Below, piece after piece: positions 1 through 64,000 of a stretch of 64,000 nucleotides of DNA. Source of the stretch: Bacteroidota bacterium (GTDB taxonomy: Bacteria > Bacteroidota > Rhodothermia > Balneolales > HLUCCA01). Both the position numbers and the translations under genes were made by a program. The stretch spans positions 62,001 to 126,000 of the forward strand of contig JAFIEZ010000008.1 of NCBI GenBank assembly GCA_020832235.1, given 5' to 3'. The first letter of the stretch is position 1; every line of letters begins with the position of its first letter. Below the pieces are notes generated by a model. The model saw nothing but the letters and a program-made list of their open reading frames with translations, was not told the DNA's origin and searched no databases.

Positions 1-2
1 TC

Positions 3-149
3 GTTTCATGTATTTTAAAAAATCGTGTGGATGGATATAGTTTTGCGGATAATCTTCACCGATTACATAAATCGGTCAGTGGTTGTACCGCAGCACTTGT
101 TACATACGAACAAGCGTCTCGAAAATTGTACCCAAAAATACGGGTTTAG
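3..149 (+). CDS. possible 3' end of a truncated plus-strand gene, unknown product
   Basis: One plus-strand frame is open from the window edge for 48 codons and stops at TAG 147-149. It ends 12 bases before the convergent stop of the methyltransferase gene on the minus strand. The residues look protein-like (GYSFADNLHRLHKS, then ALVTYEQASRKLYPKIRV), but I recognise no family. The open stretch is short enough to arise by chance, so this is a weak call that depends on sequence left of the window. Confidence 0.3.
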   Translation, partial: VSCILKNRVDGYSFADNLHRLHKSVSGCTAALVTYEQASRKLYPKIRV

Positions 150-161
150 CCGATTATCTGC

Positions 162-1520
162 TCATTTCATTCTGATGCGCCACTCCTGAGGATAGTGATT
201 ATTTACGCGTCCTCGAGTGGCCTTCCCAAATCCAAGCCCTAAACCTTCATAGGTCAGCAAAACAATGCCGCTTACGTCCGCATCAGCTTCAACACTCTCT
301 CTGCGTAAATACCGCAATGCTTGCTGCTTATTTAGCTCGATTTCAGTAAAAAAACCGCTACGACGAGAAACAGACAGCGCCAAACTATGACCAACCCTAC
401 GCTCATCGCCCAGCTCAACGCCCGCATGGTGGATAAACAGTGAGTCGGCAATCTGAGACACCTCTCTAAACTGCTCTGTCAGCACCGCATACGACCGCTT
501 CCCATCGCTGATGGGGGTAAAGGTTTCGTCTAACTCCAACGCCTGCATCCATTGGTGACCACTCACTTTCCGAAATTTCCCCGAACCACGGGATGATCCA
601 TAGGCAACCTCAGCCGACGCAGGTTTCTGAACTACACTAAAGGTATAGCCTTCACCTTTGGTAACTCCAGGCATGCAACGGTACATAAAACCACCCGTGC
701 TCAACTGTTCTTCCAGAACTTCATCGCTGTTGAGTTCGCCCATCGACAAACCCCTCGCACCGTACCTTGAAATCAACCTGTTCACCTGGCCATCATTCTC
801 ACTACGGTTAAACGTGCAGGTACTGTAAATCAGCACGCCCCCGGGCTTTAACGCCGGCCAAATATCATCAAGAATCTTATGCTGCCGATTCGTACACATG
901 GCAACTGCATCGGGCGACCAATGCGAAATGGCATCCGGATCACGGCGGAAGAGTCCTTCCCCGGAACAGGGTGCATCCACCACAACAAGATCAAACCACG
1001 ATCCGAGCTGTTGAAAGTGCCCGGCATCATTTCCTGTTACCACTACATTTGGATGACCCCATTTAATGATGTTTTCCGTGAGAATTTGAGCTCTTCCACG
1101 GTGGATTTCATTGGTGACCAGCAGGTCCTGGTCGCTGAGCACACTCGCAAGATGGGTCGACTTCCCGCCGGGTGCCCCGCAAAGATCAAGCACACGCAAC
1201 GGTCTGGATGGCAACACTCCCTGGGAGCAGAGTCTGCGAACCGCCTCCCCCAGCCACATCGAAGATGCCTCCTGAACATAATAAGCACCCGCATGAAATA
1301 AGGGATCAAGCGTGAAAACGGGTCGTTCCCCAAAATATAGGGCCAAAGGCTCCCAGGGTACCGGGCCGTCCGGTATGGCCGGTAACACATGCCTGTTTTC
1401 ATCGAACTTATGCGGATGCAGCCGAAGACTAATCGGCGCCGGTGTATCAAGTGCGTCTACAACGCGCGAGGCATGTTCGGGATGCTCGCGCTGTAATTCT
1501 TGTTTAAAAATGTCGATCAT
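162..1520 (-). CDS. NOL1/NOP2/Sun (RsmB/RsmF-type) rRNA cytosine-C5 methyltransferase
   Basis: Predicted SAM-dependent RNA m5C methyltransferase, probably acting on 16S rRNA in the cytoplasm. Visible motifs are the SAM-binding loop DLCGAPGGKS (residues 112-121), VDAPCSGEGLF with C185, and IYSTCTFNRSEND with C235. These supply the two conserved cysteines used for base attack and product release. The C-terminal part (about residues 300-452) is probably the RsmF-type RNA-binding extension. The reading frame is open 30 codons further upstream, but the ATG at 1520 (MIDIFKQELQ) is chosen because homologous similarity would start there and the extension is not protein-like. The product is 452 aa, normal for the family. 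It is divergent from the secreted phosphoesterase at 1629. RsmF versus RsmB substrate choice cannot be decided from sequence alone. Confidence 0.87.
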   Translation of the reverse strand: MIDIFKQELQREHPEHASRVVDALDTPAPISLRLHPHKFDENRHVLPAIPDGPVPWEPLALYFGERPVFTLDPLFHAGAYYVQEASSMWLGEAVRRLCSQGVLPSRPLRVLDLCGAPGGKSTHLASVLSDQDLLVTNEIHRGRAQILTENIIKWGHPNVVVTGNDAGHFQQLGSWFDLVVVDAPCSGEGLFRRDPDAISHWSPDAVAMCTNRQHKILDDIWPALKPGGVLIYSTCTFNRSENDGQVNRLISRYGARGLSMGELNSDEVLEEQLSTGGFMYRCMPGVTKGEGYTFSVVQKPASAEVAYGSSRGSGKFRKVSGHQWMQALELDETFTPISDGKRSYAVLTEQFREVSQIADSLFIHHAGVELGDERRVGHSLALSVSRRSGFFTEIELNKQQALRYLRRESVEADADVSGIVLLTYEGLGLGFGKATRGRVNNHYPQEWRIRMK

Positions 1521-1628
1521 GCGGGAAATTACGCAATAACTTATGTAGATTCTTACATCAAATATCATCTGCACCATCGGTAAACAGGAACCGAATAAGG
1601 TAAACTGCACCCGAAGAATATCTCTATC

Positions 1629-3437
1629 ATGCGATTTGTATCTTTATTTAGCGCACTTTTTGTTATTCAAGCCGCCAGCCTATCTGCTCAGCCGTTACCC
1701 GAACATGATGAAAATCGGGCGTCGTTGCAGGTTTCATCGCTAACCGAAGGCATGGATATGTTGGGCAACTCCGTACCTCCTCAACGTGACGAAACAACGG
1801 CAAATCCCGTAGCTCCAGTGTCACCTGCACGCCCCGACATTACTCGCATCGCCATCATCAGCGACCTTAACGGGCCATACGGCACGCTCGACTATTACTG
1901 GCATGTAGACTCTACCGTAGCCCGCATTGCACGGATGCAGCCCGACATCGTCATCGTGGCCGGCGACATGATTGCCGGTCAGGACCGCAGGCTTCCCGAC
2001 GACCGATTCGCCCAGATGTGGGATGTATTTGAAGATCGGGTGGCCGCTCCATTACGCGATGCCGGCGTACCCTTTGGCTTCACCATCGGCAATCACGACG
2101 GATCGCCCTTCGATGCCTTCAATCGCGAACGCACCGCGGCCCGCGAATACTGGAACATCCCGAATACCCTGCTCGATGTAGTTGACGCCGGAGATTTTCC
2201 GTTTTATTTCAGCTACCGGGTGAACGACATCTTTATCATCAGCTGGGATGCCAGTTCTGCCGAAATCAGTGAGCCAACGCTGAGCTGGGTGAAAGAACAG
2301 CTCCGCAGCGAAGAAGCCCGGCAGGCACGATACCGCATCATGCTCGGGCACCTCCCGCTGTATGCCGCAGCCATCGGCCGAAACCGCCATGGAGAAATGC
2401 TGCGCGACCCGGATGAGCTCCACGCCGTAATGCAACGCTATAATGTTGATATGTACGTGAGCGGACATCACCATGCCTACTATCCCGGCTACAAAGGGGG
2501 GGTAGAACTGTTTCAAACCGGAGCACTGGGCGGAGGTCCACGGCAGTTGTTGGGTTTTGGGGCATCTCCTCGCAAGACCTGGAGCCTCCTGGAGGTACCG
2601 GCCAGTACCGACACACCGGTAACCATCACAACCTGGGATGCCGACACCGACCAGATGGTGCAGAACAACGAGCTCCCGCGCTACCTACACGGCCTCACCG
2701 GGTTTACCATCCGCCGTGATAATCCCACGCCCGACCGCATGGCCTCCGGCTGGATATCCGAATCGGTGCTTCCCTATGCGGTGCTGCCCAACGAAGGTGT
2801 TGAAGCCCACATCGAGCAGGATACCCTGCACTTGCACGTGCGGGTTCCATCCTTTTTTGCAGGATCACCTGTTGACTGGCGTTTGCATACGACCATAGCC
2901 CAATCGGAGGTAAGCGATACCTTGTTCGCGGGTCAGGTAGTTGTGCCCGAAGTGGAAGCCCTGATTTATCCTCCATTTCCACATTTTCGCCAAGCTATTG
3001 CCTTGACTCAACTGGATAAGGATGGTATTCGTGGCGGAATTTACTATCTGACGGTACGAGGAGAGGTGGATGGAATTTCTCATCAGGCACGCGCAAGGCT
3101 CACACCTGAGCCTAATATGCCCCCACAGGCCGTTTCAATGGCGTCTATTCAGATGCAACCCGCATCCGAAGCGGGGCTTGATCAGCCACGTCGTATCTGG
3201 TTGAATTGGGGCAGGGCGATAGATGCGGATGGAGATGGTGTTCACTACACGATAAGGGTTACCGGCGGACCCGGAAGTGCTCACATTGCTCACACGCAAT
3301 TGGTGGGACCGCAGCATGAGGGGGCAACCGTTCCCATTCCCTCAAACAGCCGCTCATGGTATGTTGAAATCATTCCGAATGATCAAAGTCTGCACGGATC
3401 TTCAACCGGGGTTTGGGTGACCCCGCAACGGCGATAA
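1629..3437 (+). CDS. secreted calcineurin-like metallophosphoesterase
   Basis: A 602-aa exported phosphoesterase. It begins with a short signal peptide (MRFVSLFSALFVIQAASLSA, cleavage near residue 20). A metallophosphoesterase fold follows with the metal-binding series ISDLNG (about 77-82), AGDM (111-114), GNHDG (154-158), GHLPLY (near 240) and SGHHH (near 279). The first block has N where many family members have H or T after SD-L, but the other metal ligands are present. The last 100 or so residues (from PNMPPQAV) look like a fibronectin-III-like beta domain with a DADGD turn. No T9SS C-terminal signature is seen, so it may be periplasmic. Family members include CpdA-like cyclic nucleotide phosphodiesterases and purple-acid-phosphatase-like enzymes. 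The substrate is not predictable. Confidence 0.82.
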   Translation: MRFVSLFSALFVIQAASLSAQPLPEHDENRASLQVSSLTEGMDMLGNSVPPQRDETTANPVAPVSPARPDITRIAIISDLNGPYGTLDYYWHVDSTVARIARMQPDIVIVAGDMIAGQDRRLPDDRFAQMWDVFEDRVAAPLRDAGVPFGFTIGNHDGSPFDAFNRERTAAREYWNIPNTLLDVVDAGDFPFYFSYRVNDIFIISWDASSAEISEPTLSWVKEQLRSEEARQARYRIMLGHLPLYAAAIGRNRHGEMLRDPDELHAVMQRYNVDMYVSGHHHAYYPGYKGGVELFQTGALGGGPRQLLGFGASPRKTWSLLEVPASTDTPVTITTWDADTDQMVQNNELPRYLHGLTGFTIRRDNPTPDRMASGWISESVLPYAVLPNEGVEAHIEQDTLHLHVRVPSFFAGSPVDWRLHTTIAQSEVSDTLFAGQVVVPEVEALIYPPFPHFRQAIALTQLDKDGIRGGIYYLTVRGEVDGISHQARARLTPEPNMPPQAVSMASIQMQPASEAGLDQPRRIWLNWGRAIDADGDGVHYTIRVTGGPGSAHIAHTQLVGPQHEGATVPIPSNSRSWYVEIIPNDQSLHGSSTGVWVTPQRR

Positions 3438-3803
3438 TTCTGGTCCTTTGGCAGGGAGCCGGGCGTGAATTTCTGCGTGGTGGACCCGCGTAGCGGAGGG
3501 TCGCTTGGCAGGGATACGGCGTAGTGGATAATGCGCATTGGCAACGGTTTGGCAGGGAGCCAGACCTGATTCCAGCGTGGCAGCTGCTGCTCAGCAACGG
3601 TAGCTTAACCCTTGCGTGATGGCTTCTGTTTAGCAGGGAGCCGGGTGTAGTGGATCCCTGTGCGTGATGGCTTCTGTTTAGCAGGGAGCCGGGTGTAGTG
3701 GATCCCTGTGCGTTGGCTACCGCTTAGCAAGGTTAGCCGGGCTGGCGAAATACGCTCAACGCATACATCCTGTACAACCCACACATGGCGAGTCTGGCAT
3801 GAT
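3438..3803. repeat. degenerate tandem-repeat intergenic region with a perfect 48-bp duplication
   Basis: No gene is supported here. The stretch separates the phosphoesterase stop from the convergent proA stop. It holds two back-to-back identical 48-bp units (3613-3660 and 3661-3708), each containing GCAGGGAGCCGGGTGTAGTG, plus the start of a third. Degenerate copies of the GGCAGGGA core lie upstream near 3453, 3509 and 3552, and a GCAAGG variant near 3727, so the array covers roughly 3450-3760. The period equals 16 codons and the minus strand stays open through it, but no start site or conserved protein is visible. I read it as a slippage-expanded noncoding repeat. Confidence 0.85.
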
Positions 3804-5054
3804 TTACGTGCGGATGTGGCCGTTGCCGCGAACAACCCACTTCTCGGTGACCAGTTTTTCCAGCGCGAACGGACCGCGGGCATGCAGTTTCTGCGTTGAA
3901 ATCCCTATTTCGGCGCCCAAACCAAACTCGCCCCCGTCGGTAAATCGCGTTGAGGCGTTTACATAAACAGCGGCTGCATCCACCTCCTCAAGAAATCGTT
4001 CGGCAAGGTCGGCATCCTCGGTAATAATGGCCTCGCTGTGGCGGGAGGAGAAGGTTTCGATGTGCTCGAAGGCCTCATCAACGCCCGAAACCACCTTTAC
4101 GGAGCATTTCAGGTCAAGAAACTCGCGTCCGAAGTCTTCCTCAGTGGCTCGCTGCAAGTACGGATATCCCAGCTCGGTTAAAATTGGGAAGGCAATGTCG
4201 TCGGCAAAAATCTCCACCTTGTGCGCCTGCAAGGGGGCGCTCACCGCCGACAACAGCTCGTCTACGGCAGAACGGTCAACCAGGATGGTATCCAGCGCGT
4301 TGCAAACCGAAGGACGTTGAACCTTGGCGTTAACAACGATTTCCGCGGCTTTTTTGATGTCGGCTCCGGGGGCCACATAGGTGTGACACACTCCAGCGCC
4401 GGTTTCGATGGTGGGAACGAGGGCGTTCTTACGCACGAATTGAATCAACGAGTCGGATCCCCGCGGGATGAGAATATCAACATATCGGGTTGCGGTTAAC
4501 AGCTCCTGAACGTGTTCTCTGGGTGTTGGCAGCAAGGTAACCGCCGCCTCAGGTAAGCCGAACTCAACCAAAACCTGCTGAATCACATCAACGATAGCGG
4601 TATTGGAATGTACCGCCTCTTTTCCGCCTTTCAGTACGCAGGCATTGCCCGAGCGAAGGCATAACGAAGCCACGTCGGCCGTAACATTCGGACGGCTTTC
4701 GTAAATCACCCCGACTACACCCAGCGGAACCGATACTTTTTGCAGCTCCAGGCCCGCTTGGAGTTCGCGAGTAAGGTGAACAGCTCCAGCGGGATCTTCA
4801 AGAGCGGCGACCTGACGAATACTCCCGGCTAAGTCCGCAATGCGGTCGGCATTAAGCAAAAGGCGATCTTTTTTTGGGTCGGTGTCGGGCATGGCATCAA
4901 GGTCCAGCTGATTTGCATCCAAAATCTGTGCTTCCGATGCTTCAATGGCCCGCGCCAGCAGCAACAGCACGTCTCTGCGCTGCTGATCACCCAGCTTTCG
5001 GATGGATATGCTTGCTTTTCTGGCCTGTTGCAGTAAAGGTATGATGGAGTTCAT
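3804..5054 (-). CDS. proA: glutamate-5-semialdehyde dehydrogenase (gamma-glutamyl phosphate reductase)
   Basis: Second enzyme of proline synthesis: it reduces gamma-glutamyl phosphate to glutamate-5-semialdehyde with NADPH in the cytosol. The 416-aa length matches the family. Recognisable blocks are LGVVGVIYESRPNVT (about 109-123), the cysteine-containing NAC segment and ALKGGKEA-like loop near 130-145, and TGAGVCHTYV (near 218), which precedes the catalytic cysteine region RPSVCNALDTIL (near 247). The C-terminus FTDGGEFGLGAEIGISTQKLHARGP is the classic ProA ending. The start lies 11 bases after the proB stop, so the two are almost certainly co-transcribed and translationally coupled. Nothing appears damaged. 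Confidence 0.96.
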   Translation of the reverse strand: MNSIIPLLQQARKASISIRKLGDQQRRDVLLLLARAIEASEAQILDANQLDLDAMPDTDPKKDRLLLNADRIADLAGSIRQVAALEDPAGAVHLTRELQAGLELQKVSVPLGVVGVIYESRPNVTADVASLCLRSGNACVLKGGKEAVHSNTAIVDVIQQVLVEFGLPEAAVTLLPTPREHVQELLTATRYVDILIPRGSDSLIQFVRKNALVPTIETGAGVCHTYVAPGADIKKAAEIVVNAKVQRPSVCNALDTILVDRSAVDELLSAVSAPLQAHKVEIFADDIAFPILTELGYPYLQRATEEDFGREFLDLKCSVKVVSGVDEAFEHIETFSSRHSEAIITEDADLAERFLEEVDAAAVYVNASTRFTDGGEFGLGAEIGISTQKLHARGPFALEKLVTEKWVVRGNGHIRT

Positions 5055-5065
5055 GATGCGATGAG

Positions 5066-6112
5066 TTACAGTATTACAATGTCGTTTGCATGGGCCACTT
5101 CGAGGTTTTTAGCGGCTCCATTTTTCTTTAAGTCGGTGGATGAAACCCGGGTTCGGGCCACGGCTATGACGTTTGGCTCCCCGGCTTCATCCGCGTCAGG
5201 AGTCGTTACAATTTCAACGATTTCACCAGCGGCAAAATCCCCGGAAAATCCGGTTACTCCCACAGCGAGTAGACTTTTTCGCTTTTGCAGGGCCTTTGCC
5301 GCACCGGCATCCACCTGAATATGTCCGGCCGATAAGCCGCCACTGGCCAGCCATCGGTTTCGGGCCGATACCGCCACATCACGAGCGGTAAATGCGGTGC
5401 CGGAAGTGCCATCGAGCGCGCGAAGAATTCCGTTTTCCTGCTTCATGCCAAAAATGGATACCTCAATACCCATGGAAACAGCCAGTTTGGCGAAGGTCAG
5501 CTTCGAGGTCATACCACCGAGACCGAGGGACGAAGTTTCGGCTCGCACCCATTCAAAGGCACGGTTTACATCTTCCACCCTCGACACGATTTCACCGGTT
5601 TCATTCAGGAGTCCGCCCAGGGAGGTGCACAACAGCAGCGCCTTAGCCCCGAAACCGGCCGCCAGCAGGGTAGCCAGCTCATCGTTATCGGAGAATTTGA
5701 GCTCCCGGTCGCTGATTACATCGTTTTCATTTACAATGGGTATGATGCCGCTTTTCCAGAGGGTTTCGAAGGTCTCTTTAAGCTGCAAAAATTTGCTGCG
5801 ATCGGCAAAATGTCCGCGCTCACACAAACTTTGTGCAATGGGAATGCCGTGAGGAGCAAAATGGCGGGCGTACAGTCCTACCAGCACCGGATTCCCCACC
5901 GCGGCTGCGGCCTTACGCTGCGATAAACTTCCATTGTACCGCTTGATGGAGCCTTTTCCCGCACCTACAGCACCCGAAGACACGATGATTACCCGATAAC
6001 GAGGATGCAACTCGGCTACTTGCCGGGCAATGTCTTCAATAATGTGCTCATCAGGTTCGCCGTTCGGGCGAGTGATCGAAGCCGTTCCGAATTTTATAAC
6101 AAGGATGTCCAT
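5066..6112 (-). CDS. proB: glutamate 5-kinase
   Basis: First committed enzyme of proline synthesis: it phosphorylates glutamate on the gamma carboxyl with ATP and is normally feedback-inhibited by proline. The N-terminal amino-acid-kinase domain carries VIKFGTASIT (4-13), VIIVSSGAVGAGKG (about 40-53), PIVNENDVIS (near 126) and SLGLGGMTSKL (near 196). A C-terminal PUA-type domain follows (about 265-348, GGLSAGHIQVDAGAAKAL). The 348-aa protein is slightly shorter than the typical 367 aa. It sits directly upstream of proA. Proline is both biosynthetic and an osmoprotectant; a role in salt tolerance is inference only. Confidence 0.95.
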   Translation of the reverse strand: MDILVIKFGTASITRPNGEPDEHIIEDIARQVAELHPRYRVIIVSSGAVGAGKGSIKRYNGSLSQRKAAAAVGNPVLVGLYARHFAPHGIPIAQSLCERGHFADRSKFLQLKETFETLWKSGIIPIVNENDVISDRELKFSDNDELATLLAAGFGAKALLLCTSLGGLLNETGEIVSRVEDVNRAFEWVRAETSSLGLGGMTSKLTFAKLAVSMGIEVSIFGMKQENGILRALDGTSGTAFTARDVAVSARNRWLASGGLSAGHIQVDAGAAKALQKRKSLLAVGVTGFSGDFAAGEIVEIVTTPDADEAGEPNVIAVARTRVSSTDLKKNGAAKNLEVAHANDIVIL

Positions 6113-6231
6113 CGTTGTGTGCAGATGTGCGCTGTTCGAGAGGTCATCCTGCGAGTACCTCTGCTGACTATGGTTGATTCCCTAACACATTGAAGCTACA
6201 AATATCACGGGTAAGATTCACCCGTTGCAGG

Positions 6232-6376
6232 ATGGTATTTCTGGCTCGTAAACAGCTCGCTGCCGTATAGTGTTTTTGGCTCGTCAAAAGCACGGTATTT
6301 ATGGGTCGCTAAAATCTCATAGCCACACGCCGTTTTTGGCTCGTCAAAAGCACGGTATTTATGGGTCGCTAAAATC
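6232..6376. repeat. 60-bp tandem repeat between ggt and proB, overlapping the ggt stop codon
   Basis: A 45-bp block containing TTTTTGGCTCGTCAAAAGCA and GGTATTTATGGGTCGCTAAA occurs identically at 6272-6316 and 6332-6376, an exact 60-bp period. A decayed third copy of the GGTATTT-TGG-TCG core lies at about 6232-6250. The right-hand copy covers the TAG stop codon and last codons of ggt (CTA on the plus strand at 6369-6371). The array therefore probably arose by duplicating the ggt 3' end into the ggt-proB gap. The rest of that gap (6113-6231) shows no gene. Confidence 0.9.
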
Positions 6377-8060
6377 CGGTTGCGAAGTTCATGCCACGCG
6401 GATCGGCACCGGTTTCGATGCCTCCATCCTCGTTTACCAGAATGCTGTTGGCCTGACCGGTGTAAAAACGGCGGGGATTCAGATTGTGTCCAAACCACTC
6501 CAGGCGCTCAATGGTCGGATTATTAAACGTGAATGGTTCGTAATAGAGCAAATCGGGCATCCACTGATGATGAAACCGGGGTGCCGCAACCGCCTGCTGA
6601 ATGTTCATGCCAAACTCCACTACGTTAAGAAATACCTGCAATACCGTGGTCATAATGGTGGACCCGCCCGGTGTTCCCAAAACCATGTAAAGTTCTCCAT
6701 CACGTGTCACAATGGTTGGCGTCATGCTGCTGAGCATCCGTTTGCCCGGCTCAATGGCATTGGCCTCACCGCCGAGGAGTCCGAACTGATTGGGTACACC
6801 CGGTTTGATGGAGAAATCATCCATTTCATTGTTCATCAGAAAACCGGCCCCTGAAATGCTCACAAACGACCCATATCCGCTATTTAGCGTGGTTGTGAGC
6901 GATACGGCTGTACCGGCCCGGTCGACCACCGAAAAGTGGGTGGTGTTAACCGACCCAGAAAAGGCGACAGGATTGCCATGGCTCACTTCTTCGCTGGGCG
7001 TTGCACGCGAGGGATTGAACGACCGCATCCGGTCGCGGTTGTATGTCGGATTTAATAATTGACTCTGGGGAACGGCAAAGAAATCGGGGTCGCCCAGAAA
7101 TTCAGCTCTGTCGGCATAGACCCGTCGGGTAACTTCGGCAACCAGATGTATCGTCTGAGGTGTGTTATACCCCATCCTGCGCACATTAAAGGGCTCGAGT
7201 TTTTGCAGCATCTGCGCGATAGCGATACCCCCGCTGCTGGGCGGACCCATCAGATGCATGGTGTAGTCGCGGTAGGTCACTTCAATGGGTTCACGCCATA
7301 CACTGCGGTATTGTTGAAGGTCTTCGTGTGTGATGATGCCGCCGTTTTGCTGCATTTCCTTTACAATAAGGTCGGCTGTCTCGCCGGCATAGAATCCGTC
7401 CCGACCGTTATCTGCAATTCGTTGCAATGTATGGGCCAGATCGGTCTGTACAAAAAGCTCCCCTTCGTAAAAATCTTCGCCATCGGCTTTGGTAAAGTAC
7501 ATGCGCGAGCCATCGAATTGCGAAAAACGGTTGCGTGATCGGTTTAAAGCCGAAGCCTCTCTCCATGAGAGTGGGAAGCCATCGCGTGCAAGTCGAATCG
7601 CTGGTTCTATAACCACATCCAGCGGGAGATTACCGAAGCGATTCAGTGCCTCAATCATGCCGTCAACAGTTCCCGGAACACCCGATGCCAGGTGACCGAA
7701 GGTGCTTAAGCGGTCGATGACTTCTCCATCTTCATCCAGATACATATCACGATGTGCTGCGCCCGGCGCCATTTCGCGAAAATCGAGTGTATGTACATCC
7801 CCATCGGCGCTGCGAATGACCATAAAACCGCCGCCACCCAGGTTTCCTGCAGCCGGAAAGGTCACTGCCAGGGCAAATTTCACCGCAACGGCTGCATCAA
7901 TGGCATTGCCGCCTTTTCTCATTATTTCGATACCGGCTTCGGAGGCTTCCTGGGTAGCACTTACCACAGCGGCATTGTCATAAATTTTAGGGAACCCAAC
8001 CTGTGCAAAAGTGGGTGATGTGAGGAGGAAAAGTGTAATCAGGAGAAGTACAGAGCGCAT
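6369..8060 (-). CDS. ggt: gamma-glutamyltransferase / glutathione hydrolase
   Basis: Exported N-terminal nucleophile hydrolase of the gamma-glutamyl cycle. It cleaves gamma-glutamyl bonds (glutathione, gamma-glutamyl peptides) and releases glutamate or transfers the gamma-glutamyl group. The signal peptide is residues 1-20 (TSPTFAQ end). The 563-aa proenzyme contains GGNAIDAAVAV (50-60) and GGGGFM (75-80). The autoprocessing site is N372-T373-T374-H375-FSVVD; the first Thr becomes the N-terminus and nucleophile of the small subunit. MLSSMTPTIV and GTPGGSTIMTTVLQV follow later. All expected catalytic features are intact. It is upstream of proB on the same strand, with about 256 bp of repeat-bearing spacer, so co-regulation is possible but not shown. 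Confidence 0.95.
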   Translation of the reverse strand: MRSVLLLITLFLLTSPTFAQVGFPKIYDNAAVVSATQEASEAGIEIMRKGGNAIDAAVAVKFALAVTFPAAGNLGGGGFMVIRSADGDVHTLDFREMAPGAAHRDMYLDEDGEVIDRLSTFGHLASGVPGTVDGMIEALNRFGNLPLDVVIEPAIRLARDGFPLSWREASALNRSRNRFSQFDGSRMYFTKADGEDFYEGELFVQTDLAHTLQRIADNGRDGFYAGETADLIVKEMQQNGGIITHEDLQQYRSVWREPIEVTYRDYTMHLMGPPSSGGIAIAQMLQKLEPFNVRRMGYNTPQTIHLVAEVTRRVYADRAEFLGDPDFFAVPQSQLLNPTYNRDRMRSFNPSRATPSEEVSHGNPVAFSGSVNTTHFSVVDRAGTAVSLTTTLNSGYGSFVSISGAGFLMNNEMDDFSIKPGVPNQFGLLGGEANAIEPGKRMLSSMTPTIVTRDGELYMVLGTPGGSTIMTTVLQVFLNVVEFGMNIQQAVAAPRFHHQWMPDLLYYEPFTFNNPTIERLEWFGHNLNPRRFYTGQANSILVNEDGGIETGADPRGMNFATGF

Positions 8061-8432
8061 GCTAGATTGATACGTTAATATTGAGATGATAACGGTTGAT
8101 GATTATGGCCATGTCTGCACATGATGCAGCATCATTAATGTGCGAAATTAAGCTGGAAAATGCCATAAATAAAAGAGTGTATCAGCTGCAGGGTATTGCT
8201 TTTGGCAAACTCAGGCAAGAGTGTGCTTCCCGGCTACTTATAAATCTGTATATTATAGCTTGTAATTTAAATGGCAGCCCATTTTTTTTACTATTCTTTG
8301 TTTACTCTGGGAACCCTTCCACAGATATTGCATGTATTTATTATATACTTTTCAGGTTGACCAAATACCAATACATATACTACCCGCTTGTTAGAACACG
8401 TTAGTATTTTTTTGATGCAAAATTACAGATGT
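8061..8432. other. AT-rich intergenic region between divergent ggt and the metalloprotease gene
   Basis: This 372-bp stretch separates two divergent genes for exported proteins and must hold both promoters. It is clearly AT-rich, with long T and TA runs around 8235-8345. I cannot place a convincing -35/-10 pair, operator or terminator. A 102-codon open frame crosses it but its composition is not protein-like and it has no ribosome-binding site, so I do not call a gene. Confidence 0.5.
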
Positions 8433-11144
8433 ATGAATTCGTCCCGATTTCTAAAGTTTACTATAGTCCTGCTGTTAATGCTCGGACTATCAACAACGTT
8501 TCAAACGGCTGGTGCGCAATCTGCACGTATGCTGTTTACTCCTGACGAAACTGTTGCGTTCAGGCCAGCACCCGATGAATACCGTCGTACTGCTATACAA
8601 ATGGCTTCCGACCTGTTGCAGCATCCTCCTGCTGCCGGGGATGTATTAAAGGTGCCTCTTGATGAAATAGATGGTGAATTCAGGGTAATTCGGTCTACCA
8701 GCTATTTTCCCGGAATTTGGTCTGTATCTGCAAGAGACGTGTTTAACCAAAGTCGCTATGTAACCTTCACTGTATCGGAAGATGGGGTTACAGGAAAGAT
8801 TATGTCTATCCCGGAAGACAGGGTGTATCATTTAGGAACCGATCAGGCAACCCGAACCGACTATCTTGCCAGAATGCGTCCTGATCAATTGCCCGTTTTG
8901 GTCTGCGAGGCTACCCCACTCGACAAACCCGGTAAAGATTTGCACCCCTTGGTTGAAATGGCTGCCAGTACTCAAAGGCAGCTCCAATCCTTACAACGTG
9001 CAGGAGCACAAGTTCCCAACATCCCGGTTCAAGCGTTTAATTTGAATGAAGATATTGATGTAACCATAGATTTGTTGATGGTGTACTCACCTGCAGCCGA
9101 AAGGTGGGCGGCAGCTTCGGCGAACACCGCCAATATTGAAACCGCTATAGCACAGACGATGAATCTAACACAACTGGCATTCGATAACTCCGATACGGGA
9201 ATTGTGTTACGACTGGTTGGTACTCATCAGGCAAGTTATACCGGAGACCCCACTGCATCTATGGAAACCCACCTGCGAAGACTTACCACGCAAACCGGGA
9301 TTTTTCAAACCAATAATTCCACCGAATTTGATGGATTTATGGATGAAGTTCATGAAGTACGTGCACAACTTGGTGCCGACATCGTGGCTATGTTTGTGGA
9401 AGATAACTCCAACACGCTGGGAATTGCGTGGAGACTGACAAACTACGCGGGATCTCCGCAACTTGGGTTCTCTGTAAATAGTATTCGTGCATTCAATGGA
9501 TTTACCGTAGCTCATGAAATTGGTCATAACCTGGGTGCAGACCATGGCCGTAATCAATCAAGCAATGCTGCTACGGCTTCTGGCGGTCTGTACGAATACT
9601 CAACAGGTTGGGAATTTCAGGCAACCGATCCCGCTGCGGGAAGCAGTGCTACTCGACCTACTCGCCATACGGTTATGCATTATGGGACTTCTACATCATC
9701 TAGGTATCCGGGGTTTTCTAATCCCGACATCATTGTTGAGGGGAGTCCTACCGGTAATACGGATGTGATAACGGGTGTTTCTGATAATGCGCGCGCATTT
9801 AGAGAAATAAAGAAAACCATTGCAGCGTATCGTCCTACTCGTGTAGATCGACCGATTGCGTCCTTATTGCAGTCATCCATTGATGAATTTGTACCCTCCA
9901 ATGGGATCAGCGTTATTCAACTGCCGATCTCAAATAGCGGCGACAGCGATTTGCTTTGGTCGGCTGAGGTAGTACCCGGAGTTACCAAAGGGCAGGTAGC
10001 CCTGTTTCGTGATTTCGGTGATATCCCCATAGCGCCCAGTAATGTATTGTTTGAAACAGGTTTTGAAACAGAGGATGGATTTGCAAACGGAAATTTTGAG
10101 GCAAGGGGCGGTTTTCGCACGTTCAATCCCGACAGGCCGTTCACTATTTCAACGAACAATCCCAAGGATGGCAGCCGTCACTTGCGCTTGCAGTCTGTTG
10201 CCGGACTCAGTTCAGGAACCTTTGCATCTGTGAGCACACCGTTCTTTGGCAGAGGCGAGGTAGGCTCTTATACGGTATCCTTCGATATGTTCCTCGAAGG
10301 GAATTCTTCGTCTCGTTTTGATATCTATATCTACTCTGCACAGACAGGAGGAATTGCCGCCGGTATGGTTATAACCAATGATAATGCCATTTTTTACAGA
10401 GCCTTGAATAATGATGGCAATGAGTCATTCATTCGAACAGGTACAACCCCAACGCTCGAGTTTAACCGTTACTACAATATTAAGATGAGGTTGGATGCAG
10501 ATGCGAATACGCTCACGTATTACCTCGATAATGAGCAATTTGCTCAGCTGCCTATGTTACCGCACCGTTCCTTCGATTGGATTCAGTTCGGTCGTACCCA
10601 ACAGGAAACCTCGAATTTCATGGATATAGACAATCTCAAAGTCACGGTTGAAAGTGCAGGGTATTCGTGGCTTGGATTTGAGTCGCCCAGCGGTGTTGTG
10701 CCTCCTGGCGAGACGTCGAATATTACCATCAATTTGAATGCTGCCGGTATTCCTGCTGCAGAAACACGTGAAGGTCGCATCATCGTACGTACCACCGATC
10801 CAAGCCGACAGCAGATCAGCGTTCCGGTTAAAATCTCTGCCGTAGATCCTACCTCTGTTGAGCATGGTGAACAGCTGCCGACGCAGGTAACCCTCAGTCA
10901 GAATTACCCAAACCCATTTAATCCGGCAACCAATATCCGGTTTTCTTTGCCGGAATCATCACCTGTTCAGTTGCGTGTATTTGATGTAACCGGTCGGGTA
11001 GTGTCAACCCTGGTGAACGAAGTACGAGGTGCAGGTGAACATCAGGTGGCTTTCGATGCATCTGCACTCTCCAGTGGCGTTTATATGTATGAACTGAGAA
11101 CATCCGAGGCAACGATCACCCGTAAGATGCTCCTGCTTAAGTAG
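8433..11144 (+). CDS. secreted M12-like zinc metalloprotease with T9SS sorting domain
   Basis: Predicted cell-surface or secreted metzincin-type peptidase of 903 aa. The ATG at 8433 (MNSSRFLKFTIVLLLMLG) gives a clean signal peptide ending near AGAQS; a TTG 45 bases upstream also keeps the frame. The zinc site HEIGHNLGADH is at residues 361-371, followed by a Met-turn-like VMHYGTS near 411. An N-terminal propeptide-like region (about 30-200) precedes the catalytic domain. Between 480 and 815 are beta-rich segments, including a jelly-roll/LamG-like stretch (GFETEDGFANGNFEARGG). The last 85 residues are a type A sorting domain (QNYPNPFNPATNIRF to the terminal MLLLK). This implies Sec export then T9SS secretion. 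A hairpin at 11238 probably ends the transcript. Confidence 0.9.
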   Translation: MNSSRFLKFTIVLLLMLGLSTTFQTAGAQSARMLFTPDETVAFRPAPDEYRRTAIQMASDLLQHPPAAGDVLKVPLDEIDGEFRVIRSTSYFPGIWSVSARDVFNQSRYVTFTVSEDGVTGKIMSIPEDRVYHLGTDQATRTDYLARMRPDQLPVLVCEATPLDKPGKDLHPLVEMAASTQRQLQSLQRAGAQVPNIPVQAFNLNEDIDVTIDLLMVYSPAAERWAAASANTANIETAIAQTMNLTQLAFDNSDTGIVLRLVGTHQASYTGDPTASMETHLRRLTTQTGIFQTNNSTEFDGFMDEVHEVRAQLGADIVAMFVEDNSNTLGIAWRLTNYAGSPQLGFSVNSIRAFNGFTVAHEIGHNLGADHGRNQSSNAATASGGLYEYSTGWEFQATDPAAGSSATRPTRHTVMHYGTSTSSRYPGFSNPDIIVEGSPTGNTDVITGVSDNARAFREIKKTIAAYRPTRVDRPIASLLQSSIDEFVPSNGISVIQLPISNSGDSDLLWSAEVVPGVTKGQVALFRDFGDIPIAPSNVLFETGFETEDGFANGNFEARGGFRTFNPDRPFTISTNNPKDGSRHLRLQSVAGLSSGTFASVSTPFFGRGEVGSYTVSFDMFLEGNSSSRFDIYIYSAQTGGIAAGMVITNDNAIFYRALNNDGNESFIRTGTTPTLEFNRYYNIKMRLDADANTLTYYLDNEQFAQLPMLPHRSFDWIQFGRTQQETSNFMDIDNLKVTVESAGYSWLGFESPSGVVPPGETSNITINLNAAGIPAAETREGRIIVRTTDPSRQQISVPVKISAVDPTSVEHGEQLPTQVTLSQNYPNPFNPATNIRFSLPESSPVQLRVFDVTGRVVSTLVNEVRGAGEHQVAFDASALSSGVYMYELRTSEATITRKMLLLK

Positions 11145-11237
11145 GCATCTCTCATTACGTAACGGTACCTTTAGCTCTAATCGGAAGTCTGCATTGCACC
11201 AAGCCTGCATCAGGCTAAAACAACCTAATTGATTTTT

Positions 11238-11269
11238 AACAGGCATCCACGCGGTGCCTGTTTCATTTA
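11238..11269 (+). terminator. probable intrinsic terminator after the metalloprotease gene
   Basis: A perfect 8-bp stem, AACAGGCA (11238-11245) with TGCCTGTT (11255-11262) around a 9-base loop, is followed by a weak U-rich tract (TCATTT). It sits 94 bases after the protease stop and 20 bases before the peptidase start, so some readthrough is possible. Confidence 0.55.
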
Positions 11270-11282
11270 AAGCACCCCATTC

Positions 11283-12410
11283 ATGTCTACTACATCAACC
11301 GAAGCTCTGATTCAAGTGTTTACGGAACTTGTTCGCATTCCGGGTATTTCACTCCAAGAGCAAAATGTGGCGTTGTTTATCCGCGAGTGCCTCGCTGACC
11401 TGCCTTTTCGTGTGGAAATGGACGACGCCGGAGCAACCTTGGGTGGGAATACAGGCAATCTGATCGTTAAGCCGCATCATCTGGACGTAACAAAACCGGT
11501 GCGCGTGTATATGGCGCATATGGATACGGTTCGCGATACCTCCGGTATAGGCATTATCAGACAAGACGGACGTATTACCTCTGATGGAACATCACAGCTC
11601 GGTGCTGATAATCGGGCCGGAGTTGCCGTACTGATGCATCTTTTGCTGAACCACAGCCGCTGGCAAGACCACAACCTGAATTACCTGGTTGTTTTTTCTG
11701 TAGCGGAAGAAATTGGTTTAAAAGGCGCAGAACTGATGGACCTTTCCGGATATGATGTAGAGGGTGTTTTTGTGTTCGATAGCTCTAAACGTCCGGGAGC
11801 ATACATTCGCGATTGTGCCGGTAAGTTTCGGTTCGAAGCCGAAATCATGGGCCGTGCCGCCCATAGTGCCGTAGCTCCGGAAGAGGGTATTTCTGCCATT
11901 ATGGTCGCCGCAGAAGCCCTTCGCGATGTACGTATCGGTCGCCTAAACGAAATGACAACCATCAATATTGGTCGAATAACCGGAGGAGAGGCGAATAATA
12001 TTGTAGCTCCATCGTGTCTGGTAACCGGAGAGGTACGATCTGAAACCATGCAGGAGGTGGCAGCACATCTCGACTCCATTGAGGCGTCTTTTCAAAAAGC
12101 CGCATCCCGCGCCGGTGCCACACTTACATTCACTCGCACGAAAGATTTTGCTCCCTACGCGCTCCCGGAAGGCTCAATCGTGGTACTTGCCGTAGAAGAA
12201 GCCATTCGCAGAGCGGGTCTTACCGTGCAGCCACTGCGCTATTCCGGTGGCAGCGACGCCAATGTAATGAACGAGAAGGGCTTTAAAGCAGTAAATATCG
12301 GAATCGGAGCTCAGAAACCGCATGCTGATGACGAATTTATTCTGGAGGAGGATCTCACAGCCGCCTATGTAATTGCAGAACATCTCATGGATTTACACTC
12401 AAAAATGTAA
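11283..12410 (+). CDS. M20 family metallopeptidase, peptidase T-like
   Basis: Predicted cytosolic di-zinc aminopeptidase of the M20/PepT group acting on small peptides; 375 aa with no signal peptide. Metal-ligand blocks in order are MAHMDTVRDT (near 75-84), GTSQLGADNRAGVAVL (near 100-115), VFSVAEEIGLKGAE (near 138-151, catalytic and ligand Glu pair), FVFDSSKRPG (near 161), a dimerisation-domain motif GRAAHSAVAPEEGISA (near 195), and the final histidine in GAQKPHADDEF (near 345). It follows the secreted protease, so peptides released outside may be processed further inside; this link is inferred from context. It converges with the CotH gene, leaving only 24 bp between stops. Confidence 0.88.
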   Translation: MSTTSTEALIQVFTELVRIPGISLQEQNVALFIRECLADLPFRVEMDDAGATLGGNTGNLIVKPHHLDVTKPVRVYMAHMDTVRDTSGIGIIRQDGRITSDGTSQLGADNRAGVAVLMHLLLNHSRWQDHNLNYLVVFSVAEEIGLKGAELMDLSGYDVEGVFVFDSSKRPGAYIRDCAGKFRFEAEIMGRAAHSAVAPEEGISAIMVAAEALRDVRIGRLNEMTTINIGRITGGEANNIVAPSCLVTGEVRSETMQEVAAHLDSIEASFQKAASRAGATLTFTRTKDFAPYALPEGSIVVLAVEEAIRRAGLTVQPLRYSGGSDANVMNEKGFKAVNIGIGAQKPHADDEFILEEDLTAAYVIAEHLMDLHSKM

Positions 12411-12434
12411 CCATTGGACTCGGCTGTGGCAATG

Positions 12435-14765
12435 TCATTTTATCAGCGTCACGGTTCTGCTTACAGCTACACCCCTTGCGTCTAGTAACCGAACGATGTA
12501 CATGCCGCTGGAAAGTGCACTGGCATCGAAATACATGCGGTGCTCACCGGCATGTAAAATGCCGTCAAATAGAGATTGTACCAATCTGCCGTCCGCTGAA
12601 TATACCTGAAGCTGCGCCCGACCTGTCTGAGGAATGTCAAACCGGATTGTAGTACCCGGATTAAACGGGTTTGGTGATACCGGGTGCAGCTGCAACTGGC
12701 CGGGGAGGGCTAACGCACGCTCATCTGTTGAAACGGTGGAGGCAAATACGGCTGTAACGCTAGTAGCCTCACGTAAAGCGACCGCAATTACGGGGCTATC
12801 CAAATCAACACTCCCTAAATCCTGCTCGCTCTCCCATCGAAGAAAACGATAACCCTCGGCCGGCATCGCCTCCAGTCGTACCGGAACACTTCCAAAATAC
12901 CGACCATCCCACGGGAAAATAGCATTCTTATGCACCCCTGCAGTATTACCGTTCAGAACAATAGAGTTCACCTTAACGGTACCGGCATTCTTGGCAGGAA
13001 CATCTAATCTGAGGGTATGTATGTCGCCGAGATTCAGCTCGCTACGCAAATGCTCACGGATGGCGTTTTCCCGTTCAGAGGCAAACGAGCGCATGCGGTT
13101 TAGTTCCTGCTCCCACACTTGAATTCCCGAGGGCTCATTCCACCGGCGGATGTGCTCTTCCATGTGCGGACGATACATAGAGGCTATGCTGTCGAGCTGG
13201 GCAATTACATGTTCCGACCGGAAGGCGGTATTCAATAAGTCCGCGTATCGGTTTGCAAAATTCCGTCGGAAGTTAATGTTTGCCAGCAAGGCCCGAAAGA
13301 GGTAGGTAGACCCACGTGGATTTGGCCAGCCGGTGAACTGAGGTTCCATAGCAAAAGCAATGGTATTATGCCGTGCGTTGTTCCCTCCATGATTTCGCTG
13401 ACCAAAGTTATTCCCCGATCCCTCCACGTAATCGAAGTTTAGACCGAATCCGAAGTCGGTATCAAATACCATCCATCGCCAGCGGCCATCGCGCACATTT
13501 GTGGTTCTGGGCATAGCGCCGCGTCGCAGGGTATCTTCATGGGCATAGTTATAACGCCAGAACAGGGCATTATTCCCGGGCCAGTCGGTATTTCGAAAGT
13601 ATGTCTGCGCCGCCTGATAGTCGATAAAATTGTCAAAGTCCATCATCTCACCGAGTTGTGCAATGCGGGCATTGTTCATCGTAGATGATAACACGCTGAG
13701 CAGACTGTACAACTCGGCAAAGTGTTCACGTCCCTCGGGGTTGTCCCGTGCTACGGCAAAATAGTCGTTGCCAACCGGCTCCAGAAAGGTCGCCTGATGT
13801 GTGGCAATATCGTAGTGGGCCTGTAAATATCGCTCATCAAAACGATCACGTATGTTTTTAATCCCCCAGAATTCTCCATTGATGAAAACAACGGCCGGTT
13901 GTGCATGCTGTATATCCAGCTCGGTTGTACCTACCAGCAACTGTTGCATAAATGCGTCCCGAAGCATCGTTTCGCTCCAATCGTTACCGGAGTTTCGGAG
14001 TAAAATGCGCTTATGCCGGTTCACGGGTTTGGTAGAGAAGAACGGATACTCGAACCACGATTGCCCATAATCCGACCTTGCATACAGCCGGAGTGACTTA
14101 ATTGGACGGTTTCGGGATGTGCCTCCGTGTATGCGTGCTCCGGCTCCATGCGAAAAAGCCCGGTTTCCATTCGCCTCGAAAAATTCTATGTGTATCGGGC
14201 GTTCCCAATCTTCGCCACGCTGACTGAAATTCGGCGTTCCACCATGACTTCCCTCCACATAAATGCCCGTTTCGTCGCTGAAAAAATGCTCGAAATCTAC
14301 CGATATGGAAAAAACCGGGAGGGTATAGCGGTCGCTACCCGAAGGATGTACAAAAAAAGTGGATGTATTCACCGGACTGGTCCAGCCACTTCCATCGGAG
14401 GCGATTGCCCGCACCACGGTACCCTTGAATATGCTACCGTGGGGAGGCCGCCAGTTCTCGCGGTAGGGATGGTTTGCCTGCAAGGTATTGGTTGGGACGA
14501 GGGCAGCGATTTCGGGCTGGGGAGTGCGGTCGGTGATGCTGATGGCACCCGTGTAAACGGCGCTTGAGGTCGTTGGTGTAGAACCGTCGAGGGTGTAGTG
14601 GATGGTAATCCCGGCACGTGGGTGAGAAATAGTCAGCGTTTGTTCGGTTGTGTAGAATCCTGGAGACAGGCTGAAAATAGGCGGAATATTTTGAGCGATG
14701 GATGTAAGCGTAAAGCATACTACCAGTAAGAAAGGCAGGACTATGAGTCGGAATGAAAAATGCAT
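12435..14765 (-). CDS. secreted CotH-kinase family protein with T9SS sorting domain
   Basis: A 776-aa exported protein. The signal peptide (ending TSIAQN, near residue 25) leads to a chitobiase/hexosaminidase C-terminal-like beta domain (about 30-110, with IHYTLDGSTPTTSS). A CotH domain spans about 145-560: LLRNSGNDWSETMLRDAF, AVVFINGEFWGIKNIRDRFD, and WRWMVFDTDFGFGLN, where the Asp pair matches the metal/ATP-binding part of CotH kinases. A small beta region with YRFLRWESE and a type A T9SS sorting domain close the protein (PVSPNPFNPGTTIRFD; last residues RTVTLIK). CotH proteins are atypical protein kinases first known in spore coats. In this lineage they are surface or secreted, and the target is unknown. 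Confidence 0.88.
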   Translation of the reverse strand: MHFSFRLIVLPFLLVVCFTLTSIAQNIPPIFSLSPGFYTTEQTLTISHPRAGITIHYTLDGSTPTTSSAVYTGAISITDRTPQPEIAALVPTNTLQANHPYRENWRPPHGSIFKGTVVRAIASDGSGWTSPVNTSTFFVHPSGSDRYTLPVFSISVDFEHFFSDETGIYVEGSHGGTPNFSQRGEDWERPIHIEFFEANGNRAFSHGAGARIHGGTSRNRPIKSLRLYARSDYGQSWFEYPFFSTKPVNRHKRILLRNSGNDWSETMLRDAFMQQLLVGTTELDIQHAQPAVVFINGEFWGIKNIRDRFDERYLQAHYDIATHQATFLEPVGNDYFAVARDNPEGREHFAELYSLLSVLSSTMNNARIAQLGEMMDFDNFIDYQAAQTYFRNTDWPGNNALFWRYNYAHEDTLRRGAMPRTTNVRDGRWRWMVFDTDFGFGLNFDYVEGSGNNFGQRNHGGNNARHNTIAFAMEPQFTGWPNPRGSTYLFRALLANINFRRNFANRYADLLNTAFRSEHVIAQLDSIASMYRPHMEEHIRRWNEPSGIQVWEQELNRMRSFASERENAIREHLRSELNLGDIHTLRLDVPAKNAGTVKVNSIVLNGNTAGVHKNAIFPWDGRYFGSVPVRLEAMPAEGYRFLRWESEQDLGSVDLDSPVIAVALREATSVTAVFASTVSTDERALALPGQLQLHPVSPNPFNPGTTIRFDIPQTGRAQLQVYSADGRLVQSLFDGILHAGEHRMYFDASALSSGMYIVRLLDARGVAVSRTVTLIK

Positions 14766-15015
14766 TGGCGAAGGAACATCGTTGTAAAGTTACCCCCTCA
14801 AAATACGGTATTCCTGTTTAAAACAGTTTTTTACTTGGGATTTGGGAAGGAAATCAGCAATTTCTGACGTAACCTTGCAATGGGTTTTACGGACTATGAG
14901 CGATGGTTTGTAAAGAGCAAACGTCGAAAACCCCGGTAATGCATAAAACCGTGTCGGGGGTTCAACACAGGTCCTCAGCAATGCTTGCAATCATCTTAAC
15001 CAAACGGAATGTCTT

Positions 15016-16071
15016 ATGTCACGTCTCCTATCAATAGTATTACTTATCGCTATTTTTACTGCATGCACGCCTTCTAACCAACCACATACGGCATCCAGTC
15101 AGAAAGAGTTTGCCCTGGTCATACACGGGGGAGCGGGTGTTATTTCGCGGGATATGTCTGATGAAATGCGCGATAGGTATCTGGCTTCTCTCGAAGCTGC
15201 GGTACGTGCAGGAGAGGAGATGCTGCGCGAGGGTAGAAGCGCGCTGGACGTTGTTGAAGCGGTGGTGATCATACTGGAAGACGACCCCCTTTTTAACGCC
15301 GGTGTTGGCGCCGTATACACCAGCGAGGCTTTGCACGAACTGGACGCCGCTATTATGGACGGCCGTGATCTGAATGCCGGTGCGGTCGCGGGACTTCGAA
15401 CGGTTCGCAATCCGATTTCGATGGCGCGCTACATTATGGAACAAACGCCGCATGTATTTTTTGCAGGAGCGGGCGCCGAGCAGCTGGCCGATCAGACCGA
15501 TCTCGTGCGCGTAGACAACTCTCATTTTAACACAGAGAATCGACGGAATCAGCTGGATCGGGCTATGCAGCGGGCTGCAGCGGAAGGTGCTCAGTCCGAC
15601 ATCGCCTACACCGACAACCCGCAAAGCTCCTATCCGCGCGTGATTTTTATTGAGGATGCCGACCGGTTTGGAACTGTGGGAGCTGTTGCACTTGACCGCG
15701 ACGGGAATCTGGCCGCAGCAACATCCACCGGAGGCATGACCAACAAGATGCCGGGCCGCGTAGGTGATGTACCTGTAATCGGGGCCGGAACCTATGCCGA
15801 TAACCGCACTGCAGCCATTTCGGCGACCGGACATGGCGAGAAATTTATTCGCAATGTGGTGGCCTATCAGATCGCTGCGGGCATGGAATACGAGGGACTT
15901 TCCCTGGCTGCCGCCGCCGACCGAGTAATCAACGGTAAGCTGGATCAGGGGGATGGAGGCATTATTGCCGTAGACCGTTTTGGCAATATCTCCATGACCT
16001 TTAATTCACTTGGGATGTACCGCGGCGCTGTAGACTCGGATGGATTCTTCGAAGTAGCTATCTGGGAATAG
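15016..16071 (+). CDS. isoaspartyl peptidase / plant-type L-asparaginase, predicted lipoprotein
   Basis: N-terminal nucleophile hydrolase of the IaaA/glycosylasparaginase family, cleaving isoaspartyl dipeptides or asparagine. The N-terminus MSRLLSIVLLIAIFTAC is a lipoprotein signal with Cys at about residue 17, implying a periplasmic or outer-membrane-anchored enzyme. The family opening LVIHGGAGVISRD is present. The autoprocessing nucleophile is T220 in DRFGTVGAVALD, followed by the substrate-binding TSTGGMTNKMPGRVGD and GTGH-like ATGHGE. The 351-aa length fits. The last 14 bases overlap the 3' end of the convergent histidine kinase gene. Confidence 0.9.
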   Translation: MSRLLSIVLLIAIFTACTPSNQPHTASSQKEFALVIHGGAGVISRDMSDEMRDRYLASLEAAVRAGEEMLREGRSALDVVEAVVIILEDDPLFNAGVGAVYTSEALHELDAAIMDGRDLNAGAVAGLRTVRNPISMARYIMEQTPHVFFAGAGAEQLADQTDLVRVDNSHFNTENRRNQLDRAMQRAAAEGAQSDIAYTDNPQSSYPRVIFIEDADRFGTVGAVALDRDGNLAAATSTGGMTNKMPGRVGDVPVIGAGTYADNRTAAISATGHGEKFIRNVVAYQIAAGMEYEGLSLAAAADRVINGKLDQGDGGIIAVDRFGNISMTFNSLGMYRGAVDSDGFFEVAIWE

Positions 16072-17575
16072 AAATTGTAAATGTACAACCTTTATCAGGC
16101 AGACTCTCCAGGCTGATCTCTCCCCCCATGGCTTCAACCTGGTGTTTTACCATGTATAAACCGAGACCTTTTGAGTTCGGCCGCTCATGAAATGTCTTGT
16201 ACATGCCAAATACTTTATCCCCATGCATGTTCATATCGATACCTATTCCATTGTCGCTAACTATCAGATGATAACGATCTTCTGACACATAAGCGCCGAG
16301 GCGTATGTAAGGCTCCGGAGAGTTTGATTTATATTTCACAGCGTTGGTGAGCAGATTTAACAGAATACTCTTCAAATAAGCAGGAATAATTCTGATTGTA
16401 AAACCGTCGGGAACATGGTTATAGAGCTTCACCCCCGCATCGCATGCGAGTTGTGAAATGCTGCTCCATGCAGCTTTTGCTTCATCTTTAAGCGATATGA
16501 ACGCCCATGCATCGGTATCAACCATACTGATATCCAGCACGGTATTCAGGTCATCGATCGTTTCTTTCAACCTGTCGGCTGAAACGCGCATCATCTCTAT
16601 GTAGGGATTATTCACAATTTCTTTGTGGTCGAGCTCCAATAGTGTAAAAATAGCCTCCATATTTGCGCTGTGAGAACGCAGATTATGCGATACAATATGT
16701 GTGAAGTTGGTCAGACGCTTGTTTTGACGCTCTTTTTCCGATAATAATGCCTCAATTTTAGTTAATGATTTTACCTTATCGGTGATGTCTTCCTTCACCG
16801 CAATGTAGTTTGTTATGTTCCCATCTTCATCTTTGAGCGGAGAAATGGATGCCGATTCCCAGAATAACTTCCCGTCTTTACGACGATTGTGGAATTCTCC
16901 TTTCCAGCTGTGTCCGGATGTTATTGTTCCCCACAGGTCTGTGTAGAACGCTTTCGTTTGCTTGCCAGAGTTTAGGAGCCTCGGATTTTTGCCCAAAACC
17001 TCCGATTCCGTATAGCCCGTTGCCTCTGTAAATTTGGCATTTACATACTCAATGTTACCATGAATATCGGTTATCATAACCGTAGCCGGACTCTGCTCTA
17101 CTGCGTGCGATAAATTTCGCAGATGCAATTCATTTTCTTTTTTACGGGTAATGTCAACGCCAATGCACTGTATCTCAAAAGGGTTCCCCGCTGCATCCAT
17201 CAGACAGGAGAAGTCCCACATTGTATACCTAAATTCGCCGTTTGAAAGTGGCTTGCGAAGCTCTATCTGAATCGTACGCGAGGGTTTGTTTAACAACTCA
17301 AAGATTAACTGCTCAACTTTACCCCTGTCTGGTCCGTAGATAGAGAGCATGCTGTTATGGCCAATTAATTCTTCAGCATGACCATGAACGTGCGAGAAGG
17401 TGTCTATAAATGATTCATTTACATAGGTATAGTTTCCCTGTAGATCGGTACGAATGACATAGGTCGTTTTGGAGGATAAAAGCCCGGTTAGTTTCCTCTT
17501 TTTATCCTGAAGCTCGTCTTTCGTTTTTTCCAGCTCTTTTGTTTTTGCGCGTAACTGCGACTCGAAGTAATTCAT
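16058..17575 (-). CDS. PAS-domain sensor histidine kinase
   Basis: A soluble 505-aa sensor kinase without an evident membrane segment. It starts with a coiled coil (about 1-35), then a first PAS domain (about 36-150, YVIRTDLQGNYTYVNESF) and a second PAS/PAC (about 160-285, MITDIHGNIEYVNAKFTE and RRKDGKLFWESASISPL). A short HisKA-type helix has H-N-L-R-S-H around residue 298. The HATPase domain shows LLNLLTNAVKYKS (N box), SDNGIGIDMN (G1), FGMYKTFHERPNSKGLGLYMV (F/G2) and GCTFTISIP. No receiver domain or response regulator is adjacent on this strand. The nearest regulator is the divergent LytTR protein across a 264-bp gap that holds a perfect inverted repeat. The ligand is unknown. Confidence 0.9.
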   Translation of the reverse strand: MNYFESQLRAKTKELEKTKDELQDKKRKLTGLLSSKTTYVIRTDLQGNYTYVNESFIDTFSHVHGHAEELIGHNSMLSIYGPDRGKVEQLIFELLNKPSRTIQIELRKPLSNGEFRYTMWDFSCLMDAAGNPFEIQCIGVDITRKKENELHLRNLSHAVEQSPATVMITDIHGNIEYVNAKFTEATGYTESEVLGKNPRLLNSGKQTKAFYTDLWGTITSGHSWKGEFHNRRKDGKLFWESASISPLKDEDGNITNYIAVKEDITDKVKSLTKIEALLSEKERQNKRLTNFTHIVSHNLRSHSANMEAIFTLLELDHKEIVNNPYIEMMRVSADRLKETIDDLNTVLDISMVDTDAWAFISLKDEAKAAWSSISQLACDAGVKLYNHVPDGFTIRIIPAYLKSILLNLLTNAVKYKSNSPEPYIRLGAYVSEDRYHLIVSDNGIGIDMNMHGDKVFGMYKTFHERPNSKGLGLYMVKHQVEAMGGEISLESLPDKGCTFTISIPR

Positions 17576-17630
17576 ATTCTCCTTAACAGACCTTATTTAA
17601 GGAACGACATATTACATGTTATCGCGTAAT

Positions 17631-17650
17631 ACCGTTTAAACTTAAACGGT
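17631..17650. promoter_or_regulatory. perfect 9-bp inverted repeat (putative operator)
   Basis: ACCGTTTAAACTTAAACGGT consists of two exact 9-bp arms around a 2-base spacer. It lies 55 bp upstream of the histidine kinase start and 190 bp upstream of the divergent LytTR gene. Size and symmetry suit a dimeric DNA-binding protein. Which gene it controls is unproven. Confidence 0.55.
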
Positions 17651-17839
17651 ACAGGTACTTACTTGAGTCGGGAAGTGACTATTCGGCCTGTGAAATGTGC
17701 ATTCAAAAGTGAGAAAAAAATAGTAGATGTTTTAAAAACAGTGCCACACAAGTCAGGAAAAGTTGCTCCACTCCACGTAAATTAAAAATGATTTGAAATT
17801 ACTGGCTGAAACCACGCTTCAATCCCATCCTATTTCACA

Positions 17840-18772
17840 ATGTCTGCTGTTGAAACTTTACTAAACCGCGCTTTTCCGGTCAATTACTTTGTAAGAGTGC
17901 CTGAAAAAGGAGCACCGCTTCTGGCAGGTGTAACCCTGTTGTTTACGTTAATATACAGGCCACTGGAAACCAGCGCCGGAGCGTACTTCAGTTTTGAAGT
18001 AACCATGTTTTTATACGGACTGGTTGTTGGTTTCGCTGCCTATGCATCGTTCAGGCTCATTCACCTGCTCAGAGGAGAAGATGCCTCTGAGCCCTGGACA
18101 ATTCAGTCGGAGGTTATTTCAATCGTATTTTCCTTGGTTAACATGGGAACCGCTGTTTTTCTTGCTGCATTTTTGCTGGAGGAGTCTGCCGATCGCTGGA
18201 ACTGGTCTACATTCTCAAACTCTCTGCAGACCACGGCCCTTATCGCCGGCATTCCCTTATTTGCTGCGACCTTGCTTAATATTCGAAGCCTGTTTCAACA
18301 AGAGGAAGTATTCACCCTCAACGAGCAGCCTATTCCGGAAACATCGGTAATTACCATTCAGACCCAATTACGTGAGGAAACCATTGAATTCTCCCCCATG
18401 CAGTTTATCTATGCTGAATCAGATGGGAATTATATACAGCTGTATCTCGACGAAAGAAAACATCCTCAGCGAGTATCGGCTGCCTCCCCAGATATGCACA
18501 GCACAGAGGAAGGGGCGGCTTTGTTGAACGCCTCCGGAAGCGGCGTCCGAAGGCATACCATACGGCTTTCGATGGGCAGTCTGGAGGAACAACTTAAACC
18601 ATACAGCATTTTCATGCGCACACATCGTGCTTTTATTGTGAATCTGAAAAAAGTGCGCGAAGCCAATGGAAATACATTGGGACTTGAGCTTAAATTGGTG
18701 GGCACCGACGCGGAAGTTCCTGTGTCGAGATCACAGGTTAAACCGTTCAAGGCCAGATTCCGCGCTTCATAA
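17840..18772 (+). CDS. membrane-bound LytTR-domain transcriptional regulator
   Basis: A 310-aa protein with four predicted transmembrane helices (about 25-42, 52-77, 91-113, 130-148) followed by a cytoplasmic LytTR DNA-binding domain (about 180-305). The domain shows FIYAESDGNYIQLYL, then IRLSMGSLEEQL, FMRTHRAFIVNLKKV and the closing VPVSRSQVKPFKARF, all typical of LytTR. About 35 extra residues (roughly 213-245) are inserted in the domain before the second half. There is no receiver domain, so it probably senses the membrane state or a ligand directly. It may work with the divergent PAS kinase, as LytS/LytR-type partners do; this is suggested only by position. Confidence 0.88.
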   Translation: MSAVETLLNRAFPVNYFVRVPEKGAPLLAGVTLLFTLIYRPLETSAGAYFSFEVTMFLYGLVVGFAAYASFRLIHLLRGEDASEPWTIQSEVISIVFSLVNMGTAVFLAAFLLEESADRWNWSTFSNSLQTTALIAGIPLFAATLLNIRSLFQQEEVFTLNEQPIPETSVITIQTQLREETIEFSPMQFIYAESDGNYIQLYLDERKHPQRVSAASPDMHSTEEGAALLNASGSGVRRHTIRLSMGSLEEQLKPYSIFMRTHRAFIVNLKKVREANGNTLGLELKLVGTDAEVPVSRSQVKPFKARFRAS

Positions 18773-18935
18773 CCATACCGGCAAACTTGCAGTTGCTGCG
18801 CCTTGCCGTTCGTCCCTCCATATTGCATTTTGTCACCGTATAGCAATATTCACCACATAAAGTTGATACGTATCCCTCCGGTTTTTTAAGATCTGGTTCC
18901 GCCCGTAGATTCTGGTAAACACCTCATAATACTAC

Positions 18936-18941
18936 GGGAGG
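18936..18941 (+). promoter_or_regulatory. strong ribosome-binding site of the TonB-type receptor gene
   Basis: GGGAGG lies 6 bases before the ATG at 18948, an unusually strong Shine-Dalgarno match for this window. It fixes the start of the outer-membrane protein. Confidence 0.7.
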
Positions 18942-18947
18942 ACACCC

Positions 18948-21242
18948 ATGAAAACCCTACTCATAACGCTGGCAACACTGTTTACATTCTTCGGACATAC
19001 ATCCGGTATTTCCGGGCAAAACAACCCAGGTACAACCATAACTGCCGACTCGCTGCAACATTTCACCATCACCGGGATAATCACCGACAAGTTGAGTCTG
19101 CAGCCATTGGTTCATGCTCATATTGCCGTTTTCGATGAGCACCGACGGGTACTCTTAACCGGCGCCCTCAGCGATTATGACGGCAACTTTCGCGTTGATG
19201 TTGTATCTGATGAATCTGTCTATCTGCGCCTCAGCTCGGTTGGCTATGAAACACACTGGATGATGGTTCATACCAAGACCACCCATCTGCAAACGATTCA
19301 ACTGCTCCCTGCAGACCTTCTTGGCGCAGATGTTTTGGTTCAGGCAGAGGCTATTCCTGTACTCAGTACCTCCGATCGGATTCGCTACTATCCCTCTGCC
19401 CGTCAGCTTGAAATATCGGCATCGGCGTTGGAAGTGCTTCGTTTCCTGCCCGGTGTGCAGCTGTCGTTGTTTCAAGATATTACACTGGATGGAAACAGCG
19501 ATGTTCTCATTCTGGTTGACGGAAAACAGCGTGACAAACAGTTTTTGCAGCAACTGCCTCCATCACAGATAGAACGTATTGAATTATTGCCCGTACCGCC
19601 GCCAGGATTTGAAAGCTCAGGAGGTGGTGCCATACATGTTGTACTTCGTGCAGTACCCGATTATTATCTGGGCGTTCGTGCACATGCTGAAATACCGGCC
19701 CGCATCAATGAACAATTCTTGTTTCCGAATGCCTCGGTGTTATACAGCAGACCGACGTTCACCTTGCAGTCTGGTTACTCGGGTGAGCGAACCCGGTTCA
19801 AGATATCCGATAAGCAGCGCTATACCGACATGCAAACCGGCACCTCGCAGCTCACGCAGCAGGACTTAATTCAACAGGGGTACATGCATCGGTTTACATC
19901 CGGACTTGGTTTTCAGGCCGGATCCTCTTCACATATTGATTTGTACGGATGGGTAACCACATACGGGCAGGAGCATAACGGTTCGGCAGTTATGCTGCGT
20001 GATGATCATTCTAACGTTGAAAGCGTGCGATCGGAAACGGACCGAAACAGGGCCGGATTTTTGTCGGCGCACTATCGTTACGAAGCCGCTCCGCGATCTT
20101 TAACGGCAGCGTTAAGCCATTACGAAATGCAGACAAATGCCGATATCGCTTTTGAGGGAATTGGATTGTACGCTAAAATTAACCCTAAAGAGCGGGTGAG
20201 TACCGTTCGGGCTGAGATTCATGAAAAGGAGCTCATCCCTGCAGACGTTCGCTATGGTATCAGCTGGCAACACACACAGCGGGGAACGGACTCTTTTGTC
20301 GATTCGCTATCGGAGCAAACATCTGCCCTCTATATTCGTCTTGCCAGGAAAATTGGTAGTATTGACCTTCAGGGCAGCCTGCGAGGTGAATACAACAGTT
20401 TGGGAGGATGGTATGTATTGCCGACCCTCATGGCTCATCACCGTTTTGGGAACCAGAAAACCACCGTCCGTTTTCATTATCGAACCACTGTAATACATCC
20501 GGGAATATTTCAGCGATATCAGCAGTCAATGTGGGGTGATCCCCTGCACGTATCGGTAGGCAATCAGGCCTTGCGTGCATCCCTGCAAAGGGACTTGGTA
20601 GCTGAACTTTCGCATAATACTGGATCGGGTTCGCTTTCCGTTCGTTATACGCTGGCCTACAACCATGATCCCATGCAGCAGCGCATCGAGCGGATATCGC
20701 AAGAAAGCTTCCTTTCAAGCTGGTATAATGCCCGGTACAGCTGGGGTCACCGTGTACGAATGACAGGGATGCTGGCATTTTCAAGCTCGGCCGGAGTACA
20801 GATGTGGGTGGAGCCCGGTACGGTTCAATTTGCTGATGCCGAATTGCGGTGGTTTATATCAGGTGGAGGAAGTATGTACTGGCGTACCGGAGAACGCCTC
20901 ACACTGGCTGTGATGGTAAATCATGAAGGTCATCGTATTGGCGAAGAGCGCCGGAACTACAGTGGTACCTTATACTTTGCCAACGCCAATATATTCATCA
21001 CAGAAGCGGTTTCGGCTTCATTGGTATCGGGTATCCCATTTTCGGGTGGATTCCTTTACGACGGTTTTCGTGCTGGTTATAATGATTTGGAGGTACATTC
21101 GACAGGGCGTATCCGTTTATCTATGGTGCCCGTATGGGCTACCATAACGATGGAGATCAACCGGGGGGGCGGAACAGTTTCACGCCGTGATCTTTCAAAA
21201 GACCAACCTCAGCCCTCTCGTCGTACAAGGCGTGTTTTCTGA
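18948..21242 (+). CDS. TonB-dependent-receptor-like outer-membrane beta-barrel protein
   Basis: A 764-aa outer-membrane protein with a signal peptide (about 1-24), a carboxypeptidase-regulatory-like beta-sandwich (about 42-125, ITGIITDKLSLQPLVHAHI and LRLSSVGYE), a plug-like domain (about 130-240, ALEVLRFLPGVQL and DVLILVDGKQRDKQFLQQLP, with IERIELLPVPPPGFESSGGG), then a long alternating barrel. This resembles the CarboxypepD_reg plus OMP_b-brl_3 receptors common in Bacteroidota relatives. No SusD-like partner is adjacent, so a SusCD nutrient system is unlikely. The C-terminus is basic and low complexity (QPSRRTRRVF) and lacks the usual terminal aromatic strand residue except the final Phe. 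The substrate is unknown. Confidence 0.82.
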   Translation: MKTLLITLATLFTFFGHTSGISGQNNPGTTITADSLQHFTITGIITDKLSLQPLVHAHIAVFDEHRRVLLTGALSDYDGNFRVDVVSDESVYLRLSSVGYETHWMMVHTKTTHLQTIQLLPADLLGADVLVQAEAIPVLSTSDRIRYYPSARQLEISASALEVLRFLPGVQLSLFQDITLDGNSDVLILVDGKQRDKQFLQQLPPSQIERIELLPVPPPGFESSGGGAIHVVLRAVPDYYLGVRAHAEIPARINEQFLFPNASVLYSRPTFTLQSGYSGERTRFKISDKQRYTDMQTGTSQLTQQDLIQQGYMHRFTSGLGFQAGSSSHIDLYGWVTTYGQEHNGSAVMLRDDHSNVESVRSETDRNRAGFLSAHYRYEAAPRSLTAALSHYEMQTNADIAFEGIGLYAKINPKERVSTVRAEIHEKELIPADVRYGISWQHTQRGTDSFVDSLSEQTSALYIRLARKIGSIDLQGSLRGEYNSLGGWYVLPTLMAHHRFGNQKTTVRFHYRTTVIHPGIFQRYQQSMWGDPLHVSVGNQALRASLQRDLVAELSHNTGSGSLSVRYTLAYNHDPMQQRIERISQESFLSSWYNARYSWGHRVRMTGMLAFSSSAGVQMWVEPGTVQFADAELRWFISGGGSMYWRTGERLTLAVMVNHEGHRIGEERRNYSGTLYFANANIFITEAVSASLVSGIPFSGGFLYDGFRAGYNDLEVHSTGRIRLSMVPVWATITMEINRGGGTVSRRDLSKDQPQPSRRTRRVF

Positions 21243-21263
21243 AAAAAAGGGGTATTAACCGGA

Positions 21264-21306
21264 GGTGGTTTCAGATACTGTGAAATGATTCCTGTCTGAA
21301 ACCATC
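21264..21306. terminator. hairpin shared by the convergent receptor and MCP genes
   Basis: A 12-bp stem with one wobble pair (GGTGGTTTCAGA, 21264-21275, with TCTGAAACCATC, 21295-21306) and a 19-base loop fills the 89-bp gap between two convergent stops. No U tract directly follows on the plus strand. On the minus strand a run of seven T begins about 15 bases on. It may act as a weak bidirectional terminator. Confidence 0.4.
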
Positions 21307-21331
21307 CATCAGGCATAAATGGCAACGTAAT

Positions 21332-23623
21332 TTATGTTTTAAACTGGCTTAACAGTTTGTTCAATCCTTCAGAAAGCTGTGATAGTTCATGAGCACTTTG
21401 CTTCACCTGTTTAATTTCCTGGGTTGTGGTCGTCACTCCATTATTTACCTCTGTGATGTTTGAGGAAATTTCATTTAAACCGTTAACAGATTCTGCGACA
21501 TTCTGCGATATTTCCTCTGCACCTGCGCTTACACCGCTAATGTTGAATGATACTTCATTCACCGTTGCGCTTTGCTCCTCAACGGCTGTAACGATGGCTT
21601 GAGAGATAACATTTACCTCATCAATTACTCTGGCAACAGCATCAATAGATGAGACGGCATCTTCTGTGTTGCTTTGCATCTGTTCAATCTGTTGCTGAAT
21701 TTGATGGGTGGCCTGGGCGGTTTGTCTAGCTAGTTCTTTAACTTCATTTGCTACTACTGTAAAACCCTTGCCGGCTTCACCTGCTGATGCGGCTTCTATA
21801 GTGGCATTAATGGCCAGTAGATTAGTCTGATCAGCAATGTTATTAATCACATCAACAACATTACCAATTGATTTGGCCGCTAAACCCAATTTGTCCATTA
21901 TTTCCTTACTACTTCTAGCATACTTATTGGCTTCTTCAGCAATCTGCAACTCTTTTTGGCAGTTCCTTGAAACTTCACTAAGTGAAGCGCTCATTTCTTC
22001 TACAGCTGCAGCTACACTATTTGTTGAAGATGACATTCTGGTAACTGCCTGAGAAATTGAATCCAGGTTCATAGAAGATTGTTTCAACGCAGAAGCTACA
22101 GCAGACGTTTGCATACTCATCAGCTCAGCATTTGATGATATTTGAGTGGATGTAGTGGATAATTCGGTTGAAGATGACGCAACGGAGTCTGCATTTTGAG
22201 ATGCTGAAATCACTAAGGTCATAAGTTTATCGACAAAGGTGTTGAAGTATAGGGCCAATTTCCCAACCTCATCATTACTGTTCACATCCAACCGCTTTGT
22301 TAGGTCTCCTTCTCCCTCAGAGATGTCTTTAAGTCTATCAGCTACAAGCACAATTGGTCGTGATATCATTTTACCGATGACAAATGCAAGCAAGCCGGTA
22401 AGTATAAGAATGATTGCAGCTACCACTAGAGAACCTTGCATCATTTGTGCCAGACCTACCATGGCCTCATCATATGATTGCACAATACTGATACTCCAGG
22501 TCTTGCCCAAAATATTGAAATCGGAACTGGAAAAAACGGTTTGTTTTCCTTCGAAGGGTAGTACACCACTTCGCACTTCCATTCGATTTTCAGTATCAAG
22601 CCATGGTAACCCAATGTGGCTTCCGGGCGGTGCAATTTGTGAACCGTCTGACGCAAATCTTGAATTGCGTAAAGTAGTATTTCCGTTAGTGTCGGTGCCA
22701 CTAATAATGGTTTCTCCTGTGTACCCCATTCCATCTCTTGCATTAATAATGCTATTAATACGGTCTAGCGGCATTTGAAAAACGGCCACCCCTATCCGTA
22801 TACCGTCCTGAAAAATAGGACTTGCGATGAAACTGGCCGGGGCCATATACGAGGGAGGGTATACTTCGAAGTCTACAAATGCATAGGTGTCACCCTCGTC
22901 AAGACTGGAAGCCGCACGAAATACATCCGCAAAATTAGTTTCGGCATAAGGGCCGTCTAATAATGAGGTTTGGTAGTCCAGTTCTTTAAATACAGAATAA
23001 ACAATATGCCCGGTGTTTATATCTATCAGAAAAATGTCGTAATAACCAAACTTTTGCAGGTAATTTCGAATTATCGGATGGATTTGCGCATGCAAATTGC
23101 TGTAGTCACTTACATCACCTGCATGATTGAGAAGATCTTTGCTGCCTAGAGGGTGTGCATTGGCAGAAATATATTGATATTGAAAGGCAATGGTGATTTC
23201 ATCGAGATCTGCATACTGTTGCCAATCTGAATCCTGACCCGAGTTTAGATTTTGGAATTCAACATTGTATACGTCTCTGTAAAATTGGTTAACATCTTCA
23301 CGCATCTGGCTGACATAAACCGAATCAAACTGGTTTTGGCTAATGAATTCAGATCGCATGGCCGGAAACGCTGCCATAGCATGAACAATCATATTATTTT
23401 CAGAGAAGGTGAGCAACTGATCGCGAATTGTGTCGAAATAACGTTCAATATCTGTCTGTTTCAAGGCTCTGATTCCTTCAAGGCGGTCTATTGTAACCGA
23501 TAGCATCGCATCTTTTGCGATCATATGAGAGGCGATCTGCATAGATGCTACAACAATAGTACCTACCAGTATAAAGGCGGTAATAAGTTTCGATGCGATA
23601 CTTTTATTCATTAGTTTTTTCAT
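21332..23623 (-). CDS. methyl-accepting chemotaxis protein with dCACHE-type periplasmic sensor
   Basis: A 763-aa chemoreceptor. The ATG at 23623 ([13 protein letters not shown]) is chosen because a good GGAG ribosome-binding site precedes it by 8 bases; a start nine codons upstream keeps the frame. It has TM1 (about 10-32), a large periplasmic region (about 33-385) of dCACHE type, TM2 (about 390-415), HAMP (about 417-470) and a signalling domain. The signalling domain includes the hairpin tip [21 protein letters not shown] near 560. The periplasmic part contains [25 protein letters not shown], typical of the membrane-distal CACHE fold. No C-terminal CheR-tethering pentapeptide is visible (ends LLSQFKT). 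It is the last gene of the chemosensory cluster and probably senses small external solutes. Confidence 0.92.
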
Positions 23624-23690
23624 ATAAACATCTCCATTCACGTTAATCAATTAGCAACCAGTCGGTTACAATATGCCATGTAGTGTGTTG

Positions 23691-25274
23691 TTAATATTTG
23701 CCAACTTTCCTGTTCCAAAAGTGATTTGTAAGCTCTCGAATGGCGTTAATTGTAGAAGACATATCGCTGCTTGCTTTGGTATTCAGTTCAATATGCTCCA
23801 TATTATTGTGAGAGTGTGCAGTAATTGACGACAGACTTTGATTGATTTCATCTGCAGCAAGGCGTTGTTGCTCCACAATGAAAGCTACCTCTTCATTTCC
23901 TGACGCAATTCCTTGAATGGAAGCCAAAATCTGATCTAGAATAGCCACAGACCTGCTGTTTTCCTGACTGTTATTCGAAACCTTTGCTTTAGCATTTTGC
24001 ATCATTTTCGTTGCTTTGTCTGTACTGGCGTTAAGGTTCTCAATAACCTGCCCAATTTCTTCGGCTGATTTTTGAGTTCGTGCAGAAAGCGATCGAACCT
24101 GATCGGCAACTACGGAGAAACCTTTCCCTGCTGTACCTGCTCTGGCGGCTTCAATAGTTGCATTTAATGATAATAAGCGGGTTTGCTCTGAGATGTCTTT
24201 TATGACATCCAAAATAGACGTCACGCTGCCCGCTATAGTGGCGGCTTCTTTAACGGCATCTGCAGCTTCTTCAATTTCTGTATTTAAAATGTCTAGCTCT
24301 CGGGCATTCGAATCGATGACAGCTTTCCCGTGTTGTGCTTTTTCAAGGCTGCTTGTGGCATTCTGATAGGTTTTGGAGGCGTTGTCAGATACATCACGTA
24401 TTGTAGCAGACATTTCTTCAACAGCAGCTGCCACCCGTTCAATTTCGGAAACCAGACTATCTCCTCTTTCCCGCGCTGATTGCATAGAGCCATCGAGGTG
24501 ACGTGCAACCTCCGACAAGGTAGATATGGCATCGTTTACTCGTCCGATAATGGCTTTTTTCTCGGCTTCCAGCACGTGTAATGCCATATGTATTTTACTG
24601 GCTTCATCGTTTCTGCCGGTAATTATGTATCTGGAAACGGTATCATCATTAATGGCCTCCGCTTTAGCAATCAAATCGTCGAATGGTCTGTAAATGCCTT
24701 GAACTTGATGATAGAGTAAAGCACCCACTCCTAAAAGCAATATTGCCACCATCCAACCTTGCGGTAGTACTACGCTGCCTGTTATTCCCACCGCGAAAAA
24801 TGAAATAATGTTTAGTAAGAGGCGTTTTTGTAAGGAGAGCCCAGTCTTTAGTTCGGGGGTATCTTCTTTATTAATGAGCTTCTTGTAAAGTGCGTCGGCA
24901 CGAGATACGGTGTCTCGGTCTGGATTTCGCCTGACCGACTGGTATTCTATGATGGTGCCATTTTTAGAGATAGGGCTAACAAAGGCATTAACCCAGTAGT
25001 GATCTCCATTTTTACACCGGTTTTTTACAACGCCGATCCAAGAGCGGTTGGCCTGAATGGTATCCCACATGGTTTTGAAGGCTTCCCGAGGCATGTCGGG
25101 GTGTCGAATAATGTTGTGGGGCGCACCCTTTAATTCGTCTTCTTCAAAACCGCTAATTTCCAAGAAAGTGCGATTAAAAAAGGTGATTTTACCTTTAAGA
25201 TCTGTAGTTGACAAGATATTGGCATTCTCATCATATTTCAGTTCCCGCTGAGTTACAGGTACATTCTTTTTCAT
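23691..25274 (-). CDS. PAS-domain methyl-accepting chemotaxis protein (Aer-like)
   Basis: A 527-aa receptor with a cytoplasmic N-terminal PAS domain (about 10-125): [34 protein letters not shown] and [14 protein letters not shown]. This is the Aer-type block that in relatives binds FAD and senses redox or energy state. A hydrophobic hairpin (about 152-195) anchors it to the membrane with almost no periplasmic part. A HAMP-like linker follows, then a signalling domain with [21 protein letters not shown] near 365. FAD binding is not provable here. Its start overlaps the cheR stop by 4 bases (ATGA), so it is translationally coupled to cheR. Confidence 0.92.
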
Positions 25275-26200
25275 GGTTGTCTCAGGTTACCGTCGGTTAG
25301 TGTGATTGTATTGAGATGTGCAGGAGCCCGTTGTGTGTCTGAAGTGCCGGAGCTCACTTTGTATTGGTAATACACCGAGCGCAGGTGACGTTTAAGCTCC
25401 AAATTATGAGGTATTCCGGAAAGTGTTTCTGTTGACCCGATTATTAGAGCCCCGTCTTTTTTTAAAAGAGTACTCATATTCCGAAACAGGGTTTTTCGGT
25501 CATGCTCTTGAAAATAAATTCCAACATTCCGGCAGAATACGATATCAAACGTACCCATTGCTAGAGATTCTGTTAAGAGGTTGCCCTTTCGAAATGAAGC
25601 CAGAAAACGCAATTCGTCGTGAATCTTATATCCTTCGGGTACCCGTTGAAAAAAACGATTCAACCGCTGCGGTGTTAGTCCACGAGAGACCTCTAGTTCA
25701 GAAAATATCCCAATGCTTGCCTGAGCAACAGCCTTATCTGAAATATCAATACCGGAAATTTGAATATCATATGATTGGAGGTCAATCAAGAGCTCTTTTA
25801 ACAAAATAATCGTGCTGTATATTTCTTGGCCTGTAGAGCAAGCGGCACTAAAAATGCGTATTGGAATTTGCCTATGCCCCTCTTTTCTTCGCCGGTCTAT
25901 GAGTTCAGGTATGAGCTTATGACGGAGTAATTCGAATGGCGATTGGTCTCGGAAAAAAGACGTTTCATTGGTTGTTATTGCATTGATAACATGGGTATGT
26001 AAGCTTCCAGTTTTATCAAGCTGTACAGTTTGAAGTAAATTTGTCCATGATGTGCTTTTTGTACTTCGAAATAGCGAACTTAATCGTGTTTGAATGAGGT
26101 ACGATTTGGTGGTTTCCAGATAGATACCACTAGATTTCTGTATATAAGCACTCCAGGCATTCATTTCGGCTGGGGACAATATGGGTATAGCTTCCATCAT
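25271..26200 (-). CDS. cheR: CheR chemotaxis protein methyltransferase
   Basis: Methylates receptor glutamates with SAM to adapt the array. The 309-aa protein has the N-terminal helical domain (about 8-90), [21 protein letters not shown] (near 92-112), the SAM site [16 protein letters not shown] (near 137-152; most CheR have G-E-E-P-Y, here G-Q-E-I-Y), [12 protein letters not shown], and [13 protein letters not shown] (near 232-244; most family members have RNVLIYF). No TPR extension is present. Two adjacent Met codons start the frame; either may be used. It lies between cheB and the PAS-MCP gene and overlaps the latter by 4 bases. Confidence 0.94.
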
Positions 26201-26207
26201 TAGTGAC

Positions 26208-27317
26208 TCAATTTCTTCTGACTATTTGAATGATGGTTTCGGCCATATCACTCAGAGGAACACTGGCGTCTGCCAGACCTGCCTCATAAACCGAACGAGG
26301 CATTCCGTATACAACACAACTTTGTTCATCCTGAATGAGTGATAAACAGCCGGTTCGTTTCAATAGCCGAACACCAGTTGTGCCGTCGTTACCCATTCCT
26401 GTCATTACTACGGCTAGTGCCTTGCCGGGGAAGTGTTGTGATACCGATCGGAACAAGTAATCTACAGATGGTCTGCAATTATTTTCAGGGGCGTCTTCTG
26501 TTATCTGTATCTGCATATTTCCGCTGCTTGTTGCGATGACCCGCATGTGCTTTCCACCGGGTGCAATATAAACCACGTTTGAAGTCACCAGCATGCCGTG
26601 CGCCGCTTCCACAACCAAAAGTTCAGACTTTTTATTTAAGCTTTCGGCTAAGGAGAGTGTAAACAATGGTGGCATGTGCTGAACGATAAAAACCGGTACA
26701 CCCATGTCGGCAGGCAGTGCAGGAATAACTTGCGAGAGTGCATTAGGGCCACCCGTGGAAACGCCAATCACAATCATTTCGGGAGCCCGTGCAGGTCTCT
26801 GAAGATTCAATGAGTTCGCCCAAGATCCTTGCGAGTTACCTGAAACCGGCTCGTACGACGGTTTTACAAGTGTTTTGGGGCGCACTACTGTGCGATGGTG
26901 CCCCGCCCTCATTTTATGTCTGATACCTATTGAAAGTAAGCGTGGACGCAACTTCTCAATAAGTGTTTGTTTAACCGCATCAATGGAACCGTCTACAGGC
27001 TTGGTTATGAAGTCAAATGCACCGTACTCCAATGCTTTAACCGTTAGCTCTCCACCTCTTTCTGTATGCGCACTGATAACTATGAATTCGGGTGCCCAAT
27101 GGGTTCCTTTACTTGCCTTCAGTACATCCAATCCGCCCATTACAGGCATTTCCATATCAAGTGTAACCACATCGGGTTTTAATTCCTGGATTTTTTCAAG
27201 AGCCATTTTCCCATTAGAACACTCTGCAATAATTTCACACCCTTCTATACAAGCCAGAGCTTCTCTCATCAGGCGCCTGAATAAAATGGAGTCGTCGGCA
27301 ATCAGAACTGAAATCAT
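26208..27317 (-). CDS. cheB: CheB chemotaxis response regulator protein-glutamate methylesterase
   Basis: Removes or deamidates receptor methyl groups when phosphorylated by CheA. The receiver domain (1-120) has DD at 8-9, phospho-acceptor D54 in VTLDMEMPVMGG, and the Lys in FITKPVDG. The esterase domain (about 180-369) shows IGVSTGGPNALS (catalytic Ser), VQHMPPLFTLSLAESLN (His) and VMTGMGNDGTTG (Asp). A proline-rich linker connects them. All catalytic residues are present. The stop is 7 bases before the cheR start. Confidence 0.96.
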   Translation of the reverse strand: MISVLIADDSILFRRLMREALACIEGCEIIAECSNGKMALEKIQELKPDVVTLDMEMPVMGGLDVLKASKGTHWAPEFIVISAHTERGGELTVKALEYGAFDFITKPVDGSIDAVKQTLIEKLRPRLLSIGIRHKMRAGHHRTVVRPKTLVKPSYEPVSGNSQGSWANSLNLQRPARAPEMIVIGVSTGGPNALSQVIPALPADMGVPVFIVQHMPPLFTLSLAESLNKKSELLVVEAAHGMLVTSNVVYIAPGGKHMRVIATSSGNMQIQITEDAPENNCRPSVDYLFRSVSQHFPGKALAVVMTGMGNDGTTGVRLLKRTGCLSLIQDEQSCVVYGMPRSVYEAGLADASVPLSDMAETIIQIVRRN

Positions 27318-27390
27318 GCTAATAGTATTTTGAAGTGAATTATCATGGGTTGCAGGAGCTCAGGTACCTGGTACAAGTTTATTGGAATAG

Positions 27391-29178
27391 TCAGGCTGGT
27401 GTTAAACGAAATTGAAGCATCATACCTTTTAGCTTTCCTGCTAGTTGGGTGAGCTCTGTCGCACTAGCCTCCACTTGTTCTCCGCTCATGCGAATTTCAT
27501 TTGCCGATAAGTCAACTTGTGTAATTTCGTTTGCAGTTGCAGAGGTTACATTTGCTGTTTGTGCAATACGTTCGTTAGCATCACGAACACCCACGGTTGC
27601 CTGAGATATATTGGCTGCTACATCACGGGTTACCACCGATTGCTCCTCAATGGCTGTCGCTATACTATTTACCAGCTCACCTACTTCACTAATTACATCA
27701 GTAATGTCTCTAATATCACCAATAGCTCCGTTTGTGGATTGTTGAACACTTTCTACTTTCAGGCGGATGTCTTCCGTAGCAGTCGCTGTCTGACGGGCAA
27801 GATCTTTTATTTCATTGGCCACTACTGCAAATCCTTTGCCCGCTGCCCCAGCACGGGCAGCCTCTATAGTGGCGTTCAAAGCCAATAAATTGGTTTGCGA
27901 CGAAATATCATTAATGGTTTCTGTAACCTGACCTATATCTCGGGCCGCACTCCCAAGCTTCTGCATCAAGGCAGAAACAGCAGTGGCCCTATCGGCTGCA
28001 TTGTTGGTGATGCAACGGGCTCTCTCGGAATTGTTCGCTATCTCGTCAATAGTTGTGCTCATTTCTTCAGTTGCCGTAGCTACCGATGTGAGATTGGTGC
28101 TGGCCTCCTCCATGCTGGCAGCTACAGAGAAAGTGTTTGAACTAGTTTGCTGTGCGGATGTACTTACGATTGTAGTTCTATCGTGCATCTCTTGCACGCT
28201 TTGTGAAGTTTGTGCACTAATGGCAGAAAGCTGATTAGCCGAGTATGCCACAGTTTCAACACCACTGTTCATCTCAATAAGCAATTTTCGGGTATTATCA
28301 GCCATTCGCTCAAACGCCATGGCTAAGTCGCCCAAATCATCTGAGCGTCTGCTAACCCCAGGTGGCAGCTGAAATGTAAAATCTCCGCTTGCCAGTACAT
28401 TTGCATAATTCAGAATTTCAGTTATAGGCTTATCGATGCTTCTTTTTAATGCCCAGCCAAGCACCGAGGATACTGCCAATGCCAGTACAATAAATGATAG
28501 TATCCACTGAGTTATCAGGGCAACTTTTTGATTATTATTTGCAATCATTTCATCCGTTATCCGAGTGTTTTGATTAATTAGCGCTAAGATAAGTTGGGTC
28601 ATTTCATCTGACTTCTGAAGCATATCTTGCATCCCGGAGTCATATTTTTGAAAAAGAGATGTCAGCATTAACATGGGTTCAGCAATAGTTTCCTCGTACC
28701 CTGGGGTGGACGACGACGAGTACAGCTGGTTTTTCACTTCAATCATCTGTGCTATCAGCCCTTCAAGTACCCGCTGAGACTCCCGCCAATGTGCAAAACT
28801 CTCTTCTAATTCCGCTACAAGTGCCCGCCCTCTTTCTGTTGCTCTGGGAATAGCTAAAATGGTATTGAGTGCATGCTCAGTTATATCCCAACTTTTTGCT
28901 CTGCTTTCCAATATTTGCATCAGCTGTATGTTTGCATCGTCTTGCCCGAATACCTGATATACTTGCAAGGATTGAGCGTGTATAAGCAGACGTTCATAAT
29001 TGAGGTCACTTATGTTCCTGTAACCGGGGAACCGTTCTTGCGAGAGCGTATCAAGATCAGATTTCAGGTGTTGAACTCCCCAAAGTCCCAGTCCTCCCAT
29101 TGCGCCAAGCATAATGAGAAGGGTAGTAATTACAAGGAGCAATCGTTTGCCGATTTTAATATTATTAAGGTGTAACAT
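27391..29178 (-). CDS. methyl-accepting chemotaxis protein with four-helix-bundle sensor
   Basis: A 595-aa receptor with TM1 (about 12-35), a periplasmic helical region of about 190 residues consistent with a 4HB/Tar-like bundle, TM2 (about 225-250, [20 protein letters not shown]), HAMP (about 250-305) and a methyl-accepting domain whose tip reads [21 protein letters not shown] near 430. The C-terminus ([10 protein letters not shown]) has no CheR tether. It is directly downstream of cheW and upstream of cheB, the usual place for the cognate receptor of a chemosensory operon. The ligand is unknown. Confidence 0.92.
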
Positions 29179-29237
29179 GGCTAAGATTCCGATTCAGATG
29201 GTAGGTGTTTAAATGATATCTTCATAGAGCATTATTA

Positions 29238-29723
29238 TCAGGTGCTTACCTGACCTTCTTGCCAGATGAAAAACTGTTTCGAGTCGATGATTGTGACAAT
29301 GTCTCCGTTGTAACGCCAAAGCCCTTTAATTCTTCCTTCTAATTTCACGGGTATGTTACCCGTTGCCGGCAAAAGTGATGTGTAGTCAACAGGGATTGCC
29401 TCAAGAACGGAATCAACCATGAAGCCGTAAGCGTCGCCATTTGATTCTGCCAAAATAAGACGGTTATTTTTCCCGGTCTTATAACAACCTGTACCCAGAT
29501 GAGCGGCCAGATCAATTACGGTAATAATTTTACCCCTGAGGTTTCGTACACCAATGATATCACTTGGAGCATTATGTACACGGGTAATTTCCCCTACACG
29601 TACTACTTCCTGAATAAGGGAAGCATCAAGCCCGTACCGTACACCGTCCATCGTGAAAATGGTGGTTAGCGTACCGTCGGAATTTTCGGCTTCAAATGTT
29701 TTTTTTGTTGTTCGTTTTTCCAT
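29238..29723 (-). CDS. cheW: CheW coupling protein
   Basis: A 161-aa single-domain scaffold that links receptors to CheA. The CheW fold is visible: IFTMDGVRYGLDASLIQEVVRV (about 23-44), NAPSDIIGVRNLRGKIITVIDLAAHLG (56-82), RLILAESNGDAYGFMVDSVLEAIPV (88-112) and the closing GLWRYNGDIVTIIDSKQFF. The NLRG and D-L motifs used for receptor and CheA contacts are present. Its start is 58 bases after the cheA stop on the same strand. Confidence 0.93.
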   Translation of the reverse strand: MEKRTTKKTFEAENSDGTLTTIFTMDGVRYGLDASLIQEVVRVGEITRVHNAPSDIIGVRNLRGKIITVIDLAAHLGTGCYKTGKNNRLILAESNGDAYGFMVDSVLEAIPVDYTSLLPATGNIPVKLEGRIKGLWRYNGDIVTIIDSKQFFIWQEGQVST

Positions 29724-29781
29724 CGATTATAGATTGGATACGCTGCGAAGTATTGTTGCGATCCGGTTTACGTAGATCCGG

Positions 29782-32700
29782 TTAATTTGCATACACCGCA
29801 GTTAAATTTTGGATACTGTTGAGCAGACCCGCACGATCTAGTTTTACCTGGTACTCTGTTACACCCGCGGTGAAGCCTCTCGATTGATCTTCATCGCTGG
29901 CTAATGAGCTAACCGCTATAATTGGCAGAGAAGACGTTCGCTCATCTGCACGTATTCTGCTGGTTAATCCAAGGCCGTCTAAATGTGGCATTTCAATATC
30001 GGTAACCACCATTTGTATCTTATCCAGATTTGCCAACAGTACCTCCCAGGCTTTTTCCCCATCCGGTGCTTCGTAAACGTCATACCCTGCGTCTGATATA
30101 AAACGCTTTACCTGAGAACGGAAAAAATCGGAATCTTCGGCGAGTAAAACTCCAAGCTGCTGTTTTGAAGTCCCATTTTGACTCCCATCAGACGGAGTTG
30201 TAGCTGATACATCCGGGCTTGGAATGGCGTGAATTGATACGTGTTGGTGTTCTACTCCATTTGACGAAAACGATGGACTACTCGCACGTACAATTTCTTC
30301 GATATCGGCGAGTAATGTGGTTTTGCCTTCAATGATCAGCGAGCCTAGAATACCCGTTTGCCTGTGGGTTTGCATATCGATGACAGGTTGGGTGTGAACT
30401 ACATTAATTGGCATTGTTCCCAGTAATCCAACGGTTTTCCCATCTACCTCACTGACCAGAACAACAGGGTCCCCGTGCTCGTCAATGCGTTTCACATCGG
30501 TACAATCTTCGAGCAGGAATAGCGGCAACATACCTCCTCTGTATTGTATGGTTCGACGCTTAGATAGTAGCTCTACTTGATTCCACGTAATGCGTTCAAT
30601 TCGGTCTATGTGATCCATAAGCACAGCAAACTGTTCATCCGCACCGTTGCCGAACAACAAGAAAGGTTGTATGTCGTCATTGGTTGTATGTTCATCAATA
30701 TTGATGTTCTGCTGCAGGTTGTTGGTTATCTCATGAATTGCTGCTTTCTGTGCAAGTCCATTGGAGTCAAGTATAAGTGCCACCGACCCGTCTCCCAATA
30801 TGGTTGCTCCTGCGTACTCGTTTAAGTGTTTCAAACGTTTACCGAGGGGCTTTACAACAACCTCTTCTGTTGTGTGCAACCAGTCAAATTCTGTAGCGAA
30901 GGTATTTACACCATCTGTTAATACCACAATTTCATGTGTTGGCAACCTTTTTGTAACTAGAACATCAGTTTCGATATTAAATAGTGAACGAAACTGAACA
31001 AAAGGGATGATGGTATCACGTAGCACCAAAACCTGTGCAGTACCTATGGAGTTAATGAAGTTTGCGGCTTCATCTTTTTGAATGCTTACCAATTCTTTGA
31101 TATTCGCCTGGGGAATTGCGAAACGCTCTTTCCCGGCAGATACAATTAAAGTTGGAATAATGGCCAGCGTGAGGGGGAGCTTAATACGGAATGTCGATCC
31201 GTAACCGATGCGGGTTTGAATATCTACATGACCACCCAGGCGTATAAGGTTCGTTTTTACCACATCCATACCAACTCCACGCCCCGATATGTCAGACAGT
31301 TTTTCAGCAGTACTTAACCCAGGTTGGAATATGAGATTGAGCTTATCTTTGTCGCTCATCTCATCAGCTTGTTGCTGTGTTATCAACCCTTTTTTTACGG
31401 AAGAGGCGGCTATATGGTCAGCATCTAACCCTTTGCCATCATCAGCTATTTCAATAATTACTTGCCCTGCCTCATGTCTGGCTTCAATTCGTACGGTTCC
31501 TTCAACGGATTTACCGGCTGTTCTTCTCTCATCAACAGTTTCAATACCGTGGTCAATGGCATTGCGTACCATGTGCATCAGGGGATCGGAGATACCTTCA
31601 ATCAGGGTTTTGTCGAGCGCAACGTCTTTGCCCGAAATAATCAGATTGATTTGTTTGTTCAACTGGCGAGACAAATCCCTTACTACCCGTGGGAATTTAT
31701 TAAATACATTTCCAACCGGTTGTAAGCGAGTCTGCATAATGACATCCTGCAACTCGGTTGTAACTTGATTTATACGTTGTTCGGCTGATATCAGGGAATG
31801 GTCTGTTTTGTTTTTTACTACGGTTCGCAGCTCATTTCGGCTTAATACCAGTTCTCCCGCTAAGTTCATCAACGTTTCCAGCGTGCCAACCTGTATTCGG
31901 ATGGTTTCGTCAGCAGCGCTACTGCCCAGACGCACCTCACCCATTGGGTTTACCTCTTCTTTGGGTACGTTAAGGGTACCCTCTATTTTGGGCTGGCTGA
32001 GCACTGAATCGACTGGCTGGTTCCTTACTTCTACCGAAGATGAATCACTGTTTTGGGGTATTTGAGAAACTAATGTGTTATCTGCAGATGATTCAGCTAC
32101 ATTTTTTTCAGCGGAAGCGTCAATCGCATGCTCAGCAGAGTCAACCCGGTCTACAACCTCTAAGGGATGAATATTCTTAGGTTCAACGGTATAAAGCAGG
32201 CTCTGAATGCCTTCCAGATCTTTCTCAATAGCTACAATCAGGCAAACGGGAAGCACATTCCCAACCGGAGCATCCAGCCCTCCAATGGCATGGAAGTCAA
32301 GCTTGCTTTCGATGATTTCACCATACTTAAGCAGAATGCGGAATAGTGCCATGATGGTTATCCCACGACGCTCAACATCTTTAATAAAATCGAGGTTAAC
32401 CCAAAATAAATTTCGGGATTCGCGGATCGATCGCTCAAGGTCGGAGGCAGGCAACTCGAAACTTCTTAAGGAATCGAGAGTCTGTACGGTGATAGTTTGA
32501 GGCTGCGGCTCCGAATGTTCTAGCACACATGTGCTTTCGGTTGCGAGCATATCCAGATTCTCAAGTATTTCAGATATATCCTCATCTTCGGCACGATCTA
32601 TGTTATTTACCAGATGACGCAGCGTATCGAACGCTGTGAGTAAGGCGTTTGTAACTTCTGCATTAGGACTGATTTTATCAGTTCTGAGCATATCGAGTAT

Positions 32701-32910
32701 GGTTTCCGACTTATGAGCTAGTGCCGTGATATGCTCTAAATCAAAAAAACCACTGCCACCTTTAATTGTGTGCGCTGCCCTGAAAACCTTGTTAATTAAT
32801 TCCAACTCAACCGACTCTCCCTGTTCTTCTATACTCAGAAGATCGTTTTCTATTCCCGAAAGTAATTCGAGGGCTTCATCAACAAACTCTTTGATAAACT
32901 CGTCATCCAT
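29782..32910 (-). CDS. cheA: hybrid CheA histidine kinase with extra CheW domain and C-terminal receiver
   Basis: Central kinase of the chemosensory array, 1042 aa. Domains: HPt (about 1-105, phospho-His near 47 in AAHTIKGGSGFF); P2-like domain (about 150-265); P3 dimerisation (about 345-405); ATPase P4 with HMVRNAIDHGIE, ADDGKGLD and GRGVGMDVV; CheW-like P5 (about 595-730); a second CheW-like domain (about 765-905, FAVLMDHIDRIERITWNQVE); and a receiver (about 920-1042) with phospho-Asp in VVTDIEMPHLDG. In the receiver the conserved Lys is followed by Leu (YQVKLDRAG) rather than Pro. The start is set at the second Met (32910) because AGGGAG lies 6 bases upstream; a Met two codons earlier is too close to it. 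It overlaps the STAS gene by 8 bases. No free CheY is encoded nearby. Confidence 0.93.
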   Translation of the reverse strand: MDDEFIKEFVDEALELLSGIENDLLSIEEQGESVELELINKVFRAAHTIKGGSGFFDLEHITALAHKSETILDMLRTDKISPNAEVTNALLTAFDTLRHLVNNIDRAEDEDISEILENLDMLATESTCVLEHSEPQPQTITVQTLDSLRSFELPASDLERSIRESRNLFWVNLDFIKDVERRGITIMALFRILLKYGEIIESKLDFHAIGGLDAPVGNVLPVCLIVAIEKDLEGIQSLLYTVEPKNIHPLEVVDRVDSAEHAIDASAEKNVAESSADNTLVSQIPQNSDSSSVEVRNQPVDSVLSQPKIEGTLNVPKEEVNPMGEVRLGSSAADETIRIQVGTLETLMNLAGELVLSRNELRTVVKNKTDHSLISAEQRINQVTTELQDVIMQTRLQPVGNVFNKFPRVVRDLSRQLNKQINLIISGKDVALDKTLIEGISDPLMHMVRNAIDHGIETVDERRTAGKSVEGTVRIEARHEAGQVIIEIADDGKGLDADHIAASSVKKGLITQQQADEMSDKDKLNLIFQPGLSTAEKLSDISGRGVGMDVVKTNLIRLGGHVDIQTRIGYGSTFRIKLPLTLAIIPTLIVSAGKERFAIPQANIKELVSIQKDEAANFINSIGTAQVLVLRDTIIPFVQFRSLFNIETDVLVTKRLPTHEIVVLTDGVNTFATEFDWLHTTEEVVVKPLGKRLKHLNEYAGATILGDGSVALILDSNGLAQKAAIHEITNNLQQNINIDEHTTNDDIQPFLLFGNGADEQFAVLMDHIDRIERITWNQVELLSKRRTIQYRGGMLPLFLLEDCTDVKRIDEHGDPVVLVSEVDGKTVGLLGTMPINVVHTQPVIDMQTHRQTGILGSLIIEGKTTLLADIEEIVRASSPSFSSNGVEHQHVSIHAIPSPDVSATTPSDGSQNGTSKQQLGVLLAEDSDFFRSQVKRFISDAGYDVYEAPDGEKAWEVLLANLDKIQMVVTDIEMPHLDGLGLTSRIRADERTSSLPIIAVSSLASDEDQSRGFTAGVTEYQVKLDRAGLLNSIQNLTAVYAN

Positions 32911-33235
32911 GGTCATCTCCCTGAGTAGATGTTACATTAATTCTCTTGGTTAACCGCATCAGTGATAAAAGACGGTATATATTTTCAGAGACATTCCGAA
33001 TTTCCACACTTCCATCCAACAGATTCATAGAGTTATGGCATGCAACCAGTAACCCGATGCCACTGGAGTCTAGATACGTTGTTTCTGTTAAGTCAAAAAC
33101 AACTTTTGAAATGTCGTCGGTAATAGAATCAAGCAAGTGACCCTGAAATTGATGTACTTCTTCTGCCGTAAAATTAGTTTTACAGGTAACCATCAGGCAG
33201 TCATTATTGACGGTTAATAATGGTATTTCACTCAT
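32903..33235 (-). CDS. STAS-domain anti-sigma factor antagonist
   Basis: A 110-aa SpoIIAA/RsbV-type protein that in known partner-switch systems binds a serine-kinase anti-sigma factor when unphosphorylated. The signature VVFDLTETTYLDSSGIGLLV (residues 45-64) contains the Ser pair S57-S58, one of which is the expected phosphorylation site. A ribosome-binding GGA lies 8 bases before the ATG. Its 3' end overlaps cheA by 8 bases, so translation of the two is coupled. The upstream gene encodes the matching PP2C phosphatase, but no HATPase anti-sigma kinase (RsbW-like) is present in this window, so the partner must be encoded elsewhere. Confidence 0.92.
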   Translation of the reverse strand: MSEIPLLTVNNDCLMVTCKTNFTAEEVHQFQGHLLDSITDDISKVVFDLTETTYLDSSGIGLLVACHNSMNLLDGSVEIRNVSENIYRLLSLMRLTKRINVTSTQGDDHG

Positions 33236-33332
33236 GTCAGTATTCCTTTTCTAATTTTCTATAAAAGCATGTATAGTTTCCGGGCAATCCCATTTTACGT
33301 GTGTGTATCTACGTTGCGCTACAATGATCATG

Positions 33333-34478
33333 TTAAACCTCAACGATCATTAAAATGCTGTCATCGTGTGAGAACGAACCTAGCCGTTGTAATTGAGTAT
33401 GGCTTTGGGCAATGGCCTTACGTACACAGAGCTGCATGGTTTTCTGTGCCATTTCAGCCAATTTAGTTATACCCTCCTGCATGTCTTCAAACCCTTCAAC
33501 AAGGCCGTCTGTATAGATGAATATTCTGGTTCCAAGCCTTACATTTAATGTCGTTGAGGCAAATACAGCATTAGGAAACATGCCTAAAATGTCGCTTTCC
33601 TGATCGAAGATGGAGACTTCGCCATGAGGAGAAATTATAATTGGAGGAGGGTGCCCCGCGCTTACTAAGGTTACGGTTCCATTTTTTTTGTTTACACGTG
33701 CCAGGAGAATCGTAAAGAATTGATGGATTGGCAAAATTTTCAGTAGTGACTTGTTGATTAACTGTAAAATTTCATCGGGAGTGTTTAGAACAGTGGCATA
33801 TTCGTGAAACAGCGCCTTTAGAGTGGCTGTCCACAGGCTGGTGTCTAAATCGTGCCCACTTGCATCTGCAATAATATAGTCCCACAGGTTTGTGCCTGTT
33901 TGCACCACATCGTAGAAATCGCCTCCTGCATGGTTTATTTGTTTCATTTGAACAGCAAAACTTGCGCCAGGGAGGTTGTCAGGATGGGGCATCATAAGCT
34001 TTTGTGAGTTCCCCAGTTTTTTGAGTCTTTCCGATTGTAATTCGGTCAGACGTTCGTAAGCGGCACGAAGACGCAAGTGGGTTTTAACCCGCGCCAGGAT
34101 TTCCAGTTGATCAAAGGGCTTTGTAATGTAATCAACAGCACCTGCATCAAATCCTCTTATCTTTTGTTCGGAAGTTTCGTCAGCTGTTACAAAAAGAACG
34201 GGGAATGTCTGATTTAAGTGATTGCTTTTATAATTTAAGTACCACTCAATGCCATTGCCATCCGGAAGGTTTATGTCAAGAAGCATCAAAGAAACGTCGT
34301 GTTCTTCGAGAAGATTACCGGCAATAGTCAGGTTTCTTGCCCAAATGGTGTCGTAGCCGTACCCTTCCAGTACTTTTTGAAGGATAATAGAAGAAGTTAA
34401 CTCGTCCTCAACAATCATGATTAGAGGACTTTTTGAGCTTTCTGAGACGGGTAATGTATTTGACGGTTCAGTCCTCAT
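33333..34478 (-). CDS. response regulator with PP2C (SpoIIE/RsbU-type) phosphatase output
   Basis: A 381-aa regulator: receiver domain (about 17-135) with acidic pair near 24-25, phospho-acceptor D68 in LMLLDINLPDG and Lys in YITKPFDQ; a coiled linker (about 135-175); and a PP2C-type phosphatase (about 185-381) with metal-ligand motifs GGDFYD, ADASGHD, YTDGLVEG and HDDSILM, all intact. Such proteins dephosphorylate STAS antagonists, and one is encoded 97 bases downstream. As first gene of the chemosensory operon, its receiver is a natural target for CheA phosphotransfer, giving a possible route from receptors to gene expression. This resembles HsbR/IcfG-type modules; the connection to CheA is inference. 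Confidence 0.92.
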   Translation of the reverse strand: MRTEPSNTLPVSESSKSPLIMIVEDELTSSIILQKVLEGYGYDTIWARNLTIAGNLLEEHDVSLMLLDINLPDGNGIEWYLNYKSNHLNQTFPVLFVTADETSEQKIRGFDAGAVDYITKPFDQLEILARVKTHLRLRAAYERLTELQSERLKKLGNSQKLMMPHPDNLPGASFAVQMKQINHAGGDFYDVVQTGTNLWDYIIADASGHDLDTSLWTATLKALFHEYATVLNTPDEILQLINKSLLKILPIHQFFTILLARVNKKNGTVTLVSAGHPPPIIISPHGEVSIFDQESDILGMFPNAVFASTTLNVRLGTRIFIYTDGLVEGFEDMQEGITKLAEMAQKTMQLCVRKAIAQSHTQLQRLGSFSHDDSILMIVEV

Positions 34479-34854
34479 TAACTAAGTGCTTTTAAAATAA
34501 TATTTTCAGGAGCTACTGTGCTGAAGTTTAGTTAATTATAAAATGCTCTATCCGCCTGCCGTAGCCTTGACTTTTGTCAGTTCTTATTCATTCGATCTTA
34601 TTATCGAACCAATCTGTTAATACTTAACATAACCTTACATAAAAAGAGGCTGTTAATAATATTTGGCAACCATTACGCAATAAATGGAAAAAACGCTAGT
34701 GTATTCCCCTATTTAACAGGCTAGGTATAGTTTTTGATGAGTGTGAAGAGCGTGGTGCAAAGAATGCTAGATTATGTAATTGGTACAGATTTTGTTTGTA
34801 CCTAAACAAAAAAGGCTCTGCAATCTGTTGAATTGCAAAGCCTTAATTTTTCTT
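34479..34854. promoter_or_regulatory. intergenic region holding the chemosensory operon promoter and inverted repeats
   Basis: This 376-bp AT-rich gap lies between the first chemosensory gene and the tRNA-Leu 3' end, and should contain the operon promoter on the minus strand. Two inverted repeats are visible: TTCGATcttattATCGAA at 34591-34608 (113 bp upstream of the first start codon) and GGTACA/TGTACC at 34782-34802. The tRNA terminator hairpin covers 34811-34837. I cannot assign -10/-35 boxes with confidence, and no small gene is supported. Confidence 0.45.
34806..34846 (-). terminator. intrinsic terminator of the tRNA-Leu gene
   Basis: On the minus strand, AAGGCTTTGCAAT and ATTGCAGAGCCTT form a 13-bp stem with one mismatch around a short loop, followed by TTTTTTG. 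It starts a few bases after the tRNA CCA end. A shorter T tract on the other side could make it bidirectional. Confidence 0.8.
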
Positions 34855-34941
34855 TGGTGCCCTGGACTGGACTCGAACCAGCACGCCGTTGCCAGCACTA
34901 CCCCCTCAAGATAGCGTGTCTACCAATTTCACCACCAGGGC
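34855..34941 (-). tRNA. tRNA-Leu (anticodon GAG), CCA encoded
   Basis: An 87-nt class II tRNA on the minus strand. The acceptor stem GCCCTGG pairs with CCAGGGC, then discriminator A and an encoded CCA. The anticodon arm is CTATC-TTGAGGG-GGTAG (one G-U pair), putting GAG at positions 34-36, which reads CUC/CUU leucine codons. A long variable arm (GCTGGCAACGGC region) and a T arm with the GTTCGAGTC loop are present, as expected for leucine tRNA. Its 3' end faces the chemosensory cluster. Confidence 0.95.
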
Positions 34942-34954
34942 GAGGAGAGCATTA

Positions 34955-34984
34955 AATATACGGGGAAACCTTTTCTGAAATCAA
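34955..34984 (-). promoter_or_regulatory. candidate sigma-70-type promoter for tRNA-Leu
   Basis: On the minus strand TTGATT (34979-34984) and TATATT (34955-34960) are separated by 18 bases, with TATATT ending 13 bases before the mature tRNA 5' end. This spacing is right for a constitutive tRNA promoter. Confidence 0.5.
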
Positions 34985-35115
34985 GTTAAATCCTTAATGT
35001 TTGCGTATTTTATATGTCTGGCGTAAAACACGCCATCTCGCAGCTGTAAACCCGTTCGTTTACTATATATTAGCTGCCTGTATCTGACTTCCGATTTAAT
35101 TTAAAGCAACCTGTT

Positions 35116-36411
35116 TTGGCCCCGAAGAAACCCGCATCCGACCGTATCGAGAAACGCACCTCAACCCGCACATCAAAGCCGGCCACAGACAGGTCGACTC
35201 CAGACAGTGGCGATAACGATCGTGCCGTAAACCCGACTTCCTCTGGAAGACGTCCTGCTCCTACGCCACCTTCGCAAGGTAGTGTGTTTAAAAAAACACC
35301 TCCCCGGCAGGAATCCCGTCCCGATAAGAAGGGCAAAACTGCTCGTGCGAAATCACGTAGATTCGACGAAATGGAAGACTTCCTCCCGGTGAAGGAAGGT
35401 CGAAGAGCGTTTAAAAGACTGCAATCGCAGGAGGGCACTTTCGACGGACCGCGAAATACCGGATTTCAAAGCGGCGATGCTGATGGGAAAACCGGCGGAA
35501 CCCGATCGGGCAACGATCAACCCGGAGGATCCCGCGAGAAGAGCATGAAAAAAAGCAAACGTCCGGCCGGACTTCCTCCAAAAAGAATGGACCGCGACTC
35601 CCCCAAAAAAACCGAATTTCAAACAAAAACCATTTCTGACCTGGAAAACTCCTATCGCCTGAATAAATACATCGCCAACTCAGGGGTTTGTTCGCGCCGC
35701 GAAGCCGATACGCTCATTCAAGATGGGAAAGTGTCGGTGAACGGGAAGGTGGTTACCGAAATGGGGGTTAAAGTATCCCGAAAAGATCATGTTGTTGTGG
35801 ATGGAGCCGCCGTTAACCCGGTTGATTTCGTTTATATTCTATTGAATAAGCCCAAAAACTACATCACCACCACCGACGACGAGAAAGGTCGAAGTACCGT
35901 GATGGATCTGGTTGAAGATGGTACCGGCCATCGGGTATATCCTGTTGGACGGCTCGACCGCCATACTACCGGACTCCTGCTCTTAACCAACGATGGTGAT
36001 CTGGCCAATCGCCTGATGCACCCTAAGTATAAAGTGCGAAAGGTGTACGAAATCATGTCTCCTCAGCCCATAACCGATGAGCAGCTCAAAGAGCTCGTAA
36101 ATGGGGTAACCCTGGAAGACGGTCCTGCCCAGCCGCACCGGGTTCAACGTGTTCCCGGCAGCGACCAAACCATTCAGGTAACCGTATTTGAGGGGCGGAA
36201 CCACATGGTTCGCCGGATGATGGAAGCCATTGGTCATTCCTCTATTGAGTTGGCCCGAATTACCTACGGTGGCCTCCATATCAAAGGCATTCGTAACGGA
36301 AGATGGCGATATCTGCGCCCCGAAGAGGTGAACGAGCTCAGAACCTTGGTGAAGCTGTTTAACCTCGACAAGAAAGATGCCGATAGTTATCAGAAGCGCT
36401 CTAAAAAGTAG
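35116..36411 (+). CDS. RluB/RsuA-family pseudouridine synthase with long disordered N-terminus
   Basis: A 431-aa rRNA pseudouridine synthase, probably modifying 23S rRNA (RluB/RluE/RluF group). The start appears to be TTG at 35116. Residues 1-175 are a K/R/P/S/G-rich low-complexity tail with many basic patches. An S4 RNA-binding domain follows (about 177-230, LNKYIANSGVCSRREADTLI). The catalytic domain (about 235-415) has ILLNKPKNYITT, VYPVGRLDRHTTGLLLLTNDG with catalytic D281, and GRNHMVRRMMEAIGH. Bacteroidota-type RluB proteins commonly carry such basic extensions, but this one is long. No operon partner is evident. Confidence 0.9.
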   Translation: MAPKKPASDRIEKRTSTRTSKPATDRSTPDSGDNDRAVNPTSSGRRPAPTPPSQGSVFKKTPPRQESRPDKKGKTARAKSRRFDEMEDFLPVKEGRRAFKRLQSQEGTFDGPRNTGFQSGDADGKTGGTRSGNDQPGGSREKSMKKSKRPAGLPPKRMDRDSPKKTEFQTKTISDLENSYRLNKYIANSGVCSRREADTLIQDGKVSVNGKVVTEMGVKVSRKDHVVVDGAAVNPVDFVYILLNKPKNYITTTDDEKGRSTVMDLVEDGTGHRVYPVGRLDRHTTGLLLLTNDGDLANRLMHPKYKVRKVYEIMSPQPITDEQLKELVNGVTLEDGPAQPHRVQRVPGSDQTIQVTVFEGRNHMVRRMMEAIGHSSIELARITYGGLHIKGIRNGRWRYLRPEEVNELRTLVKLFNLDKKDADSYQKRSKK

Positions 36412-36543
36412 CATGCCGCCGGTCGGTCGATTTCATTGTATTAAATGACCATAAACACGTTATTTTAAATTGGATTCATTTTGATCGGACTATTGTTCCG
36501 CGCAGGTTGATACATACGTACTGCTCATTTAAGGTCAGACATC

Positions 36544-37416
36544 ATGCCAAATCGCGTTGTAAAAAAACATACGGGTTCACTTCCTTCAACCGAGGGGAAT
36601 CCCATTTTCTACGATTTATATGTTCCGGGTAACGCCCCGGATTCTCTGCCCGTTCTGCTTTTTCTGCACGGATTTAAAGGCTTTAAAGATTGGGGTACGT
36701 TCCCGGATGCTTTTTTTGAAATGGCCCGTCAAGACTATGCTGTACTTGCGATGAATGTTTCGCACGGAGGGGTTCCGCCTAATGCCGATACCTTTGAACA
36801 TGCCGATCTTTTCCGCACCCAGACTATTGGTCAGGAAATTCAAGATATTAAAACAGTAGTTGCCGCCGTAAAATCTGGAGTAATTAGTAAACAAGCTGGA
36901 ATCTCCAACGTGTACCCACTCGGAATCATCGGGCATTCAAGAGGAGGAACTACTGCTGTACTGGCGGCCTGTGAAATCGATGAAATTTCCTGTCTGGTAG
37001 CCTGGGCGCCGGTAGCGAATATACTCGACTTCTGGAGTGAAGAAATGAAATCGACCTGGCAGCAGGGCAACGATGTGGTGATAACCAACGCCCGAACCGG
37101 CGAAGAGCTGCCTATCGGACCCCAGCTGTATGAGGAGATAGCAACGAACCCGGGTATGTTCAACGCTCTGGATCGCATTAAGTCGCTTTACATACCTTGC
37201 TTGTTCATCCATGCTGCCGATGATGAAACGGTACCTCATCGCCATTCTCAACTGCTGCTGGAGGCCTGTGCCGGCTTTGATAAAGAAAAGCTTTTGCTGG
37301 ATAAAGGAGGTCATACCTTTGGGAGTGCACATCCTTATACCGCAGATGAATTGCCACCAGAGTTTGCACAGGTTGTAGACCAGACCATCCGTTGGTTTCA
37401 GACCTATATGTTTTAA
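36544..37416 (+). CDS. alpha/beta hydrolase (dienelactone-hydrolase-like)
   Basis: A 290-aa cytosolic hydrolase. FLHGFKGFKDWGTF (about 38-51) is the oxyanion-loop HG motif. The nucleophile elbow GHSRGG puts the catalytic Ser at residue 132. FIHAADDETVPHRHS (about 222-236) supplies the acid, and the C-terminal DKGGHTFG the catalytic His. The substrate could be an ester or peptide and cannot be told from sequence. Its stop codon TAA shares its last base with the ATG of the next gene (TAATG), so the two are translationally coupled. Confidence 0.85.
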   Translation: MPNRVVKKHTGSLPSTEGNPIFYDLYVPGNAPDSLPVLLFLHGFKGFKDWGTFPDAFFEMARQDYAVLAMNVSHGGVPPNADTFEHADLFRTQTIGQEIQDIKTVVAAVKSGVISKQAGISNVYPLGIIGHSRGGTTAVLAACEIDEISCLVAWAPVANILDFWSEEMKSTWQQGNDVVITNARTGEELPIGPQLYEEIATNPGMFNALDRIKSLYIPCLFIHAADDETVPHRHSQLLLEACAGFDKEKLLLDKGGHTFGSAHPYTADELPPEFAQVVDQTIRWFQTYMF

Positions 37417-38288
37417 TGGTGCAGCTTGATGATTGTCCACCGGTTACGTTTGTAAAACGCCGAAATCAGCGTTCATTACGCATTCGTGTGAAAGCCGACG
37501 CCATTGTAGTTTCGGCTCCGCTGCGGTGCAGCGACCGGCAGATGGCAGGCTTCCTCAGAGAGCGGGAAGATTGGGTTAGGAAAACGGTACAACGACTTTC
37601 GGGCCAGCGCAATAAACGGCATGCCACGCTGAATGAACGACGTGGGTTTACACTATTACATGGCAAGTGGGTACCGATGATATGTCGGCCAGCGCGGCCA
37701 GGGTCCGAAGATTGGCTGTTGGTCTGGCGGGAGGGAAGGGTGGATGTGTATCCGCCGGAGAACCTTGATGTATTGGATATGTTGGTCCCTTCCGCGAAAG
37801 AGAACGGCGCTAAATCGGGTCCTGCACCACAAACACATACCGCCAGTCTACCTGGTGATGCCCCGCCAGCGAATCCACTCCGGCAGACCCAACTTACCTT
37901 GCCACTGAATCATGAACCATCTGTTACAAAGCTGATTGATGTTCCCAGAGAAATTCGTATTGGATTCGAAAAAGAATGGGCGAGAACCCGGTTGCCGGAA
38001 GAGTTTGAGCAGGTGGCTTCATCACTTCCCTTTACCTGGACGCGTGTTTTTATTCGATCTCAAAAAACCAAGTGGGGTACCTGCTCTTCAAAAGGGAATA
38101 TTTCATTAAACTGGCGGCTGGTAAAGTGCCCGGAGTTCATACGTCGTTACATCATCATTCATGAGCTCTGCCATACGGTACACATGAATCACAGCAAGGC
38201 CTTCTGGTCGCTGGTTGAGGCGCATTTCAGCAGGGTGGATGAAGCCCACGCATGGCTCAAAAAAGAAGGAGAGCTGGCGTTTCTGTAG
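37416..38288 (+). CDS. YgjP-like M48-type zinc metallohydrolase
   Basis: A 290-aa protein of the YgjP/SprT-like (DUF45) family. The start is the ATG at 37416, inside the TAATG overlap with the hydrolase gene; an upstream in-frame ATG would lie within that gene. The zinc-binding HELCH is at residues 249-253, followed by NHSKAFW, and the preceding RSQKTKWGTCSSKGNISLNWRL block is characteristic of the family. The N-terminal VTFVKRRNQRSLRIRVKADAIVVSAP is the usual beta-strand entry. A poorly conserved P/Q-rich linker (about 120-165) is longer than in most YgjP proteins. The biochemical function of the family is not established. Confidence 0.87.
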   Translation: MVQLDDCPPVTFVKRRNQRSLRIRVKADAIVVSAPLRCSDRQMAGFLREREDWVRKTVQRLSGQRNKRHATLNERRGFTLLHGKWVPMICRPARPGSEDWLLVWREGRVDVYPPENLDVLDMLVPSAKENGAKSGPAPQTHTASLPGDAPPANPLRQTQLTLPLNHEPSVTKLIDVPREIRIGFEKEWARTRLPEEFEQVASSLPFTWTRVFIRSQKTKWGTCSSKGNISLNWRLVKCPEFIRRYIIIHELCHTVHMNHSKAFWSLVEAHFSRVDEAHAWLKKEGELAFL

Positions 38289-38418
38289 GATGAGGCTGAA
38301 TGTTGTACACTGCATTGGAAAGAGGGCGTATGCAGGCTGAAGCAATTTGGCGTTTCATAGACTGATCAGGTCTTGCGACTCGGGGCATAAATCTAAACGG
38401 TGTCTGGGAGTGTTGCCC

Positions 38419-39018
38419 CTACATCAACGCCGGAATTGTAAGATGATAGGCAATAGCAGGGGGTACATTGCGCCAGACCAGCTTGTCGCGGGTACAAAAC
38501 TCTTTATTGATACTTCGCTCAAATTCACAGCTAAAGTGATTAAAACGATAGTATTTGTAATAACTGATAGAGCCGCCCGGCACAATCATAGACAGTTTTT
38601 TTGTCCATATGTTGCGTGTAACCGATTCGGGAATCTGTTCATAGGGAATTGAGCTTATAATCACATCGTAAGGTTTGCCCGTTGAAAATTCCAGTACGTC
38701 CATATTATATACGGATATCCGACCACCGGCATATCTTCGTTTGATAAGCTCATAAAACCGCTGGTCAATTTCAACGACATCCAACGTATCACTACTGTGC
38801 ATATAATGCACAATGCTTTCCGTAATGGGGCCTGTGCCCGGTCCTAATTCCAGTATACGTATAGGTTTCCCGGGATTTTTCGCTCTGTGGCGTCGTATGG
38901 CTTGAATCATTTCAAGTGTGAGGTAGCGAGAGCTAGGTGCTACCGCGCCGGTATATCCCAGGTGTTTTATGAAATGGACAAAATTTAACAAATGAATCCT
39001 TCGTAACTGTAATGACAT
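38419..39018 (-). CDS. small SAM-dependent methyltransferase (phospholipid N-methyltransferase/KsgA-like)
   Basis: A 199-aa class I methyltransferase. The N-terminal FIKHLGYTGAVAPSSRYL is the signature opening of PmtA-type phosphatidylethanolamine N-methyltransferases and relatives. ILELGPGTGPITESI (about 53-67) is the SAM loop, VVEIDQRFYELI motif II, and VIISSIPYEQIP (near 112-124) corresponds to the NxPY-like motif IV with S-I-P-Y. Length fits PmtA-like enzymes. Lipid substrate is the best guess; rRNA dimethylation is less likely because KsgA-specific C-terminal domain is absent. It converges with the YgjP gene; the 130 bp between holds nothing clear. Confidence 0.75.
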   Translation of the reverse strand: MSLQLRRIHLLNFVHFIKHLGYTGAVAPSSRYLTLEMIQAIRRHRAKNPGKPIRILELGPGTGPITESIVHYMHSSDTLDVVEIDQRFYELIKRRYAGGRISVYNMDVLEFSTGKPYDVIISSIPYEQIPESVTRNIWTKKLSMIVPGGSISYYKYYRFNHFSCEFERSINKEFCTRDKLVWRNVPPAIAYHLTIPALM

Positions 39019-39439
39019 CCCGGCGTAATAATGGCACTTATTTCAACATAATTAAGTACTTATGTATCGCATCACCGAAAATCTGACTTTGCATAAGTAT
39101 CATTATAGTGATTTCATGATGAATCCACAATTTTAATACCTTAGCGTTACGATATTTTGCGTTTTGCCAGATATTCAAGCAGTATACATGATTTTGGATT
39201 GTACCAGATACTCAAGCATTGTACAGGTTCACCTGAGTTTCCATCATCCTAACTCCGCCCGCTGTATGGCTACCTCTATGGCTCCTTGCACCTGTTGAGC
39301 CTACCGAAGGAGGCATCCTTCATCATACTTTTTTACCCTGAAACTAAACTCCATGCCTTACGTAGAGGTGGTTTTGCTGCAGTGATCTACCCGGCAAATT
39401 ACATATCCGCTCTGCTGAACTAACGTGCAACCAAACTGT
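39019..39439. other. gene-free intergenic region with a short direct repeat
   Basis: 421 bp between the divergent methyltransferase and permease genes. A direct repeat of about 22 bp occurs at 39167 and 39204 (CCAGATATTCAAGCA then CCAGATACTCAAGCA, 37-bp period). A GAAGGA/TCCTTC hairpin near 39306-39321 precedes a T run. No open frame with protein-like composition and no clear promoter is seen. Confidence 0.45.
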
Positions 39440-40666
39440 ATGATTTTCCGAAGTATTGTTGAAGGTGTTAAAATTGCGTGGATTGCCATTTGGGCAAACA
39501 AGGTGAGGGCTTTTCTGACCACCTTCGGTATCGTAATCGGCATCGTTTCAGTTACTACCATGGCAACCGTAATCGATGGCATTAACCGCAGTTTTGAAAG
39601 CAGCCTGAGCATGCTTGGTCAGAATGTGATTTTTGTGCAGAAATGGCCATGGAGTTTCGGACCCAATTACAATTGGTGGGACTATATCAATCGACCCGAA
39701 CTTCAGATTGGCTATGCCGAGCAACTCCAGGAAATGTCTGCATATGCCGAATCGGTATCGGCCATAATGTTCCGCAGCGACAATGTTCGTTTTGAAGATA
39801 GGCTCGTGCAGAGAGCCGATATTCGTGGAACTTCACCCAGTTTTGTCATCACCGGCTCCGTTGATCTGGAAAGTGGCCGATTTTTCACCGAGGAGGAGAA
39901 TCGAGCCGGACGAAATGTAGCCGTTATCGGACACGGAATTGCCGATGTGTTGTTTGATGACCGTGATCCCTTAGGCCAAACCATCCGCCTGGCCGGTCAG
40001 CGTTTCGAGGTAATCGGTGTGATGAAAGAGCAAGGTCGTTTCCTGGGGCTTGAAAGCTTCGACAATCAGATTAACATACCGGTTCAGACCTTTGGTCGGC
40101 ATTATGGATTTCGTCGGATGGTGCAACTGCAGGTAAAATTCCCCGATGAAGCTGCACTGGAAGAAGGCCAATATGAAATTGAAGGACTCATGCGTCGCAT
40201 ACGCCGCCTTCAGCCCGACCAGGAAAATGACTTCTCCATTAACAAGCTAGACATGTTTCGTCAGCAATACCGGGCCCTTACCGGAGCCATCTACGGAGTT
40301 GGTTTCTTTCTTACCGGCTTGGCCCTGTTTGTTGGAGGTATCGGCGTAATGAACATTATGTTCGTTTCGGTCAAAGAACGCACCAAAGAAGTCGGCATCC
40401 GAAAAGCTGTAGGGGCTAAATCCCGCGAAATTCTGTTTCAGTTTCTGGTGGAGGCCGTTGTGATCTGTATTTTCGGCGGGCTCATTGGAATTCTGTTATC
40501 GCTGGGCACTACGGCACTTATTAATGCTTTCTTTGTAGCCCACCTCGACTGGTCAACCGTGGCTCAGGCCATCTTTATCTGTACCCTAACCGGACTCACC
40601 TTTGGTTTCTTGCCGGCCTACAAAGCCGCCAAAGCTGATCCTATTTCCTCATTGCGATACGAGTAA
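39440..40666 (+). CDS. MacB/FtsX-type ABC transporter permease (first of pair)
   Basis: A 408-aa inner-membrane permease with the MacB topology: TM1 near the N-terminus (ANKVRAFLTTFGIVIGIVSV), a large periplasmic domain (about 45-275) and three C-terminal helices (about 285-310, 335-365, 375-395). Signature segments are GIGVMNIMFVSVKERTKEVGIRKAVGA and the C-terminal PAYKAAKADPISSLRYE. The ATG at 39440 (MIFRSIVEGVKIAW) is preferred over an upstream GTG. It is followed after 5 bases by a homologous permease and then an HlyD-type adaptor, forming a predicted tripartite efflux or lipoprotein/peptide export system. The required ATPase is not encoded here. Confidence 0.9.
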   Translation: MIFRSIVEGVKIAWIAIWANKVRAFLTTFGIVIGIVSVTTMATVIDGINRSFESSLSMLGQNVIFVQKWPWSFGPNYNWWDYINRPELQIGYAEQLQEMSAYAESVSAIMFRSDNVRFEDRLVQRADIRGTSPSFVITGSVDLESGRFFTEEENRAGRNVAVIGHGIADVLFDDRDPLGQTIRLAGQRFEVIGVMKEQGRFLGLESFDNQINIPVQTFGRHYGFRRMVQLQVKFPDEAALEEGQYEIEGLMRRIRRLQPDQENDFSINKLDMFRQQYRALTGAIYGVGFFLTGLALFVGGIGVMNIMFVSVKERTKEVGIRKAVGAKSREILFQFLVEAVVICIFGGLIGILLSLGTTALINAFFVAHLDWSTVAQAIFICTLTGLTFGFLPAYKAAKADPISSLRYE

Positions 40667-40671
40667 TTACT

Positions 40672-41892
40672 ATGAATATTCTGGAAGTATTTCGAATTGC
40701 AGTCGGCGCTCTTGCCGAAAATAAACTCCGCTCGATGCTTACGTTGCTGGCCATTGTTATCGGAGTTTTTGCGGTGATATCTTCCTCTACCGGAGTGAAG
40801 GTCATTGAACGATACTTTGATGATACGATGTCTGTTATGGGAGGGAGTGTTATTAACATCAGCACACGTCCCATGGTGCAAACCGGAGACGCCAGTCGGT
40901 TTCGAAATCGCCAGCGCATCACATTCCAGCAGTTTGAACAGCTACAGGAACGCACCGAGCTGGGTCGATTTATGAGTCCTGATGTTACCTTCCGAGGGAC
41001 AAGAATTGAAAGCGAGGAGGCCCAGACAAATCCGAACGTGCCCGTTTATGGTGGCAACGAGTATTGGATGCTCAACAACGCCTACGAAATTGAGGAAGGC
41101 CGAAATTTTATTATGGATGATATCCAGAATGCACGTCCTGTGGTGGTTATTGGGGAGGATGTGCGCAAGTCGCTGTTTGACAATGCTTCCCCCATCGGCA
41201 AAGGCATCCGCATAGATGGACAGATGTATACCGTTATTGGGCTGGCCGCATCGAAGGGCAACATCATGGGTTCGTCACTCGATAATTTCGTTCTGGCCCC
41301 TTACACCCGACTGGGAGCCGTGTACGGTTTTAACCGCAATGTGAGCATTGTGGTGCAGGCACCAGACATTCTCATGATTAATGAAACCATTGACGAGCTT
41401 ACCGGTCTCTTCCGGGTGATTCGCGGCATTCAACCCGGCGAAATGAACGACTTTGAAATTGCCACGAATGAGTCGCTGCGGGGTACCTTTGATGAACTCA
41501 CCAAATATTTGTTCATTTTCGGGATTATCGTGGGAGGCATTGCGCTGCTTGGCGCTGGCATTGGAGTGATGAATATCATGCTGGTTTCAGTTACCGAACG
41601 TACCCGGGAAATCGGCATCCGTAAGTCGATCGGAGCTACACGTCGGGCAATCGTGCAGCAGTTTCTGCTGGAAACGGTGGTGGTTTGTCAGATCGGTGGC
41701 ATCATTGGCATTATTGTCGGTATCGCCGGAGGAAACGTGCTCTCCATCTGGATGGATACGGCTTTTGTAATTCCATGGAATTCAGTGATTGCAGGCGTGG
41801 GAGGCATGACCCTTATTGGTCTCGTCTTTGGCGTGTATCCGGCGCTGGTAGCGGCCCGCCTCGACCCGATAGCCTGTCTGCGATACGAATAA
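40672..41892 (+). CDS. MacB/FtsX-type ABC transporter permease (second of pair)
   Basis: A 406-aa paralogue of the preceding permease with the same four-helix MacB plan. TM1 is LRSMLTLLAIVIGVFAVISSS. The motif GIGVMNIMLVSVTERTREIGIRKSIGA and the ending PALVAARLDPIACLRYE match the first copy closely, so the pair probably forms a heterodimer. The periplasmic domain differs strongly, as expected for heterodimeric halves. A 115-bp gap separates it from the adaptor gene. Confidence 0.9.
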   Translation: MNILEVFRIAVGALAENKLRSMLTLLAIVIGVFAVISSSTGVKVIERYFDDTMSVMGGSVINISTRPMVQTGDASRFRNRQRITFQQFEQLQERTELGRFMSPDVTFRGTRIESEEAQTNPNVPVYGGNEYWMLNNAYEIEEGRNFIMDDIQNARPVVVIGEDVRKSLFDNASPIGKGIRIDGQMYTVIGLAASKGNIMGSSLDNFVLAPYTRLGAVYGFNRNVSIVVQAPDILMINETIDELTGLFRVIRGIQPGEMNDFEIATNESLRGTFDELTKYLFIFGIIVGGIALLGAGIGVMNIMLVSVTERTREIGIRKSIGATRRAIVQQFLLETVVVCQIGGIIGIIVGIAGGNVLSIWMDTAFVIPWNSVIAGVGGMTLIGLVFGVYPALVAARLDPIACLRYE

Positions 41893-42007
41893 TACCCGGC
41901 GCCAATGCGAAATAAACTGCAACTAAATTCAGGCAATAACGTCAACAACATCATCTGCTTAACTGCCCGTTTGGGGCAACTGCACTACTAAGAATTGACA
42001 TATTATT

Positions 42008-43363
42008 ATGGCTAAAAAATCATCTAAACGCACCCTCTGGATACTCCTTTCGCTCATTGTACTTTTTGTTATAGTGGGAATTATTGGACGAATGGCAGGG
42101 TGGTTTGAGGCGGAAACCGGAACCGTTGTGGAGACGGCCAATGCCGAGCGTAGAACCATTACCCAGTTGGTTTCCGCATCCGGTATCATCCGTCCGGAAG
42201 TGGAGGTTATTTTAACACCCGATGTGAGTGGTGAGATTATAGAATTGACCGTAAGAGAGGGGGATTTTGTAAATCAAGGTGACTTATTGCTGCGTATTCG
42301 TCCCGATTTATACGAAGCCCGTATCGACGAAATTCAGGCTGGTCTGCTCAACGCACGGGCGCGTGAACAGCAAGCGTTGGCTGGTAAGCTTCGTGCGGAG
42401 GCCAACTATCTTTCGCAACAGCAATTATTCGAGCGGGAGTTAATCTCTCGACTGGAGTATATCACTGCTAAGACGCAATTTGAAGCTGAGCAGGCCAATC
42501 ACAATGCGGCCCGTTTCTCTGTGCAGAGTGTAGAAGCTCAATTGCGCCGGGCTCAGGAAGAGCTTCGTCAGACCGTGATTCGTGCTCCAATGACGGGTAC
42601 CATTAGTCGTTTGAATGTAGAGCGAGGGGAGCGCATCGTTGGTAGTGTGCAAATGACCGGTACGGAAATTATGCGTATTGCCCGTCTGGAGCAGATGGAG
42701 GTAGAAGTGCGGGTGAACGAAAACGATATTATGAAAGTAGCCGTGGGCGATACGGCGCGCGTGCTGGTCGACTCGTACCCGGGTCAATCCATACAGGGTA
42801 TGGTTACCGAGATAGCGAACTCTGCCATTCGTCGTGGTGAGGGCACTACGGAGCAGGTTTCAGAGTATGTGGTGAAAATCCGAATCCTCACCCCGCATAA
42901 TATTGATTCCGCCGCTTTATCACTGCAGCAGAATCAGTCGCTTGAATTGGCCTCTATAGCTCAGCCGCCTTATTTGAAACCCGGGATGTCGGCTTCGGTA
43001 GATATTGAAACTAAAACCGAGTTCAATGTGGTTGCTGTACCCATCCAGTCGGTAACGGTACGCGATTTTGCTCAGCTAGCTGCCCGGAACCGAAATGCTG
43101 AGACGCAGAGCGATACGGCAGAAGTTACCATTCAGGAGGCCTCCGACTCAGACAACGGACGTATTCGTCGGGAAGATATCCGAAGGGTTGTATTTGTGGT
43201 TGAAGACGGTCGTGCCAAAATGGTTGAAGTGGAGACAGGCATTAACGACGACCGCTTCATCCATATTCTTCGAGGTCTAGACGCGGATACCCGCATTGTA
43301 ACCGGCAGCTACCGTGTACTGTCAAGACAACTCTCCGACGGCGACCTGCTTCGGGTAAATTAA
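42008..43363 (+). CDS. HlyD/MacA-type periplasmic adaptor subunit
   Basis: A 451-aa membrane-fusion protein. One N-terminal helix (about 10-32) anchors it. A biotinyl-lipoyl-like domain (VILTPDVSGEIIELTVREGDFV, about 61-82) is split by an alpha-helical hairpin (about 95-185). The second half reads VIRAPMTGTISRLNVERGERIV (about 193-214). A beta-barrel domain and a membrane-proximal domain follow, including PGMSASVDIET. About 35 residues of acidic low-complexity linker (roughly 360-395) interrupt the C-terminal domain. It works with the two upstream permeases; an outer-membrane TolC-like factor is not nearby. Confidence 0.9.
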   Translation: MAKKSSKRTLWILLSLIVLFVIVGIIGRMAGWFEAETGTVVETANAERRTITQLVSASGIIRPEVEVILTPDVSGEIIELTVREGDFVNQGDLLLRIRPDLYEARIDEIQAGLLNARAREQQALAGKLRAEANYLSQQQLFERELISRLEYITAKTQFEAEQANHNAARFSVQSVEAQLRRAQEELRQTVIRAPMTGTISRLNVERGERIVGSVQMTGTEIMRIARLEQMEVEVRVNENDIMKVAVGDTARVLVDSYPGQSIQGMVTEIANSAIRRGEGTTEQVSEYVVKIRILTPHNIDSAALSLQQNQSLELASIAQPPYLKPGMSASVDIETKTEFNVVAVPIQSVTVRDFAQLAARNRNAETQSDTAEVTIQEASDSDNGRIRREDIRRVVFVVEDGRAKMVEVETGINDDRFIHILRGLDADTRIVTGSYRVLSRQLSDGDLLRVN

Positions 43364-43365
43364 TG

Positions 43366-44256
43366 CTATTGGTCCGGATTGTCGGATTCGTCCGATGGTC
43401 CGGCCGCATATAACAGCTCGAAGTGCGTAATGAGAATTTGCATGCGTTCGGCTCGCAGGGCATCCTTTTCTTTGGTATAGCTGTTATGCAGATTTCGCAT
43501 AGTACGAATAAGCATCTGCGCCGGATGTGCCTGAGCAAAATAGACCTGTTCGGGTCGGATGTTATTTCGTTTCAGGAAACTCAGGCATTCGTTCATGGTT
43601 ACAACCTTGCCACTGTTGAACGGGTCTAAAAAAACCACCTGAGTATCAAAGTCGTACCGCATCAAAAAATGAACAGGCATATTTACTCCACTTAGCGGCA
43701 GCTCCAGCCTACGAGCCAGGAAAAGCGCAATAAACGACAAGGTAAGCGGAATACCCTGTTTCCCATCTATTACCTTATGGAGGTGCGCAAATTCCGATTG
43801 AAAATAGTTTTCCTTTGCCGCACCATACCCGTGTTTTTCAAAAACATGGTTCATCAGCAGTTTCATCTGCTTGAGCGGTTGTAACGTGAAGCTGATCTCA
43901 TCTTTAATTTCCGCAGCCATACGGTCTAGCTTGCGGATGTAAATCTCTTCGCGGAGGGTAGGATTTTCGAAGCGGGAAAGCATCAGAACGGCTGCCTCAA
44001 GCTCCGTGTAGCTGATAACACCACCCTCAATAAAATTCAGAAAATCGGTCTCAAGCGAAGGGAATGTCAACTTCAGAATTACATCATCGAGCAGTCGGCG
44101 TTCATCCAGATTATTGGATGTGGCACGGAATTCATCCAGCAGGGGCACACTTCGCTCATCCAGTTCATTGAACCGCTCTATCACCGAATCCCGAACAAAT
44201 TCATCCGGATCTTCAAGCAGATAAAGCAATGATGCTATTTCTTGTTTTGTTGTCAT
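43366..44256 (-). CDS. SirB1-family transglutaminase-like protein
   Basis: A 296-aa protein of the SirB1/YchA type. The ATG at 44256 (MTTKQEIASLLYLLEDPDE) is preferred over a TTG 63 bases upstream. The N-terminus (1-80) is HEAT-like and helical. The core has VIDGKQGIPLTLSFIALFLARRLELPLSGVNMP and HFLMRYD, the diagnostic SirB1 block, in which the papain-like Cys is not conserved. This suggests a non-catalytic fold. Function in the family is unknown, although enterobacterial homologues lie near prmC/kdsA. The stop is 2 bases from the convergent adaptor stop. Confidence 0.85.
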   Translation of the reverse strand: MTTKQEIASLLYLLEDPDEFVRDSVIERFNELDERSVPLLDEFRATSNNLDERRLLDDVILKLTFPSLETDFLNFIEGGVISYTELEAAVLMLSRFENPTLREEIYIRKLDRMAAEIKDEISFTLQPLKQMKLLMNHVFEKHGYGAAKENYFQSEFAHLHKVIDGKQGIPLTLSFIALFLARRLELPLSGVNMPVHFLMRYDFDTQVVFLDPFNSGKVVTMNECLSFLKRNNIRPEQVYFAQAHPAQMLIRTMRNLHNSYTKEKDALRAERMQILITHFELLYAAGPSDESDNPDQ

Positions 44257-44362
44257 TCCATGAAAAATACGGAACTGCCTTCCGAAATCATATTCAGAAT
44301 ACTGTATATTAGCCTCCAACGATGTAGTGAAGGCACCGGGAACTTAAAAATTACAGGTAGAT

Positions 44363-45592
44363 ATGGATATTCAGGTTTTATCGGAAACGGGCAGGCTTAA
44401 CGGGGTAATCGTTCATACGCCCGGCCCTGAGGTAACCCTTGTGCACCCCGATAATATGCACGACTTACTCTTTGATGACATTATTTTCGAGTCGCAGGCC
44501 AGTCAAGAGCATCGCGATATGCTCGATATCTTCCGAACGGCCATGCCCGCGGGCGGACAAGTTCTGGAAGTAACCGACTTAATCGAACAGGTTTTTGCCA
44601 GCGAAGATGCCCGACTTTTCTTTGTTGAACGGCTCATCAAGCGGTACCCGAATCGCCTGCTGGCCACGCAGCGTGCACCCATGCTTGAGCTGGATGCCAA
44701 CGGTTTGATGCGCTTTGCCGTTGACGGGGTACATCCTGCCCTGAAAAACCTCCGCTTAAATCCTTCCCCGAATATTTTGTTTACCCGAGACCTTGCCGCT
44801 GTAATAGGCAATCGTATTGTGCTTTCCCAATTTGCCCGCACGGCGCGCATCCGCGAGTCTATTCTGATGGAAACTCTGGTGATGTTTCATCCGCTGTTTG
44901 ATTCGCTCAGAGGCAACGTCATTCGTATACCCGATTCCGATACGATTGAGGGCGGTGATATTCTGGTTGCCTCCGAAAATCTGGTATTAATCGGGATGAG
45001 TGAGCGTACATCATTCAGTGGTGTGATGCAGGCCGGCAAGTCTATATTGGAGAAGGGCGTTGAAACCGTACTCATCGTAGATATTCCTAAACAGCGCTCA
45101 TCGATGCACCTGGATACGATTTTCACCTTTGCCTCACCTGATGAGTGCGTGGTGTTCCCTCCGGCTATCATGAATCGAACTCATAATGTGGTTGCGCTCA
45201 AGCTGGAAGACAGTAAACTTATTACCACGCTTAAGCCGTCGTTGCACCATGCTCTGGAGGAAAGTCTGCAGCGGGATATGACGTTCATTAAATGCGGTGG
45301 TGAAGATGAAGTGATGCAACACCGCGAGCAGTGGAGCGATGGAGCCAATTTATTCTGTCTGGCACCTGGAGTAGTCGTGGGCTATGAGCGAAATGTACGT
45401 AGTTTTGAAGCCATGGCCGCCCACGGTTATCGTGTTATGACCCAGTATGAGTTCATTGATGCGTATAAAGACACGGGATTCAATCCTGAAAAGTCTACCA
45501 AAATAGCTATATCTTTTACAGGTCATGAGCTTTGCCGCGGTCGTGGCGGAGCACGATGCATGACCTTGCCAATCAGCAGAAGTGAAGTTTAA
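44363..45592 (+). CDS. arcA: arginine deiminase
   Basis: Hydrolyses arginine to citrulline and ammonia; the first step of the ADI pathway, which yields ATP through carbamoyl phosphate. The 409-aa protein has all catalytic blocks of the guanidine-modifying fold: LFTRDLAAVIGNR (Asp near 144), IEGGDIL (near 196), HLDTIFTF (His-Asp near 253) and the nucleophile C399 in GGARCMTLP at the C-terminus. Neither ornithine carbamoyltransferase (arcB) nor carbamate kinase (arcC) is adjacent; the downstream gene is an M50 protease 9 bases away. A role in nitrogen release or acid/alkali balance is possible. Confidence 0.95.
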   Translation: MDIQVLSETGRLNGVIVHTPGPEVTLVHPDNMHDLLFDDIIFESQASQEHRDMLDIFRTAMPAGGQVLEVTDLIEQVFASEDARLFFVERLIKRYPNRLLATQRAPMLELDANGLMRFAVDGVHPALKNLRLNPSPNILFTRDLAAVIGNRIVLSQFARTARIRESILMETLVMFHPLFDSLRGNVIRIPDSDTIEGGDILVASENLVLIGMSERTSFSGVMQAGKSILEKGVETVLIVDIPKQRSSMHLDTIFTFASPDECVVFPPAIMNRTHNVVALKLEDSKLITTLKPSLHHALEESLQRDMTFIKCGGEDEVMQHREQWSDGANLFCLAPGVVVGYERNVRSFEAMAAHGYRVMTQYEFIDAYKDTGFNPEKSTKIAISFTGHELCRGRGGARCMTLPISRSEV

Positions 45593-45601
45593 CGGAACAC
45601 A

Positions 45602-46912
45602 TTGAGCGATAATCAGGATCCATCCCCTACAGGTCGCAATCCTCATCAGGAAGCGCACGACGAGCAGCGTTCTATAAACGATAGTCGGGATGGGGCTGCG
45701 TCTACATCCGACTACGAGCGTAAGATGCATGCCTATCGTGGGTATTCTAACCCCTATGCGCACGAACCCCTGCAAGATTTGCGGCCGAAAACCCTATTAA
45801 AACATAGCGCCTTATTCCTGCTTACCGTGGCCACCGTAACAGAACGAGGTATCGCGTTTACGGGTCGATTCGAAACAGCTGAATCGGTTTGGAGCCTGAT
45901 TGCCGATGGTCTCTTATTTGCCTTTCTCTTACTGGCATTTCTGGCTACACACGAGTTCGGACATTACTTCGCAGCTGTAAAACACCGTGTTCGCACGTCG
46001 TTGCCTTATTTCATACCCTTGCCTTTTACCTTCATTGGCACCTTCGGCGCGGTAATTCGTATTAAAGAACCCGTTTCCGACAGTCGGAAACTCTTCGACA
46101 TCGGCATTGCCGGTCCGGTGGCCGGATTTGTGGTCTCCCTCATCATACTGATTATCGGATTTGCCACCTTGCCTGGTCCGGAGCATATCATGCATTTCCC
46201 GGGTCATGAGGGCGTGAAAGCCTACGTGATGGAGCACGGGGCCTTCCCCGACGAACCGCTGCCTGACGAGCAGGGAGAGCTGCTGGTTCTGGGTAATACG
46301 CTTTTATACAGTTTTCTGGCATCGTTTTTTGAACACGTTCCACCTATGTGGGAGATGTATCATTACCCGTTTCTTTTTGCCGGTTGGCTCGGCCTCTTTT
46401 TTACGGCACTAAACCTCATGCCGGTTGGTCAGCTGGATGGAGGCCACATCCTGTACTGTCTTATAGGGTATCGTAAGCACCGCATCTTTGCCCGCGGCTT
46501 TTTTGTAACCCTTGTGATGCTGGGAGGTGTGGGCGCTGTGCCCGTTATGCACATGCTTCTGGAAAGTTACGACAATCAGTTTGCCAGTCTGAGCTGGTCG
46601 CTCTGGGCCCTCGTAGCCTTTATGATGATTCGGCGCGGAATGCGTGGCGACTGGAGGTGGGTATTACCTTCCTGGCTTATTGCCGTTTCCGGAGCCTTCG
46701 CCCTGGTGTACGGAGTTGTGGGATTTGATCCTACTGCCGGATTTTTCATCTGGTTCGTATGGTCGCTATTTTTGCTCTTTTTAGTGGGAATTGAACACCC
46801 CCCGGTTTACGTTGAAGTACCATTGACACGAAACCGACGTATATTGGGATGGATAGCCATAGCCGTGTTTGTACTGTGTATCAGCCCCAGTCCGGTTTAT
46901 ATTATTTTTTAA
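45602..46912 (+). CDS. M50 family (site-2-protease-like) membrane metalloprotease
   Basis: A 436-aa integral membrane peptidase. The start is TTG at 45602. Residues 1-60 are polar and cytoplasmic. The zinc motif HEFGH is at 117-121 within a membrane helix (LLAFLATHEFGHYFAA), and the third ligand lies in LMPVGQLDGGHIL (near 275-287). Seven to nine hydrophobic segments are seen. It lacks the PDZ domain of RseP, so it resembles the compact Balneolota/cyanobacterial-chloroplast EGY type. Substrates are unknown; regulated intramembrane proteolysis is the family role. It is co-oriented with arcA (9-bp gap) and the next lipoprotein (15-bp gap). Confidence 0.88.
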   Translation: MSDNQDPSPTGRNPHQEAHDEQRSINDSRDGAASTSDYERKMHAYRGYSNPYAHEPLQDLRPKTLLKHSALFLLTVATVTERGIAFTGRFETAESVWSLIADGLLFAFLLLAFLATHEFGHYFAAVKHRVRTSLPYFIPLPFTFIGTFGAVIRIKEPVSDSRKLFDIGIAGPVAGFVVSLIILIIGFATLPGPEHIMHFPGHEGVKAYVMEHGAFPDEPLPDEQGELLVLGNTLLYSFLASFFEHVPPMWEMYHYPFLFAGWLGLFFTALNLMPVGQLDGGHILYCLIGYRKHRIFARGFFVTLVMLGGVGAVPVMHMLLESYDNQFASLSWSLWALVAFMMIRRGMRGDWRWVLPSWLIAVSGAFALVYGVVGFDPTAGFFIWFVWSLFLLFLVGIEHPPVYVEVPLTRNRRILGWIAIAVFVLCISPSPVYIIF

Positions 46913-46927
46913 CGACGTAATTGATTT

Positions 46928-47350
46928 ATGAAGAAAAAAACACTCACGTTATTCGTAGCATTATTTGTTGTCGCCTGCGGCGGAAGTCAGGACGGCGCTC
47001 CTTCAGTTGACCTCAGCAGTATGTCGCACCAGGAGCGCGTAGAATATCACATCAGTGTAAGTGAACATCAGCAAGCATTCGATTATATACAGGCCAATAT
47101 GATTCCCGAGCCTTTGCGAACGGAGTTGCTGCTCGCCACACATATGACCTTCGCCTGGGAGATGACCCACGGTGAAATTGCCGATCAGCGAACCCGGATG
47201 CCGGCTGCTTTGCGTCATTTGCGTCGCGTGTTGGAACTGGAACCGGGTAACCCTCAGGCTTTGGAGCAAATTGCCCTGATTGAAGGCATTTATCAGAGCC
47301 TTGGCCGACCGATTCCGGAAGGCGTTGCTGAAGACCGGGTGATGCTCTGA
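46928..47350 (+). CDS. small TPR-like lipoprotein
   Basis: A 140-aa predicted lipoprotein. The signal MKKKTLTLFVALFVVAC places the lipidated Cys at residue 17, followed by GGSQ. The mature part is helical; LRHLRRVLELEPGNPQALEQIALI (two pieces of a TPR helix pair, about 95-120) is TPR-like. I recognise no specific family. It lies 15 bases after the M50 protease and 97 before smpB, so it may be part of the arcA-M50 transcript. Confidence 0.75.
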   Translation: MKKKTLTLFVALFVVACGGSQDGAPSVDLSSMSHQERVEYHISVSEHQQAFDYIQANMIPEPLRTELLLATHMTFAWEMTHGEIADQRTRMPAALRHLRRVLELEPGNPQALEQIALIEGIYQSLGRPIPEGVAEDRVML

Positions 47351-47447
47351 GGAGCCTATCTATCCCGTTTGCCGCAATAAGCCTGCAACCACCTCGTTCC
47401 GCTAATCCGGATTCATCACGTATTTATTTTCGTAGTGTATACTACTT

Positions 47448-47915
47448 ATGGCTGAAGTAAAGAAAAAATCGATATCTGTGCAAAACAGAAAGGCACGCCA
47501 CGACTTCCACATCGACAAGACCTGGGAGGCTGGTATTGTTCTGCAGGGCACAGAAGTTAAGAGTTTACGTCAAGGGAATTGTTCTTTTGTGGATTCTTTT
47601 GCCTACATGAATAATGGAGAGGTTTTTCTCAAAGACTTCTATATCAAGCACTTCGAACACGGTTCGTATAACAATCATGATGAGCGGCGTACGCGCAAGT
47701 TGCTGTTGAACCGTGACGAAATCGACAAGATTGATCGGGCTATGTCGCAAAAGGGATTTACATTGGTGCCGCTTGCTTTGTATTTCAAGCAGGGGAAGGC
47801 TAAAATTGAAATCGGTCTTGCCCGTGGTAAGAAGATGTTCGACAAACGGGCCAGCATGGCTGAAAAAGATGCCAAGCGGGAAATAGATCGCAGAATGAAA
47901 TCGATTAGGGAGTAG
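47448..47915 (+). CDS. smpB: SsrA-binding protein SmpB
   Basis: RNA-binding partner of tmRNA in trans-translation; rescues stalled ribosomes. The 155-aa length is standard. Signature blocks are NRKARHDFHIDKTWEAGIVL (residues 13-32), LQGTEVKSLRQGNCSFVDS, and the basic C-terminal tail KKMFDKRASMAEKDAKREIDR that enters the mRNA channel. tmRNA itself is not in this window. It lies just before a short tandem repeat and the convergent RNase P RNA gene. Confidence 0.97.
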   Translation: MAEVKKKSISVQNRKARHDFHIDKTWEAGIVLQGTEVKSLRQGNCSFVDSFAYMNNGEVFLKDFYIKHFEHGSYNNHDERRTRKLLLNRDEIDKIDRAMSQKGFTLVPLALYFKQGKAKIEIGLARGKKMFDKRASMAEKDAKREIDRRMKSIRE

Positions 47916-47975
47916 CGAGAGTACGGCCGGCTTCCGGATTTCCGTCAGATGAGATGCGGGGAATATGCTCACTTT

Positions 47976-48041
47976 GGCCGGGCATCGTGTGGGATGGTGC
48001 ACATTTCGGGCCGGACACCTTGTAGGATGGTGCACATTTTG
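47976..48041. repeat. 33-bp tandem repeat between smpB and rnpB
   Basis: Two 33-bp units (47976-48008 and 48009-48041) share GGCCGG, TGT-GGATGGTGCACATTT with a few differences. A decayed copy lies just upstream (ATGCTCACTTTG near 47964). They are in the spacer immediately downstream of the rnpB 3' end on the minus strand and of smpB on the plus strand. The period equals 11 codons. Confidence 0.8.
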
Positions 48042-48063
48042 GCGATAGCAAACTGTAAAAAAA

Positions 48064-48430
48064 GTCGGGCGCCGTCTGTAAGCCGGATTCTGTTCCCGGA
48101 AGTTCATCCGGGTGGTAATCATTTATCTGGCCGTAACGTCGCCGTTACGGTCTAGCGATCTACCCGGCAGCGTTGCGACGGACGGCACATACTGCCTGCT
48201 TGATCTTGCACCCCGTGAGGTTTACCCTGCACCCGAATGTTACCATCCGGGACGGTGAGCTCTTACCTCACCATTTCACCCTTACCTGGCCGAAGCCGTG
48301 GCGGTATACTTTCTGTTGCACTGGCTGTATCTCTGAAAAAGAGACCCTTCCCGTTAGGAAGCACGGTGTCCGTTGGTGTCCGGACTTTCCTCTACAGCAC
48401 GAAGCTGCAGCGATTACCCGACGACGCCCG
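48064..48430 (-). ncRNA. rnpB: RNase P RNA, bacterial class A
   Basis: Catalytic RNA that processes tRNA 5' leaders. On the minus strand, the universally conserved AGAGGAAAGTCCGGAC (48378-48393) lies near the 5' end and ACAGAATCCGGCTTACAG (48076-48093) near the 3' end. The internal segment GGGTGCAGGGTAAACC and the P1 pairing of the GGGCG 5' end with CGCCC at the 3' end are as expected. Total about 367 nt. A run of seven T on the minus strand (48057-48063) directly follows P1 and probably ends the transcript. Its 5' end faces the 256-bp gap before the M20 gene; exact ends are estimated. Confidence 0.93.
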
Positions 48431-48686
48431 AAATTAAAATTACGAAACATTCGCGCTAAATAATGCCTGAAAAAAAGCACGATCAGAATCGGGGAAAGAC
48501 GCCCGTACATACGATAACTCTATCGCGTTTATACAGATAGCTTCGGATAGCAAAAGTGCCGCCACCACATAATGGAATTGACGGAGATGTGATTGACTAT
48601 GCAAAAGAGGTATAAATTTCCGTAGTGACTCCGTTTTGCGAAAACTTTATATTAGTAAATTGTTATCTATAACGTGAATTCACATT

Positions 48687-50198
48687 TTGATTATTACTTC
48701 CCTTGAATATTCTTTCTACCTCCTGCTGATTACAGTTTTAGGAGTGGGTCTGGTTGTCTTAACGCGTACCATTATGTTCACGCAGAAGGCACGGGTTCCT
48801 CGCGACGTGAGTTTTCCCGATCTGGACGTTGATGCAGCTGTGCAGCGGCTCAGTAACGTTGTTCAGTTCAAAACCATATCCACACAAAACCAGATTGGAT
48901 TCAACGCAGAGGAGTTTTTAAAAGAACATGCTTATCTGGAAGAGGCCTTTCCGTTGGTTCACAAGCACCTAAAAAAGGAAGTCGTTAATTCCTACAGTCT
49001 GTTGTACACGTGGCAGGGCAACGACGATCAGCTTAAGCCGGTAATGTTTACCTCTCATCTGGATGTGGTGCCCGTAGAGCCCGGTACCGAGGGGGACTGG
49101 GAATACCCGCCCTTTTCTGGCAAAATTACCGACTCGCATGTGTATGGTCGTGGTACGATGGACGTTCAGTGTGGGGTTATGGGAATACTGGAGGCCGTGG
49201 AATGGCTTTTGCAGAAAGGATACCGACCAGCACGCACAATTTACCTGGGTTTTGGTCACGATGAAGAAGTAGACGGAATTGAAGGTGCCATGAAAATCGG
49301 TGCTTTGTTGCAGGAACGGGGCATTGAACTGGATTATCTGCTGGATGAGGGTCTTCCTATTGCACATAATCTGCTTTCAGACAAGCAGGAGCCTGTTGCT
49401 TTAGTTGCGGTTTCAGAGAAAGGGTACCTTAGTCTTGAACTGAGCGTAGAGTCGGAGGGTGGACATTCCTCTGTACCTCAGGGTAAAACAGCTATAGCCA
49501 TATTGGGAGGTGCCATTCATAAGCTGGAGTCGAATCCATTAAGTGGCAACATCAGTGGCATCATGCGAAGTACATTTGAAACGATGGCTCCCAGGTTACC
49601 GCTGGCATATCGTTCGGCAATTGCCAATCTATGGCTGTTCAGAAAGCTGTTTCAAAACCGATTGTCGGCTGAGCCTGCTACCAATGCCGCTATGCGTACA
49701 ACTACGGCTACTACCATTTTCGATTCTGGCATTAAAGAAAACCTGATTCCCACTCAAGCTAAGGCCGTAGTCAACTTTAGAGTACATCCAAACGACACCA
49801 TAGAATCGGTTATTGAGCACGTTCGCCGAACTGTTAACGATCCAAACGTGAAAATCCGCAAGTTAGAAGGATATATTGAACCCTCCCCTGTATCAGATAC
49901 GAACTGTAAGTATTATAAAATGTTACGGGTTTCTATCCGGCAGGTGTTTAACGACGTTTCTGTGTCGCCCTCACTTATGGTTGCCGCCACAGACGCACGC
50001 CATTACACGCACCTGACTAAGAATATTTATCGCTTCCTGCCCCTTCGAAGCGATGCCAGCGACCTGGATCGGGTGCATGGTACCAATGAGCGTATTGCCA
50101 TTGAGAACTATGCCGATATGATTCGCTTCTACATCCAGATGATGCGAAATACCGCGGTTGTGAAAGAGGAAAAAACAGAGAGCTCTATTTTTGGGTAG
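48687..50198 (+). CDS. membrane-anchored M20 peptidase (carboxypeptidase S/PM20D1-like)
   Basis: A 503-aa di-zinc peptidase with an N-terminal membrane anchor (about 4-27). The start seems to be TTG at 48687 (MIITSLEYSFYLLL), since an upstream GTG is out of frame. Zinc-ligand motifs are FTSHLDVVPVEPG (near 110), GRGTMDVQCGVMGILEAVEWL (near 150), FGHDEEVDGIEGA (near 190), LLDEGLP and the last His in ATDARHYTHL near 435. Family members cleave C-terminal residues or N-acyl amino acids. It is divergent from rnpB. Confidence 0.88.
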   Translation: MIITSLEYSFYLLLITVLGVGLVVLTRTIMFTQKARVPRDVSFPDLDVDAAVQRLSNVVQFKTISTQNQIGFNAEEFLKEHAYLEEAFPLVHKHLKKEVVNSYSLLYTWQGNDDQLKPVMFTSHLDVVPVEPGTEGDWEYPPFSGKITDSHVYGRGTMDVQCGVMGILEAVEWLLQKGYRPARTIYLGFGHDEEVDGIEGAMKIGALLQERGIELDYLLDEGLPIAHNLLSDKQEPVALVAVSEKGYLSLELSVESEGGHSSVPQGKTAIAILGGAIHKLESNPLSGNISGIMRSTFETMAPRLPLAYRSAIANLWLFRKLFQNRLSAEPATNAAMRTTTATTIFDSGIKENLIPTQAKAVVNFRVHPNDTIESVIEHVRRTVNDPNVKIRKLEGYIEPSPVSDTNCKYYKMLRVSIRQVFNDVSVSPSLMVAATDARHYTHLTKNIYRFLPLRSDASDLDRVHGTNERIAIENYADMIRFYIQMMRNTAVVKEEKTESSIFG

Positions 50199-50301
50199 GC
50201 TGCATGTTTGAGCAGACCCGCTTTCAAGCGAATCGAATGTTATAGCGCCAGATGGATAAGGGCAAGATTGCCTTCCGGTACCATAATTAGAAGGACCTGA
50301 A

Positions 50302-50335
50302 TAAAAAAGGGACATGTCCTTTCCGAACATGCCCC
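50302..50335 (-). terminator. intrinsic terminator of the T9SS beta-propeller gene
   Basis: On the minus strand GGGGCATGT pairs with ACATGTCCC (9 bp, one G-U) around a 9-base loop and is followed by TTTTTTT. It is 34 bases after the stop of the gene ending at 50369, a classic arrangement. Confidence 0.85.
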
Positions 50336-50368
50336 CTGGTAAATGTGTCTTTTTTGTGAAATCTAAGG

Positions 50369-52546
50369 TTACTTAATCAGCGTCATCATTCGTGCTTCAA
50401 CGCTGGATCCTGTACTCAGACGGTACAGATATAAACCGGATGAGAGGTCCCTTGCATCAAATGAAACGGTATGTGTACCAGCAGGCAGCATTCCGTTCAT
50501 CAGGGTAGCTACCTTACGCCCGGTTACATCGTAAACTTCAAGGGTAACATTGCCCGACTCTTGCAGTGTGAATGGAATTCGCGTAGTAGGGTTGAACGGA
50601 TTCGGATAGTTTTGTCCCAGCATTATCTCCGTGGGCAGCGTGGTAACAAGGGCATCATCGATACTTACCAGAACAGACGGGTCGAACACCACCACCAGCC
50701 CGGATGTCAATTGGTTCCCCGTGTCGAAGCGTTCATCAACTGCAGTTTCGGCGTTGGGAAGCGAGAACCCACGCAATGTGCGCTGAAATCCAATCTGCTC
50801 GTACATGGTCAGTAACTGCAGATCGGGATTGTATTGCAGGTTTCGCATCGTGGCGTTCTCAAAGGTAGTGCGGAGCAATACTGCTTCCTGCGCATTATCC
50901 AGGTTCACATAACGGATACCAACACCGTGCACGTTGAAGAATAAATGATTACTCTCTGGTACTACCTTCATCAAAATATTGGGGTATGCATTGTCCAGAT
51001 CGGTGAACTGCGAATAGGTATCGTTGCCGCGCGCCCAGTGCAGGTTGCAACTGTCAAAGGAGGCATCGCATTTGTAGAAACCCTCATCTAAATGCAGGTA
51101 GTAGAACATGTCGTTCACTTCGTCGTAATCGAAAGAGGCTATCATACGAGGTCCATCGGTTTCGAATTCATGCACCACGCCACGGTCATGGATATCGTTC
51201 AGGTTAATGGACCCGATGTATTCATTCCCCGCGCCATTAATCCACAAGTACAGTAAACGTCGACCGGTTTCATCGATGCGGATGGTACTCAGGTAACGGT
51301 TCGCCATTGAATTCATAGGCATCCAGGCTACCAGTTCGCGGGCAGAGCCATCGGGATACATGCGGGTGATGAGGTAGGCGGTACGGCTGTGTGTTTGTTC
51401 TATCTGATAAACATAGCCCGAAGCACGGTCGAAAACCATGACCTCCGCCTGGTTAGAGCCGGGGACATGTGTAACACCGGAGTCGAAATCGTATTCAAGA
51501 AAGATATTGCCCGTGCTCAGGTTGGTCATGCCGGCGCCCAGACTTACCAGACTGTTTGTGTCTTCGAAATAGACCATGCTCTGAACGAAGCCATGATTGG
51601 GGAGGTTCAGCGTGGTTACCTCAGGGGTTTCATCCAAACGGATTTCAAACGCTTGATTGAGATGTGAATTTACTCGGAATGCTACGAAAAGTCGGTTTTG
51701 ATTGTGATCGTAATGCATTTTCGTAAAGGTGAACGGACCGGCATCCGAAAATGAAGCTGCGCGGATGATTTCTTCGCGTTGGGCCAGATCGTTCACGTTG
51801 GACCGGTAAAAACGGCCATCGTTGTAATAAAACAAGGTGCCGCTTTCCGCGTGAAAGTCCATGGCCATAACCCTTGACGGGGCCACGTTGAGGGTGTCGA
51901 TAACGCCAGTATCGTGCGTATAGCGGATGATGGTGCCATTGTTGTTATTCAAGAGCATATAAAGTGCCAGATTGGAGTGATCTAATATCATATCCATCGG
52001 TTCTTGAACGTTGTTGTAGACTTCGGTGTGAACGGAATCGTTGATACCCATATAGAAGAAACCGTTCAAGCCTCGTGGCACATTGCGCTGATAGAAAAAG
52101 AAATGCTCACCCTGATTGTCAGTTACAATCTGACGGACACCAAAAAAATAGGTTTCCCCACCCGGTGCATTGGAGAATTCAACCGCTTCACGGTGCTGCA
52201 AATTGCGGTCGATGTAATAAAATCCGCCTGTTAAATCAGCTGTTGTGAAAAACCGTTGACTTTCTGGCAGGTACTGGAAGTTGGAATACAAGCCCAGATA
52301 CCGGCCAAGGGTATCGGTGTCGCCTCCGCTTAGCGACCTGCTGTGAAGAATGGAATACGTCCCGCTGGCAGCGGACCCAAGACGATGATTCGTCAGAACG
52401 AGGGTGTCTTTTTGCGCTTCTTCGCTGGATGCCGGCCAGCCTGGAAACTGTGCGTACAGTGAACTCGCAGATAATAGGAGTGCGAATAATGTAAGACGCA
52501 CAAGTCTGGCAACGGGGAAAGAAATTGGTGTAACAAGTTGTCGCAT
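50369..52546 (-). CDS. secreted beta-propeller-like protein with T9SS sorting domain
   Basis: A 725-aa exported protein of unknown function. Signal peptide about 1-33 (LFALLLSASSLYAQ). The central 580 residues are rich in repeated beta strands with Asp-turns (FNLHWARG, LYMLLNNNNGTIIRY, LFYYNDGRFYRSN), as in beta-propellers or LVIVD-type repeats, but no named family is recognised. The last 85 residues are a type A sorting domain: MLGQNYPNPFNPTTRIPF, YDVTGRKVATL and the ending ARMMTLIK. It would be secreted by T9SS and probably surface-attached. Confidence 0.82.
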   Translation of the reverse strand: MRQLVTPISFPVARLVRLTLFALLLSASSLYAQFPGWPASSEEAQKDTLVLTNHRLGSAASGTYSILHSRSLSGGDTDTLGRYLGLYSNFQYLPESQRFFTTADLTGGFYYIDRNLQHREAVEFSNAPGGETYFFGVRQIVTDNQGEHFFFYQRNVPRGLNGFFYMGINDSVHTEVYNNVQEPMDMILDHSNLALYMLLNNNNGTIIRYTHDTGVIDTLNVAPSRVMAMDFHAESGTLFYYNDGRFYRSNVNDLAQREEIIRAASFSDAGPFTFTKMHYDHNQNRLFVAFRVNSHLNQAFEIRLDETPEVTTLNLPNHGFVQSMVYFEDTNSLVSLGAGMTNLSTGNIFLEYDFDSGVTHVPGSNQAEVMVFDRASGYVYQIEQTHSRTAYLITRMYPDGSARELVAWMPMNSMANRYLSTIRIDETGRRLLYLWINGAGNEYIGSINLNDIHDRGVVHEFETDGPRMIASFDYDEVNDMFYYLHLDEGFYKCDASFDSCNLHWARGNDTYSQFTDLDNAYPNILMKVVPESNHLFFNVHGVGIRYVNLDNAQEAVLLRTTFENATMRNLQYNPDLQLLTMYEQIGFQRTLRGFSLPNAETAVDERFDTGNQLTSGLVVVFDPSVLVSIDDALVTTLPTEIMLGQNYPNPFNPTTRIPFTLQESGNVTLEVYDVTGRKVATLMNGMLPAGTHTVSFDARDLSSGLYLYRLSTGSSVEARMMTLIK

Positions 52547-52730
52547 TTTTCAGTGTTCTTGCTTTGGATTGATCATGTGAAAGCCAAAGGTACTGCAATG
52601 CTGCTATTTCCAATATTTCGTAACCCGTCTTTTGAGTAATGGGTAGGGTACATTGAGTTAACGGCATATTTTGCTACCGTAATAAAAAAGGTGTGCCCTT
52701 CACTTATGCTGTCCACCGGATGAAACACGT

Positions 52731-52763
52731 AAAAAAAGCCGGTTACAACCTAATGTAACCGGC
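52731..52763 (-). terminator. intrinsic terminator of the coiled-coil protein gene
   Basis: A perfect 9-bp stem, GCCGGTTAC with GTAACCGGC (minus-strand order; plus positions 52738-52746 and 52755-52763), is followed on the minus strand by TTTTTTT (52731-52737). It lies about 50 bases after the stop at 52813. Confidence 0.88.
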
Positions 52764-52812
52764 TCATTTCAATTGGCCGCCATCGCCGAATAATCTGTGT
52801 GAGAAGCGTGTT

Positions 52813-53547
52813 TTAGATAGCGAATTCTTTACGTGCATTCTCAAAAAACTCAGGGTCTACAACAATTCGACCAGAGTTTTCATCGATAATAATTTTATTC
52901 ATTTTACGAACTTCGTTCTGAACCTGAGGAGGCAACATCATACCCAAACAAGCACCTTTTTCCATGGCCACTACGGCAATACCATTATTGAGACCGTTGC
53001 GAAGTCGTTCGTAGCTCTTCAGGTATCTGGCTTCAACCTTAGCCAAGGCGTCTGCACGCACTTTAAGGAGCTCTTCTTCCTCTGATTTGGTCTTATTGAT
53101 AACCTCGGTGAGATTCGATTTTTTATCGTCGTAGGTTGCCTGCAGCTCAGTCAGTTCTGCTTTCATCGTTTCCAGTTTGCGCCCAGATTCTTCCAGAATA
53201 AGCGCAATTTCCTCGAGCCTCGACTTGGCATTTTCGGAAGCTTGTTTCTGAGACTCAATCTCTTTGGTGAGTGCATCGTATTCCCGGTTGTTGCGAACCG
53301 ACATCTGCTGGGCTTCGTACTTCTCTATAAGGGCCGCAGAGTCTTGCAGGTCGAGCTCCAGGTTGTTCCGCTCATGAGATAATTCTACATCTTGAGCTTC
53401 GAGTCGATTAATAATGCTTTTGGTGCGTTCAATATCGTGTTCAAGGTCGAGGATTTCCTCAGGAAGATCTCCCCGCAGCCGCGATAACTCATCAATGCGC
53501 GAGTCGATGTATTGTAAGTTGGCCAGGTTTTGTATAACGTCTTTCAT
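52813..53547 (-). CDS. coiled-coil protein of the C4-type zinc-ribbon family with degenerate ribbon
   Basis: A 244-aa protein: a long coiled coil (about 10-185) and a short C-terminal domain with GACLGMMLPPQVQNEVRKMN and ENSGRIVVDPEFFENAR. In the homologous family this C-terminal region is a zinc ribbon with paired CxxC motifs in both halves. Here only one Cys remains, and the second pair is replaced by D-E-N-S, so metal binding is probably lost. The rest of the pattern (L-PPQ, N-E-x-R, GRI) is intact, arguing for conserved function. It is downstream of the NIF3 gene (38-bp gap), the typical pair order. Confidence 0.85.
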   Translation of the reverse strand: MKDVIQNLANLQYIDSRIDELSRLRGDLPEEILDLEHDIERTKSIINRLEAQDVELSHERNNLELDLQDSAALIEKYEAQQMSVRNNREYDALTKEIESQKQASENAKSRLEEIALILEESGRKLETMKAELTELQATYDDKKSNLTEVINKTKSEEEELLKVRADALAKVEARYLKSYERLRNGLNNGIAVVAMEKGACLGMMLPPQVQNEVRKMNKIIIDENSGRIVVDPEFFENARKEFAI

Positions 53548-53585
53548 GTTTGCGTGTGCTGATTGGTATGTGTTGATTGTGCTGA

Positions 53586-54386
53586 TTATAAATTGTTCCT
53601 GAGGTACACCTGCATTGGGTTCGTGGAGTGGGATGTACTGTAAACGGGTGTTTGAGGAAATTGGCTGGATAGCAGATGCTGCAGATGGCTGATGATAGGT
53701 GACTCGGTTTCAAAATGACCGGCATCCACCAGGAGGAGCCCTGCATCGAAATATTCATGATATTTGATGTCGGCAGTGATATAGGCATCGGCTCCCGCTT
53801 TTCGCGCTTCTCCTGCCAATGATACACCGGTACCCCCACAGACAGCCACCTTGGTAATACTGCTGATTTTGTTGTCGTTGGCAAAACGGATAGCAGTGGT
53901 GCCTAGCTGCAGGCAAACGTGCTGCAGAAAAATATCTGTTTGCATTGGGGTTTCCAGTTCTCCAAACACACCAAAGCCTATGGTTCGCGCCTCGTTTTGG
54001 TGAGAAAGGATAACAGGATTTTGTATGCCCAGAAGCTCTCCCAAAACAAAGGAAACACCATTTTGGGCGGCATCCAGATTGGTATGTACAGCCAGAACTG
54101 CAATATTGGCCTGAATTAATTTGTAGAGCAGAGCCCCCTGAGGATTATCGGGGTTGATTCTGGAGAGTTTGCGGAAAATCAGTGGGTGATGGGCTACAAT
54201 TAGATTGCAATGGCGTGAAATAGCCTCATCAACTACCCGCTCGGTTACATCAAGACAAGTAATGATTCCTGTAACCTTTTGTTTTTTTGATCCTAGTAGC
54301 AGACCGGAGTTGTCATATTCTGCCTGGGTTGAGAAGGGCGCCCAGTTATCGAAGAATTCAGAAATATGCTGTACTGCTACGCTCAT
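53586..54386 (-). CDS. NIF3/YbgI-family metal-binding protein
   Basis: A 266-aa member of the NIF3-like (GTP cyclohydrolase I type 2) family with a di-metal site: IVAHHPLIFRKL (about 63-75), VHTNLDAAQNGVS (about 98-110) and VDAGHFETESPII (about 225-237). These supply the conserved His, Asp and Glu ligands. It has the short form without the inserted PII-like domain. YbgI-type enzymes have been linked to GTP cyclohydrolase-like activity and other hydrolysis, but the physiological function is unclear. It forms a predicted operon with the downstream coiled-coil protein. Confidence 0.92.
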   Translation of the reverse strand: MSVAVQHISEFFDNWAPFSTQAEYDNSGLLLGSKKQKVTGIITCLDVTERVVDEAISRHCNLIVAHHPLIFRKLSRINPDNPQGALLYKLIQANIAVLAVHTNLDAAQNGVSFVLGELLGIQNPVILSHQNEARTIGFGVFGELETPMQTDIFLQHVCLQLGTTAIRFANDNKISSITKVAVCGGTGVSLAGEARKAGADAYITADIKYHEYFDAGLLLVDAGHFETESPIISHLQHLLSSQFPQTPVYSTSHSTNPMQVYLRNNL

Positions 54387-54431
54387 TGCTCGTGTCGCTT
54401 CACTCCATGTTTTCGTGAACAGCGGCAGAGG

Positions 54432-54466
54432 AACTCAAGTTCTCGCCTCAACAAGGCGAGTTTTTT
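54432..54466 (+). terminator. orphan plus-strand intrinsic terminator upstream of yggS
   Basis: CTCGCCT (54442-54448) and AGGCGAG (54454-54460) form a perfect 7-bp stem with a 5-base loop, then six T (54461-54466). Just before it, GAACTCAAGTTC (54431-54442) is a second small palindrome. On the plus strand no gene precedes it: the upstream gene (NIF3) is on the minus strand. It may end a leader RNA, a small RNA or antisense transcription. Confidence 0.6.
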
Positions 54467-54517
54467 CGTACATTCAATAGTAAAAGAAATCGTATTCAAA
54501 ATCCTGCTTTCGTTTCT

Positions 54518-54545
54518 TTGACAGTGAATTAAAATACGATATTAA
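54518..54545 (+). promoter_or_regulatory. candidate promoter for yggS
   Basis: TTGACA (54518-54523) is followed after 16 bases by TATTAA (54540-54545), 25 bases before the yggS ATG. The -35 box is perfect for a sigma-70-like consensus; the -10 box is a weaker match. Confidence 0.45.
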
Positions 54546-54570
54546 CGTCAGAACGTAAAGAAAAATAGTA

Positions 54571-55278
54571 ATGAGTTCCGAATCTTCTATAAATGCCGCC
54601 ATAAACCTGGATCATGTACTGTCTGATATCCGTACGCACGCTGTTGAAGCAGGGCGTAATCCGGTGGATATTCTGCTAGTTGCAGTGAGTAAAACCAAGT
54701 CAATGCAAGAAATAAGAGCAGTTTATGAGGCCGGTCAGGTACATTTTGGAGAAAACAAGGTGCAGGAGCTGGTTCCTAAAATGGAAGAAGGACCGGAGGA
54801 TGCCGTGTGGCATATGATTGGTGCGCTGCAATCCAATAAGGTTAAGTATATGGCTGAGCGGGTCGACTGGATTCATTCGGTTCCTAAGCTTAAAACCCTC
54901 AAAGAGATTGATAAACGGGCCGCAGAAGCGGGGCGCGTCATCAATACCCTAATTCAGATAAACATCAGCGAAGAAGATCAGAAAAGCGGCTGCGAACCCG
55001 ATGATCTCAGAGAAATTTTGGATGAAGCCCGGGGAATGAAGCACATCGTGGTTCGCGGACTCATGGGCATTGCATCGTTCGAAGAAGACCTTGAACGGGT
55101 TCGTCCTCAGTTTCGCCTGCTTCGGGAATTACGCGATTTTTATGCCACATCCAACGATGGTGGCGTTCAGCTGGAACACTTGTCGATGGGGATGACGCAC
55201 GACCTTGAGGTTGCCATTCAGGAAGGTGCCACTATGGTGCGTGTAGGCTCGGCCATATTTGGAGCTCGCGACTACTAA
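54571..55278 (+). CDS. yggS: YggS-family pyridoxal phosphate homeostasis protein
   Basis: A 235-aa PLP-binding protein that buffers PLP and affects amino-acid metabolism. The PLP lysine is K41 in LLVAVSKTK. HFGENKVQELVPKME (near 64-78) and the C-terminal MGMTHDLEVAIQEGATMVRVGSAIFG are diagnostic, and H-x-IGxLQxNK is seen as HMIGALQSNKVKY. Length is normal. It opens a plus-strand group: two small membrane proteins, a DivIVA-domain protein and PNP. YggS is often encoded near divIVA in other phyla as well. Confidence 0.96.
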   Translation: MSSESSINAAINLDHVLSDIRTHAVEAGRNPVDILLVAVSKTKSMQEIRAVYEAGQVHFGENKVQELVPKMEEGPEDAVWHMIGALQSNKVKYMAERVDWIHSVPKLKTLKEIDKRAAEAGRVINTLIQINISEEDQKSGCEPDDLREILDEARGMKHIVVRGLMGIASFEEDLERVRPQFRLLRELRDFYATSNDGGVQLEHLSMGMTHDLEVAIQEGATMVRVGSAIFGARDY

Positions 55279-55335
55279 ACTCAAGCACGTAATTTTCGTA
55301 TACTTCCGCATACGTTAATTCAAACTGCACCCTAT

Positions 55336-55653
55336 ATGACACTCTGGACTTTCCTTACCATTTTCTTAACAGCAGCCGTAATTGCAGAAGTACTGAAAGC
55401 TCGTTATAAAGCCAAGGCCCGTTCCGGGGCAGATCTCGAGCCCAAGCTTCTTGAAATGCAGAAAAAGTACGACGTTGAGATGGAGGCCCTACGTAAGCGA
55501 ATCCGAAATCTGGAAACCATCGCGGCCAGTGATCCTGATGACTTTGAACGAAAGGCACAATCTTTCAGCATGGAAGACGATTTTAATGAAACCGATTCAG
55601 AGGATGTAAATGAGCGCCTCGTGAATCAGCTTGCACGTAAACGAACTCGCTAA
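55336..55653 (+). CDS. small membrane protein, PspB-like architecture
   Basis: A 105-aa protein with one N-terminal transmembrane helix (about 3-22), a basic stretch and a coiled coil ending KRIRNLETIAASDPDDFE (about 57-75). The coil end resembles the tail of phage-shock protein B (helical coil, then a conserved L-E-x-x-x-D segment), suggesting a PspB-like role in membrane stress. Similarity is by eye and weak. It is followed after 5 bases by a second protein of the same plan. Confidence 0.6.
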   Translation: MTLWTFLTIFLTAAVIAEVLKARYKAKARSGADLEPKLLEMQKKYDVEMEALRKRIRNLETIAASDPDDFERKAQSFSMEDDFNETDSEDVNERLVNQLARKRTR

Positions 55654-55658
55654 AGATT

Positions 55659-56006
55659 ATGGAAACAGGTGAAATTCTTCTAGGTTTTGTAGCCATCGCC
55701 GGTGGACTCGCATTCTCTGCATTTTTATTCTACAGTTTTTTTGGATTAATCAGATACTGGATCGACTCGCGTTCGCGTAACAAACTGCCTATGATGGATG
55801 TTGTTTCAAAAGAAGAGTTCCTCCAGTATAAAACCAGGGTTGAGAAACGTCTTCAGGCGCTTGAAGCAGTTGTCTCGGAAGAAGATCTGGCCAAGGCGAA
55901 AAAATCACTGTCTTCCAACGTAGACGATGTGTATCTGCCTCAGTCAGACAAGCCGGCAACCGAACCATCACAAAGCTCGGGTCTGCGCAATCATTTGCGA
56001 TCTTAG
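55659..56006 (+). CDS. small membrane protein, PspB-like architecture (second copy)
   Basis: A 115-aa protein with one N-terminal membrane helix (about 6-30, GFVAIAGGLAFSAFLFYSFFGL) and a coiled coil ending KTRVEKRLQALEAVVSEEDL (about 65-84). It shares the layout and the L-E-A-x-V-S coil end with its neighbour. The two are probably co-translated (5-bp gap) and may interact. No named family is recognised, and a PspB-type link is tentative. Confidence 0.6.
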   Translation: METGEILLGFVAIAGGLAFSAFLFYSFFGLIRYWIDSRSRNKLPMMDVVSKEEFLQYKTRVEKRLQALEAVVSEEDLAKAKKSLSSNVDDVYLPQSDKPATEPSQSSGLRNHLRS

Positions 56007-56126
56007 CTGTTAACGAATGCACAATTTCGGTTGCACTACATACCTGTGGCATCTAAATTGCGTTATGCTTCTAAGAAGAACCGAAATCGAACAAGAACCA
56101 CAATAAACCGTCATAAATAACTACTC

Positions 56127-56747
56127 ATGAAACTAACAGCTCTGGAGATCAAACAACAACAATTTGAGAAATCCCTGAGAGGATACGACGTAGGAGAGGT
56201 TAAAGCGTTTTTGAACATGGTCTCTACAGAGTGGGAGTATATGATGGCCAAAAACAGAGAACTGATTCGCGAAATCGATCAGCTCAAAGACAAGCTTCGC
56301 CATTATGAACGCGTAGAGCAGGCCTTGCACGAGACCTTGCAGACGGCCAAAGAAACGGCCGACCAGCGAATTGCAGGTGCCAAAAAAGAAGCCCGAAACC
56401 GTATTGAAAAAGCTGAAATGGATGCGGAGGCTATCGTTGGCAAAGCACGTCAGCAACGCCATGAAATTCGTCAGAACATTCGAACGCTACTCGACCGCCG
56501 GGAAGAGATTATCCGCGGAATGCGCTCGTATCTGGATCTCGCTCAAGAATCTTTACATGGGTTTTCCAAAGATGATAGTGGTATATTTACCCTCACACGA
56601 GACGAAGAAGCCGATGCAGACGCAAAAGCAGCCAATGCCCCGGCTCCAAAACCGCGAAAAGACAGCAGTGAATCTGATGATAACACAACCGCTTTCGTAA
56701 TTCCCGATGCGGACGATCTCGATGACTTTTTAGATAAAATTGAATAA
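56127..56747 (+). CDS. DivIVA-domain protein
   Basis: A 206-aa cytoplasmic coiled-coil protein. The N-terminal DivIVA signature LTALEIKQQQFEKSLRGYD then EVKAFLNMVSTEWEYM (residues 3-38) is followed by a long coiled coil (about 40-140) and an acidic, disordered C-terminus (about 140-206). DivIVA/GpsB family proteins sense curved membranes and recruit division or cell-wall factors. Outside Gram-positives, such proteins exist in several phyla and their targets are less known. It is 120 bp after the small membrane proteins and 18 bp before the PNP gene. Confidence 0.85.
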   Translation: MKLTALEIKQQQFEKSLRGYDVGEVKAFLNMVSTEWEYMMAKNRELIREIDQLKDKLRHYERVEQALHETLQTAKETADQRIAGAKKEARNRIEKAEMDAEAIVGKARQQRHEIRQNIRTLLDRREEIIRGMRSYLDLAQESLHGFSKDDSGIFTLTRDEEADADAKAANAPAPKPRKDSSESDDNTTAFVIPDADDLDDFLDKIE

Positions 56748-56765
56748 CCCGAAGTACATACATTC

Positions 56766-57602
56766 ATGCAATTAGATACGGTAGAACAAGTTCGGGCCAA
56801 GCGTGCAGAAGCATTGGCCTATATTCAGGGCAAAACCCAAGCCCGACCAGAATTTGTAATTATTTTAGGTACCGGTCTCGGTCGACTGGCTGAGCAAATT
56901 GACGTTGAAACCTCCATTTCTTACGCCGACATCCCCCATTTCCCTGTTTCAACAGTAGAAAGCCATGCGGGCAGACTCCTTTTCGGTAAGCTGGGTGGTA
57001 AGAACGTCGTAGCTATGCAGGGGCGTTTCCACTATTATGAGGGATACACCATGCAGCAGATTGTATTCCCATTACGGGTACTTCAGGCCAACGGTGCCCA
57101 CACACTTATGGTATCAAATGCCTGTGGCGGGATGAATCCGAACTTCCAACGCGGCGATATTATGTGCATTACTGATCACATTAATTTGCTGGGCGACAAT
57201 CCGCTGATTGGTGCCAATGATAATGATCTGGGTGTTCGCTTCCCGGACATGAGCGAGCCGTATACCCGAAGCCTCATCGAAATTGCCGATCAGGTGGCCC
57301 TCGACAACGCCATTAAAATGCATCATGGCGTGTATGTTGCCGTTACCGGTCCAAACCTGGAGACCAAGGCTGAATATCGCTTTCTGCGCCAGATAGGTGG
57401 CGATGTAGTAGGAATGAGTACCGTTCCGGAAGTCATTGCAGCCATTCATATGGGCATGAAAACACTCGGAATTTCTGTAATAACCGATGAATGTTTCCCG
57501 GATGCGCTTGAACCGGTTGATATGAAACACATTCTGGAGGCGGCCGATATGGCCGAGCCCAAGATGACCAAAGTAATGATTGGCACTCTTGAGCGACTCT
57601 GA
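56766..57602 (+). CDS. punA: purine nucleoside phosphorylase (class I, trimeric type)
   Basis: Cleaves inosine/guanosine with phosphate, giving purine bases and ribose-1-phosphate for salvage. The 278-aa length and blocks FVIILGTGLGRLAEQ (about 29-43, phosphate loop), MQGRFHYYEGYTMQQI (near 83), NACGGMNPNFQRGD (near 120) and GPNLETKAEYRFLRQIGGDVVGMSTVPEV (near 195) are diagnostic of trimeric PNP. The base-binding Glu of the family is at LETKAEY. An intrinsic terminator follows immediately. Confidence 0.94.
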   Translation: MQLDTVEQVRAKRAEALAYIQGKTQARPEFVIILGTGLGRLAEQIDVETSISYADIPHFPVSTVESHAGRLLFGKLGGKNVVAMQGRFHYYEGYTMQQIVFPLRVLQANGAHTLMVSNACGGMNPNFQRGDIMCITDHINLLGDNPLIGANDNDLGVRFPDMSEPYTRSLIEIADQVALDNAIKMHHGVYVAVTGPNLETKAEYRFLRQIGGDVVGMSTVPEVIAAIHMGMKTLGISVITDECFPDALEPVDMKHILEAADMAEPKMTKVMIGTLERL

Positions 57603-57611
57603 GTATCTTTA

Positions 57612-57645
57612 AAAGGTCGGTGTTCTGCACCGGCCTTTATTTTTT
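57612..57645 (+). terminator. intrinsic terminator after the PNP gene
   Basis: AAAGGTCGGTG (57612-57622) pairs with CACCGGCCTTT (57628-57638), 11 bp with one G-U, around a 5-base loop, then ATTTTTT. It lies 9 bases after the stop and closes the yggS-to-PNP group. Confidence 0.85.
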
Positions 57646-57677
57646 AAAAAAAGCAAACCGCTTGAGGAACAAACGCT

Positions 57678-58523
57678 ATGCGTTCATACGAAGATGACGA
57701 AATCTGGGATGAATTCCAGTGGGAAGTTCATCTTGCTGAAATGGAACAGGAAAGCGAGAAAATCCGAACCTTCATTGAAACCAATCTGGGGGAAGATACT
57801 CCCCGATGGGCACGCTTCCTGAAAAAATACCCATCCAAATTAGACGCCATCGATGCTTATATCGAAGACGAGCTGATGTTTGAGGATGCCTATTTTCCGG
57901 ACGATGATGACGATTGGGAAGATGACGAGGATGACGATCTGGATGACTTCTTTATGTCTGGTGAAGATTCAGAAGACGATACCGACGATAATGACGAGGG
58001 CGAAGAATGGAAGAAATACCTCTCGCCCATCCAGCGTGATGAAATGGACAAAGATGTTGTTTCAGAGTCATCATGGATTAACGATATGAAAGAGCTTCAG
58101 CTCGAAGATGGATTTGATGCCGAGGAGTATCACCAGATTTATGAAGAGTCGCGTCAGCTGGCTGCAGAAATGCTTCGCCTCGCTGAAATTGTACCCGAGA
58201 GCGAGCAAGATCTTTATTTCCTCGAACTCGTTACCGAAACGGTGAACCTGGGTACAAAAATAGCTGGTGGATTTGCCTTTGGGTTCGATCTTGATGTACT
58301 CGGCGGTAATATTGCCTATTGTAAACGAGCACTAAAAAGTGCAAATCGTATTTTGGAACTGCTGCCCGGTCTTCGCAATCGTGGATTTATGCGGCTGGTA
58401 GATTACAGAAGCCTTCACGAGCGTATTTTTGAACTTCGTAACGAAATCGGTATCCATATTCAGGATATGCGGGATGTGCTGAATAGTCCAGACGAAGATG
58501 AAGACGATCAGGAAGCAGCCTGA
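57678..58523 (+). CDS. highly acidic helical protein of unknown function
   Basis: A 281-aa cytoplasmic protein with no signal peptide. Residues about 65-120 are an extreme Asp/Glu tract (many D-D-D runs, DLDDFFMSGEDSEDDTDDND). The C-terminal half (about 130-270) is helical and compact, with LAEIVPESEQDLYFLELVTET and ANRILELLPGLRNRGF. I recognise no family. It begins directly after a terminator with AAAAAAAG spacing and an AGGAAC stretch before the ATG, so it has its own promoter. The acidic tract suggests binding to a basic partner or a high-salt cytoplasm; this is speculative. Confidence 0.75.
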   Translation: MRSYEDDEIWDEFQWEVHLAEMEQESEKIRTFIETNLGEDTPRWARFLKKYPSKLDAIDAYIEDELMFEDAYFPDDDDDWEDDEDDDLDDFFMSGEDSEDDTDDNDEGEEWKKYLSPIQRDEMDKDVVSESSWINDMKELQLEDGFDAEEYHQIYEESRQLAAEMLRLAEIVPESEQDLYFLELVTETVNLGTKIAGGFAFGFDLDVLGGNIAYCKRALKSANRILELLPGLRNRGFMRLVDYRSLHERIFELRNEIGIHIQDMRDVLNSPDEDEDDQEAA

Positions 58524-58753
58524 TCGCAGTTTTTGTGGACAGTACCGTAAGAGGGCTCTTTTCCCGACGGAGCAGACCAGCATAACGTGTAGATACATCC
58601 GGCGGTGCAGCTAGCCAAGGCAGTACATCGGCGCATTGACTATCAAAGTCAGCTGCAGGATTTATCGGGCATCTAGTCTGCCATGGTAATATCTCATGAT
58701 ATTGACCATCAAAAAACAGCGTCAACATCGATGTAACGGATTAGATTTACTTC

Positions 58754-59233
58754 CTAAAAATCCTGATTGAACGGATTGTTGCCAAAGCCCTCGTTGATAA
58801 CAATAAACCCGTGATCTGTGGCTACGTGGCAGGTGTTGCAGGACGTGATAACAGCCGTGTAAGCCGACCGTATCTGAGTCCAGTTGCCTGCTTCAAGGGC
58901 ATCTTCCAGTGCATCCATCATCGGTACCATCATCGTTTCGGTAAGTTGTGCGATGGGGAATCCACCATAATTCTCGATTGACTCAATCAGATCTTCCGTG
59001 GCATGCTCCAGCTCGTGATGGTAGAAATCTGCCAGCTCCAGATTTTCGGCTTCAACAGAGAGACCCAGCTTATGCGTCCAGTGCTGCATGTACTTCATCT
59101 GAATGGCAAGACCCGGAGTATAATGCTCCACTACGGGTTGAGGCGTTGGCTGCATGCAAGCCGAGAAACTTACCATCAGTAGCAGGGTTGAAATACGTAT
59201 CGTTCGTAACGACGACTTGTGCGTTGTAATCAT
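58754..59233 (-). CDS. predicted lipoprotein with a C-terminal CxxCH heme-binding motif
   Basis: A 159-aa protein. The signal ends in SFSAC, with a lipidation Cys at residue 26. The mature part is predicted helical (about 40-130, His/Met rich: KYMQHWTHKL, HHELEHATEDL) with CNTCH at 132-136 near the C-terminus, the layout of cytochrome c-prime/c556-type four-helix cytochromes. M50 or another Met could be the second axial ligand. It lies divergent from hemN across 380 bp. Attachment of heme c would need a c-type maturation system not seen in this window. Identity as a cytochrome is an inference from the motif and fold pattern. Confidence 0.7.
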   Translation of the reverse strand: MITTHKSSLRTIRISTLLLMVSFSACMQPTPQPVVEHYTPGLAIQMKYMQHWTHKLGLSVEAENLELADFYHHELEHATEDLIESIENYGGFPIAQLTETMMVPMMDALEDALEAGNWTQIRSAYTAVITSCNTCHVATDHGFIVINEGFGNNPFNQDF

Positions 59234-59613
59234 GGCGTTTAAGGGCTAATAGATAATAGGTGTACATCAATGTAGGTAATCAAACAACAAACCTCAATGT
59301 GTAATGCTGGTCAGATATGGCTGTACCTTTACAAATCCTGCGCTTTTCTGCCTGAAATTAACAAATCTTGCCTGATACTCATCATTTGTTTGCATCCTTG
59401 CGTGGAATATTATGAGTACGCATACGGTCTGATTATTTTAAGACTGTAAAAGCATACATAGCTTTTATGACCACCCCTTTTGCAGGTCCGAATATTAAAA
59501 TATCACGCTCATTGGGTAATCCGCAAAATGAATTGGTTACAGCGCAGATATACAAGATTGAATACACGCATTGCAATACCAAGCCGAACCAAGTTTAAAA
59601 ATATTTCAAAACT
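59234..59613. promoter_or_regulatory. divergent intergenic region between CxxCH lipoprotein and hemN
   Basis: 380 bp containing promoters for both genes. AACAAAT (59360-59366) and ATTTGTT (59384-59390) form a 7-bp inverted repeat with 17-base spacer, about 220 bp upstream of hemN. No canonical FNR box (TTGAT-N4-ATCAA) is seen. A 78-codon open frame from 59480 running into hemN is out of phase and unconvincing. Confidence 0.4.
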
Positions 59614-60981
59614 ATGTTATCGACCTCAACCCTTATCAAGAAGTATAACGTTGCTGGTCCTCGCTATACATCCTATCCTACGGCCTTACTGCTTGGACCG
59701 GTATCTGCACTAAAAAATGTGCACGATGCCTTAGCGCAGGCTATAGAACCGGGCAAGGATATCTCAATTTATATTCACCTGCCGTTTTGCAAATCGTTAT
59801 GCTGGTATTGCGGCTGCAATAAAGTTATCAGCCGGAAAGCATCCGATGCCGATACGTATCTGGAATATTTAGAAAAAGATTTCCAATTGGCTGCAAAACA
59901 GCTACCTGCCGGCCATCGGGTTACACAGCTGCACCTGGGAGGTGGAACCCCTACGTTTTTGTCGCCCGAGCAACTCATGCGCCTGAATCTCAAACTCCAG
60001 GAGTATTTCAACATCGACGCCAATGCGGAATGCAGCGTAGAGATGGATCCCCGCTATTTAACCAACGCTCAGGTACAGGTACTCCGTGGCATCGGATTTA
60101 ACCGCGCCTCCATCGGTGTGCAGGACCTCAACGAAGAAGTGCAGCAGGCCATACACCGTATCCAGCCGTTCGAGCAAAACAGGGATGTAACCCGCTGGCT
60201 GCGCAAAGCCGGATTCAAGTCCGTCAACATGGATCTCATCTACGGACTCCCCATGCAAACCCCCGAGCGTTTTGCAAACACCATCGAGCAGATTCTTACG
60301 CTACGTCCCGAGCGACTGGCCATATACAACTATGCCCACATGCCGAAGTTGTTCCCGGCACAGAAACTCATTCCCGACGAGACCCTGCCCAAGCCCGACG
60401 AAAAGCTTCAGATGCTGCAATTCGCCATCGAGCGCCTCACCAAAGCCGGCTATGTGTACATCGGGATGGATCATTTCGCGCTGCCCGGTGACGAACTGGC
60501 GCGGGCACGGCAGGATGGATCCCTGCAACGAAACTTCCAGGGATACAGCACCCGGGCAGGAACCGATATGTGGGCCTTCGGTACCTCTGCTATATCGCAG
60601 ATTGGTCCGGTAATGACCCAACGCCACAAAGACCTCGACACATACTACGAAGCGCTGGATCGCGGCGAGCTTCCTGTAACCAAAATGTATACCCTCACCA
60701 AAGACGATGCTATTCGTCGGGATGTAATCATGCAGCTGATGTGTGGTCAGAAATTGCTCTGGGCCGAGGTCGACAAGCAATACGGCATCGACTCCCGTGC
60801 CTACTTCGCCCGTGAAACCGAGCGATTGCATGAGCTGGTGAGCGATGGACTGGTCATTCGCGACAGCAAAGGCATTAATGTAACCGAAGCCGGTCGACTT
60901 TTCGTACGCAATATTGCCATGATTTTTGATGCCTATCTGCCCGAGAACATCGAACAGCGCTCCTATTCGAAAACGGTGTAG
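59614..60981 (+). CDS. hemN: oxygen-independent coproporphyrinogen III oxidase (radical SAM)
   Basis: Oxidatively decarboxylates coproporphyrinogen III to protoporphyrinogen IX without oxygen, using radical SAM chemistry. The 455-aa length is that of true HemN, longer than HemW. The iron-sulfur motif is CKSLCWYCGC (C59, C63, C66, with C68), preceded by IYIHLPF. GGGTPTFLS (near 111), VEMDPRYLT and GFNRASIGVQDLN (near 170) follow, with the C-terminal HemN domain including GYSTRAGTDMWAFGTSAIS. It works under low oxygen. The divergent CxxCH lipoprotein could be a heme consumer. The gene starts at ATG 59614. Confidence 0.95.
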   Translation: MLSTSTLIKKYNVAGPRYTSYPTALLLGPVSALKNVHDALAQAIEPGKDISIYIHLPFCKSLCWYCGCNKVISRKASDADTYLEYLEKDFQLAAKQLPAGHRVTQLHLGGGTPTFLSPEQLMRLNLKLQEYFNIDANAECSVEMDPRYLTNAQVQVLRGIGFNRASIGVQDLNEEVQQAIHRIQPFEQNRDVTRWLRKAGFKSVNMDLIYGLPMQTPERFANTIEQILTLRPERLAIYNYAHMPKLFPAQKLIPDETLPKPDEKLQMLQFAIERLTKAGYVYIGMDHFALPGDELARARQDGSLQRNFQGYSTRAGTDMWAFGTSAISQIGPVMTQRHKDLDTYYEALDRGELPVTKMYTLTKDDAIRRDVIMQLMCGQKLLWAEVDKQYGIDSRAYFARETERLHELVSDGLVIRDSKGINVTEAGRLFVRNIAMIFDAYLPENIEQRSYSKTV

Positions 60982-60996
60982 GGGTGGATGTGAGAT

Positions 60997-61135
60997 AAAA
61001 CCGGTAATATAACCGGCAAAAAATTGAGTATACTCTGCTTGAAAAAGTATGTTATATTGCTTGATGTCAAGTATATATAGTTATTTGTATACTGGTAAAT
61101 TAACCGGCAAAAAAATATACTTAATATACTCGCGT
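60997..61135. promoter_or_regulatory. duplicated palindromic element upstream of the Fic gene
   Basis: Between hemN and fic lie two similar blocks 91 bp apart: CCGGTaatataACCGG (61001-61016) and CTGGTaaattaACCGG (61092-61107), each followed by CAAAAAA. GAGTATACTC (61026-61035) is a perfect 10-bp palindrome, and further TATACT motifs occur near 61088, 61116 and 61124. The dense symmetrical motifs look like operator sites for one or two repressors close to the fic promoter. Confidence 0.55.
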
Positions 61136-61159
61136 CGATTTAACTCAAAATGATAAGCA

Positions 61160-62365
61160 GTGTTTGATCACCCTCGACATATGGAGCCCCTGTTTCCGGC
61201 AGATTCACCCGGTATTGCTGAACGCGCAATGGATGTTTATAGAAACTCGGCAAGATTGGATCATTTAGTGAATCCTGTCACCAGATCAGAAATTATTCGT
61301 TTACTTCGATACATCAACAGTTACTACTCAAATAGAATTGAAGGTCATCATACAGCCCCAGCCGACATCGCAAGAGCTGCAAATAAAGATTTCAGCACGG
61401 ATGCTCAAAAGAAGGATCTCCAGCTATTAAGCCTTGCACATATAGATGTACAAGACCTCATCGATCAGTGGTTATTGAATGATTCCGAAGTAAATGTATG
61501 CTCCCGGGACTTTCTTTGCAGCATACACAGAGAGTTTTATAATCGGGTTCCGAAAAGCTTTCTGATGTTGAATGACCCGGTTACTGGTAAGCAAATTCCT
61601 ATGTTACCCGGTGAAGTGAGATCCCGTGAGGTGATCGTGGGCAAACACATTCCACCGATTTCGCATAGTTTACCAGCATTCCTGGAGCGATTTGCACATG
61701 CATATGCCCCTGAGAACCTTGTTGGACATAAAAAACTTATCGCTGCGGCGGCGAGTCATCATAGGATTGCATGGATTCATCCATTTATGGATGGGAATGG
61801 CAGAGTATCTCGACTCTTTACCTATGCATATATGCGGAAAATTAACATGGAATCGATGGGATTATGGACCTTATCAAGAGGTTTTGCCCGACGTGTTGAT
61901 GAGTACATTGGTTTTTTGACACTTGCTGACGAGCAAAGAATACATTCGTTGGATGGTCGCGGTAATCTTTCTGAGTCTGGTTTAACACGTTTTTGTGAGT
62001 ATTTCTTTGATGTTGCCGACGACCAGATTTCATTTATGAGTGGTTTGCTGCAGTTAGACAAGCTCCGAGAGCGCGTGATGGGATATGTCTATTTAAGGTC
62101 ACAAGGTATGATTCAAGACGCCGATCCTTTGAGAGTTGAAGCAAGCTATGTACTAGCTGAAGTAATGATGAGAGGTGAAATAGGACGAGGAGAAGTACAG
62201 CGAATTTCAGGTCTGGGTGAGCGGTCGGCAAGGGGCTTGACAAGTCAGCTTGAGCAGGAAGGCTTCGTGTCATCTGATAGTCATCGTGCTCCGCTCCGCT
62301 TTAGTGTACCATTAAAAGCCGTCGGTTATTTTTTTCCTGCATTATTTCCGGAAGGATCTATTTGA
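61160..62365 (+). CDS. Fic-domain protein (putative AMPylase) with N-terminal inhibitory helix
   Basis: A 401-aa Fic protein predicted to transfer AMP (or another nucleotide) onto a target hydroxyl. The start appears to be GTG at 61160; an ATG seven codons in is possible. The catalytic motif HPFMDGNGRVSR begins with H207 and matches HxFx(D/E)GNGRxxR fully. S57-x-x-x-E61-G62 fits the (S/T)xxxE(G/N) inhibitory helix, upstream of the core, so this is a class II self-inhibited Fic. The C-terminal part (about 330-395) is a winged helix (GRGEVQRISGLGERSARGLTSQL), suggesting DNA binding and autoregulation. No antitoxin gene is adjacent, as expected for class II. Confidence 0.9.
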   Translation: MFDHPRHMEPLFPADSPGIAERAMDVYRNSARLDHLVNPVTRSEIIRLLRYINSYYSNRIEGHHTAPADIARAANKDFSTDAQKKDLQLLSLAHIDVQDLIDQWLLNDSEVNVCSRDFLCSIHREFYNRVPKSFLMLNDPVTGKQIPMLPGEVRSREVIVGKHIPPISHSLPAFLERFAHAYAPENLVGHKKLIAAAASHHRIAWIHPFMDGNGRVSRLFTYAYMRKINMESMGLWTLSRGFARRVDEYIGFLTLADEQRIHSLDGRGNLSESGLTRFCEYFFDVADDQISFMSGLLQLDKLRERVMGYVYLRSQGMIQDADPLRVEASYVLAEVMMRGEIGRGEVQRISGLGERSARGLTSQLEQEGFVSSDSHRAPLRFSVPLKAVGYFFPALFPEGSI

Positions 62366-62487
62366 TTTCAGTTTCTGGTCAAATTGATTGCTAAACTTGG
62401 AAAATACTTTTCAGAAAGCCTCGATTACAGGTGTTATATTATTTGTTCAATAATAACCGCAGTCGATAGTTTATAAAGAGTATTTGC

Positions 62488-64000
62488 ATGGTATATACCT
62501 ATACCGCATCCGATCATCAGGAGTTGTGCCGCGCGTGGGTAGCGCAGATTCGCAAGCATAAATATGGTCACCCGTTTGATCCCGTCACCGTTGTGGTGCC
62601 GAATATGGACATGGCCCGATGGTTGCAGCTGCAGCTGGCCGATGTTGCCGGAATTAGTGCCAATATCCGATTTGTACTACCCGCGGCCTGGCTCCGAGAA
62701 CAGTTTGAAGCGCTGAATCCTGCGGTTAAGGATGTTCTTTTAGATAAATCTCGTCTGCAATGGATGATTTATACCTTGTTGGAGGAAGACAATGGTGCTG
62801 CGCCGTGGTCGCACCTGAATTATTGGGTAGATAAAATCGCGTCGCGGATAAGCGGGGATGGAGGTGCGTCGCGTTCGAGTGGGGATGGGGGTGCGGTTTC
62901 GCAACTGGGTAATGTTTCGCGACCGGGTGCGGACGTGGCCTTTGGCAGTGCCGCGGATGGGAGTCCCGAAGGAGTTGGCATCACGGGAGGTGGTTCAAAC
63001 GTTTCGAAGCCTAATGGAGAGTTGGTTCCCAGCGGCACGGCCGGCAGCAATGCATCGGCGGTTTCGAAGTCCCGCTGGGACATTGCCAGTCAGCTCGCCG
63101 ACGCCTTCGACCAATACATCATGTACCGACCCGACTGGCTGGTCACCTGGCAGGGCGAGAAACTCTCCCCCGAGAATAGTCTTGGAGAGCTTCCCACCGG
63201 CGAAGCGGCACATTGGCAGTCGGCCCTGTGGTCGGCCTTGTGCAGTCGCTGGCCCGACATACCGAACCGGGCAGACTTATGGCATGCCTATATGCGCCGG
63301 CTTGCATCTGGGGAGTCAGCCGGTAGTTTGGCTGTGGCATCGGGGGATACGTCGTCCATGGCTTCGCCCGCTGCATCGACCGGAGCATTGGAAGGCACAT
63401 CGAACAACACGTCGTCCGGGGCTTCTCAAGGTGCCTCATCCGCAGCTTCCCCTGGCGCAAACCCCATTTTTGCGTACGGACTTTCAACCCTGCCCCTGCC
63501 CATCATGCGGTCCTTCGCCCGTCACGCCCGGTCGACAGACTGGCACTGGTTCGTGCAGCGAAGAACGATATCCGAGCGCAGTTACCTCACCGATTTGAAC
63601 AATTACAGCCGCGAACAAGCCACCGTTTTCGCTGAAGTCCTGCAAAAAGAGGGCGTGGATGGAGGTGTGGTGCGCGTGGATGCCGATTCAACACAAAGTC
63701 GCCCGGAACCCAGGAACAACCTGCAACGCATTCAGTGGTCGGTGGCAGATGATGTGCCATTGGCGCTGGACGAGGCAGACGCAGGATCGGTTCGGATGCA
63801 TGTGTGCCACAGTGCGCGGCGGGAGGTGGAAGTGTTGTACGACTCGCTGCTGGACTTGTTCAATACCACGGATGTTCGTCCCGGGGATGTGGCTGTGGTG
63901 ACGCCCGATCCGGATGCGTATCGCCCGTTTGTGGAGGAGGTTTTCCGGGGTGGTGGGCGGCAGATGGCGGTGCATGTGGCGGGAGCGCGGCGTGGCGCGG
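62488..64000 (+). CDS. recC: RecC, gamma subunit of exodeoxyribonuclease V (5' part, cut at window end)
   Basis: The frame is open from ATG 62488 to the last base (504 codons and one base). RecC binds the 3' strand and recognises Chi in the RecBCD complex. The N-terminus (VVVPNMDMARWLQLQLAD) aligns with RecC, as do AFDQYIMYRPDWLVTWQ (near 209) and HVCHSARREVEVLYDSLLDL (near 440), then VVTPDPDAYRPFV. Two Gly/Ser/Ala-rich insertions interrupt it: residues about 119-195, and about 275-325 (SGESAGSLAVASGDTSS onward). They are absent from E. coli RecC and fall between conserved blocks. The reading frame is not disrupted. recB and recD would be expected just beyond the window. Confidence 0.9.
   Translation, partial: MVYTYTASDHQELCRAWVAQIRKHKYGHPFDPVTVVVPNMDMARWLQLQLADVAGISANIRFVLPAAWLREQFEALNPAVKDVLLDKSRLQWMIYTLLEEDNGAAPWSHLNYWVDKIASRISGDGGASRSSGDGGAVSQLGNVSRPGADVAFGSAADGSPEGVGITGGGSNVSKPNGELVPSGTAGSNASAVSKSRWDIASQLADAFDQYIMYRPDWLVTWQGEKLSPENSLGELPTGEAAHWQSALWSALCSRWPDIPNRADLWHAYMRRLASGESAGSLAVASGDTSSMASPAASTGALEGTSNNTSSGASQGASSAASPGANPIFAYGLSTLPLPIMRSFARHARSTDWHWFVQRRTISERSYLTDLNNYSREQATVFAEVLQKEGVDGGVVRVDADSTQSRPEPRNNLQRIQWSVADDVPLALDEADAGSVRMHVCHSARREVEVLYDSLLDLFNTTDVRPGDVAVVTPDPDAYRPFVEEVFRGGGRQMAVHVAGARRGA

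Follow-up and report, generated by a model that had tools for sequence, protein, structure and literature searches.

A chemosensory operon with a probable partner-switch output in a Balneolales bacterium

The 64,000-nucleotide stretch of DNA analyzed here (hereafter, the window), from a genome of the order Balneolales of the phylum Bacteroidota, contains a chemosensory operon that probably exerts partner-switch control rather than motor control, because the operon opens with the genes for a receiver-controlled serine phosphatase (REC-PP2C) and its likely target, a STAS-domain protein. We moderately favor the reading that this operon encodes a second, non-flagellar array whose dedicated output is a partner switch, running from CheA through REC-PP2C and STAS to an RsbW-like kinase. 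The CheA-fed partner switch of the original prediction remains the most economical reading, being backed by the complete set of genes in a sister species and by a joint loss in a third relative; its weak side is that CheA carries a receiver of its own and that no SigB/SigF-like client was found among the region-3 sigma factors of the genome.

The operon and its first three genes

The operon occupies the minus strand of the window, from position 34478 to 21332, in the order REC-PP2C, STAS, cheA, cheW, mcp, cheB, cheR, PAS-mcp, mcp. The product of the first gene (33333..34478), a SpoIIE-type phosphatase of 381 aa, consists of a receiver (Response_reg, 3.7e-22, residues 20-132) and a SpoIIE/PP2C domain (1.8e-33, residues 202-381); the chain ends after PP2C and lacks a kinase/anti-sigma (HATPase) domain. 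The receiver is intact, with an invariant D68, and the metal-binding catalytic motifs GGDFYD, ADASGHD, YTDGLVE, and HDDSILM are all present. These domain matches and motifs bear out the original description of this protein as intact, which cited D68 and the first three motifs. The AlphaFold model of the protein is of middling quality (pLDDT 63.6), and the PDB structures 3eq2 and 3f7a, which we take to be RssB, match it over its full length. The RssB-type REC-pseudoPP2C proteins have the same domain order, but the window protein differs from them in its intact PP2C motifs.

The second gene (32903..33235) encodes a single-domain STAS protein of 110 aa, of the anti-anti-sigma type (PF01740, 2.8e-14), with a phosphorylatable DSSG motif (S57 by homology). 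The PF01740 match and the intact YLDSSGIGLL site (D56-S57-S58) agree with the earlier assignment as an intact antagonist (S57/S58). The stop codon of this gene and cheA overlap by 8 nucleotides, as originally claimed, with the likely cheA start at the ATG at 32910 (the MDDEF start, as in relatives), and by 14 nucleotides if cheA is taken from the longest-ORF start at 32916.

CheA (29782..32910; 1044 aa) comprises Hpt, dimerisation, HATPase, and two CheW-like domains and, at the C-terminus, a receiver (residues 923-1025, 2.2e-17) with the conserved D, S/T, and K positions, a feature that the original prediction missed; this receiver is also kept in two related genomes described below (G002 and G101). 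It may serve as a sink or provide another output. The receiver of FrzE, the hybrid CheA of Myxococcus, acts mainly as a sink or brake (PMC4546325), and CheA3 of Rhodospirillum centenum transfers phosphate within the molecule and then to the receiver of another protein (PMC3868531); given these precedents, a sink inside CheA is an expected companion of an output other than CheY.

The cheA gene is followed, on the same strand, by cheW (29238..29723), a gene for a transmembrane MCP with a four-helix-bundle sensor and HAMP (27391..29178), the genes for the receiver-containing methylesterase CheB (26208..27317) and the methyltransferase CheR (25271..26200), a gene for a PAS-domain, Aer-like MCP (23691..25274), which shares its first 4 bases with the end of cheR, and a gene for a third MCP with a large sensor region (21332..23650). 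The third MCP has no counterpart adjoining the operon in the sister species G002. As originally stated, there is no cheY, cheZ, cheC, or cheD within the operon; for CheY, this holds for the operon but not for the genome, where it is encoded in a flagellar che cluster.

Comparison with related genomes

Among 60 near relatives, true orthologs of REC-PP2C and STAS were identified only in G002, a sister species of the same genus, and G054, of the same order. The survey of synteny in related genomes that was proposed with the original prediction found the operon shared with G002, and REC-PP2C and STAS adjoining the orthologous cheA in G054, the earliest-branching member of this CheA clade in the order. 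In G002, the order is REC-PP2C, RsbW-like HATPase, STAS, hybrid CheA, CheW, MCP, CheB, CheR, PAS-MCP; the gene of the linked kinase (~150 aa; HATPase_c_2, PF13581, 1.1e-15) overlaps the phosphatase stop. Where G002 carries the kinase gene, the window has 97 bp between REC-PP2C and STAS, an informative gap that had gone unremarked. The G002 kinase has no detected ortholog in the window genome or elsewhere among 129 genomes of the order; within the window genome, the best match is a kinase on contig C13, at 28% identity, and both leftover kinases of this genome have low similarity to the G002 kinase.

The gap contains a 26-codon ORF, MIIVAQRRYTHVKWDCPETIHAFIEN (33251..33331, minus strand), the ATG of which sits one base past the phosphatase stop and which aligns with the N-terminus of the kinase without gaps, at equal distance from the start (HVKWDCPETIHA / YVSWRLPSTLSA). 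This in-register score was attained by 3 of 3857 start codons followed by 26 open codons, the scanned sequences including both the remnant and the start of the kinase gene. In a six-frame control without the positional constraint, the score was attained in 54 of 2000 shuffles and in 41 of 659 window 97-mers; without that constraint the match is unremarkable, and, the remnant being short, the statistics hinge on position. A Pfam search of the 26 residues recognized no family. This ORF is probably what is left of the N-terminal part of an RsbW-like kinase gene, and we consider it quite likely that the kinase gene was deleted in the window lineage. An assembly artefact is an unlikely cause of the missing kinase because the frames of the neighboring genes and the ribosome-binding site of STAS are intact, inside a 286-kb contig. 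A different history, in which the kinase gene was inserted in the sister alone and was never ancestral, so that the 26-codon ORF matches by chance, gains from the 101 bp between the two genes of the outgroup G054, which hold no recognizable kinase remnant, and from the unconstrained six-frame controls, which reach the score in 3-6% of cases, but it sits poorly with an in-register match that is rare among start codons and lies directly past the phosphatase stop. We rate it as possible but rather unlikely; it is, moreover, compatible with the main mechanism.

The genes on either side of the gap show no accelerated evolution. In a relative rate comparison with G054 as the reference, the unique changes in the window and G002 lineages number, respectively, 25 and 24 in REC-PP2C, 6 and 9 in STAS, and 62 and 57 in CheA; as the window lineage shows no excess, the REC-PP2C/STAS branch is not visibly decaying. 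In G054, there is likewise no kinase between REC-PP2C and STAS, and both proteins are intact. All three species that retain STAS conserve both its DSSG/DSTG motif and the catalytic motifs of PP2C.

Another member of the order, G101, has the orthologous cheA-cheW-mcp-cheB-cheR-PAS-mcp operon, with neither STAS nor REC-PP2C beside it, and yielded no STAS match of ortholog grade. A REC-PP2C ortholog (E 4.6e-99) is encoded on another contig (C69; L138:4471-5691); its receiver is intact, but the catalytic aspartates of PP2C are lost, the motifs GGDFYD, ADASGHD, YTDG, and HDD reading EGVLFD, AETDNLD, FCSG, and STE. PP2C is degenerate in this ortholog only, being intact in the window genome, G002, and G054; apparently, an RssB-like architecture arose here independently. 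With STAS and PP2C catalysis lost together, and the receiver and CheA kept, G101 provides the best support that the sequences offer for an action of PP2C on STAS and for a receiver that responds to CheA.

REC-PP2C orthologs, searched for among 129 members of the order and 395 members of the phylum, were found only in genomes with this CheA clade, namely, the window genome (G000), G002, G054, and G101. The next-best REC-PP2C proteins of the phylum are 26-30% identical; some adjoin other STAS/RsbW genes, and none adjoins cheA in the neighborhoods examined. Scanning a contig collection with REC-PP2C yielded a single, distant match, to the receiver, and a plasmid collection yielded generic matches to REC-PP2C and none at all to STAS. 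The nearest CheAs in the plasmid collection, some of them hybrid, come from Azospirillum, Rhodovastum, Deferribacter, and Nostoc, with no PP2C adjoining cheA in the annotated stretches.

Two additional loci were observed in the course of these searches. On the megaplasmid of Vibrio sp. THAF190c (L216:13992-17163), REC-PP2C, STAS, and RsbW-like genes are clustered away from cheA. In G005 (contig C127), an ORF of ~100 aa (L194:1710-2021) located ahead of another cheA of the order looks STAS-like by eye and has no Pfam family match.

Proposed signal flow and its alternatives

The window genome (3.38 Mb, 20 contigs, 96.8% complete) contains a second che cluster, overlooked in the original prediction, on contig C18, where genes for CheY, a CheX-like protein, CheA, CheW, CheR, CheD, and CheB sit among flgB, flgC, fliF, and fliG (names read off the translations). 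In the tree, this flagellar CheA is far from the window CheA. Given the flagellar CheA/CheY cluster, the window array appears to be a second system that is not needed for the flagellum and, presumably, is non-flagellar.

The genome was also searched for the kinase and sigma factor expected from the original prediction. There are two clear RsbW-like kinases, C18:107645 and C13:97627, the latter encoded alone; thus, kinases do exist elsewhere in the genome, as had been proposed, but that of the sister is operon-linked. The sigma-B-like factor did not materialize: the three sigma factors with region 3 (Sigma70_r3) are two RpoD/RpoS-like proteins and one FliA, and none of them reaches the SigB/SigF cut-off. 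SpoIIE-type phosphatases number seven and STAS matches six, of which those on C3 (the window STAS), C18, C19, and C10 are single-domain proteins and those on C5 and C2 lie in proteins of >500 aa that are probably transporters. At C18:107269-109765 (L053:7255-9775), kinase C18:107645 is part of a complete operon of STAS, RsbW, and PP2C that makes up a self-contained partner switch.

In the mechanism that we propose, receptors would set CheA autophosphorylation, and CheA-P would hand phosphate to D68 of REC-PP2C; the C-terminal receiver of CheA, also phosphorylated by CheA, would act as a sink or brake. In its phosphorylated form, REC-PP2C would dephosphorylate STAS at S57, and unphosphorylated STAS would bind and sequester the RsbW-like kinase, freeing the client of the kinase. 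In G002, every part except the client is encoded within a single operon. The window species would draw on C13:97627 or C18:107645 for the kinase, or the system would run without one; with the linked kinase gene gone, STAS would, most likely, be phosphorylated by one of these two. Each transfer of phosphate is inferred from the protein families involved; the stand-in kinase and the client are likewise inferred. What speaks against this reading is that the window genome has no dedicated kinase and that the tie of the leftover kinases to STAS is putative.

A bolder reading, which we deem unlikely, is that the array drives the switch without any dedicated kinase, either because its phosphatase and STAS were rewired, once its own RsbW-like gene had been deleted, to one or more other RsbW modules of the cell or because STAS now acts on CheA. 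Rewiring would merge receptor input with another stress switch, and STAS acting back on CheA would close a loop inside the array.

A further alternative is a CheS-like role for STAS, as an accessory that binds CheA and alters how phosphate flows among CheA, the receiver of CheA, and REC-PP2C, with no RsbW-like kinase involved; under such a role, the linked kinase could be lost. The 8-base overlap of STAS with cheA, the absence, in both the window and G054, of a kinase gene separating REC-PP2C from STAS, and the precedent of rhizobial CheS, a STAS-only protein of a che operon that binds CheA and affects CheY handling (PMC12654446), are all consistent with this possibility. However, the three species with STAS all have conserved DSSG/DSTG and PP2C catalytic motifs, the operon of the sister includes a kinase gene, and PP2C catalysis decays in the relative that lacks STAS, and we consider a CheS-like role improbable. 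We see slightly less room for an output through CheA's own receiver, or through cross-talk to the flagellar CheY, with REC-PP2C and STAS as a side branch. That receiver is intact and conserved in G002 and G101, and a flagellar CheY is encoded in the genome, but the equivalent FrzE receiver in Myxococcus is mainly a sink or brake (PMC4546325), the flagellar CheY is encoded with its own, phylogenetically distant CheA, and REC-PP2C tracks this CheA clade even where the genes are unlinked. A vestigial switch, silent because the kinase was lost and STAS stays unphosphorylated, with the loss too recent for decay, would fit the lack of a linked kinase or an ortholog elsewhere in a ~97%-complete genome and the erosion of the same branch in G101, but it is similarly doubtful, given that all motifs are intact, that there is no rate increase, and that G054, likewise without a kinase between the genes, keeps both proteins intact.

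Relation to known systems

The favored output, from CheA through REC-PP2C to STAS and an RsbW-like kinase, has partial counterparts in Proteobacteria, of which CrsR/CrsA and HsbR/HsbA are experimental analogues that speak for it. In the che1 (F7) system of Shewanella oneidensis, CrsR and CrsA are encoded beside Che proteins and MCPs (PMC9855816), so that, as in the window, a receiver-phosphatase regulator and a STAS antagonist reside in a complete che locus with MCPs, and a second, flagellar che system is present. However, che1 has CheY and CheD, whereas the window operon has neither and has a hybrid CheA-REC; CrsR is a single protein with receiver, PP2C, and kinase/anti-sigma domains, whereas here the kinase is a separate gene (in the sister) or is missing (in the window); and the che1 client is RpoS, whereas the two RpoD/RpoS-like sigma factors of the window genome are candidates by family only. 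The oldest, 'stage 1' F7 che clusters of gamma- and betaproteobacteria also contain anti-sigma factor antagonist and serine phosphatase genes (PMC7184735), as does the window cluster; they differ in having cheY, cheD, two cheW-like genes, two antagonists, and another gene order. Pseudomonas HsbR, a REC-PP2C-kinase protein, acts on the STAS protein HsbA (PMC6482189). HsbR/HsbA and CrsR/CrsA resemble the window pair, judged by its genes and motifs, in combining a receiver-controlled, catalytically intact PP2C with a STAS protein that has a phosphorylatable serine; unlike in the window, the input of HsbR/HsbA comes from HptB with hybrid kinases rather than from a chemosensory CheA, and the kinase domain is fused to HsbR.

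Che3 of R. centenum (PMC3868531) and Frz of Myxococcus (PMC4546325) share with the window operon a CheA with its own receiver and a non-standard Che-like output, but these outputs are, respectively, the hybrid kinase CheS3 with CheY3 and motility polarity proteins, not PP2C/STAS. CheS3 is distinct from the STAS protein CheS of rhizobia; the latter, like the window STAS, is a STAS-only protein encoded in a che operon but acts by binding CheA, with no REC-PP2C partner mentioned in PMC12654446.

The original prediction called the fusion of a che operon with a partner switch unusual, which is true of this lineage, for which we found no previous report of such an operon in the literature, but not in general, because fusions have been described (PMC9855816, PMC7184735). 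Distinctive here are the separate kinase gene (in the sister) or none (in the window), the hybrid CheA, the lack of CheY and CheD, and the different phylum. If the favored reading holds, partner-switch output of chemosensory arrays would extend outside Proteobacteria, in a setting where CheA is a hybrid and CheY is absent from the operon. Together, the four genomes make up a natural series, with a complete switch, with the kinase missing, and with STAS missing and the phosphatase turned into a pseudo-enzyme, so that the order CheA, REC-PP2C, STAS can be tested by comparison and simple biochemistry.

Immediately upstream of the operon start lie a tRNA-Leu (GAG) gene (34855-34941) and a terminator-like hairpin. 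The operon is patchily distributed, being present in two of the three members of the genus and absent in the other two members of the family that were searched; together with the tRNA gene, this distribution could be a sign of an acquired segment.
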